Source: Nitrospirota bacterium | Lineage (GTDB): Bacteria > Nitrospirota > Thermodesulfovibrionia > Thermodesulfovibrionales > UBA1546 | Length of the DNA: 61,484 nucleotides | NCBI GenBank assembly: GCA_016208915.1 | Contig: JACQXE010000010.1 | Coordinates: 1 to 61,484, forward strand | Direction of reading: 5' to 3' | Shown: piece by piece, positions 1-61,484 of the stretch | How positions within the stretch are numbered: the first letter of the stretch is position 1 | How the letters are laid out: the number at the start of each line of letters is the position of its first letter | Program-made: the position numbers and the translations under genes | The notes under the pieces: model-generated | What the model was told of the DNA's origin: nothing | Seen by the model: only the letters and a program-made list of their open reading frames with translations | Database searches by the model: none

Positions 1-1
1 C

Positions 2-406
2 ACAATTTTAGTTCTGAACGGAGATTCATTCTGCCCGGTGGATTTATTAAAATATATTGAATTTCATAGACAGAAAAAGGCGCTTTTGTCAATTGCAGTT
101 TTAGAGTCCAATGAAACAAGCGATTTTGGTCAAATCGTTTTAGATGAAAATGAGCAAGTAATTAGTTTTAAAGAGAAAAGCAATTCTAATGAGAAAACTT
201 TTATTAATTCAGGAATATATCTTTTTGAAAAACAAATTCTTTCCATGATACCAACAGGTATTAAGTATTCTCTTGAATATGACCTTTTCCCGAAATTGGT
301 GGACAAGGGCCTATACGGGTTTCGTTTCCATGGGAAATTTATCGACATTGGCACTCCGGAATCGTATCTCTTGGCAGAAGAGTTCTTTAGCGGGGACTGT
401 ACATGA
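2..406 (+). CDS. Sugar-1-phosphate nucleotidyltransferase, 3' part
   Basis: The gene enters from the left edge: the frame is open from base 2, so the first possible start at 38 (GTG) is internal. The visible part begins with the active-site strand VLNGDSF, whose Asp is the metal-binding residue of GT-A-fold nucleotidyltransferases. It ends with the family signature DIGTPESY about 15 residues before the stop. This pattern fits the RfbF/HddC group, which makes NDP-sugar or GDP-heptose from a sugar 1-phosphate and NTP in the cytoplasm. Which sugar is used cannot be read from this fragment. The stop overlaps the next ATG by four bases (ATGA), so the two genes are probably translationally coupled as part of the glycan locus. 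Confidence 0.85.
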   Translation, partial: TILVLNGDSFCPVDLLKYIEFHRQKKALLSIAVLESNETSDFGQIVLDENEQVISFKEKSNSNEKTFINSGIYLFEKQILSMIPTGIKYSLEYDLFPKLVDKGLYGFRFHGKFIDIGTPESYLLAEEFFSGDCT

Positions 407-593
407 GCATCGCAGCTCCGTACTTATATATGAGAAACTTTTTTAAGCAAATCGACAATCATTTTTTTTGTTTATTTTTCTTCGCTGTCGTACTTATTGC
501 TGTGATGCTGCCTTATTATGCAGATGGCAGTCCTGCCCTTGCTTTTAGTGACCAACGGAGTAAAGACAATCTGCTGACGGCAATAGGCGAAGA

Positions 594-615
594 GCAAAAG
601 GCAAAAGGGCAAAAG
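594..615 (+). repeat. Heptamer tandem repeat (GCAAAAG)
   Basis: There are three copies of GCAAAAG, the third offset by one extra G. They lie inside the coding sequence of the disrupted membrane protein and encode a Lys/Gln/Ala-rich stretch. Confidence 0.85.
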
Positions 616-687
616 GCCAACGAGATTATATTTGTCAATATAAGTTTTAATGATCTGGCTGTAGATTTAGCTGAGATAGAAAGTAAG

Positions 688-743
688 GCGAAAGGCGAAA
701 GGCGAGAGGCTGAAGGTCTGAGGCAAGAGGCTGGAGGCAAAAG
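688..743 (+). repeat. Degenerate heptamer array, eight units
   Basis: Eight consecutive 7-bp units can be written one under the other: GCGAAAG twice, then GCGAGAG, GCTGAAG, GTCTGAG, GCAAGAG, GCTGGAG and GCAAAAG. The array lies inside the disrupted membrane-protein gene without breaking its frame. Confidence 0.85.
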
Positions 744-855
744 ACTGACAAGTCAGAAGCCAATATTGGTTAAATTAGATAAAAAGGGCAAAGGAAAGTT
801 TAAGGTTAAAGATAGCGGGGTATATGAGTTTTGGATTAAGAATGGTCAGGGGTTT

Positions 856-882
856 GAGGCTGGAGGTTGGAGGTTAGAGGTA
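856..882 (+). repeat. Heptamer tandem repeat (GAGGTTG-like)
   Basis: The units are GAGGCTG, GAGGTTG and GAGGTTA plus a partial GAGGTAA, with a 7-bp period, inside the same open frame. Confidence 0.75.
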
Positions 883-2475
883 AAGATTGATGGAGAGAAA
901 TTGAAGGGTTGGGAAGGAAGGAAAGGTAAAAAATGGATAAGGGTGGGTGAAAAGGAGTTTGAAAAGGAGTTAGATAGTTGGTTTGATTGGTTGAAAGGGA
1001 AGCACAGGATTACAGTTACAAGTCAGGAGATAGCAGGTAGGACTTTTTCAAAAGAGGAATTTAAAAAAATAGTTCAGAACCTGGAGATTGTGATTGTATC
1101 CAAAGATAAGATGAAGGAATATGAGAACCTGCTTAAATCAAAGGATATTGGTTATCTCTTTTATGTGGATAAAGAGAAAACAGAAAATATGCTTAAGGAT
1201 GAGGAAAGATTGAAAGATATTAAACTTAAGAAGGATAATCCATTCAGGATAGGCAAACAGGAATTTTATATACCGAAGGATGGAAGTTATTCTGTTAAGG
1301 CGTTGATAAAACCAAAGAGAGATTTTCTGGAGGGTGATTTTGTTAGTAGTATTAGTAGCAGGAGTAGTAATATAAGGGTCTTCTTAGATGCCCTTTCGGG
1401 CTGGGATGTTAAGGCATTGAATACTACCTATAAACAGAGCGCCTCAGAAGATGGGTTATATATTGATGCATATTTCCAAGACAAAGGGGATATGAAAGAG
1501 TCTATCGTTTTAACTAAAAAATTTCCTGCTGATATAAGCATCAAGGAAAGGCCATATCTGACATTTTCCTGTGAAATGGAGGACTTGGGGATTCAGGAGA
1601 TAGAGATAAATATTAAATTAACTGATAAAACCAAGTGGTTTTCATTGTTCAGGACAAAAAAGATAAGGTTGAAGGCAGATAATAAACAATATGTTATTAA
1701 CCTGTATCATAAGGCTAAAGATATATTTGGTAAAGGGACCGCCCGCAACCTGTCTATTAGTGAAATAACCCTTAAATTTAAAAAGAAAGATGGTGTGGAT
1801 TTATCAAGGGAAAAGGATAGACATGTTTATCCTTTCAGATTTAAGGCCATTGCTTTTTTAAAGACGCCGCCAATACTGGTTGATTTTAAAGACAGGTTAT
1901 TTGCTTATTTACCTGATAATTACTATTATTTTGATGTAAATGGTGATTTAAGAAGCGTGGACTTTCCGGAGCAGATTCCATCATGGAATGTAAAGGATGT
2001 TTACAGATTACACCTGAATAGATTTATTGATTTAAAGGAGACCCTTGTATTGTCATTAAACTTTCCTAAACCGTCAATGGAGGATTGGAGGGAAGGGTGG
2101 AGGTTTGAGGATGGGGAATGGCAGACAGAATTCCCGCAGGAATGGAAGGTTCTATTAAGCCTTGATTTTGATGGGGATGAAAAAGAGGACGGTAAGATTG
2201 AAACATTTGTTCCCGCCGCTGGTTTAAGCGATGGTAATTTATTGCTAACAATTAGAGCATATGAGGAGATAAAAAAGAGATTTACTGATAAGAAATATTA
2301 TAATCTTTTATCTATAGGCGTAAGTCAATCGGACGATAAGCAAATACTTTATCAAACTGTTATGAGTAAAAGGCTAATTAGATATAGAGAACACATATAC
2401 AAACAATCTGATTTTAAAGTTGGTGATAGTGTGCTGGAGGTTGATGGGAAAATTTATAAATTACCCTTAGAGGCT

Positions 2476-2506
2476 AAAGGTGAAAGGCAAAAGGCAAAAG
2501 ACAAAG
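2476..2506 (+). repeat. Heptamer tandem repeat (AAAGGCA)
   Basis: The units are AAAGGTG, AAAGGCA, AAAGGCA and AAAGACA plus AAG, again with a 7-bp period inside the disrupted membrane-protein gene. Confidence 0.8.
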
Positions 2507-2707
2507 ATAACAACTGGATAGAATTGAATAATATCTATTTGAAGGAGGGCGAACATAGCCTTAATGTTTTTGAAAACGATAGATTTAAGGTGGAGATGGT
2601 GGAGATAAAACCAATTAGTTCCATTAGTTCTATTGGTTTTATTTGGAGTTCCCCCGGTTTAGTAGACACAATTAAAGGTAAAATTGTAAGCAAAGGAGGA
2701 AGTGTCT

Positions 2708-2992
2708 ATGTCGAACCGGAGGTACACAGAGGAGTTTAAATCTGAGGCAGTCAAACAGGTAAGCGAAAGAGGCTACAAAGTTAAGGATGTTTCAAAGCGG
2801 CTTGGCATATCAACAAAGAGCATGTACGCATGGCTTATGGAAGCAAAGGGAAATAAGGGACGGCGGAACCTAAATGTGAACGAGGATATTAGGCAGGAAA
2901 ACCTGCGGCTTAAGGCGGAACTGAAGCGGGTTGAAGAAGAGCGAGACATCCTAAAAAAGGCCGCCGCGTACTTTGCCAAGGCATCCCGGTAA
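2708..2992 (+). CDS. IS3-family transposase OrfA (helix-turn-helix)
   Basis: OrfA begins MSNRRYTEEFKSEAV and has the N-terminal helix-turn-helix of IS3 transposases (residues about 8-45), followed by a leucine-zipper region rich in Leu/Glu/Lys (about 58-85). In this family the domain binds the terminal repeats and mediates multimerisation. ATG 2708 is preferred over GTG 2702 because AGGAGG at about 2694-2699 lies eight bases upstream of the ATG. The frame contains the heptamer A AAA AAG at 2953-2959. A -1 slip there would join it to OrfB, giving the OrfAB transposase. Confidence 0.93.
   Translation: MSNRRYTEEFKSEAVKQVSERGYKVKDVSKRLGISTKSMYAWLMEAKGNKGRRNLNVNEDIRQENLRLKAELKRVEEERDILKKAAAYFAKASR
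2953..2959 (+). promoter_or_regulatory. -1 programmed frameshift slippery site A_AAA_AAG
   Basis: In the OrfA frame the codons read CTA AAA AAG, so the heptamer A AAA AAG is in the phase required for tandem -1 slippage. After the slip the frame stays open into OrfB (…VRYAFILEYRQEF…). This is the known mechanism for making OrfAB in IS3-family elements. Use in this host is inferred. Confidence 0.8.
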
Positions 2993-3006
2993 GGTACGCA
3001 TTTATC

Positions 3007-3852
3007 TTGGAGTATCGGCAGGAGTTTCGGGTAGTGTCGATGTGCCGGGTTATGAGGGTGCACAGGAGCGGGTTTTATGCGTGGTTGAAGGAACCGGAGT
3101 CTGCTCGGAAGAAGGAGGAGCAACGCTTGGTTACTTTGATTCGGCAATCCCATGAGGCAAGCGACTGTTCCTATGGCAGTCCGAGGATTACGCGGGATCT
3201 TCGGGAGATGGGAGAGCAGTGCAGTGAGAATCGGGTGGCGAGGCTGATGCACAATGAAGGACTTCGGGCAAAAGTAGGATATAGGAGACCTCGCTATAAG
3301 GCTGGAAAGCCCGCATTGGTAGCTGTAAACAGACTTGAGCAGAATTTTCAAGTAGAAGCGCCTGACAAGGCATGGGTTACAGATATTACATATATAAGGA
3401 CATGGGAGGGCTGGTTGTATTTGGCAGTGGTGCTCGATCTGTTTTCGAGGATGGTTATAGGCTGGTCAATGAAAGCGACATTAGGAAGGGAAATAGTTCT
3501 TGATGCATTACTTATGGCGGTATGGCGACGCAAGCCAAAAGGGAAAGTGATAGTACATTCTGATCAGGGCGCTCAGTATGGCAGTGAGGATTGGGTGAGG
3601 TTCTGCAGAGATCATAACCTTGATCCCAGCATGAGCCGGCGGGGCAACTGCTATGACAATGCAGTGGCTGAATCTTTTTTTAGCAGTCTTAAAAAGGAGC
3701 GTATCGGTAGGCGCATCTACCGGACGAGGCAGGAAGCAAAAGCAGATGTCTTCGATTACATAGAGATGTTTTATAACAGGACAAGGCGTCACAGTTATCT
3801 TGGACAGGTCAGTCCTTATGACTTCGAAAGGGTAGCTTGTGGTAATCTATGA
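3007..3852 (+). CDS. IS3-family transposase OrfB (DDE integrase domain)
   Basis: The 281-residue product has an HTH_21-like segment (YGSPRITRDLRE, about 56-67) followed by the rve integrase core. The catalytic triad is visible: D126 in VTDITYI, D186 in HSDQGAQYG and E222 in AESFFSSLKKE, giving the D-D-35-E spacing of IS3. The C-terminus ends with the usual YNRTRRHSYLGQVSP motif. TTG 3007 is only a formal start; the functional product is expected from the -1 frameshift in orfA. No stop or frameshift interrupts the catalytic domain, so the element may still be active. Confidence 0.95.
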   Translation: MEYRQEFRVVSMCRVMRVHRSGFYAWLKEPESARKKEEQRLVTLIRQSHEASDCSYGSPRITRDLREMGEQCSENRVARLMHNEGLRAKVGYRRPRYKAGKPALVAVNRLEQNFQVEAPDKAWVTDITYIRTWEGWLYLAVVLDLFSRMVIGWSMKATLGREIVLDALLMAVWRRKPKGKVIVHSDQGAQYGSEDWVRFCRDHNLDPSMSRRGNCYDNAVAESFFSSLKKERIGRRIYRTRQEAKADVFDYIEMFYNRTRRHSYLGQVSPYDFERVACGNL

Positions 3853-4009
3853 ATGTCTACAAAATTGGGGGAACTCCAGAGCCGCCGAAGATAGAATTTA
3901 GAAAGATAAATCCAACGAGATATATTGTAGATGTTAAGAGTGCAAAAGGGCCATTTACTTTAGTATTCAGCGAGAGCTTTCATGAGGGATGGAAGGCCTT
4001 TATAAGGCC

Positions 4010-4034
4010 AGTTCAAAGTTCAAAGTTCAAAGTG
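4010..4034 (+). repeat. Heptamer tandem repeat (AGTTCAA x3) at first frame break
   Basis: There are three exact AGTTCAA units plus AGTG. The conserved protein sequence upstream is in one frame and that downstream (EPWSALWSTWKDRGRRIEI) is in another. The frame break therefore falls in the array. Confidence 0.85.
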
Positions 4035-4148
4035 AAGAGCCATGGTCTGCATTATGGAGCACATGGAAGGATAGAGGCAGAAGAATAGAGATTAATGACC
4101 ATTTTGTGGTGAATGGGTATGCAAATGGGTGGATAGTGCCAGTAGAAA

Positions 4149-4176
4149 AGTTCAAAGTTCAAAGTTCAAAGTTGAA
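4149..4176 (+). repeat. Heptamer tandem repeat (AGTTCAA x3.9) at second frame break
   Basis: Three AGTTCAA units are followed by AGTTGAA. Conserved sequence before it (NGYANGWIVPVEK) and after it (FQIVLEFKPQRLFETGL) are in different frames, so the second break also falls in a heptamer array. Confidence 0.85.
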
Positions 4177-4341
4177 GGCAAAGAAGATCTAAAAGATTTT
4201 CAGATTGTGCTTGAATTTAAGCCTCAGAGGTTGTTTGAGACAGGATTGATAATCTCTGCAACGACTCTTCTGGGCTGTATTGGATACTTGGGATATGATT
4301 TCAGGAAAAGAAGGCAGCTAAAAAGAAGGAATTTAAAGTAA

Positions 4342-5034
4342 TTGGAATCGGGATATAAAAATTATAAAAAACTTTTCTGGGGTATTATTCTCCATCCACT
4401 TATTTTATGGATTGCCCTTGCCCTGGGCTATAATTCATATAAGGAGTTAATGTGTGAGATTGAGCCTCTTAGCGGGGAGGTGAAAGATTCTATTAAAGCC
4501 GTTTTCCCATGGGCAATTCTAATTTTTTTATGTTTATATTCTTTTTTCTCAATAAGAAGAAAAACGAGTAGTATATTTTTGCCCTTTCAGCAATATGTAT
4601 ATATCATAACAATTTATGCAGGATTGCTAAATCTATTTTTCTTTTCAAAAGGGAAGGATGTTCTTATCCCTCTGAATCTTTCAGTCCTTTATCTTGTATT
4701 ACTTTTAATTTTTAGGGGTTTTAACAGATTTTTGTTTATTAGACATTTAAAGTTTATACAGTCCTCAAAATTACATGACTGGGTACCCCCGATCGTTAGC
4801 AGGTTTTTAGTGGCTTATTTACCAAAAGCGCATGCATATATTAAAGAAAAACCTTCTGCACCTTTTATTATTGCCTTTATGGTGCTTTTAATAATATGTG
4901 TCTTTCTTTTGATTTTCAAGGCAGAAAAGGCTGCAGAACAGTTGGCTAATATTGCGTATTTTGCATTGGTTATTGGAGTGGGGATTAAAGTATATTGGAT
5001 GATTAAATATGGTGAAAAAGATGAAAAAGAATGA
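4342..5034 (+). CDS. Multi-pass membrane protein of unknown function
   Basis: I do not recognise a named family. The 230-residue product has about six hydrophobic segments (about residues 11-29, 52-69, 82-101, 107-124, 174-192 and 201-218) separated by short basic loops, ending in a charged tail. It probably lies in the inner membrane. The only start is TTG 4342, directly after the stop of the broken upstream gene. There is no strong ribosome-binding site, which suggests translational coupling or a misplaced start. Its last 35 residues resemble the short remnant encoded at 5399-5515, so a paralogue once lay downstream. Confidence 0.65.
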   Translation: MESGYKNYKKLFWGIILHPLILWIALALGYNSYKELMCEIEPLSGEVKDSIKAVFPWAILIFLCLYSFFSIRRKTSSIFLPFQQYVYIITIYAGLLNLFFFSKGKDVLIPLNLSVLYLVLLLIFRGFNRFLFIRHLKFIQSSKLHDWVPPIVSRFLVAYLPKAHAYIKEKPSAPFIIAFMVLLIICVFLLIFKAEKAAEQLANIAYFALVIGVGIKVYWMIKYGEKDEKE

Positions 5035-5102
5035 AAACTGTCGAAATATCCCAAGGCCTTTTTTTGAAATATATTATTTTATCCTGTCTGTTTGAGGTAA
5101 AC

Positions 5103-5398
5103 TGAAAAAAGTGGACACCAAAGTTGAGTAAAACAACTTAATGGAGGTGTGAGGATGGAAAAAATACCTATACGAAGGAGTTTAGGCAAGAGGCAGTAAA
5201 GCTTGTAATTGATGGGGAGTTATCAATACCTGAGGCAGGGAGGCGGTTATCACTGGCATCACTGAGTATATAGAAGTTTTCTACAACAGACAAAGAAAGC
5301 AGAAACGGCTGGGGTATTTATCTCCTGCCACTTATGAAAAACAGTTCTATGAAAAAAGGATTGCGGCATGAGTCAATTGGTGTCCACTATTGATATCA
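5103..5398 (+). mobile_element. Internally deleted IS3-type relic, about 296 bp
   Basis: The two ends share AGTGGACACCAA in inverted orientation (5110-5121 and about 5377-5388 on the other strand). Inside, a fragment of an OrfA N-terminus (EFRQEAVKLVIDGELSIPEA) is joined directly to an OrfB C-terminus (EYIEVFYNRQRKQKRLGYLS) that ends with a proper stop at 5371. More than 800 bp of transposase is missing. With ends retained and transposase gone it is a MITE-like derivative that could move only with help in trans. Exact outer borders are uncertain by a few bases. Confidence 0.8.
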
Positions 5399-5515
5399 GA
5401 TCTCAATGTGGTTGAAAAAATTGCCGTTATCGCATATTTATTATTACTGATTGGGGTTGGCAGGGAGTTATATTACATAATCAGAGACAACAGAAAAAAT
5501 GATATCACATTTTAG
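5399..5515 (+). pseudogene. C-terminal remnant of a paralogue of the 4342-5034 membrane protein
   Basis: The frame directly after the IS3 relic reads DLNVVEKIAVIAYLLLLIGV and then RELYYIIRDNRKND before stopping at 5513-5515. This aligns with the C-terminus of the upstream protein (AEQLANIAYFALVIGVGIKV, then YWMIKYGEKDE). The rest of the gene is absent, probably lost when the IS arrived or during recombination. It overlaps the start of the next gene. Confidence 0.6.
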
Positions 5516-7184
5516 GAAAAAGATTAACTTGGCAGTCGTTGTTCCATTATTTCTGCTGGTATTCCTTTTTGCTACAGATTTTGTTGGGGAGCATATGGCA
5601 GGTGATGCCATCCATAGGGATATTGCTGTCCATAGATATTTTAGTATTCCGTTGGTTGGATTTAGCCTGGGGCTGATGGTTTTTGTAGGTGTTCTTAAAA
5701 AAGGGTGGAGGCTGCCGTCTGCCCTGGCTGATTTTTTGAGTAGAAAATCGTTAGGCATTGTCATTGCATCTTCCGCAGTATTTACTATTTTTTTTTCCGC
5801 TGTTCTTATCCTAAGATATACGAGCTTTCATACGAGTGTTTATGAACTTGGAGGATACGATAACAAGATCTGGCGTATATCAGAGGAACTGTCTTTAGGT
5901 AAGAGTCTAATTGTTGCTGCAACAGGGCACTTCCAGCCGATACTGATTCTGCATGGGTTGCTTTATAAGATTAACAATTCACCAGTAGTAATCCTGATAG
6001 TTCAGGTTTTAACCGTTGTATCAGGAGTTATACCATTGTATCTGCTTGCTAAGGACATCCTTAAGGAATCTGTGTGGACATTGATGATTATCCTTCTTTA
6101 TCTACTATACCCTCCGGTAGAATTTAACAGCATAGCAGATTTTCATCCTGATCATTTTTATATTCCTTTATCATTGTGGGCTTTTTACTTTGCTGTTAGG
6201 AAGAATTATCTGATTTCTGTTTTGATGATAGGACTTGGAGCATTGTCCAAAGAACCATTGCTGCTTGGCGCTTCTTTTTGGGGGTTATACCTTATATTTA
6301 ATGCGAAACGTTATTGGCTGGGCTCATTTTCATTTATAGTTTTTATTTTGATTTTTTTTGTAGTTGTCCTTTACATACAACCTCATTTGGATCCAGGTCT
6401 GAAGAAACATAATATTAATATATTGCAGACAGAAAGTTTTTCTTATATGACTGACGCTGTAAACTATCCAAATGCAATATTTTCCGGCATATTTAAGGGG
6501 TTGATGAGAAAACTTCTCTTTTTATTTTTTATTCTGACGCCTTTTCTTTTCCTGCCCCTTTTAGGCTGTAAAGAGTTTTTGCCTGCAATTCCCCTTTTGG
6601 CAATCCCGTTTTTGTCTTCAAATCCTGCTCATTCCAATATAGAAAGCCAGTACACTGCAGGTATAATCGCACCTGTTTTTGTTGCATTTTTGGTCGTATT
6701 AGAAAAAATAAAGAATAAATCGGGAACTCGATACGCTGCTGCAATACTATCGTTTGTTACAGTAATGGTGGTTACATTTCATATAGCTAAAAGCCCTTCG
6801 CCTTTTTCCATAAATTTTTGGAGTCAACAATGGTCAGACACATGGAATTACAGTAACTATATATCCGGAGAGCATGAAAAGGCGATAAGGAATGTTGTTT
6901 GCCGCATTCCGGATGACCGCAATAAAGTGGTGGTTACGCAGAGTAATATCAATAACAAGTTGCTGTCTCACAGATTTGAGTACCGCGGCTTTCCTTATGA
7001 GTGGGAAGATGCAGATTATATTCTGTTGGATATGAAGAGGCCGCTTATGGTTGCAGACCGTATAGATGAAAAGGCATATATGGATGAGTTGAAAAAGCTG
7101 AGGAATAATCCCGGTTTTCAAATGGATTTTATGCAGGATGGTGTAATGGTATTTAAAAAAATAGGCAAGGCTAAAACAACCTGA
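5499..7184 (+). CDS. DUF2079-family polytopic membrane protein
   Basis: The 561-residue product is an inner-membrane protein with about a dozen hydrophobic segments. It carries the features of DUF2079: an early extracytoplasmic stretch YTSFHTSVYELGGYDNKIW (about residues 108-126), GHFQPILILHG, a FNSIADFHPDHFYIPL segment and a soluble C-terminal tail from about 440. Acidic and His residues after the first helices resemble GT-C glycosyltransferases, so a role in moving sugars from a lipid carrier is possible but unproven. ATG 5499 lies inside the paralogue remnant and has no clear Shine-Dalgarno. murJ follows after nine bases, so the two are probably cotranscribed. Confidence 0.75.
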   Translation: MISHFRKKINLAVVVPLFLLVFLFATDFVGEHMAGDAIHRDIAVHRYFSIPLVGFSLGLMVFVGVLKKGWRLPSALADFLSRKSLGIVIASSAVFTIFFSAVLILRYTSFHTSVYELGGYDNKIWRISEELSLGKSLIVAATGHFQPILILHGLLYKINNSPVVILIVQVLTVVSGVIPLYLLAKDILKESVWTLMIILLYLLYPPVEFNSIADFHPDHFYIPLSLWAFYFAVRKNYLISVLMIGLGALSKEPLLLGASFWGLYLIFNAKRYWLGSFSFIVFILIFFVVVLYIQPHLDPGLKKHNINILQTESFSYMTDAVNYPNAIFSGIFKGLMRKLLFLFFILTPFLFLPLLGCKEFLPAIPLLAIPFLSSNPAHSNIESQYTAGIIAPVFVAFLVVLEKIKNKSGTRYAAAILSFVTVMVVTFHIAKSPSPFSINFWSQQWSDTWNYSNYISGEHEKAIRNVVCRIPDDRNKVVVTQSNINNKLLSHRFEYRGFPYEWEDADYILLDMKRPLMVADRIDEKAYMDELKKLRNNPGFQMDFMQDGVMVFKKIGKAKTT

Positions 7185-7193
7185 ACATTACTG

Positions 7194-8729
7194 ATGTTTA
7201 GTGCAATAAGTTTTACGATTGCTGTTACTTTTCTCGGGCAGATATTAAATTTTCTGACAGATGTATTCATAGCCAAATATTTTGGAACAAGCTGGAAGGC
7301 TGATGCATACATTCTTTCCCTTCTTCTCCCTGTCGTTATTTATGATCTTTTTATAGGAGCAATAAACGCTTCATTTGTCCCCTTATATGTGAGCCGCCAG
7401 AAGACAGGAGATTCTCAGAAATTTTTCAATACCGTTCTTAATTCAACAGCGCTTGTAACACTGCTCATAGGCATAGTGGTTATCCTGATTGCTCCTTATT
7501 TTATCAATCTTATCGCAACTGGCTTTTCTCCTGAGGCGCGAAAATTAACTGTTGTCCTGACGCGCCTGCTGTTTTTTCTTGTGATCAGCATGCCTGTTGC
7601 TGTGGTATTGTCTAATCTGCTCAATGCCCATAATTATTTTGTTGTCCCTGCCATGGGCAAGGCCATGAATTTTGGCAGTATTGTTCTTGCGATAATTGTC
7701 TTAAAAGAATTAGTGGGCATATTTTCCTTGGTTATCGGGTTTTTTATCGGCAGCCTGCTTTTCATTGCTGTGCAGGTTTATCTTGCCCGCAGGATTGGAA
7801 TAACTTTTACATCAGGAATACTGATAACTCATCCTGCCTTCAGGGAGATGGGCATTCTTAGTTTACCATTGATGATAGCATCAATGGTAAACTATGCCAA
7901 TATATTTATAGAGAGGAGTGTTGCAGCAAGCTTCAGCGAAGGAAGTATTGCATCGCTTAGCTATGCCTTCAAGGTTGTTAACATCCCTGTAAACATGCTC
8001 ATCCTTAGCTCTGTAAGCGTTATTCTGCCCTTACTTTCCAGATATGCAGATGAAAGGGATATTGGTAAATTCAATGAATTGCTTCTTAAAGGACTGAAAT
8101 TAATATCATTCGTGATGGTCCCTGTAATTTTTGGAATGGCTATGTTCAGGGTGCCTCTTATTAGACTATTATTCGAAAGAGGTGAATTTTCTTCCCATTC
8201 AACCGAAATTACAGCCTCAGCCGTACTTTTTTATGTGCTTGGCATACTAGGGCTGTCTGCTGTTACTCTGCTGACAAGAGGTTTTTATGCAATGAAAGAT
8301 ATAAAAATTTTGAGCGGAATTAGCATGACTATGGTATGTGTAAATATTATGCTCATAATTATCATGAGCAGGCTCTTTGGTTTCATAGGCATACCGTTGA
8401 CATTCACAATAACGTATATCATCTATATGACGACTATGATGGTATTTCTTGAAAAGAGACATAAAATGCATCTTGTAGTCCCCTTTATTAAAAGCTTTGC
8501 AAAGCATCTTTTTGCTTCTGGCATTATGGCAGTGTTGCTAATAACATTTTCAATTATGATAGATTATCATTCCTTCAATTCATTTTCAGAGCAATTGTTT
8601 TATTTGATTCTGGTTGCGATTATCGGTTCAGTCTCATACATATTTGTATCAGTATTTTTGAATGTCAGCGAAGTTAATCTTGTCATTGATAAATTAAAAG
8701 CTGTGAGGCATAAATTATCAGACAGATAA
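7194..8729 (+). CDS. murJ: MurJ/MviN-family lipid-linked glycan flippase
   Basis: The 511-residue product has the 14-helix MOP-superfamily layout of MviN/MurJ. The marker LLFERGEFSSHST lies at about 325-337, with ADAYILSLLLP near the N-terminus. MurJ flips lipid II across the inner membrane. In this cluster of glycosyltransferases it could instead flip the repeat unit of the local polysaccharide, since no separate Wzx is seen. It is slightly shorter at the N-terminus than typical MurJ (starts MFSAISFTIAVTF), and ATG 7194 is weakly supported. A 16-bp perfect inverted repeat lies within the gene at 7859-7894. Confidence 0.85.
   Translation: MFSAISFTIAVTFLGQILNFLTDVFIAKYFGTSWKADAYILSLLLPVVIYDLFIGAINASFVPLYVSRQKTGDSQKFFNTVLNSTALVTLLIGIVVILIAPYFINLIATGFSPEARKLTVVLTRLLFFLVISMPVAVVLSNLLNAHNYFVVPAMGKAMNFGSIVLAIIVLKELVGIFSLVIGFFIGSLLFIAVQVYLARRIGITFTSGILITHPAFREMGILSLPLMIASMVNYANIFIERSVAASFSEGSIASLSYAFKVVNIPVNMLILSSVSVILPLLSRYADERDIGKFNELLLKGLKLISFVMVPVIFGMAMFRVPLIRLLFERGEFSSHSTEITASAVLFYVLGILGLSAVTLLTRGFYAMKDIKILSGISMTMVCVNIMLIIIMSRLFGFIGIPLTFTITYIIYMTTMMVFLEKRHKMHLVVPFIKSFAKHLFASGIMAVLLITFSIMIDYHSFNSFSEQLFYLILVAIIGSVSYIFVSVFLNVSEVNLVIDKLKAVRHKLSDR
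7859..7894 (+). repeat. Perfect 16-bp inverted repeat inside murJ
   Basis: Arms 7859-7874 and 7879-7894 are exact reverse complements around a four-base ATAG loop. The sequence is coding (…LPLMIASMVNY…). It would form a strong hairpin in the mRNA, and there is no following T-run to make it a terminator. Confidence 0.85.
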
Positions 8730-8757
8730 AAGAGAGAATGTTGCAATTGAAGAAATC

Positions 8758-9682
8758 ATGAACGAGCTGGTGTCAGTTATCATTCCAACATATAATCGCG
8801 CCGACTTTTTGCCGCAGACAATACAGAGCATACTTAACCAGACTTATCAAGATTGGGAGTTGATTGTTGTGGATGACGGCTCGAAAGACATTACAGAAGA
8901 TATAGTAGATGGGTTTAAGGCAAAAGACAGAAAGATAGAATATTTTTATCAGGTCAATAAAGGGGCAGGAGCAGCAAGGAATTCGGGGATAAGAAAATCC
9001 AGTGGCAATTATATCGCATTTCTTGATTCTGATGATGAGTGGCTGCCTGAAAAACTTGAGAGACAGGTAGACTTTATGAGGAATAATCCCGAATATGACT
9101 TCTGTTACACTGCTGACAAGGTTGTATCGAGTGACAATCAGGTCAGGATAAAACGATACAGGAACATTGCGGATCTGTCATCCATAAAGCTGGCTGGCAT
9201 AGGGATAGGCGTCCCGAGTTCCCATTTATATAAGAGAGATGTGTTTGAACGGCGTTGGGTTGTTTGATGAGAATCGCATGTTAATTGGCGCCAATGAGGA
9301 CAATGAATGGAGTATAAGGGGATATTTCTTGAAAGGTTTTTATCTGGATGAACCGCTTACTGTGTATAAAAAGCATGAGGGGCAGGTAACAAAAGAAAAT
9401 ATTGGTGGAAAGATCAACAACCAAATTAGGTGCTTGGATTATATCATACATAAAAATATCAGTCTAATTTCCCGTGATAAACATGCCTTGATATTCAGGC
9501 TGCAACAGTTAGGACATCTATGCATTCTCGGTAAAGAATACAGTCAGGCGGTATATTATTTTAAAAAAGCATTGAGAAATGATCCTTTTAATCCAAAGTC
9601 AATTGCACTTTATGCCATAGGCCGATTTTCCCCTTTTTTATACAAATTTATTGCGAGGCTGGGAGATGCCGTACGCTTATAG
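8758..9682 (+). pseudogene. GT2-family glycosyltransferase, one-base frameshift
   Basis: The first part (8758-9267) is a clear GT-A domain: VSVIIPTYNRADFL, the nucleotide-binding VVDDGSKD, and the metal motif FLDSDDEW at about residue 92. At about 9250-9255 the frame changes. The sequence GAACGGCGTTGGG has one base more than needed to read ERVGLFDE, and the rest of the enzyme (GANEDNEWSIRGYFLKGF… to 9682) continues in the other frame. The product would transfer a sugar from NDP-sugar to a glycan acceptor on the cytoplasmic side. All other parts look intact, so this is either a recent loss or a sequencing error. The C-terminal 50 residues contain a TPR-like helix pair (YSQAVYYFKKALRNDP). Confidence 0.8.
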
Positions 9683-10814
9683 GAATCTTTTTGTAAGAAT
9701 CATAGCATTTTTTGTTGATATTATCGGCGGGGTTCTTTTTTTATGGATGAAAAAGCATGCAGGAATAGGTGAAAAGCCGATAAATAAGATTCTGGTCGTT
9801 AAACTGGACCATCTTGGCGATTGTTTTTTGATGAATCCAATTTTTAAATGCTTGAATGAAAGATTCCCAGATGCAGTGATTGATGTCTTGTGCCTTGAAT
9901 TGACAAGTCCTATATTTGAGAAGAATCCATATATAAGAAAAGTAATATCATTTAATTATTTTAGAAACTGTAGAGAATCAGGGAGAAAGGCGTCTTTAAG
10001 AGAGACGTTTACATTGAGCAGGACTCTGAGAAAAGAGGACTACGATGTATTTATAGATGCAAGAGGAGAGCCATTTATAAGCCTTCTGGGTTTTTTAATC
10101 GGAGCTAAATACAGATTAGGATTTGGAAAAGAGGAGATTTTGGGGTTTTTGTATACGCATCCCTTAAGCTGTAATCCACACGAACATGAAATAGCAAAAT
10201 ATAAAATTGTTTTAGACGCCTTAGGCGTAGCTGTTAATATGTGGGAACCCAAAATTTATATTAGTGAAAATGAAAAATTAAATGCGCAGCAATTGTTAAA
10301 GGAGTTCTCTGGTAAAGGTATTATTGCTTTTCATATAGGAGCTGGATTGCCATATAAGATGTGGCCTATCGAGAAGTTTATTGATTTTATACTAAAATTG
10401 CTTGAACACTATAATTATGAAGTAATCTTGCTTGGAGGTGAAAGCAATAGACAGTTTTCCATAAAAATTATTGAAAAAGTAAAAAGCAAAAAGGTTAAAG
10501 ATTTGTCAGGAAGATTGTCAATAAGAGAATCATATTATTTCCTGTCTAAGACAGATATTTTCATAGGCAATGATTCGGTATTAGCACATTTTGCAGGCTC
10601 ATTAAATATCCCAACGATAGAATTGATGAACAGTGCTGTTGAACAAAGACGCTGGCAAGCAATAGGGCAGAGAGTTTACGTCTTATCAGGTTTTGATAAA
10701 AATCACAAGTGTCGGCTTGATAAATGTCATTATCCTTGCCAGAATATGCAAGCAATTAGCGTTGAAGATGTTTTTAGTGTCTTTTCTGAGATTGTAAATA
10801 AAAATAAAGGGTAA
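9666..10814 (+). CDS. GT9-family glycosyltransferase (heptosyltransferase-like)
   Basis: The product has the GT-B fold of ADP-heptose:LPS transferases: N-terminal ILVVKLDHLGDCFLMNPIF (about residues 40-58), and the C-terminal donor site with HIGAGLPYKMWP and IGNDSVLAHFAG. Four cysteines near the end (CRLDKCHYPCQ) are a common GT9 feature. It probably adds heptose or a related sugar to LPS core or another glycan. ATG 9666 is chosen over TTG 9651 because GAGG lies eight bases upstream; this start lies inside the 3' end of the frameshifted GT2 gene. Residues 10-25 are hydrophobic and may attach the enzyme to the membrane. Confidence 0.85.
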   Translation: MPYAYRNLFVRIIAFFVDIIGGVLFLWMKKHAGIGEKPINKILVVKLDHLGDCFLMNPIFKCLNERFPDAVIDVLCLELTSPIFEKNPYIRKVISFNYFRNCRESGRKASLRETFTLSRTLRKEDYDVFIDARGEPFISLLGFLIGAKYRLGFGKEEILGFLYTHPLSCNPHEHEIAKYKIVLDALGVAVNMWEPKIYISENEKLNAQQLLKEFSGKGIIAFHIGAGLPYKMWPIEKFIDFILKLLEHYNYEVILLGGESNRQFSIKIIEKVKSKKVKDLSGRLSIRESYYFLSKTDIFIGNDSVLAHFAGSLNIPTIELMNSAVEQRRWQAIGQRVYVLSGFDKNHKCRLDKCHYPCQNMQAISVEDVFSVFSEIVNKNKG

Positions 10815-10822
10815 TAAAAACA

Positions 10823-11920
10823 TTGGAATCGCACAAGAAACATATCAGCATTGACTGCAGGATGATTAATGCCTCTGGTATAGGCACTTATCTGCGCAAT
10901 CTGGTGCCGGGGATAATTAATGCATCTCAGGACATAAGGTTTTCTCTTCTATGTAAGAAGGATGCCATGTCTATTTTCCCGTGGACGCATGCAGACAATG
11001 TTAGTTTGATTGATTGTCAATCCCCTATTTATTCTATTAATGAACAGTTTGAACTGCCAAGAAAGATTCCTGCAGAGACCAATGTTTTCTGGTCACCTCA
11101 TTATAATATTCCTTTATTTTATAGCGGAAAGTTGGTAGTGACAGTGCATGATATTTTTCATCTCGCAATGCCGCAATATGTCGGAGGTTTGCATAAGAGG
11201 CTTTATGCCAGATTGATGTTTACTGCAGTAAGGCGCAAGGCAGATTCAATTATATGTGTTTCTCACTTTACAGAGAGTGAGTTAATGAGATTGACAAACA
11301 AAGGTTATCAAAAAATCAATGTGATTTATAATGGGGTTGATGAGTTGTGGTTTGGTATTAAAAAAATGCAAAATCCTCACGGAAGGGCATTTATACTTTA
11401 TGTCGGCAATGTTAAACCCCATAAAAATCTTAAGGTTTTAATCCAAGCTTTTAATTTGATTGTAAAAAAAATTCCACATGACCTTGTAATCATCGGGAAA
11501 AGAGAAGGTTTGATTACACCCGACAAGAAGGTTGTTGGCGTGGTAGCTAATTTGAATCGAGTGCACTTTATTGGTAGTGTAGAGGATAATACATTACAGC
11601 AATATTTTGCACATGCAGACGTATTGGTTCTGCCATCGATGTATGAAGGTTTTGGCTTACCGCCACTCGAAGCTATGGCATGCGGATGCCCTGTTGTGGT
11701 TTCTAAGGTTGCAAGTTTGCCTGAAGTCTGTGGAGATGCAGCATATTATATTAACCCGTATGATGTTAATAGTATTGCTGATGGCATCTATGATGTTATA
11801 ACAAAAACTGACTTAAAAGAAACATTAATAACGAAAGGTCTGCAAAGGGCAAAGATGTTTAGTTGGGAAAAGTCGGCAAAGGAACATATTAAGGTTTTTG
11901 AAGAAGTATTGAATTCATGA
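10823..11920 (+). CDS. GT4-family glycosyltransferase
   Basis: The 365-residue GT-B enzyme has an N-terminal acceptor domain with [19 protein letters not shown] and [10 protein letters not shown]. Its C-terminal donor domain has [11 protein letters not shown] and the E-x7-E signature in [18 protein letters not shown] (about residues 271-288), with the conserved G-CP-V-VS loop. It resembles MtfB/WbaZ-type mannosyltransferases of O-antigen clusters; the real donor sugar cannot be decided here. The start is TTG 10823, after a short AT-rich gap, with no strong ribosome-binding site. The stop overlaps the next ATG by four bases. Confidence 0.85.
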
Positions 11921-13056
11921 AAACAGCTATTGTCCATGATTGGTTAATAACTTATGCTGGTTCTGAGAGGATCCTTGAGCAAATCCTTCGTCTTTATCCC
12001 GAAGCTGACCTGTATAGCCTGATTGATTTTCTGCCTGAAAGCGAAAGGGAGTTTATTCTAAATAAAAAGGTCAATACATCTTTTATTCAGAAACTCCCAT
12101 TTGCAGGCAAAAAGTATAGGAACTATCTCCCCTTTATGCCCCTCGCTATTGAGCATTTCGACTTATCTGAATATGATGTAATACTATCTTCATCCCATGC
12201 GGTTGCAAAGGGAGTTCTGACAAACTCTAAACAACTACATATATGTTACTGCCATACGCCTATAAGATATGCGTGGGATTTGCGTGACCAGTATTTGAAA
12301 GAATCAGGGCTGGATAAAGGGCTAAAGGAATGGATTGCAAAGAGTATTCTTAGATATATTAAAAATTGGGATTATAAAACTGCTGTCAGGGTAAATTATT
12401 TTGTAGCAAATTCGCTATATATAGCTCAAAGGATAAAAAAGGTATATGGAAGAGAATCTGTTGTTATCTATCCGCCGGTGGATATAGATAAGTTTAATCT
12501 CTGCACAAAAAAAGAAGACTTTTATCTAACTGCCTCAAGAATGGTACCTTACAAAAGAATAGACTTGATAGTTGAAGCTTTTTCTCACATGCCGGATAAA
12601 AAGCTTATTGTTATTGGAGACGGTCCTGATCTTAGAAAAATAAAATCAAAGGCAGGTAAGAATATAGAACTCATTGGTTACCAGTCTTCAGAAGCGCTAA
12701 AAAATTATCTTCAAAAGGCCAGGGCCTTTGTTTTTGCAGCAGAAGAGGACTTCGGAATACTTCCAGTTGAAGCTCAGGCATGTGGCACACCTGTAATAGC
12801 TTATGGGAAGGGTGGTGTCTTAGAAACTGTGATACCATTACATAAGTCAGAAGATAGTTCGGCGACAGGCATATTTTTCTATGAGCAAACGACAAGTGCT
12901 ATGGTTGAAGCAGTAAAATTTTTTGATGAGAATCGGACTGGGTTTAATTGCTTTGAGATAAGAAAGAATGCAGAGAGATTTAATAAAGAACGGTTTAAAA
13001 AGGAATTTAAGGAATTTGTAGATAGGAAGACTGAAGAATTTTTCTCATCGCGCTGA
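11917..13056 (+). CDS. GT4-family glycosyltransferase (WbaZ-like)
   Basis: The product begins [20 protein letters not shown], the usual start of WbaZ/WcaC-like mannosyltransferases. It contains CYCHTPIRYAWD and ASRMVPYKRIDLIVEAF, and the donor-site motif EEDFGILPVEAQACGTPVIA with both glutamates (about residues 274-293). It should transfer a hexose from an NDP-sugar onto the growing glycan at the inner membrane. It is the last plus-strand gene of the glycan locus. Its last 12 bases overlap, tail to tail, with the minus-strand gene 13045-13977, so no terminator separates the two converging units. Confidence 0.88.
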   Translation: MKTAIVHDWLITYAGSERILEQILRLYPEADLYSLIDFLPESEREFILNKKVNTSFIQKLPFAGKKYRNYLPFMPLAIEHFDLSEYDVILSSSHAVAKGVLTNSKQLHICYCHTPIRYAWDLRDQYLKESGLDKGLKEWIAKSILRYIKNWDYKTAVRVNYFVANSLYIAQRIKKVYGRESVVIYPPVDIDKFNLCTKKEDFYLTASRMVPYKRIDLIVEAFSHMPDKKLIVIGDGPDLRKIKSKAGKNIELIGYQSSEALKNYLQKARAFVFAAEEDFGILPVEAQACGTPVIAYGKGGVLETVIPLHKSEDSSATGIFFYEQTTSAMVEAVKFFDENRTGFNCFEIRKNAERFNKERFKKEFKEFVDRKTEEFFSSR

Positions 13057-13977
13057 TTTTTTATTGTGAATTGCAAGATTTATATTATCAAAAACTGAAT
13101 CTACAGTAATATTTGATATGTCTTTCCCATTCCCGATAAGCGGCATGTGTATTAGTTTCTTATTGGGTGAAGGGACAGCCTGTTTCATTATCCCCTGATT
13201 AGAGTCTCCCCATAAAGAGATTATAGTTATAGGGAAAAGCACGTCGAGATAATAAATAATTGATAGCACACCACCATCAGGCGCAATAAGAATTTTACAG
13301 CAATTTTTGATTATGGAAAGCATTTCCATGAGGGTAGTTTCACCTCTTAAGTCTATCGATGAAGGCGAATTTAAAGAAACTGATTTGTTAAGACCAAATA
13401 GTATGAATTTTATGTCTTTTTTTTCTGAAAACATGTTAAGAAGCAAACCCCAGTTGTTTATTGGCCAATCTTTTTTATATCCATAAAACTGCTGTGTTTC
13501 TGTATTTATATGTACAGCTATGTAGAGAAAACCCTCAGGGAAATTAAATCGTTTCCATAATTCATCATGCTTAGTATCCCATCTGAGTTTTGGGGTAAGC
13601 TTTCCTATTTGCCACGACAGCCATTTGGTCGGATTTACTTTTTCAAGGAAAATATCGTAGTCATTTTTTCTAATATCCAACTTTTTCATTGTATCTTCCA
13701 TATGTACATCTGTTCCCCTTTGCCACCAATGTGCGCTCATAACACTGATATCATCAAGCAAAAAGAAAGCTTCTTCAAGCTCCTTCCTTGTGATAAAGGT
13801 TATTTGTGCATCAGGTATAAAGGTCTTAATTCTATGGATCAGAGCATAAAGCCCTAAGGCTATATCGCCAAGTCCGCGATTCCATACAATAAAAAATCTT
13901 TTTTTGCCTTCCTTTGCTGCATCTGCGAGCAGACGGTCAAGTTCGTTCATCCTCAGTTTTCCTAGAAAACTAAACAT
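13045..13977 (-). CDS. GT9-like glycosyltransferase, divergent
   Basis: The N-terminal motif FFIVWNRGLGDIALGLYALI matches the glycine-rich first strand and loop of GT9 enzymes. Near the C-terminus, LIAPDGGVLSIIYYLDVLFP stands where other members have TNDTGPMHIAFAL. It lacks the usual HPGA motif and the Cys cluster, so it is a distant member and its acceptor is unknown. ATG 13977 is preferred, overlapping the upstream stop by eight bases. An in-frame ATG at 14028 would extend it 17 residues into the upstream gene. It is the last gene of the minus-strand glycan operon. Confidence 0.65.
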   Translation of the reverse strand: MFSFLGKLRMNELDRLLADAAKEGKKRFFIVWNRGLGDIALGLYALIHRIKTFIPDAQITFITRKELEEAFFLLDDISVMSAHWWQRGTDVHMEDTMKKLDIRKNDYDIFLEKVNPTKWLSWQIGKLTPKLRWDTKHDELWKRFNFPEGFLYIAVHINTETQQFYGYKKDWPINNWGLLLNMFSEKKDIKFILFGLNKSVSLNSPSSIDLRGETTLMEMLSIIKNCCKILIAPDGGVLSIIYYLDVLFPITIISLWGDSNQGIMKQAVPSPNKKLIHMPLIGNGKDISNITVDSVFDNINLAIHNKKSAR

Positions 13978-15388
13978 CGTTCCGCTTTTTCCCTGCAATG
14001 AGGTATTGGTGAGTAATGAAATTTTCAAGTTTATTTAAAGACAGGGCATTGATTAGTTTTAGAAGTTTACCTGTTTTTATGTTCCTTCTTATTGTTGTAA
14101 TGGTATAGCCGGACACCGAAAACAGGTTCTTTATTGTTGCAAGAGAAAAGAACCTCAGATGATCTCTGTCAAGAATCCCTTCAGTTCTGTACAGCCATCT
14201 ATCCTTAATTATATCCTTTATAATTCTGTAATGTTGGATGTTGGGAATACTACATACTATTGTACCGTTTGGGGAAAGACAGGCGCGAAAATTTCTCAGA
14301 GTGTACCATGGGTCTCTCAGGTGTTCGAGAACATCGGCGAATATAATGCAGTCGAACACAATATCTTTTTCGAACAGAGCCTCTTTTTTTTCAATGTCTT
14401 CTACAAATACCCTGTCAATATTCTTTTCTGCCTCTTTTGCGACAGCAGGGTTTATTTCAATCCCCCATATCGTGACATCTTTGCGTTCTGCCTTTAACGT
14501 CTTGCCTAACATACCGCTGCTGCAACCGACATCAAGTATAAATTTTGCGTCAGTCGGAATAAGTCCGACAATCTCAGGACGGGTATTACGAAAATAATTA
14601 TATGGTTTAAAACCGGAAAGGTCATTAGGCAGCCTGAAAGCATCTAATTCGTTCCCCCATTTTTTGAAAAAAATCCGGTTATTCCTTCTTGTCGTTCTTT
14701 TTTTAAAATAAGTTCCTTTTGCCTGAAACGAGACCTGCTCAAAGTGGGTCACGATGCTGCTATGACAATATATTACTTTTAATCCCATTTGTCTAACCTT
14801 AAGACATAAGTCAATATCTTCAGATCCATGCAGATATCTGTAGTCAAATCCGCCGACTTTTTCAAAAATATCTTTTCGTATGAGCATACAAGCTCCTGTT
14901 ACTGCTTCACATTCACTTGTCTTCATTGCTTCAGGAGTATCAGCTGGATATTTTTTAAAGGGATGGCATCTATTCCCTCTGTGATCAAAGATTACTCCAA
15001 TATGCTGTATGGTTCCATCAGGATATAAAAGCTTGCTGCCGACAATACCGCAGCAGGGAGAGATCTGGATTGTATTTATCATCTCTTCAATCCAGTTTTT
15101 ATGAGTGATGGTGTCATTATTGAGGAAAAGAAGAAATTCTCCGCCGGCACTTTTTGCAGCTTTATTATTTCCTTTTGCGAAACCGATATTATTTGAATTA
15201 ATGATAACCTTATGATTAAGAGTGGAGAAAAATTCTTTTGTGCCTTTTTCAACGGAGCCGTTATCAAAGAGGATGATCTCGTAATTCGGATAGCTTGTGT
15301 TTTGCTCTATGGAAGCAATGCAGTTCCTTGTGTATGAGAGTTTGTTCCAGTTTAGGATTATAATGCTTACCTTAGGTGGTGTTATCAT
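13970..15388 (-). CDS. Bifunctional GT2 glycosyltransferase - SAM methyltransferase fusion
   Basis: Residues 1-250 form a GT2 domain like rhamnosyltransferases: VSIIILNWNKLSYT, NNIGFAKGNNKA, LFLNNDT (the DxD-equivalent metal site) and a GSEDIDLCLKVRQMG acceptor-side motif. Residues 280-440 form a class I methyltransferase: ILDVGCSSGMLG (SAM loop), GIEINPA and the post-core IIFADVLEHLRDPW. A single protein could add a sugar and methylate it, or cap the chain, which in some O-antigens stops elongation. That role is inferred from the domain pair. The gene overlaps its neighbours on both sides (17 bases with the ligase gene). Confidence 0.88.
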   Translation of the reverse strand: MITPPKVSIIILNWNKLSYTRNCIASIEQNTSYPNYEIILFDNGSVEKGTKEFFSTLNHKVIINSNNIGFAKGNNKAAKSAGGEFLLFLNNDTITHKNWIEEMINTIQISPCCGIVGSKLLYPDGTIQHIGVIFDHRGNRCHPFKKYPADTPEAMKTSECEAVTGACMLIRKDIFEKVGGFDYRYLHGSEDIDLCLKVRQMGLKVIYCHSSIVTHFEQVSFQAKGTYFKKRTTRRNNRIFFKKWGNELDAFRLPNDLSGFKPYNYFRNTRPEIVGLIPTDAKFILDVGCSSGMLGKTLKAERKDVTIWGIEINPAVAKEAEKNIDRVFVEDIEKKEALFEKDIVFDCIIFADVLEHLRDPWYTLRNFRACLSPNGTIVCSIPNIQHYRIIKDIIKDRWLYRTEGILDRDHLRFFSLATIKNLFSVSGYTITTIRRNIKTGKLLKLINALSLNKLENFITHQYLIAGKKRNDV

Positions 15389-16541
15389 GAAATTTTTCCT
15401 TTCTGGGAAGAAGCCCGACCATAAGACCTGTCAGGAGAGTGAATGCAATAGCATGTTCGTGATGGAGAGTTGTATCGAAGATACCGCCTACAAATGTAAC
15501 TAAAAAACCTCCCATTGCGCTATATTTTAATGTTTTTTCAAATCCTGATATAGCTTCAAACTTCAGCAATTTATTCAGGAGTCCTATCACTATTAAGAAA
15601 AGTGAGGCAAGCCCCAAAATTCCCATTTGGGATAATATTTGAAAATAAATACTATGAGCATCGTATAAAATAGTATTTGGCTCAACTGGATGGTTTGCAG
15701 GGAATTTAAAAATAAAATGGTTTAATCCTATCCCTGTAATAGGATGTTCATTAAATATATCTATGGCATGCTGCCATATGGAAACTCTGCTTATTAGTGA
15801 TTGAGTATTCGTAAGTTTTACCCACATTGGTCTATATAAAAATATCGCGGTTACAATTGATCCGAGAAGAGCAAAAGAAATTAATTTAACTGACTTTAAT
15901 TGTTTGTATCTGAAAAATAAAATGGCTACAAATAAAAAGAGCGCTAAAAACGATGTTCGCATTGCTGTCATAACTGCGCCAACGGCTATCAAAAAAGTCA
16001 GCATGATTAAGATTGTTTTTAAATCTTTTGTTTCTTTATCTGAAAATATGATAGTGCTTATCATGGCAGTGAGAACTGTCATAAGGTACATTGCTGTATA
16101 ATTTTGATTGCCGAGTGAATGTATCTCGAGTGGTCTTTGCGCCTGAATTGAATAGATTATTCCAAACGATACAGCGACAGCCGTTGATATATAAAGACTC
16201 CAGAGAATAGTTTTGATACGTTTTTCATGATTTATACTTTGTGCTATGAAAAATGGAATAGTAAAGTAAAAAATATCTCGAGCACCTTTCAAGCTCTTAA
16301 CAGAATCAGAAGCAAATATGCTGCTTAGTAAAGCTGAGAGGAAAAGAAATATGAAACCATAATGAATGGCAGATAGATTTAATGTTATCTCTTTTTTGTA
16401 AAGTTGTATAAGTAAGATAACCAGAAGTGAAAATAGACTGATGATCTTCAATGACCCGGAGAGTGGCAAAGAGATAACCATTATAATTGATACGAAAAAC
16501 TTTAGGTTTTCAAGGTTATAAGTAAAAAATAATGATTTCAT
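15372..16541 (-). CDS. O-antigen ligase / Wzy-type polymerase family membrane protein
   Basis: About eleven hydrophobic segments are followed by the periplasmic-loop signature of the Wzy_C (PF04932) family: TNTQSLISRVSIWQHAIDIF, then HPITGIGLNHF and DAHSIYFQILSQMGILGL. In WaaL the Arg and His in this loop are needed to move undecaprenyl-linked glycan onto lipid A-core. Polymerases share the fold, so ligase and polymerase cannot be told apart by sequence alone. ATG 16541 is chosen because it forms an ATGA overlap with the upstream stop and has AGGAGG just before it. A further in-frame ATG at 16559 has no such site. Confidence 0.8.
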   Translation of the reverse strand: MKSLFFTYNLENLKFFVSIIMVISLPLSGSLKIISLFSLLVILLIQLYKKEITLNLSAIHYGFIFLFLSALLSSIFASDSVKSLKGARDIFYFTIPFFIAQSINHEKRIKTILWSLYISTAVAVSFGIIYSIQAQRPLEIHSLGNQNYTAMYLMTVLTAMISTIIFSDKETKDLKTILIMLTFLIAVGAVMTAMRTSFLALFLFVAILFFRYKQLKSVKLISFALLGSIVTAIFLYRPMWVKLTNTQSLISRVSIWQHAIDIFNEHPITGIGLNHFIFKFPANHPVEPNTILYDAHSIYFQILSQMGILGLASLFLIVIGLLNKLLKFEAISGFEKTLKYSAMGGFLVTFVGGIFDTTLHHEHAIAFTLLTGLMVGLLPRKEKFHDNTT

Positions 16542-17488
16542 GAGCCTCCTACAGAACATGACTTTAAGCTTGTAATGATATCCATTAGTTTTTTCGCGCG
16601 GTGCATATATGTATGTTGCGACAGTACCTTTTTATATGCATTTTCAGTAATGCGTCGTCTTACCTCAGAGTTTGGTATATAATATCTTATTTTGTCGATA
16701 CAATCATTAATATCTTTGAATATTGCAATCTCTTCATCAATTTTAAAATCATCCTTGGCATGAACTCGCTCATCTGCCAATAAAAACCCGCCGCATGCTG
16801 GAATTCCATAACATCTTTCAGGAAGCCCCCAGCTTTTGATTTCATATCTGTCGGCAGCACACCCATAATTCAGATTTATTCTGCTCTTTTGTATTAGTTC
16901 TATCTGTGAGTTAATATTCAAATGCCTGCTGTCAGCAAAATGATAGCTTATATTATTTCTTTCAAGGAGTGTACCTAAAGAGTTAAGAAACTCAGTTCGG
17001 TGCTGATGCTCAGGATGTTTTATAGAATCAATATTTCCAATGAATGAAACATCCACAGTATAAAATTCAGGGTCTCTCATTTCTTCCAATGTAAATTTCT
17101 GCAGATTGTATTGGCTGACCCATGCGGCATTCGGCAAATAAATGATTTTACACCTTGAATTCGATAAACCCTGAATCGAGTGAGTAGCAAAAATATCAAC
17201 AAGTCTTAATTGTAAAATGGCTGATAGTTTCCATTGCCGTGCTCCTATATTTGGTATATCAAGACACCATGTAATGCGTGGTATGCCAGCTTTTTTAAGC
17301 CTCAGTGATAATTTTAAAAACCGAATTTCCTCTTTAAGAATTTGCTTAAATTCAAAGATGACTGCGTCTGCTTTCTGAGCAAGAATAGCATTTATGTCCC
17401 ATACATTATATAAGACATTATGCCCTAGTTCTCGAAATGCCTCTTCAAGTCTTTCGTTTTTATGCCTGTAATTTAATACTATTGTCAT
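16538..17488 (-). CDS. CgeB-like GT1 family glycosyltransferase
   Basis: The 316-residue product resembles CgeB/Glyco_trans_1_2 proteins. An N-terminal Rossmann-like half contains ITWCLDIPNIGA and YLPNAAW. It is followed by VSFIGNIDS, and by the C-terminal INLNYGCAADRYEIKSWGLPER and EIPACGG-like (YGIPACGGFLLAD) donor-binding elements. The family acts on cell-surface or spore-coat glycans, and the donor is not predictable. Its start lies 29 bases inside the preceding GT9 gene, a strong overlap that implies coupled expression. Confidence 0.75.
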   Translation of the reverse strand: MTIVLNYRHKNERLEEAFRELGHNVLYNVWDINAILAQKADAVIFEFKQILKEEIRFLKLSLRLKKAGIPRITWCLDIPNIGARQWKLSAILQLRLVDIFATHSIQGLSNSRCKIIYLPNAAWVSQYNLQKFTLEEMRDPEFYTVDVSFIGNIDSIKHPEHQHRTEFLNSLGTLLERNNISYHFADSRHLNINSQIELIQKSRINLNYGCAADRYEIKSWGLPERCYGIPACGGFLLADERVHAKDDFKIDEEIAIFKDINDCIDKIRYYIPNSEVRRRITENAYKKVLSQHTYMHRAKKLMDIITSLKSCSVGGS

Positions 17489-18611
17489 GCTTTTCTTTAT
17501 TTAGATTACTTATTAAGTTTTCTGCCTCATAGAGCACTTCTTCAACTGTTATTTGCTCCATACATTTAGGCTCAACGCATCTTTTCCCGATACACGGATT
17601 ACATATGATTGGTTTTGAAATTACCTTGGTTGTTCCTTTTGCATTATACGGACCGCAGACATCAGGGTTAGTTGGAGAAAATAAAGCTACCGTTGGTGTT
17701 GTTAAGGCGAATGCAATATGCATAGGCCCTGTATCATTTGTGATAAAAATATTGAATTTTTCGATCAGTGCTGCGGTCTGTCTGATGTTCAAATCTCCTG
17801 CAAGGTTGATTGAATTCTTTATACGAGAAGATAGCATATCAGCCAGCTCTTTTTCATCTTGGTCGCCTGTGATTAAAATACTGCATTTATATCTTTCGGT
17901 CAACGCATTGCCAAGACTTATAAAATTTTCTGTAGGCCAGCACTTGTATGGTTTTTGTGCGCCTGGATGTAAGCCTATGACAAATGAACCCTTAGCAATA
18001 TGTTTGTTTTTAAGTAATTGTTTTACCCATTCCCTGTCACCTTCAGTCAGAAACATCTCAATAGTTTTCTGTTTGGTGGAGGAGTGGACCTCTTTGATCA
18101 GGGATAATCTCGCCTCAACTCCATGTAGGTGCTCAGGAAGGACGACGGAATCTGATAGGATAAAATCAAGTCCTTTGCTCTTGCCACTTTCCCCGATAAT
18201 TCTACTTGTTCCTGTGAAAAAGGCTAAAAGCCATATAATACGGTCAGAGGCATGAAATATAAAGGCTGTCTCAAACTTTTTATGTCTGAGTGTTTTGAGG
18301 AGGGATGGCAGGGAAAGAATACCATTAAATCCTCTTTTGAATATAAATATCTCATCAATATTTGGATTATGCTTAAGGAGTTCAAGACCTGAAGGATTTG
18401 TGAGGACTCCAATCTGGCATTCAGGATATGTTTCTTTTAGTGCCTTAATCGCCGGCGTTCCCCATAATGTATCACCAATGCCTGTTGTGGTTATTATCAA
18501 GAATCGTTCAGATTTTACACGAGGATGTTTTTTCTTAGTACCAAGCGCATTTAAAAAACGAACCAATAACTTTATTATTGAAATCTTTATATTATTATAT
18601 AGCGGTTTCAT
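17460..18611 (-). CDS. GT9-family heptosyltransferase
   Basis: The glycine-rich start is FLIITTTGIGDTLWGTPAI (about residues 37-55). The C-terminal donor half has GLHPGAQKPYKCWP, TNDTGPMHIAFAL and a Cys-rich tail CNPCIGKRCVEPKC, all standard for GT9 (WaaF/RfaF-like) enzymes. It is expected to transfer L-glycero-D-manno-heptose from ADP-heptose to LPS core. The first 25 residues are basic and amphipathic, and may help membrane binding. It overlaps the upstream GT9 gene by four bases and the downstream CgeB-like gene by 29. Confidence 0.87.
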   Translation of the reverse strand: MKPLYNNIKISIIKLLVRFLNALGTKKKHPRVKSERFLIITTTGIGDTLWGTPAIKALKETYPECQIGVLTNPSGLELLKHNPNIDEIFIFKRGFNGILSLPSLLKTLRHKKFETAFIFHASDRIIWLLAFFTGTSRIIGESGKSKGLDFILSDSVVLPEHLHGVEARLSLIKEVHSSTKQKTIEMFLTEGDREWVKQLLKNKHIAKGSFVIGLHPGAQKPYKCWPTENFISLGNALTERYKCSILITGDQDEKELADMLSSRIKNSINLAGDLNIRQTAALIEKFNIFITNDTGPMHIAFALTTPTVALFSPTNPDVCGPYNAKGTTKVISKPIICNPCIGKRCVEPKCMEQITVEEVLYEAENLISNLNKEKHDNSIKLQA

Positions 18612-19651
18612 TTTGTGTTTAACATCTTTAGTGCTTCTTCATAGACATCATCTACAGTAATATCTTTTATTTTAGGTTTTATGAGACATTTGTGCCCACT
18701 TCCATATGGTCCCCAAATTTCTGGTATTATTCCTCTTCCGACAAGCACTAATGTTTTTGTCCCAACCGATGCGCCAATGTGCATTGCTCCGCTATCGTGA
18801 CATATAAGAAGATTACCTCTCTCAGTAGCAGCTGCAAAATCCATTATGTGCGGCGTCTCATAAAACAGCGCTGAAGAGGTATTTGCAAGTTTTTTTGCAT
18901 TTTCAGAGTCTTGGGGGGCAGATGTAATTATGCATTTTATCGGGTATGCTTTAAGCCGTTTTATCAGTTCCATAAAATTTTCAACAGGCCATGAGGTGTT
19001 TGGTCTGTCATTGCTTATGTTCAAGACAATCAGCTCATTTTCTGTTGAACTTATATTGTTTACATTTAGAAAATTTTTAAAGCTATTTACTGATTTTTGT
19101 GGTATTTCAAATGAAATATCTTTTACAAACCTGTCAGGAGTAATTCCAATATGTTTCAGTAAATTGAGACATCGCTCGACCTGATGCTGAATATTGGGCG
19201 TTTTTTTTACCGGCATGTTATAGAGAAAGTCCAATAAATGATGATTATCTGAGATATAACCAATTCTGTAAGCTGCTCCGCTAAGAAAAGTAGCGGTAGC
19301 AAGATTTGAGGAAAATCCTCCTTTAACAGCTATCGCAATATCAAAATTATTGCCCTTAAAATTTTTTTTGAGATTAAGAATTTTATTTCTATATATACCA
19401 GCGCCTTTTTTATATATCAATAGCTTGTCAATATAGGATGCATTTTTAATAACCTCCACATTTGTCTCTTCAGCAAGCACAGTCAATCTCGCCTCTGGAA
19501 ATTCTTTCCTCAGGGTTTTCAGGAGGGGGATGGTGCATATCATATCGCCTATTCTGTTCATCCTTATAACTAGAATGTCCCTGATATCTTTCTTTGAAAA
19601 GGTCACTGGATGATGGAATGGGTGCAGAATTTTCCAGATTACTTTTTTCAC
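18608..19651 (-). CDS. GT9-family heptosyltransferase
   Basis: The product has ILVIRMNRIGDMICTIPLLKTL (about residues 26-47), NISNDRPNTSWP in place of the usual HPGA-x-W stretch, and CHDSGAMHIGASV at the donor site. The HPGA substitution sets it apart from its neighbours and may mean a different donor sugar. It is one of three consecutive GT9 genes, and each start overlaps the previous stop by four bases. The basic N-terminus (WKILHPFHHP) may serve membrane association. Confidence 0.83.
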   Translation of the reverse strand: MKKVIWKILHPFHHPVTFSKKDIRDILVIRMNRIGDMICTIPLLKTLRKEFPEARLTVLAEETNVEVIKNASYIDKLLIYKKGAGIYRNKILNLKKNFKGNNFDIAIAVKGGFSSNLATATFLSGAAYRIGYISDNHHLLDFLYNMPVKKTPNIQHQVERCLNLLKHIGITPDRFVKDISFEIPQKSVNSFKNFLNVNNISSTENELIVLNISNDRPNTSWPVENFMELIKRLKAYPIKCIITSAPQDSENAKKLANTSSALFYETPHIMDFAAATERGNLLICHDSGAMHIGASVGTKTLVLVGRGIIPEIWGPYGSGHKCLIKPKIKDITVDDVYEEALKMLNTK

Positions 19652-20799
19652 GAAATCTCCGTTCTGCTTTTTCTGACAAGATTATCCTTAAGCCCGAGCA
19701 TTGAAGCTAATGCATCCATAACCTCTTGCTCTGTTATCATCTCTAAACATCTTCTAAGCTCGAACCTGTCGCATACACCAGGACGGCATGGTTTGCAATC
19801 CATTTCTTTGGAGAGAACTACATGATTTTTACCCCACGGTTTCCACGCATCACCGGTCGGACCAAAGAGGGCGATAACCGGCGTTCCGACTGCTGCTGCA
19901 ATGTGCATGGGCGCTGAATCAACGCCAAAAAACACATCAGATATTTCTGATATTGCAGCGAGCTGTTTTATTGTTGTTTTGCCAGAGAGGTCAATGAGGG
20001 ACTGTCCCTGATTTACGGGCTTGTCCGCCTGAGGTGGGCGAGCCGTAGAATCGGGACAGTCCCTTACCAATGATATAATCTTTTTTGCCTTTGCCATCTC
20101 TTTTTTGTCAGGAGATGACGTAACAATTACCTTAATGCCTATATTGAGCAGCCAGCTTATTACCCCTGCCATATTTTTATCTTCCCAGCATTTGAAGAGC
20201 CAGCGAGATGTCGGATGAATATGAACAATTCTATCAGTTTTTTTTATGTAATTTTCAGACAGGATATTTTTTACAAATCTCCTATCATCCTCAGGGATAA
20301 ATATTTTCACATCAAGATTTTCAGTGCTGATGCCGAACTGTTTGACAACATCAAGATTTTGCAGAACCATGTGTTGGCTTCCATCCTTTTGGACAAAGTG
20401 CGTATATAAATATTTTTTCCCTATAAATCCATTTTCCCCTAAATCGTATGTCAATCGATATTGAGCTCCTGATATAAAAGCTGCTATCGCAGCCCTATCT
20501 CCGCTTGTAAGGTCAACAGCCATATCGAACCCCTTCTGCCTTATCGTCCTGAGAAAAGAAAATTCATTTAAATATTTTTTTATCAGGTTCAATTTTTTTA
20601 TGCCCCTGTTAAAAACGATGACATCATCGATCAGGGGATTCCCTGTTAACACTTCTTGTGTTCCTGAATTAACAAGCGCTGCTATGTATGCTTGTGGAAA
20701 ATTTTCCCTCAGTGCCCTAAAGACAGGTACGGTTAAAAGCACATCGCCTATGTGCCTGAATTTTATAACGAGAATTTTTTTTACATTTTTAAAGTTCAT
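19648..20799 (-). CDS. GT9-family LPS heptosyltransferase (WaaQ/RfaQ-like) with in-frame repeat insert
   Basis: The N-terminus KILVIKFRHIGDVLLTVPVF is the typical WaaQ (heptosyltransferase III) start. The donor half has HIHPTSRWLFKCWE and GVDSAPMHIAAAVGTPV, and the end carries the Cys cluster CKPCRPGVC. Between the two halves (about residues 245-270) an unusual Pro/Asp-rich stretch, DCPDSTARPPQADKPVNQGQ, is encoded by an inverted-repeat unit at 19997-20064. It sits in a loop ahead of LIDLSGKTTIKQLAAI, so the enzyme may tolerate it. The start overlaps the upstream GT4 stop by four bases. Confidence 0.88.
   Translation of the reverse strand: MNFKNVKKILVIKFRHIGDVLLTVPVFRALRENFPQAYIAALVNSGTQEVLTGNPLIDDVIVFNRGIKKLNLIKKYLNEFSFLRTIRQKGFDMAVDLTSGDRAAIAAFISGAQYRLTYDLGENGFIGKKYLYTHFVQKDGSQHMVLQNLDVVKQFGISTENLDVKIFIPEDDRRFVKNILSENYIKKTDRIVHIHPTSRWLFKCWEDKNMAGVISWLLNIGIKVIVTSSPDKKEMAKAKKIISLVRDCPDSTARPPQADKPVNQGQSLIDLSGKTTIKQLAAISEISDVFFGVDSAPMHIAAAVGTPVIALFGPTGDAWKPWGKNHVVLSKEMDCKPCRPGVCDRFELRRCLEMITEQEVMDALASMLGLKDNLVRKSRTEIS
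19997..20064 (-). repeat. Palindromic repeat inserted in frame in the WaaQ-like gene
   Basis: AGGGACTGTCCCTGATT at 19997-20013 is answered by AATCGGGACAGTCCCT at 20049-20064. The two arms are near-perfect inverted repeats around a GC-rich core. The unit is in frame and adds about 22 residues that other GT9 enzymes lack. Confidence 0.75.
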
Positions 20800-21962
20800 G
20801 TTTTTGCCTTAAATAGATTTTCATACAGGGATTCAATTTTGTCGAGCATGTTCTCAAATGAATATTTTCTTTCTACAAGGCGTCTTCCTTTTTTGCCGAA
20901 TTCGATTCCAAGTTTAGGGTTTTCATAAAGCTCAATTGTCTTTTCTGCAATCTGGTATGGATTTTTGGGTTCGATGAGAAAACCTGTTTCTCTATTAATA
21001 ACTATCTCCTTTATTGCTCCTGCATCAGAAGCTATTACAGGTTTTTCCATCGCCATAGCCTGAAGTATCGACTGAGGCACACCCTCATTTGCATATGAGG
21101 GGTGGACAATGACATCAAATGATGCAAAAATTTGGGGGGTATCATTTCTGTGTCCGAGCATGAAAATTTTATTCTCGAGTGAAAATTCCGTGATCATTTT
21201 CTTTATGTTTTGCAGTTGAGGCCCATCTCCTGCTATATAGAAAAAGGCATCAGGTATTTTTTTTAATATATACGGCGCTGCCTCGATAAGGTATCTATGT
21301 CCTTTCCAGCTTCTCAAAACAGAGACCATGCCTATCAAAAACCCATCTTTAATTCCCCCTTGCCCCCCTTTAGTAAAGGGGGGCAAGGGGGAATTGTCAG
21401 AGGGTATGGGGAGATTTTTTAAGTAAAACGCTGGTTTAACCTTTGCCGGATTAAAAACTTCTGTGTCCACACCTGTGGGTATGGAAAATATCTTTGAACT
21501 ATCAAATTTGTTATCGTCTATCATCCTCTGTCGTATCTCTTCTCCTGTGGTAATCACAACATCAGGAAGTGTGTTATATAGAAGCCTGCTTAAGGGATTT
21601 TTAGCGATGGGCGTTGAGAGATGTCGTGTCCTCAGGATGAGCGGTTTTAATCTCGAGATCCTTGCAGCGATTGTGGCTACCCAACTATCAGAAGAGCTAT
21701 GCGTATTTATAATATCTATTCTCTTTCCTTTGATCAATGCAGCAATCTTTAAGAAATCTAAAAGATTTTTTTTCTTAAGTAAAAGAGGAAAAACAGCGAT
21801 GCCAGCATTATTGGCTCTACTGAAGATATTGCTCTCTTCAGGCGCTGCGATGTAGACCTTATGCCCTCTTCTTAACATGCCGAGGGACTCATTTATTATG
21901 CGAATCTCCTGTCCGCCCCAGCCGAGGGATGATTCAGTATGCAAGATGTTAAGTGGTTTCAT
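20796..21962 (-). CDS. GT4-family glycosyltransferase with in-frame palindromic insert
   Basis: First gene of the minus-strand glycan operon. The GT-B enzyme begins ILHTESSLGWGGQEIRII, a typical GT4 acceptor-domain start. It has AGDGPQL and the donor motif HPSYANEGVPQSILQAMAMEKPVIASDAGA with the conserved second Glu replaced by Gln-Ser-Ile, as in some GT4 members. At about residues 190-204 the sequence SPLPPFTKGGQGG is encoded by a perfect 21-bp-arm palindrome (21351-21395). It lies between the two Rossmann halves, at a linker. The stop overlaps the next start by four bases. Confidence 0.87.
   Translation of the reverse strand: MKPLNILHTESSLGWGGQEIRIINESLGMLRRGHKVYIAAPEESNIFSRANNAGIAVFPLLLKKKNLLDFLKIAALIKGKRIDIINTHSSSDSWVATIAARISRLKPLILRTRHLSTPIAKNPLSRLLYNTLPDVVITTGEEIRQRMIDDNKFDSSKIFSIPTGVDTEVFNPAKVKPAFYLKNLPIPSDNSPLPPFTKGGQGGIKDGFLIGMVSVLRSWKGHRYLIEAAPYILKKIPDAFFYIAGDGPQLQNIKKMITEFSLENKIFMLGHRNDTPQIFASFDVIVHPSYANEGVPQSILQAMAMEKPVIASDAGAIKEIVINRETGFLIEPKNPYQIAEKTIELYENPKLGIEFGKKGRRLVERKYSFENMLDKIESLYENLFKAKT
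21351..21395 (-). repeat. C/G-rich palindrome (21-bp perfect arms) inside a GT4 gene
   Basis: Arms 21351-21371 and 21375-21395 are exact reverse complements with a three-base AGT loop. Read on the coding strand it gives NSPLPPFTKGGQGGI. The same peptide type (PPLSKGGRWGG) is found in the prepilin genes at 30.4-31.8 kb. Confidence 0.9.
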
Positions 21963-22040
21963 CGAAGTTCTAAGACAGTTTTAATTATAACTTTTTTCCC
22001 TGAAAAAATGCTCGGTTTACAATAAAATACCAATGACTGC

Positions 22041-22071
22041 TTGACTTTTTCGGCAAAAATGGTGTTAAATA
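22041..22071 (+). promoter_or_regulatory. Possible sigma-70 promoter of rplU-rpmA
   Basis: TTGACT at 22041-22046 is followed after 18-19 bases by TTAAAT/TAAATA (22065-22071). The spacing is slightly long. It lies in the divergent gap between the minus-strand glycan operon and rplU. Confidence 0.4.
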
Positions 22072-22094
22072 AAAAAACTCGGAGGGAATAAAGT

Positions 22095-22412
22095 ATGTAT
22101 GCGATAATAGAAACAGGTGGAAAACAGTACAGGGTTTCTTCAGGCGACAGTCTGAATATAGAAAAGCTTTCAGCTGATCCGGGAGCTACAATAACATTGG
22201 ATAAAGTTCTCGCAATAATCAAAGATGGCAATACCATAGCCGGAACCCCTTATGTTAAGGGGGCAGAGGTCAGCGCTGATGTAGTAGGTTCTTTTAAGGG
22301 TGAAAAGGTTATAATTCATAAACAGAGGCCGAGAAAGGTTTACAGGAAGACCAACGGCCACAGACAGCAGTTTACAACCTTAAAGATCAAAGACATAGTA
22401 TACGGAGGATAA
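22095..22412 (+). CDS. rplU: 50S ribosomal protein L21
   Basis: The 105-residue product has the whole L21 fold: [18 protein letters not shown] at the start and the C-terminal signature [20 protein letters not shown], which contacts 23S rRNA. Length is normal. GGAGG at 22081-22085 supports ATG 22095. It is followed seven bases later by rpmA, the usual bacterial pairing. Confidence 0.98.
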
Positions 22413-22419
22413 TAATAAG

Positions 22420-22695
22420 ATGGCACATAAAAAAGGCGTAGGAAGTTCAAGGAATGGGCGTGACAGCCAGGCGCAGCGACTTGGTGTTAAGATATTTGGT
22501 GGTCAGTCGGTTCGTGCAGGTAATATTATTGTAAGGCAGAGAGGGACAAAATTTCATCCTGGTATGAATGTCGGAAAAGGTTCTGATGACACGCTTTTTG
22601 CCAAGATCGATGGAACAGTTGCTTTTGAGAGGAAGGACCGTTCTACTCTTAAGATAAACGTTTATCCGATAGCAGAAACCATAGCAACAACTTAG
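22420..22695 (+). CDS. rpmA: 50S ribosomal protein L27
   Basis: The product starts [20 protein letters not shown] and contains [22 protein letters not shown], the standard L27 sequence; its N-terminal tail reaches toward the peptidyl-transferase centre. There is no Firmicutes-type N-terminal cleavage extension. The 91-residue length is normal. No obgE follows. Instead the DNA continues with an inverted repeat and a convergent transporter gene. Confidence 0.98.
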
Positions 22696-22714
22696 AATCA
22701 AGATTTTCTTATTT

Positions 22715-22792
22715 CTGTCATTCCGTGCTTGACACGGAATCCAGTAGTTTTAATTTCGAAAATGTGGATTCCCGCTTTCGCGGGAATGACAG
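22715..22792. repeat. Dispersed GTCATTCC palindromic repeat, copy A
   Basis: CTGTCATTCC at 22715 is answered by GGAATGACAG ending at 22792. Two inner hairpins (CCGTGCTTGACACGG and CCCGCTTTCGCGGG) lie between. It separates rpmA from the convergent transporter gene and may act as an mRNA end structure. Related units occur at 23.8, 25.5, 30.5 and 31.8 kb. Confidence 0.85.
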
Positions 22793-22810
22793 TTGCAAGC
22801 ATTTTTGTAC

Positions 22811-23692
22811 TCATGAAGCTGTTACTATAATCACAAAACCTATAAGCATAATAATCGCTCCCAAAAGTCTTTCTCTTATATTTTCTTCCCGAAAGAGAAA
22901 ATAACCGTAGAGTATCCCTATAATCAGGCTTAGTCTTTTTACCGAAACCATATAAGCAACTTTCGTCAGCTTCATTCCGAGCATGTGGGTTGCAGCCATG
23001 AGACCATACAAGATTCCCGGAAGAATCAGATATCTTAACTGCATTTCACTCATAAAACTCTTTAGCTCATATCTGCCCATCCATAGGGCTATTGGTGCAA
23101 AAAAGACAGTGAGAGCTGTAAAATAGGTTATAGCAAAAAACAGCGGAGAAGAATGTTCTATCGCTATTTTTCCAAATGACGCCGTAATACTATAAAGCAA
23201 GGCTACACCTATCATAAAAAGAGAACCTTTTTCTCTTGTTATTGCCTTAAAAGGCTCGAAGATGCCTTTTTTTATCTCGCTGAGATTCAGTATATAACTT
23301 CCCGATGCAATCAGAAATATTCCTGTTCCTCCCCAGAGAGATACCGTTTCTCCAACGATGAAATAAGAGGCAAAGATAAGGACGATGGGAGTAAGCGCAA
23401 GGAATGGAAGCGTGAGGCTGAGCGGAGAGACCTTCAATGCCTTGATATACAGGACAATTGTTATTATTTCAATTGGCAGCGCAATAAAAAATGCCCTGTA
23501 AAATTCTTTGTCCAATTGCGGTATTGGAATGAAGAACCAGACGATAAGGAGCAGAGGAAGCGAAAAGACAAGCCTGAACCATGCCACAAGATATTCATTG
23601 CTGTTTTGCAAAGCCCTTTTTGTGAGGGCATCGCTCGTTGCAAGTGTAAAGGCTGATATTAGAGCAAATACTATCCAAATATAAGACATCAA
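22811..23692 (-). CDS. DMT-superfamily (EamA) transporter
   Basis: The 293-residue inner-membrane protein has ten hydrophobic segments in two five-helix halves. Each half starts with the EamA pattern (…FALISAFTLATSDALTKRAL… and …GVALLYSITASFGKIAIEHS…). The last helices carry the typical GILYGYFLFREENIRERLLGA. Members export amino acids, nucleosides or other metabolites; the substrate is not predictable. The start MMSY could be at 23692 or 23689. It converges on rpmA across repeat copy A. Confidence 0.85.
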   Translation of the reverse strand: MMSYIWIVFALISAFTLATSDALTKRALQNSNEYLVAWFRLVFSLPLLLIVWFFIPIPQLDKEFYRAFFIALPIEIITIVLYIKALKVSPLSLTLPFLALTPIVLIFASYFIVGETVSLWGGTGIFLIASGSYILNLSEIKKGIFEPFKAITREKGSLFMIGVALLYSITASFGKIAIEHSSPLFFAITYFTALTVFFAPIALWMGRYELKSFMSEMQLRYLILPGILYGLMAATHMLGMKLTKVAYMVSVKRLSLIIGILYGYFLFREENIRERLLGAIIMLIGFVIIVTAS

Positions 23693-23730
23693 CTATTTTA
23701 TCTTAGATAATATAAAAATAGAACAAATAT

Positions 23731-23961
23731 AGACAGGATATAGTATTTTAGCTCATTCCCTGCCTGCCGGCAGGCAGGTCGGTCGTTACGACCTGCGAGT
23801 GTCATTCCTGCGAAAGCAGGAATCCAGAAAACTAAAACACTGGATTCTCGCCTCGGCGAGTCGCTGGGGTGACCGTGTCAAGCCTGCCTGACCGGTAGGC
23901 AGGCACGGAATGACAGAAAAAGATCGGCAAAATAATGCCGCTAAAATACTATATCCTGTCT
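23731..23961. mobile_element. MITE-like element with 22-bp perfect terminal inverted repeats
   Basis: Bases 23731-23752 and 23940-23961 are exact reverse complements (starting AGACAGGATATAGT and ending ATATCCTGTCT). The 187 bp between them hold nested palindromes: GCCTGCCGGCAGGC, a CCTGCGAAAGCAGG hairpin, and CTGCCTGACCGGTAGGCAG. There is no open reading frame. A 76-bp part (23800-23875) recurs in inverse orientation at 25517-25592. No clear target duplication is seen. It may be a non-autonomous transposon or a composite extragenic palindrome. Confidence 0.7.
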
Positions 23962-23985
23962 AATGTCTTGTGATAGAATACTGTC

Positions 23986-24282
23986 ATGAAGCAATTGCTT
24001 TTTGCTCCCATCTTTTTCTTTCTCATTTCAGCATGCGATCAGCCCAAAAACCCTGTGGCTGAATATGGTGATGCCATGATTAATTCATACCAGAAAGGAA
24101 AACAGGCAGGAGAGACAGGGAATCTTGATGCAGTCAAAAAAGCAGTTCAGGCATATCATGCAGCAAATGACAAATACCCTCAATCGCTCGAGGAGATAAA
24201 AGGCATGATCGGTTCTGAGATGGATATATCGAAGTATGATTATGATCCGCAGACAGGGGAGGTTAGGCTTAAGAACAAGTAA
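23986..24282 (+). CDS. Small lipoprotein with a GspG-like C-terminal domain
   Basis: The 98-residue product begins with a lipoprotein signal: a short basic start, a hydrophobic run and the lipobox ISAC with Cys17. It should be lipid-anchored at the periplasmic face. The mature part (NLDAVKKAVQAYHAANDKYP, QSLEEIKG, YDYDPQTGEV) resembles the region after the helix in type II secretion pseudopilin GspG. Here that unit has a lipid anchor instead of a pilin helix. Function is unknown. Its ATG lies 24 bases after the MITE-like element. Confidence 0.7.
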   Translation: MKQLLFAPIFFFLISACDQPKNPVAEYGDAMINSYQKGKQAGETGNLDAVKKAVQAYHAANDKYPQSLEEIKGMIGSEMDISKYDYDPQTGEVRLKNK

Positions 24283-24315
24283 GTCAGATATTTGTGCATC
24301 TTCAAATGTAAAAAG

Positions 24316-24363
24316 TTGACATCGGGATCATGATATGATATATAATATATATCATATCATGAT
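24316..24363 (+). promoter_or_regulatory. Promoter overlapped by a perfect 17-bp-arm palindrome (operator)
   Basis: TTGACA at 24316-24321 and TATAAT at 24341-24346 form a sigma-70 promoter with a long 19-bp spacer. The palindrome has arms 24327-24343 and 24347-24363 (ATCATGATATGATATAT and its exact complement) around AAT. It covers the -10 and most of the spacer, so a bound dimer would block transcription. The next gene encodes a ribbon-helix-helix protein, which makes autoregulation likely (inference). Confidence 0.7.
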
Positions 24364-24382
24364 ATATTTGTAGGAGGCGGCT

Positions 24383-24652
24383 ATGGGAAAAGTTGCAGCC
24401 CTTGTTTATCTTGAGCCTATGCAGAAAAAGGCATTGCAACAGAGGTCTGCAAAAAGTGGGACATCAGTTGCAGAAGAAATACGGAGCGCTGTGGACATCT
24501 ACCTGCACGGTAAAGTAACAGCGGATGAACTAAAGGCATTAGACATTGCCTCTCAAAGAGCAGAGGTTTCTATCAAAAGGATGATAACTCAGATTAAGGA
24601 GATTAATAAACGTGTAGATAGGTTTCTTTTGCAGAGGGAGAAACAACAGTGA
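24383..24652 (+). CDS. Ribbon-helix-helix protein with coiled-coil tail
   Basis: The 89-residue product starts GKVAALVYLEPMQKKALQQR and SGTSVAEEIRSAVDIYL, the beta-strand plus two-helix layout of CopG/Arc-like DNA-binding dimers (residues 3-40). The second half (50-86) is a charged helix (VSIKRMITQIKEINKRVDRF). AGGAGG at 24373-24378 supports the ATG. The stop overlaps the next GTG by four bases (GTGA). It could be an antitoxin or local repressor acting on the palindrome just upstream. No known toxin is next to it. Confidence 0.72.
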   Translation: MGKVAALVYLEPMQKKALQQRSAKSGTSVAEEIRSAVDIYLHGKVTADELKALDIASQRAEVSIKRMITQIKEINKRVDRFLLQREKQQ

Positions 24653-24834
24653 GTATCCTTGAGAATGTCCTGAACAGACTGGAAAAGTTTGTAGTACTTG
24701 AGAAAGAGGTTGAGCACCTTGCCCGCTCTGTTTCAAAACTACTGGACGTTATAGAAAACCATGAGAAAAGGCTGACAAAAATAGAGTCCAAGTTTGAGGT
24801 ATACGAAAGTCTTGGAAGGAAAAAGATTGAGTGA
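24649..24834 (+). CDS. Short coiled-coil protein of unknown function
   Basis: The 61-residue product is almost entirely one predicted helix with heptad-spaced Leu/Val/Ile (ILENVLNRLEKFVVLEKEVE, LARSVSKLLDVIENHE). There is no signal peptide or membrane segment. GTG 24649 overlaps the stop of the ribbon-helix-helix gene, so the two are translationally coupled. A role as partner of that protein, through its helical tail, is a reasonable guess. No family was recognised. Confidence 0.6.
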   Translation: MSILENVLNRLEKFVVLEKEVEHLARSVSKLLDVIENHEKRLTKIESKFEVYESLGRKKIE

Positions 24835-24867
24835 GAAAGCAACGCAAGAAACTCAAGGCAATTGAGT

Positions 24868-25404
24868 TTAAAAAGACAATAGTTCTTTTATCTTTACTGT
24901 GAGATTTCCAATTAAGAAAAGCTCTTCATCAAAAGTATATAAGAGAGCTTCCTTTTTCCCTTGTTGGTAAAGGCTTACTGTTTGTGTCAGAGGGTTTATA
25001 AGGATTATCCTTTCAACCCCAATTGAGAGATAATCCTTTACCTTATCCATAATCTCCCATGCCGCATTGCTTTCAGAGATTATCTCTATTATCAAATCAG
25101 GAGCAATTTCAAGCATACCCTTTGGTCTTTGAGGCGATTTTTCTTTGCTTATATAAACAACATCAGCAGCCCTTAGTCGTAAGGGTTTTTTGGCTATCAG
25201 GATGCCAATCTCTCCGACCGCGGCATATCCTTTGTCTTTAAAATGCCTTGTCAATATCTCATAAAACTTTCCTTCAAAATGCCCGTGTTCAAAACCTGTA
25301 GGTGTTATGTCGCGCCTTTCTCCATCTATAATTTCATAGTTTCCCTCTGGGAGATGGGGAATATCCTTATATGTAAGGATTTGCTTTTCAGTTAATGTTT
25401 TCAT
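24868..25404 (-). CDS. Uma2-family (DUF820) nuclease-like protein
   Basis: The 178-residue product follows the Uma2 pattern. It starts TYKDIPHLPEGNYEIIDGER, then HGHFEGKFYEILTRHFK. It has the PD-(D/E)XK-like core RAADVVYISKE…APDLIIEIISESN with Asp, Glu and the following Lys of DKVKDYLSIGV, and then ILINPLTQTVSLYQ. Members are often found in multiple copies near mobile DNA. Enzyme activity is predicted from the fold rather than well shown. It converges on the coiled-coil gene. Confidence 0.85.
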   Translation of the reverse strand: MKTLTEKQILTYKDIPHLPEGNYEIIDGERRDITPTGFEHGHFEGKFYEILTRHFKDKGYAAVGEIGILIAKKPLRLRAADVVYISKEKSPQRPKGMLEIAPDLIIEIISESNAAWEIMDKVKDYLSIGVERIILINPLTQTVSLYQQGKKEALLYTFDEELFLIGNLTVKIKELLSF

Positions 25405-25469
25405 AAAAATAGCTTAATGCAATGATAAAGTGAAGTCAAATTATTTTTCTAAAGTGATTTTTCCTATTT

Positions 25470-25592
25470 CTGTCATTCCGCACTTGCCTGCCCTCGAAGT
25501 CCTTAATCGGGGGATGCGGTCACCCCAGCGACTCGCCGAGGCGAGAATCCAGTGTTTTAGTTTTCTGGATTCCTGCTTTCGCAGGAATGACA
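25470..25592. repeat. Dispersed GTCATTCC palindromic repeat, copy C
   Basis: CTGTCATTCCG at 25470 is answered by GGAATGACA ending at 25592. Bases 25517-25592 are identical, in inverse orientation, to 23800-23875 in the MITE-like element. It fills the gap between the Uma2 gene and the end of the pilin operon. No gene is seen in it. Confidence 0.85.
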
Positions 25593-25662
25593 ACATGACG
25601 GCTAAATTATTTTAAGAAACCCCGCCGTCTCTGCAGCGGGGAGGTTCATTTGAATAAGACTT

Positions 25663-27495
25663 TTACGGATACACCTCTCGTTGGCTGATATTTGTTGCGT
25701 CAACATTCGGACCAATTGCCCAGTATAAAATCTGCCGTGCTGTGGCATCAGCAGTCGTCCAGTTTAAGGTAAAGCCATCGTTATCAAAGGAAACGAAGTC
25801 TGCACGGGCATTTACTGTTGCTGACCCTATTGCAAGGGTTATAACATCTGTGGTCGAAGTGTACATATTGGCTTCTGATGGGTCGAGATCACTGCGGTCT
25901 TGAAACCATATACTACCGCGTGATGTTGGTAATTTTGCAGAGCCTATTGAGATAGCTCCATTGCCAACAATGCCTGCTTGTGCTATAAGGTTAAAGCTTG
26001 CCAGCAGCAATTCCTCTGGTTTAAATCCAACCCCTGTTATAGTCTGATTTCCTGTTATTGCAGGTTGATTAAAAGAATCCACCTTATGCCTTCCTCCCTT
26101 TAAAGCAAGAAAAAAAACAGGGGTATTAGCCGCAGGGGCATCTGATTTGTTTACAGTGAAGCCATCAGCATCCATAGATACAAAATCAGCAATGGCATCC
26201 TGATTTGGCGGATTAGCATTTGGGTTCAACAATAAAATAGCAGCGTTAGTTCTCTGTTGCCATCTTTTTGATGTATTATCGGCCCTATTATTTCTGTCTG
26301 CAAATACCATAGCACTACGGGCTGTTGAACTCTGTGCAAACCCAATGCCAATCTCGGCGTTATTTCTATTAGAATCAACTGGTTCGTTAAAGCTCCATAG
26401 GAACATCACAAAATCAGGCTGGAAACCAACTCCTGTTACTGATTGAGTAGGTGGAACTATTGTTGTGTTTAAAGTAAATGTGCTGGCTAATGCATTTGTA
26501 ATATCTCCACCAAGGGCTATAAAGTGAATTCTATAGGCGTTTGGATCATTAGTTGTCCAGTTGAGTGTAAAACCATCCGCATCCAGTGAAGTCAATTCAG
26601 CTTGAGCTATCAATTGTGTGTTAGCACCAACATTACCACCATTTGTCAGAAAAATTATCGCATCGGATTCTGAGCGCCTTCTGCCTGCATCAGACTCATT
26701 AGAACTATCCATAGCTGTAACCGAAACAGCCCTTTCATTTGCAGCGCTTGTGGCAAAACCTATTCCTGCATTGGCGTTAGCAGAAAAATTTGGAGGCGGG
26801 GTAGTCTGTTGTGTCCAGACGAATATCACTGCCTTGGGCCTGAAGCCGATGCCTGTAATTGCTTGACTTACTGGAGCAACGCCGGTTGGTTTGGTAAAAC
26901 TTCCCCTATATGTGCTTATTCCTTCCACAGCCCTTTCCACCACTCGTTTGGTGGGGTTAGCAAGGGGATTAGAGGCGATACTCCCTTCTGATCTGATACT
27001 ACACTGGTTCTGATACACAGGAGTAGTATTTAAATGACCAGTTGCAGTAGTCCCTGCAACTCCTCTCTGCGCATTTATAAAATTGTTTCCTGATATGCTG
27101 CCATAGAAAATCTCCTCTGAATCAATCCTGATTCGTCCTTGAGGAGCATAGCCCGCGGTTGATGCTACAGGGATGGTCGTATCTGCAGCTAAAATATTGT
27201 TCGAGAGAGTAGTCGCAGGTGAGGGGTTATACAAATATGGATAAGGCGGCACTGAAGCAGTAAAATCAGTGGTAAAAGAACCGTTTCCTAAAGTAGAGGA
27301 ATATACAAGCGAATTACAGCTTGTGCCAGTTTTATAAAACTCATTCAGTGCCCTTTCTATTCCTCCCTCTGCAATATTAAACGCCTGTTGTCCCTGAAGT
27401 TCCTGAACTCCGATATTGGCTCCTGTTGTAATCAATGAGACTGCGACAGAAATAAGCAAAGCGAATATCAGAAGGGCTAAGACTGTTGCAATCAA
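25663..27495 (-). CDS. PilX-like minor pilin with three tandem adhesin-like repeats
   Basis: Residues 1-50 are the PilX_N pattern: a long hydrophobic helix (LIATVLALLIFALLISVAVS) followed by QQAFNIAEGGIE. Residues about 88-165 hold a module with IPVASTAGYAPQGRIRIDSE. Residues about 205-600 are three tandem copies of a 120-130-residue unit marked by TGIGF/VGFxP, a GIGFA-type strand, and FVS-DADGFTLNW, ending before each next TGVGF. This fits a large minor pilin exposed at a pilus tip. The formal start is TTG 27495. An upstream ATG frame (about 27536) ends with TGA overlapping this TTG and would supply the leader if joined. The first 141 bp are identical to the next gene's. Confidence 0.75.
   Translation of the reverse strand: MIATVLALLIFALLISVAVSLITTGANIGVQELQGQQAFNIAEGGIERALNEFYKTGTSCNSLVYSSTLGNGSFTTDFTASVPPYPYLYNPSPATTLSNNILAADTTIPVASTAGYAPQGRIRIDSEEIFYGSISGNNFINAQRGVAGTTATGHLNTTPVYQNQCSIRSEGSIASNPLANPTKRVVERAVEGISTYRGSFTKPTGVAPVSQAITGIGFRPKAVIFVWTQQTTPPPNFSANANAGIGFATSAANERAVSVTAMDSSNESDAGRRRSESDAIIFLTNGGNVGANTQLIAQAELTSLDADGFTLNWTTNDPNAYRIHFIALGGDITNALASTFTLNTTIVPPTQSVTGVGFQPDFVMFLWSFNEPVDSNRNNAEIGIGFAQSSTARSAMVFADRNNRADNTSKRWQQRTNAAILLLNPNANPPNQDAIADFVSMDADGFTVNKSDAPAANTPVFFLALKGGRHKVDSFNQPAITGNQTITGVGFKPEELLLASFNLIAQAGIVGNGAISIGSAKLPTSRGSIWFQDRSDLDPSEANMYTSTTDVITLAIGSATVNARADFVSFDNDGFTLNWTTADATARQILYWAIGPNVDATNISQREVYP
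27355..27495 (-). repeat. 141-bp exact direct repeat, copy 1 (5' end of PilX-like gene)
   Basis: Bases 27355-27495 are identical to 28793-28933. Each copy ends at the TTG used as formal start codon and covers the N-terminal helix of a PilX-like protein. Sequence on either side differs. Confidence 0.93.
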
Positions 27496-27538
27496 CCTGA
27501 CTGGCTCTGAGATTTAATATATTTATAATTTCCCATAG

Positions 27539-28933
27539 CTAAAATACTTCATTCATCATAACCTTCATTGTCCCTGCAGAAGCTGAAAACATTGGGCCTG
27601 CTGTTGAACCTCCACCGCGGATAACGCCTCCTATGTTTCTGGTCCACTGCTGAGTTTGACCTGCGAATGGAGTTACATTAGTAGGCTCAGAGGCAATGGT
27701 GTCTACAACCCATGCATTAGGTGTGGCTATGGATACATTAGCACTGGCATTATTGCCTGTGCCATAGCCAAACACAGCTTGTGAATCAAGTGGATTTATC
27801 TGGTCAACTCCAGTTAAGGAAACAGCGCCGTAGATGAAGGATGACATTGCTGACATGTTTACTATTACATTATAAGCCCCTGAGGATGGATTCACTAAAT
27901 ACCAGAGTTCAACTCGAATAATATTACCCGGGCCTGGATGGCTTAAAAATCCGGCGCGGGTTAATGCCTGGCCAGCATAGGTTACAGTAGAGACACTTAT
28001 ATTATTTCTGATTGAGAGGCCTACCACCAAGATACGGTTTGAACCAGAAGTTGTATGAGACCATGTAATTGTATTAACAGTATTTGCTGCTCCACTGGTT
28101 GTAGAATCAAAGGCTATAGAGTTGTCTGAGATAGGTCTAATAGGCATTGCACCGAGAGCCCAGTTTTTTGAAGCTGCAAGCGTCCAGCCTATTGGAGTGC
28201 TTCTTATCCGTGATGTCATGTCAGCCCTGACAATCCTCTGTGTGGGATTTGCTAAAGGGTTTGAAGATATTACCCCTTTGGAACGGAACATGTACTGAAA
28301 AACATTGTTTCCAGCAGGATGAGCAGCAGCAGGGGTGCTGTTATAACCTCTGGTGCAGTTTGTAAATTGGGTTGTTGAGGGCGCATTGGTGTTTGCGCAA
28401 TAAATATTCTCGCTGTCTATGTTGAGAATACCGGGGATTACAAACCCTGTTGTTGAAGCAACATTAATAGTTGTATCACCAATAGCGATTGGGTTCGGGA
28501 TTACAGTAGTTACAGGATAAACAGCATTGCCATTCGTATGTGCAGCAGTCGCGGGTCCTGCTCCGGTAAAGCTGTTTGCGGTAGTGCCGGTATATGCAAT
28601 TACCTCAGAATCAATCACGAGTCTTCCTGCCGGGCTTGCGGAACCGGTTGTAGAATTCACGTTTATCGTATTATTACCAATGGCAACCGCTCCCGTGAGA
28701 TATGTGGGCGTGAAAACTATGAAACTTCCTGCCCCAAGGTTCTTTGCCGCTGTCAGCGAATAGTTCGGGAATGTCCGATTTTCTAAAATATATTCTATTC
28801 CTCCCTCTGCAATATTAAACGCCTGTTGTCCCTGAAGTTCCTGAACTCCGATATTGGCTCCTGTTGTAATCAATGAGACTGCGACAGAAATAAGCAAAGC
28901 GAATATCAGAAGGGCTAAGACTGTTGCAATCAA
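27539..28933 (-). CDS. PilX-like minor pilin with beta-rich passenger domain
   Basis: The N-terminal helix is identical to that of the neighbouring PilX-like protein. Two copies of a 60-residue module follow (IGNNTINVNSTTGSASPAGR…IDSE and IGDTTINVASTTGFVIPGIL…IDSE). The last part is a lectin-like beta domain: TITWSHTTSGSNRILVVGLS, VTYAGQALTRAG, VELWYLVNPSSGAYNVIV and GVDQINPLDS. It should be exported and assembled as a minor pilin. The formal start is TTG 28933. ATG 28965 opens a short frame MKLSNTQSGLS that stops at TGA overlapping the TTG. Reading both as one would place Gly before the helix, as prepilin peptidase requires. Confidence 0.75.
   Translation of the reverse strand: MIATVLALLIFALLISVAVSLITTGANIGVQELQGQQAFNIAEGGIEYILENRTFPNYSLTAAKNLGAGSFIVFTPTYLTGAVAIGNNTINVNSTTGSASPAGRLVIDSEVIAYTGTTANSFTGAGPATAAHTNGNAVYPVTTVIPNPIAIGDTTINVASTTGFVIPGILNIDSENIYCANTNAPSTTQFTNCTRGYNSTPAAAHPAGNNVFQYMFRSKGVISSNPLANPTQRIVRADMTSRIRSTPIGWTLAASKNWALGAMPIRPISDNSIAFDSTTSGAANTVNTITWSHTTSGSNRILVVGLSIRNNISVSTVTYAGQALTRAGFLSHPGPGNIIRVELWYLVNPSSGAYNVIVNMSAMSSFIYGAVSLTGVDQINPLDSQAVFGYGTGNNASANVSIATPNAWVVDTIASEPTNVTPFAGQTQQWTRNIGGVIRGGGSTAGPMFSASAGTMKVMMNEVF
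28793..28933 (-). repeat. 141-bp exact direct repeat, copy 2 (5' end of PilX-like gene)
   Basis: This is the partner of 27355-27495. The boundary on the upstream side falls at the TTG codon in both genes. Confidence 0.93.
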
Positions 28934-28975
28934 GAAAGACCTGATTGAGTATTTGAGAGTTTCATTATAGATTAC

Positions 28976-29437
28976 TCAGGTGGATTTTCCTTTCTTGTTC
29001 TTTATGGTCTTTTCTTGTTTAAGAAATACGACAATATAGCCAAGATATGCATCAAAGTCCTTAAGATGCTTCCTTAATATTCCATAGACCTTTGCAACAT
29101 CCACTTTTGCATAATTATGAACCATAAGATTCCTGAAACTTGCCATATCCTTCAACCTGTTTAAAAAGGGCGGGGGGACTGCCCTGTTTTCAGAAAGAAC
29201 GCTGAAAGTGTCCGCGTTGCTTGTAGGTTCTCTGAAACCTTTTGAGGAAATAATATGATTTGCAAGGTCAAGGCACGCTTCAATATCTATTTGCAGGGTT
29301 CTTTCAACGTATCGCTGAGTTTTTTTATCTGATTTGAAATCTGAAATTCTTTTATATGAAGCGGCAACCTCTTTTAAGTCCCGGGTATATTCTGAGATTA
29401 GAGAAATAAGTCTGTCGGTAATTTCTCTATCTGTCAT
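28976..29437 (-). CDS. hepT: HepT-like HEPN toxin
   Basis: The 153-residue helical product has the HEPN/DUF86 active-site motif R-x4-H-x-Y as RNLMVHNY at about residues 109-116. HepT proteins are ribonucleases that are silenced when the partner MntA adds AMP to the Tyr of this motif. The start overlaps the antitoxin stop by four bases. All catalytic residues are present. The pair sits inside a run of minor-pilin genes on the same strand, only 11 bases before the next pilin leader ATG, so it is probably cotranscribed with them. Confidence 0.88.
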   Translation of the reverse strand: MTDREITDRLISLISEYTRDLKEVAASYKRISDFKSDKKTQRYVERTLQIDIEACLDLANHIISSKGFREPTSNADTFSVLSENRAVPPPFLNRLKDMASFRNLMVHNYAKVDVAKVYGILRKHLKDFDAYLGYIVVFLKQEKTIKNKKGKST

Positions 29438-29850
29438 TTTGCCGTCTGTAGAATCCTGTTCTTTAATGTTTTCATATAGTTATTGTGTCTGTAAAGAAAG
29501 TCAAAATATTTTTTCCTTGATTCTACTACATAATCAATGCGAAACTCAGGAGCTTTATCTACAAGAATCATCCCGTGTTTGCGAATCTGGTGCTCCAGTA
29601 TAGGGTCAGCAGTGCCCAATAAGACAACATCAACACGCTTTTTTAATAATGTCTCAAGATCAGACATTATTCTTAATTGGATGTCTGTTGGTTTATACGG
29701 ATTGATTCCCGGATTTAAAAGAACAGCAATATCTATATCACTGCCCTTTTTTTCTGCGGCCTTCGCCGTAGAGCCGAATAAATAGACGGCAGAAATCTTT
29801 TTATTGTCTTTAAAATAATCCCTTATCTGTTTCAATTGTTTGCGTTCCAT
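29434..29850 (-). CDS. mntA: MntA-like nucleotidyltransferase antitoxin
   Basis: The 138-residue product has the exact minimal nucleotidyltransferase motif G-S-x10-D-x-D (LFGSTAKAAEKKGSDIDIAVL, residues about 24-44). MntA uses ATP to AMPylate HepT. A TATAAT (29857-29862 on the minus strand), preceded by TG as in an extended -10, lies six bases before the ATG. A local promoter would give an almost leaderless mRNA, and no Shine-Dalgarno is seen. It starts 12 bases after the pilW-like stop. Confidence 0.9.
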   Translation of the reverse strand: MERKQLKQIRDYFKDNKKISAVYLFGSTAKAAEKKGSDIDIAVLLNPGINPYKPTDIQLRIMSDLETLLKKRVDVVLLGTADPILEHQIRKHGMILVDKAPEFRIDYVVESRKKYFDFLYRHNNYMKTLKNRILQTAK

Positions 29851-29862
29851 ACGATAATTATA

Positions 29863-30480
29863 TCATAAACTTCTCGGCCAGACCTCTGATTGAAGCGTAA
29901 CACTTTCGCCGGAGACAGTAGATGTTATTACGAGCCTTATTCTTTTTGTATTTGCAGCGCTGAATGCAGCATCGGATGTCCCATCTGATCTGATGTAACT
30001 GAGTGTTAAAGCTGTAATATTATTCGCAAGCGTATTACCCGCACCTCCGGGACACGCTGCAGGCTCTTCTCGTATTATGGTGTTTGATGAATATCTGAAG
30101 CTGACCATTGTGCCGTCTGTATTTATGAAACAGAACTGTGTTGCATTTCCTGTCCCTACATCAGCGCTACTGCGTACATTCCTTATCTCCCTCGTCGTTC
30201 TCTCCATGGCAATTCTTACCTGCTGTAGCGCCTCATTGCGGTTGTCTGTTGCAAAAAAGGCCTTTAGTCCTGTTGATATGGCATCAGCAGCGATAAAGGC
30301 AACGATACTTATCAAAACCATAGTTATTACAAGCTCGATGAGGGTAAAACCTTTCTTGCCACGATGCATGATGCACGATGCACGATGCAGGTTTCTACCC
30401 CCCCATCGCCCCCCCTTGGCAAGGGGGGGATTAAAGGGGGGGTAACTTTCAACTTTCAACTTTTGACTCTTAATTTTCAC
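29863..30480 (-). CDS. PilW/GspJ-like minor prepilin with repeat-built leader
   Basis: After GKKG the mature protein starts FTLIELVITMVLISIVAF, with Glu at +5 and a hydrophobic helix as in class III signals. ALQQVRIAMERTTREIRNVR follows, typical of PilW/GspJ. ATG 30480 has AGGAGAGG ten bases upstream, so it is probably the real start. That gives a leader of about 44 residues instead of 6-10. The leader is made of two heptamer arrays and a C/G-rich palindrome (PPFNPPLAKGGRWGG). The leader should be removed by prepilin peptidase. An ATG at 30369 would give a normal short leader but lacks a ribosome-binding site. Confidence 0.8.
   Translation of the reverse strand: MKIKSQKLKVESYPPFNPPLAKGGRWGGRNLHRASCIMHRGKKGFTLIELVITMVLISIVAFIAADAISTGLKAFFATDNRNEALQQVRIAMERTTREIRNVRSSADVGTGNATQFCFINTDGTMVSFRYSSNTIIREEPAACPGGAGNTLANNITALTLSYIRSDGTSDAAFSAANTKRIRLVITSTVSGESVTLQSEVWPRSL
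30360..30390 (-). repeat. Heptamer tandem repeat (CACGATG x4)
   Basis: CACGATG, CATGATG, CACGATG and CACGATG follow each other (plus-strand reading). They encode part of the long leader of the PilW-like prepilin. Confidence 0.85.
30395..30443 (-). repeat. C/G-rich palindrome in the PilW-like leader
   Basis: A C-rich left arm and G-rich right arm flank CTTGGCAAG. On the coding strand it reads PPFNPPLAKGGRWGG. Same family as 21351-21395. Confidence 0.85.
30444..30471 (-). repeat. Heptamer tandem repeat (AACTTTC)
   Basis: AACTTTC, AACTTTC, AACTTTT and GACTCTT follow each other with a 7-bp period, just after the PilW-like start codon. Confidence 0.8.
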
Positions 30481-30500
30481 CTGAAAATGCCTCTCCTAAA

Positions 30501-30548
30501 GTGTCATTCCGACTTGCCTGCCTGTCCGGTAGGCAAGCCAGAATGACA
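30501..30548. repeat. Dispersed GTCATTCC palindromic repeat, copy D
   Basis: GTGTCATTCC at 30501 pairs with GAATGACAT at 30540-30548. The inner stem is CTTGCCTGCC…GGTAGGCAAG. It fills the gap between the PilV-like and PilW-like genes. Confidence 0.8.
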
Positions 30549-30577
30549 TGTATATTGTAACTTTGCTTAATTTTCCC

Positions 30578-31231
30578 TCAGTAATTTGTCACCACTGTTA
30601 CAAGCTCAACAGAGCCGAGGTTTGTATTTGTGACAGTTACCTTTATACGTTTGTAATCAGTAGTTGTGTTGCATGTTGATGTGTCGTTGAGATTAGAAGC
30701 AGGGACATAGCAGACCTCTACAGTTGTAGTATAGCTTGGCCCTCCCCATGTGCATGACTCTGGATAATTGCTGTAGTCATCTACATCGTCGAATGGAATT
30801 GCTGATGTTCCTGTGCATGCTGTTCGTGTCTCGCCTTCTGTACCGAGCGCGCCTGGAGAGCCTGTTCCTGAACAATTTGCTGCTCCGGTCTTGAATTCAT
30901 CCCAGCATTTTGATTTGACTTCTTCCATTAATTTTTGAGCGACATTTGTTGCGTTGATCATTAATTCAGCATTTACTCCTTGCTGAGTTTCCTGACCGAG
31001 CACCAGAAGCAGGGCAGGAATAGCAATCGCAGCGATAACTATTATCATTACTGTCTCAATAAGGGTAAAACCTTTTTTACCCCCCCATCGCCCCCCCTTA
31101 CTAAGGGGGGGATGGGGGGGTGAACAGTGAATAGTGAATAGTTTTTTCAGGCAACTTTTAACTTTTAACTTTTTTGCCTCAAGCGAACCCGCCCAAGGCG
31201 GGAAACTCTTAACTTCTGTCATTTTCATCAA
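30578..31231 (-). CDS. PilV/GspI-like minor prepilin with repeat-built leader
   Basis: Mature sequence after GGKKG is FTLIETVMIIVIAAIAIPALL, the class III helix with Glu+5. It is followed by NATNVAQKLMEEVKSKCWDEF, the PilV/GspI pattern, and a Cys-containing C-terminal part. The start ATGATGAAAATG overlaps the upstream stop by four bases and has an AGGAAGGG sequence upstream, so the natural start seems kept. The leader is then about 54 residues long and is encoded by a GC-rich palindrome, two heptamer arrays (31121-31141, 31153-31173) and the PPHPPLSKGGRWGG unit. No short-leader Met exists. Confidence 0.8.
   Translation of the reverse strand: MMKMTEVKSFPPWAGSLEAKKLKVKSCLKKLFTIHCSPPHPPLSKGGRWGGKKGFTLIETVMIIVIAAIAIPALLLVLGQETQQGVNAELMINATNVAQKLMEEVKSKCWDEFKTGAANCSGTGSPGALGTEGETRTACTGTSAIPFDDVDDYSNYPESCTWGGPSYTTTVEVCYVPASNLNDTSTCNTTTDYKRIKVTVTNTNLGSVELVTVVTNY
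31080..31173 (-). repeat. Palindrome plus two heptamer arrays in the PilV-like leader
   Basis: 31080-31120 is the C/G-rich palindrome (centre TTACTAA). 31121-31141 is TGAACAG, TGAATAG, TGAATAG. 31153-31173 is AACTTTT three times. Three repeat units of different type lie next to each other between the start codon and the prepilin cleavage site. Confidence 0.85.
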
Positions 31232-31950
31232 TAGCTTACCCTTCCTGTTACAGCCTCAACGGTTATGGTCTTTGATGTTGTACTTGGATAAGAGACGGTC
31301 ACTGTCTGTGTAGCGAGATTAGCCCCTGCAGCAGTCACCGGTTTGCCAAGAGAATCGAATGCTATTGTGGCAGCAGAGAAAGCTAAAGTTACCCCGCTGT
31401 ATGTACTGCATCTGTTTTGCGTGAAATCAACAACGAAATTATTTGATGAGTCTGACGAACATGAGTCGCCAGGGCTCATTGCGGCAGTCGGAACTGTTAT
31501 GTCCTGAAAAATGCTGTAACCATTTGTATTGAAAGTTATCCCTGCCCTCGTCTGATTTGATATGGAGAGTTTCTGTGAATACCGTATGTCTGCGGCAATT
31601 TTTCTTGTAGCACTGTAAATCTTAATATCATTGAAAGGATTTTTTAAAACAACTACAGCAGCAAGAATGGCCACGATGAACATTACGATTATTGTTTCGA
31701 TGAGTGTAAAGCCTCTACCCCCCCTTCGCCCCCCCTTGCTAAGGGGGGGATGGGGGGGTGACGAGTGAACAGTGAACAGTTTTCTTGAATAACTTTCACC
31801 TGAAAATCCACCTTTTGTCATGCTGGCTTGTCCAGCATCCTTCTTTCCCGCACTCAGGCGGGTTTGCTGTGGCGAGAAGAAAGATTCCCGACAAGCGGGA
31901 ATGACATTTTCATTCTCCTTTCCGCTGACCTGCCGGCATGTGTGTTTCAT
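31228..31950 (-). CDS. FimT/GspH-like minor prepilin with repeat-built leader
   Basis: The mature part starts after GRG with FTLIETIIVMFIVAILAAVV, then IAADIRYSQKLSISNQTRAG and TQNRCSTYSGVTLAF, typical of FimT/GspH, which begin minor-pilin operons. ATG 31950 is preferred to ATG 32019 because the latter would start beyond the tRNA promoter at 31981-32010; neither has a good ribosome-binding site. The leader is unusually long (about 80 residues). It includes a translated GTCATTCC repeat (ENVIPACRESFFSPQQ…) and PPHPPLSKGGRRGG. Confidence 0.75.
   Translation of the reverse strand: MKHTCRQVSGKENENVIPACRESFFSPQQTRLSAGKKDAGQASMTKGGFSGESYSRKLFTVHSSPPHPPLSKGGRRGGRGFTLIETIIVMFIVAILAAVVVLKNPFNDIKIYSATRKIAADIRYSQKLSISNQTRAGITFNTNGYSIFQDITVPTAAMSPGDSCSSDSSNNFVVDFTQNRCSTYSGVTLAFSAATIAFDSLGKPVTAAGANLATQTVTVSYPSTTSKTITVEAVTGRVSY
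31718..31779 (-). repeat. C/G-rich palindrome plus heptamer array in the FimT-like leader
   Basis: 31718-31758 is the palindrome (centre CTTGCTAAG). 31759-31779 is TGACGAG, TGAACAG, TGAACAG with a 7-bp period. Confidence 0.85.
31816..31907. repeat. Dispersed GTCATTCC palindromic repeat, copy E, inside the FimT-like leader
   Basis: TTGTCATGCTGG…CCAGCA starts the unit, and GATTCCCGACAAGCGGGAATGAC ends it at 31907. It is translated as part of the FimT-like leader. Confidence 0.75.
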
Positions 31951-31980
31951 TGCGTTAAATTCTATCACAAGTAGCTTTAT

Positions 31981-32010
31981 TTGACAAAAGAGATCAATGT
32001 ATAGTTTAAT
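31981..32010 (+). promoter_or_regulatory. Promoter of the tRNA-Val/tRNA-Asp pair
   Basis: TTGACA at 31981-31986 and TTTAAT at 32005-32010 are separated by 18 bases. The predicted start (about 32017) is eight bases before the mature tRNA-Val end. Confidence 0.7.
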
Positions 32011-32024
32011 AATAGGCAAACTTC

Positions 32025-32100
32025 GGGCGGATAGCTCAGCTGGGAGAGCACAGCCCTTACAAGGCTGGGGTCACAGGTTCAATCCCTGTTCCGCCTACCA
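32025..32100 (+). tRNA. tRNA-Val (anticodon TAC)
   Basis: The 76-nt cloverleaf folds fully. The acceptor stem is GGGCGGA/TCCGCCT, the D arm starts GCTC, and the anticodon stem is CAGCC/GGCTG with loop CTTACAA (anticodon TAC). The T arm is ACAGG TTCAATC CCTGT. The CCA end is encoded. Confidence 0.97.
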
Positions 32101-32103
32101 TGT

Positions 32104-32180
<77 letters not shown>

Positions 32181-32243
32181 TTATCTTTTAGCCCTTTAAG
32201 CTGATTGTAAAAGCAGCGTTGCGAAAATGCTGTTATCACATAG

Positions 32244-33047
32244 CTACTTCACAATCATCCCGGCATAACCGACAACCTGATCATAATCGCCGCTTACTTC
32301 TGCGGATGTCATGTATTTAATAAGTCTTGCCTCTTTAGCTCCAAGAGCCTTTGCTGCGAATAACATCACTGTTGCAGGAAGATATCCGCACATCGAGAGC
32401 CTTTCTTTGACAACTATATTATAGAGTCCTTCAGGGTTAAGATCTTTAATCATCTCGATTGCCTTCCTGTCCTTCTGTTTTGCAACATCCTCAGGCACAT
32501 AATGGCTCATGTCAGAGCTTGCAACTATAACGATGTCATAATTGAGCTCTTTTATGGATTTTGCAATACCCTCTCCAAGGATGCGACATTCCTCCAATGA
32601 GGCTGCCATGATTGCGATAGGAACTATTTTGGGTTTTTGGGGAAAATAGTTTATAAATGGAAGCTGGACTTCGAGTGAGTGTTCGAACATATGCGCCTGA
32701 GAATCTTTTGTAACTATAGGGATATTCATTGCAAGCTTGTGGGATAATCTTTCATCTATTGATAATATGCCTGTAGGTATCTCCCATTCACCCGAGGACA
32801 TCAGAGAGATTTTAGAGCCAAGACCTGTATGGTTAGGCCCTAAAAGCAGGAATGTATCCGGAAATTTTATACACGAGTATACCTCGCCTGCAACTGATCC
32901 GGAATAGACAAGCCCTGCATGTGGAGAGAGGATTCCTATTGCCTTTTCTTTTTTGAGATCAATATTTATGTATTGTTCTACTTGTTGGGTAAGCTTTGCT
33001 GCAGTGCCCTGGTAGAATTGGCCTGCTACGGCCGGTGTTCTTTTCAT
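32244..33047 (-). CDS. amrB: AmmeMemoRadiSam system protein B (MEMO1 family)
   Basis: The 267-residue product has the MEMO fold motifs: RTPAVAGQFYQGT at the start, SPHAGLVYSG, LGPNHTG, EHSLEVQLPF and SSDMSHY. The conserved His/Asp/Cys residues match those of MEMO-family dioxygenase-like proteins. In bacteria and archaea it is found with an AMMECR1 protein and a radical SAM enzyme, which are not in this window. The substrate is unknown. It lies 22 bases after dnaB on the same strand. Confidence 0.92.
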   Translation of the reverse strand: MKRTPAVAGQFYQGTAAKLTQQVEQYINIDLKKEKAIGILSPHAGLVYSGSVAGEVYSCIKFPDTFLLLGPNHTGLGSKISLMSSGEWEIPTGILSIDERLSHKLAMNIPIVTKDSQAHMFEHSLEVQLPFINYFPQKPKIVPIAIMAASLEECRILGEGIAKSIKELNYDIVIVASSDMSHYVPEDVAKQKDRKAIEMIKDLNPEGLYNIVVKERLSMCGYLPATVMLFAAKALGAKEARLIKYMTSAEVSGDYDQVVGYAGMIVK

Positions 33048-33069
33048 ATATGCCCCTATATCATGGATA

Positions 33070-34440
33070 TTAAAAGGCTTCGTCTGATTCCGTATAACCC
33101 CTGGCAGTGTAGTTTGTAAATCTTGTATATTGCGGAAGGAATGTGAGATTTATTGTCTTGGTCGGGCCATTCCTCTGCTTTGCGATATTAATCTCTGCCT
33201 TGCCTTTGTCAGGGGTGTCTTGATTGTATGTCTCGTCTCTGTAAAGAAAAATAATAACGTCCGCGTCTTGTTCTATGGCTCCTGATTCTCTCAGATCAGA
33301 CAAGTTTGGTCTTTTGTCGTGTCTCTGTTCTACGGCTCTGTTGAGTTGGCTTAGCGCTACTACAGGCACCGAAAGTTCCTTTGCCAGCGCCTTAAGAGAT
33401 CGCGAGATCTCTGAAATCTCCTGTTCTCTTCTTTCAAAGTTTCCTCGTCCCCTCATGAGCTGAAGATAGTCAACAAGTATAAGGCTAAGCCCCTTGTGCT
33501 CCATTTTAAGCCGTCTTGCCTTTGCCCTCATTTCAAGTACAGTTATAGTAGAAGAATCATCTATGAATATTGGCGCTTCTGTGAGCCTGCCTGCAGCGGT
33601 TGTAAGCCTGTTCCAGTCTTCATGTTTGTTAATCATACCCTTTCTCACCTTATTCGAGTCTACCATAGCATCAGCACAGAGCATCCTGAGTGCAAGCTGT
33701 GCGTTTGACATTTCGAGGCTGAAGATGGCAACAGGCTCTCTGAGTTCAACTCCTACGTAGCGGGCGATATCCAGTCCAAGCGCTGTTTTACCCATTGATG
33801 GTCTTCCGCCTATTATGATAAGGTCGCCGTGCTGGAACCCGGATGTAAGCTCATCAAGGTCATTAAAACCTGAGGCAATTCCTGTTATAGTGCTTTTTTT
33901 ATCGTAAAGATGTTCAATGGTCTCAAAACTGCCCTTCAGGAGGTCCTTGAGGCTTACGAAAGATGTCTTTATGCGCTTATCTGCTATATCAAATATTATT
34001 CTCTCAGCGTGATCAACTAATTCATCAGCATCAAGGCTGTCTTCATATACTTTTGTCGCAATCTCAGAGGTAGATTTAATGAGGGATCTCATCAGCGCCT
34101 TTTCACGGATGATTTTTGAGTGGTATTTAATATTGGCGGCAGTGGGCACCTGGCTTGCAAGCGCAGAGAGATAAGACTCGCCGCCTGCAGTATCTATATC
34201 ATTCCTTTTTCTGAGTTCCTCCGCAACTGTGATGAGATCGATAGGCTGATTTTTTTCGAAAAGCTCTATCATCGCATCGAATATTTTTCTGTGAGACTCC
34301 TTGTAAAAATCATCTCTGGAGATGAGTTCGATGATTGTGGGAAGGGCATCATTTTCAAGCATAACTGCGCCAAGGACAGACTGTTCTGCCTCGATGTTCT
34401 GTGGCGGCAGCTTATCAAGCAATGAATCTGTTGTTCTCAT
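33070..34440 (-). CDS. dnaB: Replicative DNA helicase DnaB
   Basis: Residues 1-110 are the DnaB N-terminal domain ([20 protein letters not shown]). The RecA-like motor follows with Walker [28 protein letters not shown], Walker [11 protein letters not shown] and the C-terminal [22 protein letters not shown]. The hexamer unwinds DNA ahead of the replisome. Length (456) is normal and no intein is present. The start overlaps rplI by four bases, a common bacterial arrangement. Confidence 0.98.
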
Positions 34441-34880
34441 TCGGGAATTACTTTAATGTTCAGTTCCGCTATAACCTCAGGATGGAGTTTGATGCCGACA
34501 GAATAGGAGCCGATTCTCTTGATCGGTTCTTCGAGTATTATCTTTTTCCTGTCTATATCAATGCCTGCATTTTTAAGGGCATCCGCAATATCCATTGAGG
34601 TTATAGAGCCGAATAATCTATCTCCTTCGCCTGCTTTTGCCTTTATGGATATAGCAAGCGAGACAATTCTTTCAGATAGATCTGCCGACGTATTTTTGAT
34701 CTTTTTTGCCTTTTCCTGGATTGTCTTTTTCTGATGTTCAAGCGCCTTTATGTTTTCTGTGAGCGCTTCGACTGCAAGTTTTTTGGGTAGGAGGAAGTTC
34801 CTCGCATAACCTTCGGCAACATTTACAGTATCTCCCATCTTGCCGAGATTTTTGACATCTTCTTTAAGAATTACTTTCAT
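34437..34880 (-). CDS. rplI: 50S ribosomal protein L9
   Basis: The N-terminal domain is [33 protein letters not shown], the full L9 signature. A long connecting helix and the C-terminal domain ([16 protein letters not shown]) follow. The 147-residue length is normal. rpsF, ssb and rpsR, often upstream, are absent here. Upstream (34881-35017) is an AT-rich gap without a gene. Confidence 0.97.
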
Positions 34881-35017
34881 CTGCAGATCTCCTTTTGATT
34901 TGTCTGTAAATTATCTTATGATGTTAAGAGCGGTGTTGTTAGGTATTATTTTGATTAAATCAACAATAAAAATCAAGAGATAAATAAAACATTCAAACTA
35001 ACTGCATTTATTGAATA

Positions 35018-35860
35018 TCATAACACCTTGAAAGGCACAGGTATGAATGTAGCGATAAAGATTAAACCTGTAATCCAGCCTATAAGCCTTCTTCTTTTAT
35101 CTAATGGCGTTTCCCAATATAAAACAGGAGGATGTCTTAACCCTAAAATGAGAAGCAGTAGCGCCCATATAAGCCATCCCTGCCAGAGGAATGCACCAAG
35201 TAAAATCATTATAAGAACAAGTATCTTTGAGATGTTTATGTGCCTTTCGCCTAACAGGGCGTAAGCTATGTGCCCGCCGTCAAGCTGTCCTATAGGTATA
35301 AGATTCAGCGCTGTCACAAAAAAACCTATCCAGCCTGCAAAGGCTATAGGATGCAAGAGTATGTCATATGCATCAGGTATCTCTCCCAGAATAAGGCGGG
35401 AAAGCAGTGAAAAGAGCATGGAATCTCCAAGCGCCAGACTGCTGCTCGTTACCTTTTTTGTAAGCACAATGTCTGACATCGACAGGCCGATTATTGTTGC
35501 TATAAAAGAGATTATGAATCCGGCTATTGGGCCTGATGCGCCGATGTCGATTAAGGCCCTTCTTGTGGTTATGGGTGACTTCATCTTTATGAATGCGCCG
35601 AGTGTTCCTATAAGCGTTGGCGCAGGGATAAAATAGGGCAGGGTTGCCTTAACCTTATGTCTTTTAGAGGCAATGTAATGAGATAGCTCATGGCATAAAA
35701 GCATGAGCATAAGGGTGAATGAGAATGGCAGCCCATTTAATATCTTTGAAGGATTTTTTATTATGTCTTCAGGCATCTGGGTTTGAAGAGCGCCTACTGT
35801 GAGGGTTGAAATGAAGGTGGCAATAAACAGGATGATATGAAGCCAAGGAATTTTTTTCAT
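35018..35860 (-). CDS. Site-2-type (M50) intramembrane metalloprotease
   Basis: The 280-residue product has about seven membrane segments. The zinc motif HExxH is CHELSHYIASKRH (about residues 57-69), and the third ligand lies in NLIPIGQLDGGH (about 187-198). ATLPYFIPAP and GASGPIAGF are also family-typical. It probably cleaves membrane-anchored regulators; the target is unknown. There is no PDZ domain, so it belongs to the short M50 group. It overlaps rimO by four bases, at the end of the lon-thiL-rimO operon. Confidence 0.9.
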   Translation of the reverse strand: MKKIPWLHIILFIATFISTLTVGALQTQMPEDIIKNPSKILNGLPFSFTLMLMLLCHELSHYIASKRHKVKATLPYFIPAPTLIGTLGAFIKMKSPITTRRALIDIGASGPIAGFIISFIATIIGLSMSDIVLTKKVTSSSLALGDSMLFSLLSRLILGEIPDAYDILLHPIAFAGWIGFFVTALNLIPIGQLDGGHIAYALLGERHINISKILVLIMILLGAFLWQGWLIWALLLLILGLRHPPVLYWETPLDKRRRLIGWITGLIFIATFIPVPFKVL

Positions 35861-37269
35861 CTTACCATGATTCCATTTAGGTCATAATCGTGAGCATCAG
35901 TGATTTTGACTGAGATAAAACTGCCTGCTTTAAGCGAGGAAGCGAGAAAGCGAGGAAGCTCTGAAGTTTTGTATTTTTCAACCTCTGCACTACTGCTCTT
36001 GCGCTCTTCCGCACTATTGATAATCACCACTCCGTCTATCTCAGGCGCATGAGAGTATAATCTGCAAACTGCGATGTTGTCATTAACTTCGTCAATGACT
36101 GCCTTAAACTGTCTTCCAACGAGTTCCTTGTTTTTTTCCAAGGATATGCGCGCCTGATGCTGCATTATCATATTAAATCTTTTATTTTTTAAAGCCTTTG
36201 TAATATGTCCACTGAGTTTTGATGCAGGCGTGCCTTCTTCTTTTGAATATTTAAAGACACCCAGCTTGTCAAACCGCACGTTTTCTATGAAGTCTATGAG
36301 CGAATTTAATTCTTCCTCTGTCTCAGATGGAAACCCGACAATGAATGTTGTCCTTAGTGCGATATCAGGTATGTTGTGCCTGATTTTTTTTATCAGGCTC
36401 AGATATCCCTTTCTTGTTCCTTTTCTACCCATCAGTTTTAGTATCCGATCCTCAGAATGTTGAAGCGGAATGTCGAGATATTTGCATATCTTGTTCTCTC
36501 CTGCAATTGTATTTATGAGGCTGTTGCTTATTGAGTCAGGATATGCATAAAGAAGCCTTACCCAGAAATCTCCGCTTATCGAACAGATATCTTTGAGCAG
36601 GCGGGAGATATCATAACCGTTAAGGTCATTACCATAGCAGGCAGTATCCTGAGCAACCAGTATAAGTTCTTTAACCCCTGCTTGAATATGATGTTCTGCA
36701 TCCTTCAGGATGTTGTCAGGCGATATGCTTCTGTAAGCTCCTCTGATTGAGGGGATTACGCAGTAGGAGCATTTTTTATTGCAGCCATCAGCGATCTTAA
36801 GATAGGCATAACTGCTGAAGGGGTGAATCGGAGAAGGGGTGAATCGGAGAAACAGTGAATCTTTGCTTCTCCGCGTCTCCGTGTCTCCATGTCGCCGTTT
36901 CAATCCTTTGCAGTACTCAACAATCTTTTCCTCTTCTCCGACGCCGAATATGGCATCAATTTCAGGTATCTCTTTTAAAAGTTGCTCCCTGTATCTCTTA
37001 GCAAGACATCCAAATGCAACAAGTTTTCTTGTTCCCTTAGCTTTTTGACCCCTTAAACCCTTCTTAATATCAGCAAGCCTGAGTATTTCTTCAATAGATT
37101 CTTTTTTCGCGTCTTCTATAAAGCCGCATGTATTTACGAGAATTATATCTGCAGCCTCAGGCATGTTCAGGTATGAGAAGCCGTTGCTGATTAGTCTTTG
37201 TGTAAGCTTATCAGAGTCAACGAGATTTTTTGGGCAGCCGAGACTTACGACACTGATCTTATTTGGCAT
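35857..37269 (-). CDS. rimO: Ribosomal protein S12 methylthiotransferase RimO
   Basis: The UPF0004 domain has SLGCPKNLVDSD and VNTCGFIEDAKKES, with cysteines of the auxiliary cluster. The radical-SAM motif is ADGCNKKCSYCVIP, and a C-terminal TRAM domain (from about 405) follows. RimO methylthiolates Asp89 of S12. Two unusual stretches look inserted in frame: residues about 122-150 (RRHGDTETRRSKDSLFLRF…) from 8-bp and 16-bp repeats, and residues about 418-448 (EERKSSSAEVEKYKTSELPR…) from an AGCGAGGAAG-like repeat inside the TRAM domain. Both fall between conserved elements. The start overlaps the DUF2062 gene by 11 bases. Confidence 0.95.
   Translation of the reverse strand: MPNKISVVSLGCPKNLVDSDKLTQRLISNGFSYLNMPEAADIILVNTCGFIEDAKKESIEEILRLADIKKGLRGQKAKGTRKLVAFGCLAKRYREQLLKEIPEIDAIFGVGEEEKIVEYCKGLKRRHGDTETRRSKDSLFLRFTPSPIHPFSSYAYLKIADGCNKKCSYCVIPSIRGAYRSISPDNILKDAEHHIQAGVKELILVAQDTACYGNDLNGYDISRLLKDICSISGDFWVRLLYAYPDSISNSLINTIAGENKICKYLDIPLQHSEDRILKLMGRKGTRKGYLSLIKKIRHNIPDIALRTTFIVGFPSETEEELNSLIDFIENVRFDKLGVFKYSKEEGTPASKLSGHITKALKNKRFNMIMQHQARISLEKNKELVGRQFKAVIDEVNDNIAVCRLYSHAPEIDGVVIINSAEERKSSSAEVEKYKTSELPRFLASSLKAGSFISVKITDAHDYDLNGIMVR
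36825..36896 (-). repeat. 8/16-bp tandem repeats inside rimO
   Basis: GGGGTGAATCGGAGAA occurs twice in tandem (16-bp period). It is followed by TCTCCGCG, TCTCCGTG and TCTCCATG (8-bp period) at 36868-36891. Both arrays are in frame with rimO. Confidence 0.8.
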
Positions 37270-37696
37270 ATTTATGCGCCTTTTTAACAGCAGAATAGAT
37301 TATGAAATAACCGAGGATAGCAGAAATCAGACCAACGAGTGTTGTGCCCAGGATAAAAGGAATAAGGAGCGATTCCAGTTCAGATAGTATGGAAACGAAT
37401 CTGATATTTGACCAGTCTATATCCGGAATTATATTTGTGACCCCAAGACATTTTGCTCCAACCCATGTGCTGAATGTATAGATAGGCACTATAGTCCATG
37501 GGTTTGTAACAAATACGCCTGTCATCGTTACGATCTTGTTCCACCTGAATATCCATGCCAATGCAATGCCGAGAACTGTATGAAGCCCGAGCAGGGGAGA
37601 CATGCCAATGAAGACGCCGACGGCAAATGCTATTGCCAGTCTGTGGGGGGTGTCTTTTATCCGTAATATACCCCTGAGTCTATCTCTTAATGCCAA
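37259..37696 (-). CDS. DUF2062 membrane protein
   Basis: The 145-residue product has two or three membrane segments and the DUF2062 signatures SPHRLAIAFAVGVFIGMSPLLGLHT-like (residues about 17-40) and GVFVTNPWTIVPIY (about 61-74). Function is not known; members often sit near envelope or tRNA/rRNA modification genes. The start lies 17 bases inside thiL and the stop is 11 bases inside rimO, so all three are coupled. Confidence 0.88.
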   Translation of the reverse strand: MALRDRLRGILRIKDTPHRLAIAFAVGVFIGMSPLLGLHTVLGIALAWIFRWNKIVTMTGVFVTNPWTIVPIYTFSTWVGAKCLGVTNIIPDIDWSNIRFVSILSELESLLIPFILGTTLVGLISAILGYFIIYSAVKKAHKYAK

Positions 37697-38795
37697 AGTG
37701 TTGATACCCCTCTGCTCTCAGGTCAGACTTTTTACCCCTCTTATCAATAACTATCCTCTCTTTTTTTGTTATCTCGCCTATACAGGTTATTTTTAGTTTT
37801 GAGTTTTGTCGCCCCAGGCGACTCGCTAAGGCGAGAGTTTCGAGTTTCGAGTTTCGAGAAGCTGTGAATAACAGTTCATAATCTTCTCCTCCTGAGACTG
37901 CAAGCTTGAAAGGATCGATTTTCAAAACAGATGATACCTTCTGCATCTGACGAGATATGGGGATATGTGTAGCATATAACTTTGCGCCAACTCTGCTTTC
38001 ATTACACAGCCTCGATAAGTCTATGAAGAGCCCGTCGCTTATATCAATCATGGCTGTCGCGTCTTTAACAAAATCTTTGGGATTCCGTGCAATGGGCATG
38101 AGGTGTCGTTTGAGTAATGGCTTGACTGTATTCCATGTTAGGCAAAGTTTTGAAAGTTTGGAGATAATAATTTGGAGTTCGGAATTATCCCCCCCACCCA
38201 TCCCTCCCCCTCGAGGGGGGAGGGTTAGGGAGGGGGTGTTCTCAATCGGAACGGTCTTTTTTATTTTCTTAAGCGCTTCAAGCCCGCATGCAGAATCTCC
38301 GAGATTGCCTGTTACATATATCTTATCACCAGGATGCGCGCCGGAACGTTTTACAGGTCTGTCTGTATTTCCTGTGAGCGATGCAGCTATGAACATCTCA
38401 TTCTTTGTGGAAGAAAGGTCCCCTCCTATAAGAGATACTCCGTACAATTTCATGGCAACGTGAACTCCGTCAAAAAACGCGAGTATGAACGAATGTTCTG
38501 TATTCTTATTCATAGCAATATTAAGCAGCAGATATTCAGGCGCCCCTCCCATCGCATAGATATCGCTCACATTTACAGAAACAAGTTTGAATCCGAGCTG
38601 GTAAGGCGTCATGAAACTGAGATCAAAATGGATTCCCTCAACCATCATATCGGTTGTCATGAGCAGGTTTTTATTATGATATTTTATTACTGCAGCGTCA
38701 TCGCCTATGCCTACAAGAATATCCTTTGACCTTTTGAAGAATCTTTTACATATGGTTTCTATTAAAGGGAGTTCGCCGATTTCGGATAGTTTCAT
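37680..38795 (-). CDS. thiL: Thiamine-monophosphate kinase with repeat inserts
   Basis: ThiL phosphorylates thiamine monophosphate to the diphosphate. Visible motifs are IGDDAAVI, TTDMMVEGIHFDLSFMTPYQLG, VNVSDIYAMGGAPEY, the ATP-site GGDLSS, MIDISDGLFIDLSRLC and AVSGGEDYELLFT. Two extra stretches are repeat-derived: residues about 186-203 (SLTLPPRGGGMGGG, palindrome 38189-38240), and about 311-332 (NSKLETLALASRLGRQNSKL), from the heptamer array 37835-37858 plus a GC hairpin. Both lie in loops between motifs, so activity may be kept. It follows lon after seven bases. Confidence 0.93.
   Translation of the reverse strand: MKLSEIGELPLIETICKRFFKRSKDILVGIGDDAAVIKYHNKNLLMTTDMMVEGIHFDLSFMTPYQLGFKLVSVNVSDIYAMGGAPEYLLLNIAMNKNTEHSFILAFFDGVHVAMKLYGVSLIGGDLSSTKNEMFIAASLTGNTDRPVKRSGAHPGDKIYVTGNLGDSACGLEALKKIKKTVPIENTPSLTLPPRGGGMGGGDNSELQIIISKLSKLCLTWNTVKPLLKRHLMPIARNPKDFVKDATAMIDISDGLFIDLSRLCNESRVGAKLYATHIPISRQMQKVSSVLKIDPFKLAVSGGEDYELLFTASRNSKLETLALASRLGRQNSKLKITCIGEITKKERIVIDKRGKKSDLRAEGYQHFGIKR
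37835..37858 (-). repeat. Heptamer tandem repeat (GAGTTTC x3) inside thiL
   Basis: Three exact GAGTTTC units plus GAG lie beside a GC-rich hairpin (GTCGCCCCAGGCGACTCG). They are in frame with thiL. Confidence 0.85.
38189..38240 (-). repeat. C/G-rich palindrome inside thiL
   Basis: A C-rich arm and G-rich arm meet at CCCCCTCGAGGGGG. On the coding strand the unit reads PSLTLPPRGGGMGGG. Confidence 0.85.
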
Positions 38796-38802
38796 AGGCT
38801 GA

Positions 38803-41178
38803 TTACTTACTGCCTTTATGCCTACTGATATTTTTTAGGGCTGTCTTTAATACATCATCCATTGTATCTGCAAAGATAAATTCCATATCCCTCTTTACGT
38901 ATTTCGGTATATCCTCAAGGTCTTTTTTATTCCTTTTGGGTATTATCACGCTCTTTATCCCCATCCTTTTTGCTGCAAGCGCTTTTTCTCTTAGTCCGCC
39001 TATTGGAAGCACCCTGCCTCTTAAGGTAACCTCGCCTGTCATCGCAACATCTTTTCTTACATATCTTCCTGTAAGCGCGGATGCAATAGCAGTTGCCATT
39101 GTTATTCCTGCAGACGGCCCATCCTTTGGCGTAGCTCCGGCTGGAACGTGTATGTGCAGATCTGTTTTTGAAAACACTTCATCCTTTATGCCGAGGGATG
39201 AAGCCTTTGATCTTATATAGCTCAGAGCTGCCTGGGCTGATTCCTTCATGATATCTCCAAGCTGTCCCGTAAGGGTAAGAGCGCCCTTACCTTTCATTGT
39301 TGTTGCTTCTACATAGATTATATCGCCGCCTGTTTCTGTCCATGCGAGTCCTGTTGCAACACCTATCTGATCTTTCTCCATCTCATCTTCAGGCAGGTAT
39401 TTCGGCACCCCGAGATACTTATGAAGAGTCTTTATTGTTATAAGGAACCTTTTCTGTCTGCCTTCTGCTATCTTTTTGGCAACCTTTCTGCAGAGATTTG
39501 CTATTTCCCTTTCAAGGTTTCTTACTCCTGCCTCTCTCGTGTATTGGGATATTGTCATAAAAACTGCGGGATCTGTTATCCGCAGCACTTTGTTGGTTAT
39601 GCCGTGTTCTTCAAACTGTTTTGGGATCAGATAATTTTTTGCTATCCCGAGTTTTTCCTCTGCCGTGTATCCGGAGAGGTATATTCTCTCCATTCTGTCC
39701 CGCAAAGGACTTGGGATTGTATCAACGAGGTTCCCTGTTGTTATGAACATGACCTTAGAAAGGTCAAACGGCACTGTAAGATAGTGGTCAACAAATGTAT
39801 TGTTCTGTTCAGGGTCAAGGACTTCGAGGAGAGCTGAAGATGGATCGCCTCTGAAGTCCATCCCGATCTTGTCTATCTCGTCGAGCATGAATACAGGGTT
39901 ATTTGTTCCTGCTGTCTTTATGCCCTGTATTATTCTGCCAGGCAAAGCACCGACATATGTTCTTCTGTGTCCCCTTATCTCTGCTTCATCTCTAACGCCG
40001 CCAAGCGACATGCGTACAAATTCCCTTCCGAGCGATCTTGCAATTGATTTTCCCAGTGATGTTTTTCCGACGCCAGGCGGACCTATAAAGCAGAGTATCG
40101 GCCCTTTCATCTTTTCTTTCTTAAGTTTTCTTACGCTGAGATATTCGAGTATTCTTTCTTTGACTTTTTCAAGGTCATAGTGATCTTCATCAAGAACCTT
40201 TTTTGCTGTCTTTATATCAAGGTTGTCTTTTGTTGTATTTGACCATGGAATTTCAACCATCCATTCGAGATATGTTCTTACTGTCCCTGCCTCTGCGCTG
40301 TCAGGGTGCATTTTTTCGAGGCGCTTAAGCTGTTTCTCTGCCTCTTTTTGAACTTTTTCAGGCATTTTTGCAGCCTCTATCTTTTGTTTGAACTCCCTGA
40401 TCTCCTCTGCCCTCTCATCAATGTCGCCGAGCTCTTTTTGTATTGCTTTTAGCTGTTCCCTGAGAAAATACTCCCTTTGTGTTTTGTCAATCTCACCTCT
40501 CACTTCAGTCTGGATTTTTTGCTGGACAGTCAGAAGTTCGATCTCTCTGTTCAGGATCTCGCTGACCTTTCTAAGACGATAAACCGGATCAGTAATCTCG
40601 AGCACCTCCTGCGCCTGTTCTGTCTTCAGTCCTATGTTGGATGCAATAAGGTCAGCAAGTTTTCCTGGTTCCTCAAGATTTTCTATAACTATCATTATGT
40701 CCGGCAGGATGGTCTTGCCGAGCGAGACAACCTTGTCTATTTGTTCTTTTACCGTTCTTATAGTTGCCTCGGTCTCGATAGTGATCTCTTCTATCTTGTT
40801 GTCAGATATCTTTGTTATCTCAGCCATGAAGAATGGTTCTTCCTGTGATATCTTCACTGTCTTTGCCTTTGCAAGCCCTTGAATGAGTATCTTGACTCTT
40901 CCGTCCGGCAGCTTCAGCATCCTCATTATAAGACCTACTGTGCCTGTGGAATAAAGCTCAGCAGGTCTCGGATTTTCAATAGCGAGGTCTTTTTGGGTCA
41001 GAAGCATTACCATTTTATTTGTGTTCAGGGAATGTTCTATAGCCTTTATTGACATCTCTCTTCCAACAAAAAGAGGAAGTATCATGTAGGGAAAGACAAC
41101 AATGTCCCTTACAGGAAGCACAGGAAGGATTTGAGGTATTTCTATTTCTTTTTCTTCTTTTTCTATCAGACTTGCCAT
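38803..41178 (-). CDS. lon: ATP-dependent protease Lon
   Basis: The 791-residue product has the LonA layout: an N-terminal LAN domain (about 17-210), a coiled-coil (about 215-290), an AAA+ module with Walker [10 protein letters not shown] (366-374) and Walker [12 protein letters not shown], and the Ser-Lys protease domain. The catalytic Ser689 is in PKDGPSAG and Lys732 in REKALAAKR, with the same spacing as in E. coli Lon. It degrades misfolded and regulatory proteins in the cytoplasm. It lies 30 bases after galU, probably in one operon. Confidence 0.98.
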
Positions 41179-41208
41179 TAGAAACTCCTAATTTTTGAAT
41201 GTAAAATT

Positions 41209-42099
41209 TTAATGCTGCTTTTTATGTTTTAACGTCATCGTGATATCAAGCAGATATCTGGCGAATGAATCTGATATCTCTGTGTTCTTGAGCGCAAAGT
41301 TAACCGTTGCTTTGAGATATCCGAGTTTATCGCCGGCATCATATCTTTTACCCTTGAAAAGGTATCCATAAATGGCCTGCTTCTTGAGCAGCGCTTTCAG
41401 GGCGTCTGTGAGTTGTATCTCGCCACCCTTGCCTGGAGGGAGCTTTTCAAGGATAGCGAATATTTCAGAGGTAAGGATATATCTGCCTATTATTGCAAGA
41501 TTAGAGGGCGCCTTTTCCTTTGAAGGTTTCTCGATAAGATCACTGATTTTATATACACTGTCGCCAGCGGCGGTCCCTTTAATTATACCGTATTTATTCA
41601 CTTCAGATATCGGTACCTCTTCGAGTGCAACTACAGGACAACCGTATTTTCCGTAGAGTCTGATCATGTCTTTGAGCAGAGTCTCTTCAGTGTCAATAAC
41701 ATCATCGCTTAAAAGGACTGCAAAGGGCTCGTCTTTGACAAATGGTTTTGCACAGAGGATTGCGTGTCCCAGTCCGAGCGCTGCCCTCTGCCGTATGTAT
41801 GCGAGTTTTATATGATTAAGCCTTGTAATTTCCTCAAGGAGTTTTTTCTTGTCTGATTTCCTTAGATTCTCCTCAAGTTCGTACGCTGAATCAAAGTGGT
41901 CTTCAATAGCGCGTTTATACTTTCCCGTGATTATTATAAACTCTTCAATATTACAGCCGATTGCCTCTTCTATTGCATACTGTATCATGGGTTTATCAAC
42001 GATAGGCAGCATTTCTTTTGGTGACGCCTTTGTCGCAGGGAGAAACCGCGTGCCAAGCCCTCCGGCGGGAAATATGGCCTTTTTTATCTTTTTATCCAT
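41209..42099 (-). CDS. galU: UTP-glucose-1-phosphate uridylyltransferase
   Basis: The 296-residue product has the pyrophosphorylase motif FPAGGLGTRFLPATKASPKEMLP, the base-binding ALGLGHAI, VLLSDDVID (metal Asp), EKP and KGKRYDAGDKLGYL. GalU makes UDP-glucose for LPS, capsule and glycan synthesis, linking this block to the glycan locus at the left of the window. It is the first gene of the minus-strand operon, with a 257-bp divergent gap before fabG. Confidence 0.97.
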   Translation of the reverse strand: MDKKIKKAIFPAGGLGTRFLPATKASPKEMLPIVDKPMIQYAIEEAIGCNIEEFIIITGKYKRAIEDHFDSAYELEENLRKSDKKKLLEEITRLNHIKLAYIRQRAALGLGHAILCAKPFVKDEPFAVLLSDDVIDTEETLLKDMIRLYGKYGCPVVALEEVPISEVNKYGIIKGTAAGDSVYKISDLIEKPSKEKAPSNLAIIGRYILTSEIFAILEKLPPGKGGEIQLTDALKALLKKQAIYGYLFKGKRYDAGDKLGYLKATVNFALKNTEISDSFARYLLDITMTLKHKKQH

Positions 42100-42356
42100 A
42101 TGAGAGATCCTTTTCCTTTGTCATGAATGAAGTGTGCCATTAAGCAAGAAAGATTACAATGTTAAGATATAACATAAATTATAACATATCAACACTTGTT
42201 TTTTTTGATCACATTAATATAAGATTTTCCTATAAAATACTCTGATCTCTTATTTTTTGAATTAATTTATTTTTAATAAGTACTGGAAAATTAAAAAGGC
42301 GCTCTGTTAAAATGATAGCCGATTTTTTCGTTTACAACCCGTAGGGGAGGTATTGA
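42100..42356. other. Divergent galU/fabG intergenic region
   Basis: This AT-rich 257-bp gap has no gene. TATAAA at 42231-42236 with TTGATC at 42205-42210 (20-bp spacing) is a weak plus-strand promoter candidate. GGGGAGG at 42342-42348 is the fabG ribosome-binding site. A loose inverted repeat lies at about 42160-42193. Confidence 0.5.
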
Positions 42357-43097
42357 ATGGATTTTAAAGGGCAGGTTGCTATTGTGACAGGCGGCGCTCG
42401 CGGGATTGGAAAGTCAATCGCAGAGGCTCTTGCCACGAAGGGAGTGAATCCTGTTATCGCTGACATTGGACTCGAGCAGGCAGGAGAGACATCAGCAGGG
42501 ATAGAAAGGCTTGGCGTCAAATCAATGGCAGTCAGCCTTGATGTCTCAAAAGCAGAGGAAGTGATAAGGGTATTTGATGATATATTAAAGGAGTTCGGGA
42601 GAATTGATATCCTTGTTAATAATGCAGGCATAACCCGGGACAGCCTCATAATGAGGATGAAAGAAGAAGACTGGGATGCTGTTATAAGTGTCAATTTGAA
42701 AAGCGTTTTCCTTTGTTCCAGAGAGGCTATAAAGGTAATGACAAAGCAGAGATACGGCAGGATTATAAACATAGCATCAGTTGTAGCGTTTATGGGCAAT
42801 CCGGGACAGGCAAATTACAGCGCATCAAAGGCAGGGATTGTAGGACTCACAAAGACTATTGCAAAAGAATATGCAAGCAGGGGCATAACTGCAAATGCAG
42901 TTGCGCCCGGCTTTATAACAACTGCAATGACTGACAAGCTTCCTGATAATGTCAAAGAAGAGATGAAGAAGGCGATTCCTCTTGGAAGATTCGGTATGCC
43001 TGAGGATGTTGCAAATGCCGTTGTCTTTCTGGCCTCGCCGCAGGCAAGTTACATAACAGGTCAGATTATGCATGTCAATGGCGGAATGTATATGTAA
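42357..43097 (+). CDS. fabG: 3-oxoacyl-ACP reductase
   Basis: This short-chain dehydrogenase has the NADPH loop TGGARGIGKS (11-20), NNAG (88-91) and the catalytic S141, Y154 and K158 (YSASKAG). It ends GGMYM like true FabG proteins. It reduces 3-oxoacyl-ACP in type II fatty-acid synthesis. The strong ribosome-binding site GGGGAGG precedes the ATG. acpP and fabF follow after a repeat-filled gap. Confidence 0.96.
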   Translation: MDFKGQVAIVTGGARGIGKSIAEALATKGVNPVIADIGLEQAGETSAGIERLGVKSMAVSLDVSKAEEVIRVFDDILKEFGRIDILVNNAGITRDSLIMRMKEEDWDAVISVNLKSVFLCSREAIKVMTKQRYGRIINIASVVAFMGNPGQANYSASKAGIVGLTKTIAKEYASRGITANAVAPGFITTAMTDKLPDNVKEEMKKAIPLGRFGMPEDVANAVVFLASPQASYITGQIMHVNGGMYM

Positions 43098-43099
43098 TA

Positions 43100-43199
43100 A
43101 AAATTAAAAATGCAAAATGGAAAGTTCAAAATCAAGAAAAAAGCTTTTTCTAAAATTTTGAATTAAAATTTTGCAATTCGCATTTTAAATTTTGAATTT
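43100..43199 (+). repeat. Two facing heptamer arrays between fabG and acpP
   Basis: 43100-43134 reads AAAATTA, AAAATGC, AAAATGG, AAAGTTC, AAAATCA. 43151-43199 reads TAAAATT, TTGAATT, AAAATTT, TGCAATT, CGCATTT, TAAATTT, TGAATTT. Both have a 7-bp period, and the second is roughly the reverse complement of the first, so the transcript could fold back. AAAAAAGCTTTTT lies at the centre. Confidence 0.75.
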
Positions 43200-43216
43200 A
43201 AATTGGAGGTGTAATA

Positions 43217-43447
43217 ATGATTGAAGAAAAAGTAAAAGAGATTATAGCAAAACAGCTTGGTGTTAACCCTTCTGAGGTTACGCCTGAGGCATCTTTTGTC
43301 GAGGATCTCGGAGCAGATTCGCTTGACACTGTCGAGCTTGTAATGGCATTCGAGGAGGCGTTCAATATAGAGATACCCGATGAGGATGCTGAAAAGATAA
43401 TAAAGGTAAAGGACGCAGTAGCGTATATTGATAGCAAGAAGTCCTAA
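43217..43447 (+). CDS. acpP: Acyl carrier protein
   Basis: The 76-residue acidic four-helix protein has the phosphopantetheine site Ser35 in [17 protein letters not shown]. It carries acyl intermediates of fatty-acid (and lipid A) synthesis. GGAGG at 43205-43209 supports the start. The TAA shares its last base with the ATG of fabF (TAATG), so the two are coupled. Confidence 0.98.
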
Positions 43448-44688
43448 TGGGAAGAAGAGTTGTTGTAACAGGTGTTGGCCTTGTAACACCTCTCGGCATA
43501 GGGGTAGAGGAAACATGGAAAGGACTTATTGAAGGGAGATCAGGCATCAGGAGGATTACCCAATTTGACGCCTCCCAGTTTATAACCCATATAGCTGGAG
43601 AGATAGAAGGCTTTAATCCTGAAGAGTATATAGAACCCAAGGAAGTAAAAAAGATGGATCGTTTTATCCATCTTGCTATTGCTGCTTCTGATATGGCAAT
43701 AGAGGATTCAGGATTGAAGATAGCAGAGAATAATGCTGAAAGGGTCGGTGTCATTATAGGCGCCGGCATGGGAGGACTCCCTGCGATTGAGCGTCATCAT
43801 TCTATACTGCTCGAAAAAGGTCCGAGAAGGATAACGCCATTTTTTATTCCGATGCTGATAATAAATCTTGCATCAGGCCAGGTTTCAATAAAGCACGGAG
43901 CAAAGGGACCCAACTCTGCCGTGGCAACTGCATGCGCAACCGGAAGTCATTCCATAGGCGATGCCTTCAAGATAATCCAGAGGGGTGATGCTGACGCAAT
44001 GATTGCAGGCGGGACAGAATCAGTAATTACTCCGCTTGGCATTGGCGGGTTCAATGCAATGAAAGCCCTTTCTACAAGAAACAATGAACCTGAAAAGGCA
44101 AGCAGACCGTTTGACATAGACAGGGATGGATTCGTGATGGGAGAAGGCGCAGGGGTAATGGTTATCGAAAGCCTTGAGAGCGCACTTTCAAGAGGCGCAA
44201 AGATATATGCTGAGATAGTAGGATACGGCATGACTGCTGACGCCTATCACATTACATCTCCTGCCCCCGAAGGCGAGGGCGCTGCGCGTTGCATGGCTGT
44301 GGCATTGAAAGACTCTGGAATTCCCCCTTCAGAGGTAGATTATATAAACGCCCACGGAACTTCTACGAAGTACGGAGATGAACTCGAGAGCATTGCAATA
44401 AAGACAGTCTTCAAAGATCACGCTTATAAGCTTGCAGTGAGTTCAACAAAATCAATGACAGGGCATCTCCTTGGCGCTGCAGGAGGTGTAGAAGCAATTA
44501 TCAGCGTATTAGCAATAAAAGATAATATAGCGCCTCCTACCATAAATCTTGATAATCCAGACCCTCAGTGCGACCTTGATTATGTCCCTCACAAGGCAAG
44601 AAAGATGGAGATAAACTGCGCTATGTCCAATTCATTCGGTTTTGGAGGAACAAATGCCTGCCTTGTTTTTAAGAGATTTTCTGTTTAG
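43447..44688 (+). CDS. fabF: 3-oxoacyl-ACP synthase II
   Basis: The 413-residue condensing enzyme has the Cys-His-His triad: C163 in [13 protein letters not shown], His in [11 protein letters not shown] and His in [12 protein letters not shown]. It ends [13 protein letters not shown]. It extends acyl-ACP with malonyl-ACP. Together with fabG and acpP it forms the usual fab cluster. No rnc follows; a 257-bp gap without genes leads to the next promoter. Confidence 0.97.
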
Positions 44689-44905
44689 CCGACCTTGTTT
44701 ATAAATTCTCATTCACACTGGCAGGATTATAGTATTTTCGCTCATCCATAGCCTTTCAGGTTATCTTTAGCAACTACTGTTTCTCTGGAGCATCTGAATC
44801 ATGGAGTATTGTGTGTTTCTGTATTAATGGAGTATTGGAGTGTTGCCTGAGACAATAGTACTGATTTAAAAAAATGCGGCTTTGTATAAAAATATAATTT
44901 TTTTG

Positions 44906-44934
44906 TTGACAAATACGTGTTGGTATGATATAAA
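44906..44934 (+). promoter_or_regulatory. Near-consensus sigma-70 promoter, leaderless gene
   Basis: TTGACA (44906-44911), exactly 17 bases, then TATAAA (44929-44934). The predicted start of transcription (about 44940-44942) is only four to six bases before ATG 44946, leaving no room for a ribosome-binding site. Confidence 0.8.
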
Positions 44935-44945
44935 TTTATACAGAT

Positions 44946-45515
44946 ATGGTAAAACAGCCCACAGCAGAGACATTGAAGATGTTGTTTTCATCAGCAATAA
45001 GAGCAGATGTTCTGGCTCTTCTCCTCAACAGCCCGGAAGAAAAATTCTATGTGAGAGAAATAGCAAATCTTATAAGAAAAAACCCTTCCGGTGTTAAGAG
45101 AGAGCTTGACAACCTTGAGAAGATGGGGCTCGTATTTAGCCATAAGGTTGCTAATCTCAGGTATTTGCAGGCAAATAAGATGTCTCCGTTATTTTCAGAG
45201 CTTAAGAATCTGATTGCAAAGTCCCTCGGGCTGCCCGGCGCTCTTAAGACAGTGGTAAGAACGTCAGGTGCAAAGGCAGCATTTATGTATGGTCCATATG
45301 CAGAGGGCGAAGATGTAAGTACAGTTGATATTTTTGTTATCGGCGCATCTTCTGTAATAGCAGCAGGATTAAAAGAAATAGAGGAAAAATTCGGCAAAAA
45401 GATTAACTGCATTGTTATTGAGGAATCAGAGTTCAAGCTCAAGAAAGAAAAGGCAGATGCTGAGATGGAAAAACTGCTTGCAGGGAAAAAGATTATGCTG
45501 ACAGGAAGGGTTTAG
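44946..45515 (+). CDS. Winged-helix regulator with degenerate nucleotidyltransferase domain
   Basis: Residues 1-80 form an ArsR-like winged helix (IRADVLALLLNSPEEKFYVR, EIANLIRKNPSGVKRELDNLEKMGLV). Residues 100-180 resemble a minimal nucleotidyltransferase: FMYGPYAEGEDVSTVDIFVIG has the G-x11-D spacing, but the motif Ser is Pro and the second Asp is Phe. Catalysis is therefore unlikely and the domain may bind a ligand or partner. Such HTH-NTase proteins are common near MNT/HEPN genes and uncharacterised. The mRNA is predicted to be leaderless. The lysine-rich mini-ORF follows. Confidence 0.8.
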   Translation: MVKQPTAETLKMLFSSAIRADVLALLLNSPEEKFYVREIANLIRKNPSGVKRELDNLEKMGLVFSHKVANLRYLQANKMSPLFSELKNLIAKSLGLPGALKTVVRTSGAKAAFMYGPYAEGEDVSTVDIFVIGASSVIAAGLKEIEEKFGKKINCIVIEESEFKLKKEKADAEMEKLLAGKKIMLTGRV

Positions 45516-45530
45516 AAAAAAGCTTTCCCC

Positions 45531-45551
45531 TTCGGGGCTTCGACCCGAAGA
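45531..45551 (+). promoter_or_regulatory. GC-rich hairpin before the mini-ORF
   Basis: CTTCGGG and CCCGAAG form a 7-bp stem around GCTTCGA, just upstream of the ribosome-binding site at about 45562-45569. It is not followed by a T-run. It could protect or regulate the short message. Confidence 0.5.
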
Positions 45552-45576
45552 GGAAATAGAGAGGGGGTGAACAGTA

Positions 45577-45621
45577 ATGGCAGCTAAGAAGAAAGCAGCA
45601 GCAAAGAAGAAAAAGAAATAA
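45577..45621 (+). CDS. 14-residue lysine/alanine-rich mini-protein
   Basis: ATG 45577 is preceded by GAGGGGGTGA with seven-base spacing, a near-perfect match to the anti-Shine-Dalgarno complement. The frame encodes MAAKKKAAAKKKKK and stops at TAA. A perfect terminator follows 20 bases later. The peptide has nine Lys and no acidic residue, like the tails of histone H1-like proteins, so it might bind nucleic acid. Translation is suggested by the start signals only. It could also be a leader or decoy. Confidence 0.5.
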   Translation: MAAKKKAAAKKKKK

Positions 45622-45640
45622 GTTACCGTTATGTTTTTTG

Positions 45641-45677
45641 GGCTGGAGAGCAAATAACTCTCCAGCCTCTTTTTTTG
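45641..45677 (+). terminator. Rho-independent terminator
   Basis: GGCTGGAGAG (45641-45650) and CTCTCCAGCC (45658-45667) form a perfect 10-bp stem with loop CAAATAA, followed by TCTTTTTTT. It ends the regulator/mini-ORF unit. Confidence 0.95.
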
Positions 45678-45770
45678 TTTTTTTGTTCCTAAAGAATAAG
45701 CCACTATTTACAGCTAATGTAGTTTAAGGATAAGGGTTTCCGTCAAAAAAATCAAGAGAAAAATTATAAC

Positions 45771-46670
45771 TTATTGAAAAATAAGTGTTTTTTGTGGGTA
45801 TACAAATCTTGGGGCCTGCTCAAAATCCGATATAATCTCCCAACAGTCAGTTGAAGCCAGCAGCTTTTTCGTAAACTTAATGTTTGATGAATGACCTGCC
45901 TTGTTCGCTACTATATGACCAAACACAGGGCATCCTATTAAAGAAATATCTCCTATAAAATCAAGTATCTTATGTCTGACAAACTCATCCTTAAAACGCA
46001 ACCCTGACTTGTTCATCACGCCGTCTTCTCCGAGTATGACTGCATTATCTAAAGAGCCTCCCTTTGCAAGTCCGTTTGCACGTAGATATTCGACATCCTT
46101 TAAAAATCCAAATGTCCTTGCAGGAGCAACTTCTTTTATAAAATTTTCTTCGTTAAGATCGATGCTGAGCTGTTGTTCGCCCAAAAGGTGGTGGTTGAAT
46201 TGAATTCTATAAGTAAGCTTTCTGCCCTCATATGGCAGCGCAGCAATCTCAGCGTGGCCATCTTCAAAGATAACAGGCTTTATAATCCGCATATAGGGCT
46301 GTTTTTTCCCCTGTTTTGCAATCCCGCCCTTAAGAATTATGTCTATCAATTCTGTCGAGCTTCCGTCAAGTATAGGTATCTCTGAGCCATTAATCTCGAT
46401 GATCAGATTATCTATTCCAAGTCCTGACAGGGCTGCAAGTATGTGTTCAACTGTCTTTATCCTTGTTCCGTTAGAGCCGAGGCTTGTTGCGAATGCAGTA
46501 TCTGTTACTGAAGCAATATTTGCCCTTATAATCACATTCTTGTCATTTCTGTAAAAGACAATGCCTGTGTCTCTCGGCGCAGGCTTTAGCTTTACAATAA
46601 CACGGTTGCCGGTGTGAAGCCCTATGCCTTCAAAACTCACTGCTTGTTTTATTGTTCGCTGTAAACGCAT
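45771..46670 (-). CDS. lpxC: UDP-3-O-acyl-N-acetylglucosamine deacetylase
   Basis: LpxC carries out the committed step of lipid A synthesis. The 299-residue product has the zinc ligands in TVEHILAALSGLGIDN (His) and DEFVRHKILDFIGD (His and Asp). GIGLHTGNRV lies at the start, and the catalytic base His is in FGHIVANKAGHSSN. It confirms a Gram-negative outer membrane. It stands alone, convergent with the mini-ORF unit and ahead of tldD on the same strand. Confidence 0.97.
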   Translation of the reverse strand: MRLQRTIKQAVSFEGIGLHTGNRVIVKLKPAPRDTGIVFYRNDKNVIIRANIASVTDTAFATSLGSNGTRIKTVEHILAALSGLGIDNLIIEINGSEIPILDGSSTELIDIILKGGIAKQGKKQPYMRIIKPVIFEDGHAEIAALPYEGRKLTYRIQFNHHLLGEQQLSIDLNEENFIKEVAPARTFGFLKDVEYLRANGLAKGGSLDNAVILGEDGVMNKSGLRFKDEFVRHKILDFIGDISLIGCPVFGHIVANKAGHSSNIKFTKKLLASTDCWEIISDFEQAPRFVYPQKTLIFQ

Positions 46671-46781
46671 AACCGATTATTATATGCAAATAAGATGCCA
46701 GTTGTAATTTCTTTAGATTCAAGGAGTTTTTTGCAGGAAGGTGTTGATTATATTCTTCAGATGTGGAGTTATCAACACATC

Positions 46782-48164
46782 TTATGCCTCTCCGCCAACC
46801 ACAATCTCAGGTATCCTTATCGTAGGCATTGCATCTGACACAGGCGCTCCCTGATTGTCTTTTCCGCATGTCCCTATTGAAAATCCGAGGTCAGAGCCTA
46901 CCATGTCAATGGACTTTAGTATTTCAGGGCCGTTTCCTGTGAGAGTGGCGCCCCTGACAGGCTCGCCAACGCTACCATTTTCAATTACATATGCCTCCTG
47001 AACCTCAAATACAAAATCGCCTGTTACAGTGTTTACCTGACCTCCGCCCATTTTCTTTACGAGCAGGCCTTTATTGGTCGCCTTAAGTATGTCCTCTGGC
47101 ACAGAGCTGCCCGGAGCGATAAAGGTATTGGTCATTCTCGGAATAGGCCTGTGCTGATAAGACTCTCTTCTGCCGTTACCTGTTGATCTTGTCTTGTCCT
47201 GCATTGCTGTGAATTTGTCGTACATATAACCTTTTAGAACGCCATTCTCTACGAGGACTGTTTTTTGTGACGGCGTGCCTTCGTCATCAAACCTGAATGA
47301 GCCTCTTTTATTTGGTAATGTCGCATCATCAACCACTGTTATGAGAGTTGAACCAACAGTTTCCCCGACTTTTCTGGAGTATACTGACAGTCCCTGCTGT
47401 GTGAGGTCAGCCTCAAGTCCATGGCCTATTGCCTCGTGTATCATTGTGCCTCCTGCCGCAGAAGCTATTACCACAGGCATCCTTCCTCCGGTCGCTCTTT
47501 TTGCAGTAAGCATCATCGTTGCCCGCCTTGCTGCGTTTAGGGCAATATCTTCCGGTCTTAAGATATCAAAAATCTCAAAACCTATGAGACCGCCTGCAGG
47601 CTCATAGCCTGTCTGGATTATGCCGTTATCCGATGCTATTACATTGACCACGAAGATTGTATGTATTCGTTCGTCCTCTGCAATTATGCCTTCTGAGGTT
47701 GCTATCTGTACCTTCTGAACAGAGTCTCGATACATAACAATTACCTGTTGAATCCTTTTGTCAAAATCCCTTGCGGTTTTGTTTGCAACCCTCACAATGT
47801 TTATTTTTTTATCAATAGGCACATTAGCAGGTAATAATTTTATGTTAAAGTCTACCTCTGGTTTCTGTGTTCTGAGGTCGAGGGTTATTAATCCCAGGGT
47901 ATTTTGTCTGACACGCGAGAAGCTGTCAGCAAGCTCAAGCAGTGATTTTTCAGTCAATTCATTGCTGAAGGCATAATAAGTTTTTCCTTTTGCTATCAGC
48001 CTTATCCCGGCTCCTGAGTCAACGCCTGAAAGTATTTTTTCTATTTTATTGTCTTCAAGCTGAATAGAGGTCGGCCTTCTGTGTTCAACGAACACATCAG
48101 CATACTCCCCGCCTCTTGAAAGGGTTTTTTTAAGAATCCTGACGAGCAGGTCATTATCTAACAT
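46782..48164 (-). CDS. tldD: Metalloprotease subunit TldD
   Basis: The 460-residue product has the zinc motif HEAIGHGLEAD (about residues 227-237) and the TldD C-terminal domain with TGNGRRESYQHRPIPRMTN. TldD with TldE (PmbA) forms a heterodimer that trims unfolded peptides and modified-peptide precursors; pmbA is not in this window. ATG 48164 is chosen because GGAG lies eight bases upstream. The open frame extends 34 codons further without a good start. Confidence 0.95.
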   Translation of the reverse strand: MLDNDLLVRILKKTLSRGGEYADVFVEHRRPTSIQLEDNKIEKILSGVDSGAGIRLIAKGKTYYAFSNELTEKSLLELADSFSRVRQNTLGLITLDLRTQKPEVDFNIKLLPANVPIDKKINIVRVANKTARDFDKRIQQVIVMYRDSVQKVQIATSEGIIAEDERIHTIFVVNVIASDNGIIQTGYEPAGGLIGFEIFDILRPEDIALNAARRATMMLTAKRATGGRMPVVIASAAGGTMIHEAIGHGLEADLTQQGLSVYSRKVGETVGSTLITVVDDATLPNKRGSFRFDDEGTPSQKTVLVENGVLKGYMYDKFTAMQDKTRSTGNGRRESYQHRPIPRMTNTFIAPGSSVPEDILKATNKGLLVKKMGGGQVNTVTGDFVFEVQEAYVIENGSVGEPVRGATLTGNGPEILKSIDMVGSDLGFSIGTCGKDNQGAPVSDAMPTIRIPEIVVGGEA

Positions 48165-48393
48165 AAAAAAAGTCTCCAAAAAAGTTATTTTAACATCAAC
48201 ATAAGCTTTATGTGTAAACTTTATATGCAAAAAAAACAGTTGGTGCCAGCTTAAAGCATTGCTCAAAAATAATTCTTATTGCCTCTCTGATATGTTAAAA
48301 TTTTATCTGATAATTTTGAGAAGTTAATCTGGACCACAGGATGAGTCTTTCGCTCAAGGCTAATCCTGCAGCCAATCAATTAAGGAGATATTT

Positions 48394-49173
48394 ATGATAG
48401 GCATTATCGCTGGAAGCGGACTTTATGAAATGGAAGGGATTGTTATTAAAGAAACCAGAAAGGTCGAAACACCTTTTGGGGAACCTTCTGATTCCTACAG
48501 GATTGGTAAGATTGCAGGTACAGAGGTTGCATTTCTCCCAAGACACGGCTCTCCTCATCATATTGCGCCGCATAAGATAAATTACAGGGCAAATATCTGG
48601 GGTTTTAAGGAACTCGGCGCAGAAAGAATAATTTCAGTGAGTGCTGTGGGAGGCATAAGCCATGAGATGACACCCGGCGCCATCGTTGTTCTTGACCAGA
48701 TAATAGATATGACAGAGGGAAGGGAGTTCACATTCTATGACAGGGATGAGATTGTTCATATAGATTTTACAGAGCCTTACTGTCCTGAGTTGAGGGCAGC
48801 TATCATTAATGCAGGGAAAAGATCAGTCGCTAAACTTAAAGAGAGAGGGACTTATTTATGCGTTAATGGCCCGAGGCTTGAGACAGCAGCAGAGATAAAA
48901 GCGTTTTCATTGCTCGGCGCTGATGTTGTGGGAATGACAGGCATGCCTGAGGCGTCTCTGGCAAGGGAACTCGAGATATGTTTTGCAGGCATCGCGGTTG
49001 TGACGAACTGTGCTGCAGGCATATCAGAGAAAAAGCTGACCACAACAGAGGTCATGGAAACAATGGCAAAGTCTGTAGAAGAAATAAGACTTATCTTAAA
49101 GGATACATTCCATGCTGTCTTGTCACAGCGGACTTGCGGCTGTAAAGACGCCCTCAGAGATGCAAGGATGTGA
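48394..49173 (+). CDS. mtnP: 5'-methylthioadenosine/methylthioinosine phosphorylase family, MTIP-like
   Basis: The purine phosphorylase fold shows IIAGSGLYEMEG (phosphate loop), LPRHGSPHHIAPHKINYRAN, VSAVGGI, GPRLET and VGMTGMPEASLAREL. The purine-site loop reads VTNCAAGIS. Adenine-specific MTA phosphorylases have Asp residues (TDYDCW) there, whereas Asn marks enzymes for 6-oxopurines such as P. aeruginosa methylthioinosine phosphorylase. Preference for methylthioinosine is therefore suggested by comparison. AAGGAG at 48382-48387 supports the ATG. The C-terminus has an extra Cys pair (RTCGCKDAL). Confidence 0.85.
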   Translation: MIGIIAGSGLYEMEGIVIKETRKVETPFGEPSDSYRIGKIAGTEVAFLPRHGSPHHIAPHKINYRANIWGFKELGAERIISVSAVGGISHEMTPGAIVVLDQIIDMTEGREFTFYDRDEIVHIDFTEPYCPELRAAIINAGKRSVAKLKERGTYLCVNGPRLETAAEIKAFSLLGADVVGMTGMPEASLARELEICFAGIAVVTNCAAGISEKKLTTTEVMETMAKSVEEIRLILKDTFHAVLSQRTCGCKDALRDARM

Positions 49174-49185
49174 TAAGATATTCCA

Positions 49186-50550
49186 ATGGAAACAATACTG
49201 ATAGTTGAAGACAAAGATTCAATGGCAGATATGCTGGCTGAGACTCTCAAGTCTGAGGGTTTCAGAACCGTTGTTGCAAAAGACGGGCTTGAAGGCATAA
49301 AAAAATTGAAGGAAGAAAGTATAGACCTTGTCCTTACTGACCTCAAACTGCCTAAAAAGGACGGGATAGAGGTCTTAAAGGCTGCAAAAGATGAAAATCC
49401 CCTCATGCCTGTGATAGTGATGACTGCGTACGGCTCTGTTGAGACTGCAGTTGCTGCAATGAAGGAAGGAGCATTTGATTTTATTACAAAGCCTTTCGAT
49501 ACCGACCATCTGTTAATGCTCGTTCAAAGGGCGCTTGAGACACAGAGATTAAGAACAGAAAATATGCTTCTAAAGGAAGAGTTCTCCTCGCATCTTGGGT
49601 CGTCGGGGATAATAGGCAAGAGCGAGAATATTGTCGGGGTTGCACAACAGATACAGAAGGTTGCTCCGAGCAAGACAACAGTCCTCATTTTGGGTGAGAG
49701 CGGGACAGGCAAAGAATTATTTGCGAGGGCAATACATAATCTCAGTCCGAGAAAAGAATATCCATTTGTTCCTATAAACTGCGCTGCCATACCGAGAGAC
49801 CTGCTCGAGTCAGAGCTTTTTGGCCATGAAAAAGGTTCATTTACAGGAGCTGATTTTAAAAAAGTCGGCAAATTCGAACTGGCAGATAAAGGAACCATAT
49901 TCCTTGATGAGATAGGAGAGATGGATACCGCACTTCAGGCTAAACTTCTGAGAGTCCTGCAGGAAGAAGAGATTGAGCGGGTTGGAGGGTCAAATACAAT
50001 AAAGATAGATGTGAGGATTATTGCAGCAAGCAATAAGGATCTTGAGAAGGCTATATTGGAGAAGACATTCAGAGATGACCTCTATTATAGATTGAGTGTT
50101 TTCCCTGTAAAGATACCGCCTCTGAGAGAGAGGAGTGAGGATATCCCTCTGCTGGTTGAATTTTTTCTGAAAAAATACTGCAAAGAACTTAAAGCCCAGT
50201 TAAAAGGCATTTCGAATGATGCCCTTAACATGCTAAGCCAGTATCTGTGGAAGGGCAATATAAGGGAGCTTGAAAACACAATCGAACGGGCAATAATATT
50301 ATGTGATGGGAAGACAATAATGTCTGAGCATATATCACTAAATCCCGTGTCTGTTGAGACGAGCATAAGGAATCTGTCGATGGACGGCGCACTTGAAGAT
50401 ACTGCAAAAGAGGCATTAAGAATAGCAGAGACACAAAGGATTATAAAGGCGCTGAAGGAAACAAAAGGCAATAAGAGCAGGGCGGCAGAGATTCTTCAGG
50501 TCAGCTACAAGACTCTTTTGACAAAGATCAAGGAATATCATATAGAATAA
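49186..50550 (+). CDS. NtrC-family sigma-54 response regulator
   Basis: The receiver domain has D9, phospho-acceptor D52 (LVLTDLKLP), Thr (VMTAYGS) and Lys (TKPFD). The AAA+ domain has Walker A GESGTGKE, the sigma-54 loop [16 protein letters not shown] (GSFTGA instead of the usual GAFTGA) and [10 protein letters not shown] Fis-type helix-turn-helix closes it ([20 protein letters not shown]). It activates sigma-54 promoters when phosphorylated. No histidine kinase lies beside it, so the partner is elsewhere. It starts 13 bases after the phosphorylase gene. Confidence 0.95.
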
Positions 50551-50582
50551 AATATTACTTCAAAACAAGTTGGAGGAAGAGA

Positions 50583-51338
50583 ATGTCAGGTCATTCGAAA
50601 TGGTCACAGATAAAACACAAAAAGGCGCACACTGATGCGAAAAGGGGAAAGATTTTTACAAAGATAGTGAAAGAGATAACAATTGCAGCAAGACTCGGAG
50701 GAGGCGACTCTGCAGGCAATCCGAGACTCCGTAATGCAATCGAGCAGGCAAAGGAAGTCAATATGCCCTACGACAATATCAAGAAGGCTATTATGAAAGG
50801 GACAGGAGAGCTTCCAGGGGTTTCATACGAGGAATTTGTATATGAAGGTTACGGACCTTCAGGTGTGGCAGTCATGATCGAGGTATTGACTGACAATAAG
50901 AACAGGACTGTCCCTGAGATACGGACTATAATGGGTAAGAATAACGGGAGTCTCGGCGAAACAGGATGTGTTGCCTGGATGTTCGATAAAAAAGGTTATA
51001 TACTGGTTAGCAAGGGAAAGTCATCAGAGGACTCTGTGATGTCAGTTGTGCTTGAGGCAGGCGCTGAGGACATGAGGAATGATCCGCAGGAGAATAATTA
51101 CGAGATAATCACTGCACCAGAGGATTTCAACAAGGTGAAGGCTGCACTTGAAGATTCAAAAATACCTTTTGAGTCTGCTGAGATAGCAATGCTGCCCAAA
51201 AACTATGTTGCTCTTAATGAGAAGGCAGCAGAGCAGATGATAAGGCTTATGGATGCTCTTGAAGAGCACGATGATGTCCAGAACGTTTATGCAAATTTTG
51301 ATATCCCTGACGAGATTGCTGAAAAGGCAGGCAAGTAA
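50583..51338 (+). CDS. yebC: YebC/PmpR-family translation or transcription regulator
   Basis: The 251-residue product starts [20 protein letters not shown] and has all three TACO1/YebC domains ([52 protein letters not shown]). The family helps ribosomes through difficult sequences such as poly-proline and was earlier described as a DNA-binding regulator. ruvC, the frequent neighbour, is absent. GGAGG at about 50572-50576 supports the ATG. Confidence 0.96.
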
Positions 51339-51399
51339 AATTATTAACTTATTTTTGGTTTGCAATATTTAGCCTCATAGATTTATCATAGAAAACGTG

Positions 51400-52017
51400 A
51401 TGGTTACTTCTATCCGCGCAACTCTTAAGAGAAAGTTTCTTGCTGGGCTGATTGTATCGATTCCTGCGGTAATCACTATTTTAGTTATCGTATGGTTTTT
51501 TGAATTCGTGGACGGCATACTAGGCACCGTTTACAACAAGATGCTTGGATATAATGTCCCGGGCCTCGGGTTCATTTCTGCGATATTTTTGATATTTCTT
51601 ATCGGAATAATATCAACAAATGTCTTCGGTAAAAAGTTAATAGAGTTTTTTGAAAAGGCTGTTGTCAGAATACCTGTATTCAAGGGCATTTATACAGCAG
51701 TAAAACAACTCGTTGACGGATTTTCGCCTGAAAACAAAGGGTCATTCAAAAGATTTGTGATAGTAGAATATCCAAGAGCAGGCTCTTATTCCTTTGGATT
51801 TTTGACCAAGGAATGGACTGTTAAAACCGACAGAGACGGAAGAGAATCATATCTCAGGGCAGTGTATATACCAACCAATCATCTTTATTTCGGAGATATA
51901 GTACTTTTTAGAGATAGTGAAGTATTCTACACTGATATCCCTATCGAAGAGGGCATAAAAACGATTCTTTCAGGCGGCATTGCAGCGCCGTCCCGGATAT
52001 CGGAGTCAAAAGAATGA
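51400..52017 (+). CDS. DUF502 inner-membrane protein
   Basis: The product has two N-terminal membrane helices (about residues 13-38 and 55-75) with the DUF502 marks FLAGLIVSIPAVITI, RIPVFKGIYTAVKQL and PTNHLYFGDIV. The rest is a soluble domain. Function is unknown, and plant relatives are LIKE-COV proteins. ATG 51400 and the adjacent GTG 51397 are both possible. The stop overlaps the glmU ATG by four bases. Confidence 0.88.
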   Translation: MVTSIRATLKRKFLAGLIVSIPAVITILVIVWFFEFVDGILGTVYNKMLGYNVPGLGFISAIFLIFLIGIISTNVFGKKLIEFFEKAVVRIPVFKGIYTAVKQLVDGFSPENKGSFKRFVIVEYPRAGSYSFGFLTKEWTVKTDRDGRESYLRAVYIPTNHLYFGDIVLFRDSEVFYTDIPIEEGIKTILSGGIAAPSRISESKE

Positions 52018-53411
52018 AACTTGCAGTTGTTGTCCTTGCAGCAGGCCGTGGGAAAAGGATGAATTCTAATGTTCCAAAGGTTTTGCATAGGATATTCGAT
52101 AAGCCCATGCTCCAGTATGTCTTGGACTCTTCCTCCATGCTCAGGCCGTCGAAGATACTTATTGTGGTAGGAAAACATCAAGAGGATATTAAGAATTCGG
52201 TAAAAAACAGAGATGTCTCATTTGTCATGCAGAAAGAACCGAAGGGAACTGCTCACGCGCTCAGAAAGGCAGTAATGAGGCTAAAAGGTTTTAAGGGGAC
52301 AATAATTGTCCTGAATGGAGATGCCCCGCTCATAACAGCAAAGACATTGCGCAGACTTCTTATGCTGCACAGAAATGGGAAAAACGATATCTCTTTTATA
52401 TCTTTTATAGCAGGTAGCCCCGCTGCATACGGACGGGTTCTGAGAGATAAATCAGGCAATGTGCGTTCGATTATTGAAGAAAAGGATGCAAACAAAAGCC
52501 AGAAAAATATAAGCGAGGTCAATAGCGGTATATATGCATTTGAAGCCGATGCCCTGAAACTTCTGGAAGATATCTCTATGAATAAGTTAAAAGGTGAATA
52601 CTACCTTACTGATATTATCGGTATTGCAAGGGATAGGGGCTTAAGAGTTAAGGCATACTGTATAGGTTCTGAAGCGGAACTAATGGGGATTAACACAGCA
52701 ACAGAGCTTCTGAAGGCTCGGCAGATGTTCAGGGAACGGATAATCAACAAGTGGATAGAAACAGGTGTTATATTTTTGGATCCTGATTCTGTCTTTGTCT
52801 TTCCGCATGTTATTATAGGAAAAGATACTATCATTTATCCTGATGTCTATCTCGAAGGAAAAACAAAGATCGGAAAGGGCTGTATCCTATATCCAAATGT
52901 AAGGATTAATGACAGCATTGTCAAAGACAGAGCAGTTATTAAGGATTCTACGATTATCGAGAGTTCTCTTGTAAGGGAAAATGCAGTGATAGGCCCCTTT
53001 GCGCATTTAAGGCCGGGCTGTGATATCGGGGCTGAAGCAAAGATAGGCAATTTTGTTGAGGTCAAAAAATCCGTTATAGGTAAAAAGACAAAGGCATCAC
53101 ACCTGAGTTATCTCGGTGATGCATCTATTGGTGAGAGTGTGAATATTGGTGCAGGCACGATAACATGCAACTATGATGGAAAAGGAAAGCACAGGACAAT
53201 AATTGAAGATAATGTTTTTATAGGCAGTGACACGCAGCTTGTTGCGCCTGTCAGTGTTGGCAAGAGTGCATACATTGGTGCAGGCTCAACGATTACAAAA
53301 GATATTCCTTCTATGTCTCTGGCAATAAGCAGGGTAGAGCAGAGAAACATAGATGGCTGGGTATCAAAAAAAATAAAAGTTAAAAGTTCTAAGTTAAAAG
53401 TTCTAAGTTAA
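52014..53411 (+). CDS. glmU: Bifunctional GlmU (GlcNAc-1-P uridyltransferase / GlcN-1-P acetyltransferase)
   Basis: The N-terminal pyrophosphorylase domain has VVLAAGRGKRMNS, QKEPKGTAHA, LNGDAPL and NSGIY. The C-terminal left-handed beta-helix has HLRPG, NFVEVKKS, HLSYLGDA and GAGTITCNYDGKGKH with the acetyltransferase His. It makes UDP-GlcNAc for peptidoglycan and lipid A. The last twelve residues (KIKVKSSKLKVL) are encoded by a heptamer array and go past the normal end. glmS, which supplies the precursor, is next. Confidence 0.97.
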   Translation: MKLAVVVLAAGRGKRMNSNVPKVLHRIFDKPMLQYVLDSSSMLRPSKILIVVGKHQEDIKNSVKNRDVSFVMQKEPKGTAHALRKAVMRLKGFKGTIIVLNGDAPLITAKTLRRLLMLHRNGKNDISFISFIAGSPAAYGRVLRDKSGNVRSIIEEKDANKSQKNISEVNSGIYAFEADALKLLEDISMNKLKGEYYLTDIIGIARDRGLRVKAYCIGSEAELMGINTATELLKARQMFRERIINKWIETGVIFLDPDSVFVFPHVIIGKDTIIYPDVYLEGKTKIGKGCILYPNVRINDSIVKDRAVIKDSTIIESSLVRENAVIGPFAHLRPGCDIGAEAKIGNFVEVKKSVIGKKTKASHLSYLGDASIGESVNIGAGTITCNYDGKGKHRTIIEDNVFIGSDTQLVAPVSVGKSAYIGAGSTITKDIPSMSLAISRVEQRNIDGWVSKKIKVKSSKLKVLS

Positions 53412-53418
53412 AAGTGAA
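53377..53418 (+). repeat. Heptamer array (AAGTTAA/AAGTTCT) at the 3' end of glmU
   Basis: Six units alternate: AAGTTAA, AAGTTCT, AAGTTAA, AAGTTCT, AAGTTAA, AAGTGAA. The glmU stop lies within the array. Confidence 0.9.
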
Positions 53419-53480
53419 AGGAGTTAAAGGCAATGGTAGTAAGCATCAAGTAGTCAGGTAGTTAAGGGTTTGTCCCTTTT

Positions 53481-53515
53481 GCTACTTGCTACTTGCTACT
53501 TGCTACTTGCTACTA
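53481..53515 (+). repeat. Heptamer array (GCTACTT x5) directly before glmS
   Basis: Four exact GCTACTT units plus GCTACTA end two bases before the glmS ATG at 53518. They occupy the place where a ribosome-binding site is expected. Confidence 0.95.
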
Positions 53516-53517
53516 AC

Positions 53518-55344
53518 ATGTGCGGGATAATAGGATATACGGGCAAGAAAGATGCGGTCTCAATTATTCTCGATGGGCTCAGGCGTCTCGAGTATAGAGG
53601 ATATGACTCAGCAGGGGTCGCATTCTTTGGAGAAAAGGGCATTGAGGTTAGAAGATGCCGTGGAAGGATCAGGGACCTAGATGCGCTTATAGAGGCTAAT
53701 AAGCCATTCAGCCCAACCGGGATCGGGCATACACGGTGGGCAACGCACGGAAAGCCGTCAGAGGACAACGCCCATCCTCACAGATCAGACGGTATAGTGC
53801 TTGTGCATAACGGGATAATAGAAAACTATCTCGACCTTAAGCGCAGGCTTCAGGAAGAGGGCTTCAAGTTCACATCAGAGACAGATACAGAAGTGCTCTG
53901 CCATCTTATAAATAAACATATTAATCCTGAAACTCCACTCGAGGATGCTGTCAGAAAGGCGCTAAAGGATGTAAGGGGCGCTTATGCAATAGCTGTAATG
54001 AATGAAAAAGAACCCGGCAAAATTGTAGGCATAAGAAAAGACAGTCCTCTTGTAATAGGCGTCGGTGAAGGAGAATTTTTCATTGCTTCAGACGTTCCTG
54101 CTTTTCTTAATTATTCAAGAAATGTGATATTTCTCGATGAAGGCGAGATGGTTGTTATTACCGAGGGTGGAATGAAAATAACAACGCTTGACGGAGTTTT
54201 GGTTCATAAAAATTCCGAGTCTGTTTCATGGAGTCCTGCAATGGCTGAGAAAGGTGGATACAAACATTTTATGCTTAAGGAGATATTTGAGCAGCCAAGG
54301 TCGATTGCAGATACCCTGAGAGGAAGGTTTTATCCTGAAAGCGGTGAAGTAAATATGGAGGAGTTCGGGATTGGCACGGATGATCTTAAAGATATAGAAA
54401 AGATATTTATCGTTGCATGCGGTACATCGTGGCATGCCAGTCTTGTTGGAAAATACATCATAGAAGAGCTTGCGAGGGTGCCTGTAGATGTGGATATAGC
54501 TTCAGAATTCAGATATAGAAACCCGATACTTGGGAAGAGCCTGTTTATAGCAATAACCCAGTCAGGAGAGACTGCTGATACACTTGCAGCAATGAGAGAG
54601 GCAAAAAAGCGCGGGGCAAAAACCTTGACTATATGTAATGTTGTGGGCAGCACTGCAGCGAGAGAGGCGGATGCTGTTTTTTATACACACTCCGGCCCTG
54701 AGATAGGTGTTGCGTCAACAAAGGCCTTCACAGCACAGATTATCGGGCTTTATCTTTTTGCAGCAGGTATTGCACATATGAAAGGCAGGATTAACAGCAA
54801 CTCAGCAACAGAACTTCTCAGGGATCTGCTATTTCTGCCTGAGATGATAGAGAAAGTGCTCGCTAAAGACAGCGAGATTTTAAAGATTGCAAAAGAGCTG
54901 TTTAAGGCTGAAGACTTTCTGTATCTCGGCAGGGGAATAAATTATCCCATTGCACTTGAAGGCGCACTTAAGCTTAAAGAGATATCATATATCCATGCAG
55001 AGGGTTATCCGGCAGGTGAGATGAAGCATGGTCCTATAGCCTTGATCGATGAAGCTGTGCCATCTGTGTTTTTACTGCCGAAAGACAGGCTTTACGAGAA
55101 AGTTCTTTCTAATATTGAAGAGGTGCGGAGCAGAGGGGGGAAGATTATAGCAGTAACAAATGATGTTGATGAAGATGTCTGTAACCGCTTTGATTACTGC
55201 ATATCTGTGCCTGATGCAAACCCGTTTCTTTCAACAATACTCATGATAGTTCCTCTGCAGCTTCTTGCATATCATGTAGGCGTGCTGAGAGGGTGCGATG
55301 TTGATCAGCCGAGGAATCTTGCCAAGAGTGTAACTGTAGAATGA
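53518..55344 (+). CDS. glmS: Glutamine-fructose-6-phosphate aminotransferase (isomerizing)
   Basis: ATG 53518 is followed by CGIIGYTG, so the nucleophile Cys becomes the N-terminal residue after Met removal, as GlmS requires. Other glutaminase motifs are HTRWATHGKPSEDNAHPH and VHNGIIENY. Two SIS domains (about 285-425 and 455-600) bind the sugar, with SGETADTLAA and ending KSVTVE. It makes glucosamine 6-phosphate for the GlmU pathway. No Shine-Dalgarno precedes the ATG; the nearest (AAAGGAG, 53417-53423) serves a six-codon frame at 53433-53453. The in-frame TTG at 53470 would add 16 residues before the Cys and should inactivate the glutaminase. Confidence 0.96.
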   Translation: MCGIIGYTGKKDAVSIILDGLRRLEYRGYDSAGVAFFGEKGIEVRRCRGRIRDLDALIEANKPFSPTGIGHTRWATHGKPSEDNAHPHRSDGIVLVHNGIIENYLDLKRRLQEEGFKFTSETDTEVLCHLINKHINPETPLEDAVRKALKDVRGAYAIAVMNEKEPGKIVGIRKDSPLVIGVGEGEFFIASDVPAFLNYSRNVIFLDEGEMVVITEGGMKITTLDGVLVHKNSESVSWSPAMAEKGGYKHFMLKEIFEQPRSIADTLRGRFYPESGEVNMEEFGIGTDDLKDIEKIFIVACGTSWHASLVGKYIIEELARVPVDVDIASEFRYRNPILGKSLFIAITQSGETADTLAAMREAKKRGAKTLTICNVVGSTAAREADAVFYTHSGPEIGVASTKAFTAQIIGLYLFAAGIAHMKGRINSNSATELLRDLLFLPEMIEKVLAKDSEILKIAKELFKAEDFLYLGRGINYPIALEGALKLKEISYIHAEGYPAGEMKHGPIALIDEAVPSVFLLPKDRLYEKVLSNIEEVRSRGGKIIAVTNDVDEDVCNRFDYCISVPDANPFLSTILMIVPLQLLAYHVGVLRGCDVDQPRNLAKSVTVE

Positions 55345-55404
55345 TTTAACCTTAAAATTATAGACATAAATAATCATTATTTGTTATCCTATAAAGGAGT
55401 TGTC

Positions 55405-57507
55405 ATGTCAAAAGAGGTTTTACTCAAAAATCTAAATCCACAGCAGAAGGATGCTGTTTTGCACACAGGGAGCCCGCTTTTGGTTCTTGCAGGCGCAGGA
55501 AGCGGCAAGACAAGGGTTATTACCTACAAGTTTGCTTATATTGCGCAATCAAAAAAGATCTCACCGCAGTCAATTCTGACTGTCACATTCACCAACAAGG
55601 CAGCCGAAGAGATGAAGGGAAGGATATCCCGACTTATTGGAAAGGATATCGATGGCTCATGGATAGGCACTTTTCATTCTCAATGCAATAGAATACTCCG
55701 AAAGGAGATAAAGGCTCTCGGTTATGAGAATAATTTTCTGATATACGATGATGACGATCAGTGTAACCTCATAAGATACATATTAAAAGAGTTCAGGATA
55801 TATGAGGCAATGTATAAAGGAGTTGTATCGAAGATAAGCTCTCTAAAATCTTCTCTCGTAAACCCTAGTAAATTTCTTTCCCAGGTAAGTGGCTTTGGTT
55901 TTGATGAAAAGCTTGCAAAGGTCTATGTGAGATATCAGGATGAGCTTAAAAGGTGCAACGCTCTTGATTTTGATGATCTGATAGTCCTGACAGTAAAGCT
56001 GATGGAAGAAAATCCAAAAATGCGAGAAAAATACCATGATATATTCAGATATGTACTCGTTGATGAATTTCAGGATACAAACTATGCGCAATACAGGCTT
56101 CTGAAACTTATTTCCCAAAAGGACAACATATGTGTGGTTGGAGACGATGACCAGAGCATATACAAATTCCGGGGAGCGGATGTTTCGAATATACTTAATT
56201 TCGAAAAGGATTTTCCCGGAGCAAAGATTGTGAAGCTTGAACAGAACTACAGATCAACCCAGAATATTCTTGACGTTTCGAGTGCTGTGATTGCCAGCAA
56301 TCCGATGAGAAGGCAGAAAAAACTCTGGACGAAAAGAGGCTGCGGTGAAAAGGTCTATCACTGCTGGCTTAACACAGAAGAGGAAGAGGCAAAGCACATA
56401 GCAAGCTTGATAAAGGAACTATATCTGAAAGGCGAGTATAATTATAAGGATTTTGCCGTTCTTTATAGAGTGAATTTTCAGGCCAGGGCAATTGAGGATG
56501 CCCTTAGAGATGAAATGGTACAGTATCGTGTTATGGGCGGAATAAGCTTTTATCATCGCAGGGAGATAAAGGATATGCTTGCCTACATGCATCTTGCAAT
56601 AAATCCTAACGACAATGTGAGCCTCAGGCGTATAATAAACTGCCCTCCGAGGGGAATAGGAGCAGCGACCCTCTTAAAGATAGAGCATGAGGCAAAGAAG
56701 AAATCACTAAGCCTTTTTAATGCAATCAAGGCGATCTTAAAGGCTAATGGAGTTGCGCTCTCTGCAAAAGAAAAACTCAGCGGATTTGTCGGGATGATAG
56801 ATCAGGTAATATCTGCCAATTATAAGTCTGCGGCAGCAATGCTTCGGGATATAGTTGAGAAGGTGAAATACATAGATTTTATAGGCGAGGAAAGGGCGCA
56901 GAATGTATATGAACTCATTGCATCTGCAGAAGGTAAGGATTTAAGCAGTTTCAATGACATGGCAGCGCTGGTTATGGTAACGGATGAGGTGAATGCAGAA
57001 AATTCTGTCTCGCTTATGACCATGCACAGCACCAAGGGTCTTGAGTTCCCGGTAGTTTTCATAGTTGGCCTTGAGGACGGCCTTATGCCTTATTTCAAGG
57101 CGCTTGACAATAACGATGAACTGTCAGAGGAGAGAAGGCTATTCTATGTTGGTATGACAAGGGCAAAGGATGTCTTATGGCTTACCGGTACAAGAAGAAG
57201 GAGGTTGTACACAAAGATGCAGGAACAGGAGCCGTCAAGGTTTCTTAATGATATACCTCCGCAATGCTGTCAGTGGATAGAAAAATCAGTGAAGGCACAA
57301 CCTGTGTCGCTTCCTGCAATAAGGCTTCCGCAGATAAAACCTTCCCTTTCATATGTGGTTGGATCCAGAGTGAACCATCCTAAATGGGGAGTAGGTGTTG
57401 TGAGGGAGTGTTATGGCGAAGGAGATGAACAGAAGGTCATGGTAAACTTTCCTGATGTGGGCGTAAAGAAACTCGCTCTCAGATTTGCAAATCTCGAGAA
57501 GATATAA
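55405..57507 (+). CDS. pcrA: UvrD/PcrA-type superfamily I DNA helicase
   Basis: The ~700-residue product has the 3'-5' SF1A motifs: Q motif LNPQQKDAVLH, Walker A AGAGSGKTRVI, Ia TFTNKAAEEMKGR, II LVDEFQDTNYAQ, III GDDDQSIYKFRGA, IV EQNYRST, V MTMHSTKGLEFPVVFIVG and VI LFYVGMTRAKD. The C-terminal tail VNHPKWGVGVV is the Tudor-like RNA-polymerase-binding unit of PcrA/UvrD. ATG 55405 has AAAGGAG six bases upstream. PcrA and UvrD cannot be separated firmly by sequence here. gatC follows after eight bases. Confidence 0.95.
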   Translation: MSKEVLLKNLNPQQKDAVLHTGSPLLVLAGAGSGKTRVITYKFAYIAQSKKISPQSILTVTFTNKAAEEMKGRISRLIGKDIDGSWIGTFHSQCNRILRKEIKALGYENNFLIYDDDDQCNLIRYILKEFRIYEAMYKGVVSKISSLKSSLVNPSKFLSQVSGFGFDEKLAKVYVRYQDELKRCNALDFDDLIVLTVKLMEENPKMREKYHDIFRYVLVDEFQDTNYAQYRLLKLISQKDNICVVGDDDQSIYKFRGADVSNILNFEKDFPGAKIVKLEQNYRSTQNILDVSSAVIASNPMRRQKKLWTKRGCGEKVYHCWLNTEEEEAKHIASLIKELYLKGEYNYKDFAVLYRVNFQARAIEDALRDEMVQYRVMGGISFYHRREIKDMLAYMHLAINPNDNVSLRRIINCPPRGIGAATLLKIEHEAKKKSLSLFNAIKAILKANGVALSAKEKLSGFVGMIDQVISANYKSAAAMLRDIVEKVKYIDFIGEERAQNVYELIASAEGKDLSSFNDMAALVMVTDEVNAENSVSLMTMHSTKGLEFPVVFIVGLEDGLMPYFKALDNNDELSEERRLFYVGMTRAKDVLWLTGTRRRRLYTKMQEQEPSRFLNDIPPQCCQWIEKSVKAQPVSLPAIRLPQIKPSLSYVVGSRVNHPKWGVGVVRECYGEGDEQKVMVNFPDVGVKKLALRFANLEKI

Positions 57508-57515
57508 AAGACGAT

Positions 57516-57794
57516 ATGAAGATTTCCGTTGAACATATTGCAAAACTTGCAAGGCTTTCCCTTTCTGAGCAGGAAAAGGAATTGTTCAGCGCGCAGTTAA
57601 ACAGTATTATCGTTTATGTGGAAAAATTAAGTGAACTCGATACTAAAGATATTGAGCCCACATCCCATGTGCTTTCATTGAACAATGTAGTGCGTGACGA
57701 CACACCGAGAGAATCCATCCTCAGAGATGAGGCCCTCTCAAATGCCCCTGACCATACGGAAAAATTCTACAGAGTGCCCAAGATAATAGAGTGA
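57516..57794 (+). CDS. gatC: Asp-tRNA(Asn)/Glu-tRNA(Gln) amidotransferase subunit C
   Basis: The 92-residue product reads ISVEHIAKLARLSLSEQEKE, FSAQLNSIIVYVEKLSELDT, DIEPTSHVLSLNNVVRDDTP and ends FYRVPKIIE, the complete GatC pattern. GatC ties GatA to GatB in the transamidosome. Usually gatA follows directly, but here a repeat region and panD come next, so gatA/gatB must lie elsewhere. Confidence 0.95.
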   Translation: MKISVEHIAKLARLSLSEQEKELFSAQLNSIIVYVEKLSELDTKDIEPTSHVLSLNNVVRDDTPRESILRDEALSNAPDHTEKFYRVPKIIE

Positions 57795-57812
57795 GAAACA
57801 GTTCCATAGTGC

Positions 57813-57897
57813 AGAAGTCAGAAGTCAGTCTCCTTCGGCGACTCGTCCGCACTCAGGCGGACTCGCCGAGGAGAGCCGAGGCGAGAAGTCAGAAGTG
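57813..57897 (+). repeat. Repeat block between gatC and panD
   Basis: AGAAGTC occurs twice in tandem at 57813-57826 and again, followed by AGAAGTG, at 57884-57897. The centre is a GC-rich hairpin unit (TCCGCACTCAGGCGGACTCG) also seen at about 60182-60200. Confidence 0.8.
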
Positions 57898-57911
57898 CGA
57901 ATGTTTAAATA

Positions 57912-57939
57912 CTATCCACTGTTCACTATTCACTATTCA
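57912..57939 (+). repeat. Heptamer array (CTATTCA) just before panD
   Basis: CTATCCA, CTGTTCA, CTATTCA and CTATTCA follow each other. They end 12 bases before the panD ATG. Confidence 0.85.
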
Positions 57940-57951
57940 CCGGGGTTTATC

Positions 57952-58308
57952 ATGCTGAGGTGCATGCTCAGGGCAAAGATACACATGGCCACTGTCACAG
58001 AGTCAAACCTCGAATACGAGGGAAGCATTACTATCGATGAAGGCATTCTGAAAAAAGCCGGGATACTTCCTTATGAGCAGGTTATGATAAGCAATCTGAA
58101 TAACGGCGAGAGGTTTGAGACATATGTAATCCCCGGCAGGAGAGGCTCCGGAATGTTTTGCCTTAACGGCCCGACTGCAAGAAAGGGCGCTGTCGGAGAC
58201 AAGATTATCATATTCTGCTACGGCTATTTCGAAGACGACAAGATTAAGGCATCGAAACCGAATATCGTTGTCCTTAATTCAAAAAACAAGATCAGCAAGA
58301 TTAAGTAG
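57952..58308 (+). CDS. panD: Aspartate 1-decarboxylase (proenzyme)
   Basis: The 118-residue product starts MLRCMLRAKIHMATVTESNL and has the self-processing site EYEGSIT: cleavage between Gly24 and Ser25 makes the pyruvoyl cofactor. NGERFETYVI and GSGMFCLNGPTARKG complete the active site. It makes beta-alanine for pantothenate and CoA. ATG 57952 gives the family-typical start; an upstream in-frame extension is repeat-encoded. Only GGGG (57942-57945) serves as ribosome-binding site. Confidence 0.96.
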   Translation: MLRCMLRAKIHMATVTESNLEYEGSITIDEGILKKAGILPYEQVMISNLNNGERFETYVIPGRRGSGMFCLNGPTARKGAVGDKIIIFCYGYFEDDKIKASKPNIVVLNSKNKISKIK

Positions 58309-58705
58309 ATTGAATCGGTAATGTAGCCCAAAAATGCCGCATTCGACATTCAGATAACTTATTAAATTCTTAACTGTTTTTGTCATTAGCTTATTTATTA
58401 ATAGGTTAACAATTGTTAACCACACACATAACGGTTAACATGGGAATTAAATGAAATCAAGAGGCTTCCGCTCTTCTCGAAGCATCAGCGAAGAGTCGCC
58501 CGAGGCGACTGCTCTTCCTCGCTTGCTTGCTTCCGAGCTTTCACGAAGTGACTCGCCCCAGCTTCTGCTCTATTGCGCTTTTGCACTATAGTACTTTAGA
58601 AAATATACGGGAAGTGGAGCCTGGTTTTAGGTTTTAGTTGAGTAGACTAATTTAGATATTTCATCCGGCATGTTTTCATTTTAGCACGGGACTTGCGCTG
58701 AAACG
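58309..58705. other. 397-bp intergenic region with palindrome and GC-rich repeats
   Basis: No gene is seen. It contains the palindrome at 58404-58421, a GC-rich hairpin block (58465-58560, including CGAAGCATCAGCGAAGAGTCG, which recurs in variant form at about 59279-59300), and GGTTTTA twice (58623-58636). The string ATACGGGAAGTG at about 58602 recurs at 59488. Confidence 0.7.
58404..58421. promoter_or_regulatory. Perfect 18-bp palindrome GGTTAACAATTGTTAACC
   Basis: The sequence equals its own reverse complement over 18 bases. A half-site, CGGTTAACA, follows at 58432-58440. This looks like a dimeric regulator-binding site. The regulator is unknown. Confidence 0.55.
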
Positions 58706-59245
58706 ATGTTTTTGCGTATTGTAAAAATACTGTTATATCTAAGGAAATATGAGAAAGCCATTACTTTGAATAAAAAGAGTGTCTCAGCATATATCACGCC
58801 TGAGGGTCAAAAGCGTTTGAAATCTGAACTGTCATATCTCTGGAAGGTTAAACGCCCTCAGGTTACCCTGGCTGTTGCTGAAGCTGCTGCTATGGGCGAT
58901 CGTTCTGAGAACGCAGAATATATTTATGGTAAAAAGCAGTTAAGACAGATTGATTCCCGTATACGCTTTCTTGCAAAGAGATTGAGCGAGTTAATTGTAG
59001 TGGACAGGACGCCTGATGATACTTCAAAGATATTTTTTGGTGCATGGGTTGAGGTTGAGGATACTGATGGGAACGTTTCCGAGTATCGCATTGTCGGCCC
59101 TGACGAAAGTGATTCCGAGAAGAATTTTATCAGTATTGATTCACCTATGGCGAAAGCATTGTTACGCAGGGCTGAGGGTGATGAAATTGTTGTGTCCAGA
59201 CCTAAGGGCAAAGCTGCTTTTGTTGTGACATCCGTCCATTATTAG
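58706..59245 (+). CDS. greB: GreA/GreB-family transcription elongation factor (GreB-like)
   Basis: From residue 27 the product reads SAYITPEGQKRLKSELSYLW, followed by the coiled-coil with the acidic tip GDRSENAEYIYGKKQLRQID (about 64-83). The C-terminal FKBP-like domain has IVGPDESD, ISIDSPMAKALL and GDEIVV. Gre factors enter the RNA polymerase secondary channel and trigger cleavage of backtracked RNA. ATG 58706 gives an unusual 26-residue N-terminal extension; TTG 58766, preceded by GAGAAAG, would give a normal length. Confidence 0.9.
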   Translation: MFLRIVKILLYLRKYEKAITLNKKSVSAYITPEGQKRLKSELSYLWKVKRPQVTLAVAEAAAMGDRSENAEYIYGKKQLRQIDSRIRFLAKRLSELIVVDRTPDDTSKIFFGAWVEVEDTDGNVSEYRIVGPDESDSEKNFISIDSPMAKALLRRAEGDEIVVSRPKGKAAFVVTSVHY

Positions 59246-59724
59246 TTTTACACCTTTAACTTCTGGCTATTGAACTTTTCGAAGCATCAGCAAAGGGTCG
59301 TTCTCCTCCAAAGGCATTAAACCAAGCAGTAAAAAGAAACATTGACCGGTTCCCTGAAGACTTTATGTTCCAGCTAACAAATCAGGAAAAAGAAGAGGTG
59401 GTCACAAGTTGTGACCACCTTAAGCGGCTCAAGTTTTCACCTAATCTGCCATATGTATTTACCGAGCATGGGGCAATTAAGAAAAAATACGGGAAGTGTC
59501 CCTAGTGTCCCTAGGGTTACTTGGTGTCCCTAGGGTTACTTAAAAATTGCATTGTGAATTGTTGTGTAGGGTAGACTGTTTTCTTTTTTGGGGGTTTTCT
59601 GCATTATATTTTTAACTTGCAATTCCCTGTAGTCATTGCTATCATTGCTACAGGGTTAATCATTCATTTTTCCTATTAATTTATCAACGCTCCGAGGCGA
59701 AGACCCGGAGAAAGGAGGGGGACA
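59246..59724. other. 479-bp region with ORF6N remnant and direct repeats
   Basis: Apart from the ORF6N pseudogene it holds tandem units GTGTCCCTA (59500-59520) and a 19-bp direct repeat around CCCTAGGGTTACTTG, plus AT-rich sequence up to the next ribosome-binding site. No complete gene is visible. Confidence 0.65.
59308..59481 (+). pseudogene. ORF6N (KilA-N-type) domain protein, fragment
   Basis: The frame reads PKALNQAVKRNIDRFPEDFM, FQLTNQEKEEVVTSC, and LPYVFTEHGAI, the central part of the ORF6N DNA-binding domain found in phages and mobile DNA. Both the start and the C-terminal part are missing; the frame is cut on both sides by short repeats. It is a relic of acquired DNA. Confidence 0.75.
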
Positions 59725-60021
59725 ATGATTAAAAAAGTTTGTACAGTGGTTTTATGCCTTTTGCTGTTCCTGTTTTTAGCCGCGCCGTCGCCATCGAATC
59801 TGCCCAGCGGCGCGGGGGTGGTCAAGACAGATTATGCCGACCAGTCCAACATCAGAAAAGTGACCTACACGATGGTGCAGCCCGACGGAACCATGAAGGA
59901 AACGTGGTCCAAGGACGAAGAGATTCAAAAAAGGGTCGACAGGGCCGCTTCGGAGAAAAGGACAGTAACGGTTTGGTATCAAACGGACGGAGAGATTTAC
60001 GCCATTGAGACCCAGTACTGA
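59725..60021 (+). CDS. Small secreted protein of unknown function
   Basis: The 98-residue product has a signal peptide (KK, then VCTVVLCLLLFLFLAA, cleavage near residue 20-22) and a hydrophilic mature part with VTYTMVQPDGTMKETWSKDE and TVTVWYQTDGEIYAIET, two beta-hairpin-like halves. No family was recognised. AAAGGAGGGGG lies six bases before the ATG. Codon use is richer in G/C (GCC, CTG, GTC, AAG) than its neighbours, so it may come from another source. A hairpin-like CTCCG…CGGAG lies just before the ribosome-binding site, as before the mini-ORF at 45577. Confidence 0.65.
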   Translation: MIKKVCTVVLCLLLFLFLAAPSPSNLPSGAGVVKTDYADQSNIRKVTYTMVQPDGTMKETWSKDEEIQKRVDRAASEKRTVTVWYQTDGEIYAIETQY

Positions 60022-60259
60022 GAGTTATAAAAGAATATTCTCCTACGGTAAATAAAAGGGGACATATAACTGAAAAATATAAGGATGGAAACATAGGGAC
60101 ACTTCCCACATTTTCAACTACCAACTATTCCGGGGATACCATACTTAAATCAGCCCAAAGTCTGCAATCGCAGCTCACCCTGGTCCGCACTCAGGCGGAT
60201 TCACCGAGGAGAACGAGTCACTCCGTGAAAGTTCAAAAGTTTCAGGGCAGCAGAGCAGA
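60022..60259. other. Repeat-containing gap
   Basis: No gene is seen. It holds a GGGACACTTCCC string (60097-60108) related to the GGGAAGTGTCCC at 59492, and a GC-rich unit TCCGCACTCAGGCGGAT (60182-60198) like that between gatC and panD. Confidence 0.5.
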
Positions 60260-60454
60260 TTAAACAAGTATCTTTTTTACGCGACCTATTTCTCCGCTTT
60301 CCAGGCGAACTTTGATTCCATGCGGATGTGCAGATGAATTGGTTAAAATATCCTTTACAATCCCTTCAGTGAGTTTCTCTGTCTGCTGGTCTTTTTTCAG
60401 CGCGATTGAGACACGTAATCCACATTTTATATCAGCTCGTTTGGTTCCATCCAT
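60260..60454 (-). CDS. ywbE: YwbE-family protein (DUF2196)
   Basis: The 64-residue product reads MDGTKRADIKCGLRVSIALK, KDQQTEKLTEGIVKDILTNS and HPHGIKVRLESGEIGRVKKI, the whole YwbE sequence. Its function is not known. ATG 60454 has GGGAGAG about seven bases upstream; an in-frame ATG at 60478 would add eight residues. Confidence 0.9.
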   Translation of the reverse strand: MDGTKRADIKCGLRVSIALKKDQQTEKLTEGIVKDILTNSSAHPHGIKVRLESGEIGRVKKILV

Positions 60455-60487
60455 AAAGTGCTCTCCCGTGAGTTCCACCGTCTAAGG

Positions 60488-61255
60488 TCAGACTCTGAAG
60501 ATATCTGACGAGGCATATCTGCTTGCGATATAAAGCGGAAGCCGGGAATGGATTATCCTGCGATGGGTTTGAATTGCCAGAGAAGGATTGTTGTTGTGCT
60601 CTGAAAGATGGGCAAGGCATGCCCACCTGAGATTTCCTGACGATGCCTCCCTCAAAAGCTCTGCTGATTCGATATTCGAAAGATGGCCTTCAGGTCCCTG
60701 AATCCGCTTTTTGAGAAAAGCTGGATAGTGACCTTTTGCGAGCATATCAGGATCATAGTTGCTCTCGATGAAGACAGCATCAAGGGTCGAGATTACATCA
60801 CCGAGTCCATCAAAGACATGTCCGAGGTCGGTCATGATGCCGAGCCGTTTGTTTCCGGATGCGATGACAAAGACTGCTCCGTCAGCGCTGTCATGGGGTG
60901 TGGGTATGGCACGGACAGACACTTTTTTGAAACTGATCACCCCGTCAGACTGAAAATACCGCACATCATGAACCTTACTGAGGGGATGCTGTTTGATTGC
61001 CGTGTCAAAGGTCTTTTTTGTAACGTACAAAGGGAGTCTATATTTTCTCTGGTAAACGCCTGCATATCTTATATGATCGCCATGGTCATGGGAAATGATC
61101 ACGGCATCGACATCTCGGATATTGCGTCCCCTTAATGCAAGCTTTTTTTCTGCCTGGAGTCCGTTTATGCCCGCATCAAAAAGGAGCTTCACTCCTCCTG
61201 TCTCGATATAGATGCAGTTTCCGTTGCTGCCGGATTGCAGTGAAAATGCTATCAT
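60488..61255 (-). CDS. MBL-fold metallo-hydrolase (YycJ/WalJ-like)
   Basis: The 255-residue product starts MIAFSLQSGSNGNCIYIETG, as in YycJ proteins. It has the metal motif ISHDHGDHIRYAG (HxHxDH), a later His in PTPHDSADG, Asp in GIMTDLGHV and His in HLSEHNNNP. YycJ/WalJ proteins are predicted 5'-3' exonucleases or repair enzymes. ATG 61255 fits the family start; an extension to 61315 is not supported. ywbE follows 33 bases downstream on the same strand. Confidence 0.88.
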   Translation of the reverse strand: MIAFSLQSGSNGNCIYIETGGVKLLFDAGINGLQAEKKLALRGRNIRDVDAVIISHDHGDHIRYAGVYQRKYRLPLYVTKKTFDTAIKQHPLSKVHDVRYFQSDGVISFKKVSVRAIPTPHDSADGAVFVIASGNKRLGIMTDLGHVFDGLGDVISTLDAVFIESNYDPDMLAKGHYPAFLKKRIQGPEGHLSNIESAELLREASSGNLRWACLAHLSEHNNNPSLAIQTHRRIIHSRLPLYIASRYASSDIFRV

Positions 61256-61315
61256 GCTCTGTATTATCTGGAATGCAGAGACAATAGTCAACGAAGAACT
61301 GAGAGAATGACTCAT

Positions 61316-61484
61316 GAACTGAGAATTAGGACTTTAATAAATAAAATAGGGACATCCATGATAAGTTAAGTCAAGAGGAAAACGGAGATTTCCCTCAACT
61401 CCCGGTGGTAGTTACCGGCAACTTGCTTAGCTACTATCGTATCGTCTTTCCATAAGACCTTTTTAATCTATTTTTAGTGGTTAC
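61316..61484. other. Right-edge region without a recognisable gene
   Basis: There is no convincing frame on either strand. GGGACATCCATGATAAG at about 61353 and the AT-rich end could belong to a mobile element continuing beyond the window, but nothing here proves it. Confidence 0.3.

Follow-up and report, generated by a model that had tools for sequence, protein, structure and literature searches.

A 141-bp repeat and leader-helix breaks in two tandem PilX-like genes of a Nitrospirota genome: most likely an assembly join

The tandem pilX genes and their surroundings

Two adjacent genes in a Nitrospirota metagenome-assembled genome appear, judged from their sequence and order, to be tandem PilX-like minor-pilin genes, here called gene 1 (X1) and gene 2 (X2). 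They lie on the minus strand of the window, by which we mean the whole stretch of 61,484 nucleotides that was analysed (contig JACQXE010000010.1), and GspH-, PilV- and PilW-like prepilin genes are found upstream of them (Table 1). The pair follows the PilW-like gene, with a toxin-antitoxin pair in between. The genes resemble PilX-type minor pilins (PilX_N, PF14341; pilW-pilX operons) in this position, in a short leader ending in Gly, in a hydrophobic helix without Glu5 and in an AEGG motif. They are unlike these pilins in that the frames in the window have no joined leader and the large bodies carry no Pfam domain above the cut-off. The window proteins gave no PilX_N match in the Pfam search; of 14 N-termini from close homologues, 7 matched at E values of 0.1 or below, the best being 4.4e-07. 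The initial annotation, which had taken the two genes to be PilX-like prepilin genes, appears to be right. A sequence search of solved structures returned nothing useful.

The body of gene 1 is 53% identical over 449 residues to a homologue with an intact leader (G014 C19). The dN/dS between the two is about 0.19, a rough value with synonymous sites near saturation, and gene 1 looks functional because its body is thus under purifying selection. Gene 2 shows 34% identity over 517 residues to the second pilX gene of another relative, G003. We also observed three internal (I/V)TG(I/V)GF(R/Q/K)P-like repeats in the body of gene 2 (ITGIGFRPKAVIFVW, VTGVGFQPDFVMFLW and ITGVGFKPEELLLAS). The leader ATG lies 10 nt past the hepT stop in gene 1 and 2 nt past the stop of gene 1 in gene 2, and this tight spacing to the preceding genes marks both ATGs as the natural gene starts.

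Table 1. Features of the pilX locus, in window coordinates
Feature	Position	Strand	Remarks
PilW-like prepilin (N_methyl), upstream gene of the minor-pilin operon	29863..30480	-	Pfam
MntA-HepT type toxin-antitoxin pair	28976-29850	-	nucleotidyltransferase 29434-29850, HepT-like 28976-29437
Gene 1 leader frame, MKLSNTQSGLS	28930..28965	-	ATG 28965, TGA 28932-28930; matches homologue leader M...SG(L/F/M/V)S
141-bp identical segment, gene 1 copy	28793..28933	-	47 codons, alpha-1 helix; repeat comparison
Gene 1 (X1), PilX-like helix and 464-aa frame	27539..28933	-	readable from TTG only
Gene 2 leader frame, MGNYKYIKSQSQSG	27492..27536	-	ATG 27536, TGA 27494-27492; without the (L/F/M/V)-S codons
141-bp identical segment, gene 2 copy	27355..27495	-	repeat comparison
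Gene 2 (X2), PilX-like helix and 610-aa frame	25663..27495	-	readable from TTG only

Several other features were observed around the operon. The MntA-HepT pair sits exactly between pilW and gene 1; the relatives have pilX next to pilW or sharing 4 nt with it, and pilX comes directly after pilW in G011, G001 and G006. G+C-rich palindromic units occur at 30392-30431, 31074-31113 and 31712-31751, and also at 21346-21385. The first three fall within the leader-coding regions of three prepilin genes nearby, where such units add peptides, e.g. PPLSKGGRWGG, ahead of the prepilin cleavage site. A perfect 76-bp inverted repeat (23800-23875 and 25517-25592), its arms 1.64 kb apart, flanks a group of small genes.

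The shared segment and the frame at its edge

Gene 1 and gene 2 share a 100% identical direct repeat of 141 bp, the longest repeat within the window, and a search of the window's own genome recovered two copies only. Both copies open with TTG ATT GCA ACA, and each of these TTG codons overlaps the TGA stop of a short ATG frame, which confirms the identical 5' segments at a TTGA stop/start junction described by the initial annotation. Downstream of the segment the two proteins differ. At one edge of the 141-bp unit the reading frame runs on in both genes; at the other edge it breaks in both. As assembled, leader and helix are out of frame with each other in both genes, so neither reads as a type IV prepilin with a class III signal peptide.

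The homologues carry leader and helix fused in one open frame, in 13 of the 13 close ones and in all the more distant ones read, the latter taken from the order and from named genomes. The consensus ahead of the helix is M...SG(L/F/M/V)S, with G and S invariant in all 14 sequences aligned with leaders, and the TTGA stop/start break is absent from every homologue read. An alignment of homologues had been proposed as a check for an intact leader-helix frame, and the frame is intact in all of them; joining leader and helix does restore a normal class III signal peptide in which Gly precedes the helix, as had been claimed, and this is the arrangement of all homologues examined. The named related contigs come mostly from metagenome-assembled genomes of Nitrospirota, and many bear the label Nitrospirae or Thermodesulfovibrionales. 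The contig scan for a second assembly of the same species found other species only, and the relatives searched included no genome of the same genus.

Aligned with the homologues and their leaders, gene 1 is 1 nt short and gene 2 is 7 nt short, the latter lacking two codons (L/F/M/V and S) and one base. As sequence events the two breaks differ and have the frame offset alone in common, which is what stands of the earlier description of the same one-base break in both genes.

Overlapping stop and start codons can couple translation. Such an overlap is present in both genes, and gene 1 has an AGG 6 nt upstream of the TTG, so a functional TTGA junction could be imagined, with the pilin made by termination and reinitiation at TTG or by a -1 shift, perhaps in a leaderless or regulated form. 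We consider this very unlikely. The AGG of gene 2 abuts the TTG and leaves no usable spacing, and the stop/start arrangement occurs in no homologue. No slippery heptamer of the form X XXY YYZ is present at TCT TGA and GGT TGA, RNA folding around the junctions is no better than that of shuffles (z-scores 0.05 and 0.29), and the Rfam search found only two tRNAs nearby. A programmed frameshift or RNA element is rejected on the non-conservation, the folding and the Rfam result; neither the frameshifting suggested earlier nor reinitiation at TTG gained positive evidence. A TTG-started product would also be without the leader and the Gly, both of which prepilin peptidase needs in a class III signal peptide (PMC4471445). 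It is even more improbable that the junction is both real and used, with tandem minor pilins made leaderless by TTGA reinitiation and taken into the pilus without prepilin-peptidase cleavage.

The constant segment ahead of unlike bodies in adjacent genes had also suggested cassette-like exchange, in which a dedicated system would swap passenger domains behind a constant 141-bp anchor. We regard such a system as highly improbable, and found no positive evidence of it. Neither silent cassettes nor a third copy of the anchor was found in the genome, and no recombinase is evident beside the genes in the list of open reading frames. The homologues of the two bodies carry their own, different helix (G014 for gene 1, G003b for gene 2), and the helices of the tandem pilX genes are divergent in G003, as are those of the two pilX genes in G014.

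Repeat lengths in the assembly and the origin of the breaks

The length of the shared segment equals the overlap length of the assembly graph, 141 in both. The repeat survey covered 1.84 Mb of the 2.51-Mb genome, with the starts of all 88 contigs and the ends of most. Exactly 141 bases are shared by 35 contig-end pairs and 134-140 bases by further pairs, and none of the exact repeats in the 1.84 Mb exceeds 142 bases. This pattern marks a graph assembly of short reads in which contigs overlap by 141 bases. Contigs from MEGAHIT overlap by maxK, and the usual k list ends in 141 (PMC10914622). The pilX segment is like the maxK contig-end overlaps of short-read metagenomes, on which COBRA is based (PMC10914622), in having exactly 141 identical bases, and unlike them in that it occurs twice inside one contig and not at contig ends. 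Interior repeats, with both copies inside contigs, become fewer with length and then pile up at 137-142, where there are six, three of them at exactly 141 (the window repeat being one), versus six for the whole range from 101 to 136. Two such k-length segments meet with a 6 bp overlap at C44:6501-6774.

A cobJ-like gene (C6:2303-2966 and C35:2252-2877; L191, L192) is split at the same place in two strain variants, with a different low-complexity filler in each variant right after a shared 141-bp segment. We considered this break as a second seam and left it aside as ambiguous, the fillers differing between both strain variants.

The initial annotation held that two alike breaks argue against error. 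The breaks, however, adjoin a segment with the overlap length of the assembly, and one shared cause can therefore explain both: the joining may have gone through a collapsed repeat, or gene conversion may have carried a single deletion from one gene to the other. Random sequencing error at two sites was rejected as unnecessary, both breaks being on the same edge of one repeat.

We consider an error of assembly joining, with moderate confidence, to be the most likely origin of the leader-helix breaks. Two ordinary tandem PilX-type genes downstream of pilW would carry near-identical 5' helix segments, and the shared helix segment would form a repeat at or above the k-mer size of the assembler (141). 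The joins would then carry the contig twice through the repeat and abut each upstream leader on the 141-base k-mer segment, the single nucleotide of gene 1 and the seven of gene 2 being lost at the joins. We infer that faulty joining removed the missing bases and that the two genes in truth share more than 141 bp. This account explains why the length is exact, why both breaks fall on one side, why gene 2 misses conserved codons and why the arrangement is seen in no homologue. Metagenome assemblies are documented to contain local errors that reads do not support, also in genes that bear repeats (PMC7111523).

Our confidence in an assembly join goes no higher because in a plain unitig graph with k = 141 the contig should end at the shared 141-mer and not run through it. 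Some near-k interior repeats also look natural (C5, 137 bp, mobile-element-like; C6/C35, strain-variant-like), so the length of 141 could be a coincidence. Moreover, a small inverted repeat, CAATCAGG...CTTGATTG, spans the break site, and at such a site a small deletion could truly occur.

An alternative hypothesis, the main rival to assembly error and in our view a possible but doubtful one, is that the breaks are real, a small leader-helix deletion in one gene having been followed by copying of the 5' segment to the other through gene conversion or recent duplication. Both genes would then be without a joined leader, gene 2 also lacking two codons, and would be recently inactivated or poorly expressed from TTG. 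The 141/141 identity between the copies is far beyond chance, because homologous helices in the relatives are 57-88% identical in DNA, and the 74% of the tandem pair in G003 points by comparison to recent homogenisation or a shared origin here. A break at the edge of the shared tract would allow a single event to serve both genes, the inverted repeat at the break fits a deletion, and the locus is fluid, with neighbouring changes such as the MntA-HepT pair before gene 1. Homogenisation does occur in this genome: tandem paralogues on C58 (not pilins; by eye of the TPR/coiled-coil type) have a perfect repeat of 99 bp in common at the 5' end of their coding sequence (C58:5533-5631 and 6745-6843). 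This repeat is below k and leaves the frames intact, which in turn counts for the assembly account of the pilX breaks.

The pilX pair is like known cases of gene conversion between tandem paralogues in that perfect identity is confined to one segment of diverged genes. It is unlike them in that the tract ends at exactly k with a frame break, an outcome not expected from conversion. The agreement of the shared length with the assembly k argues against real breaks, as does the extra 6-nt loss that would be required of gene 2 at the same edge. The frames of 464 and 610 codons are still open and gene 1 is conserved, so any inactivation would be very recent. The homogenised helix itself may nevertheless be the product of real gene conversion, also if the breaks come from assembly.

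Meaning for the pilin pair

When a repeat is exactly as long as the assembly k and genes break on its edge, it should first be handled as a seam and only then be given a biological reading. The break here is most likely not a new genetic mechanism, and neither a new translation mechanism nor a cassette mechanism is indicated. If the leaderless case were true, it would challenge the view that prepilin peptidase must cleave pilins, and if the break were real, the pilin pair would have undergone a recent double inactivation by a shared tract. The relation between leader and helix is real and the break probably is not. In the living organism both genes would most likely encode normal prepilins, in which the leader would be kept in the cytoplasm, prepilin peptidase would cut after the Gly and the helix would pack in the pilus.
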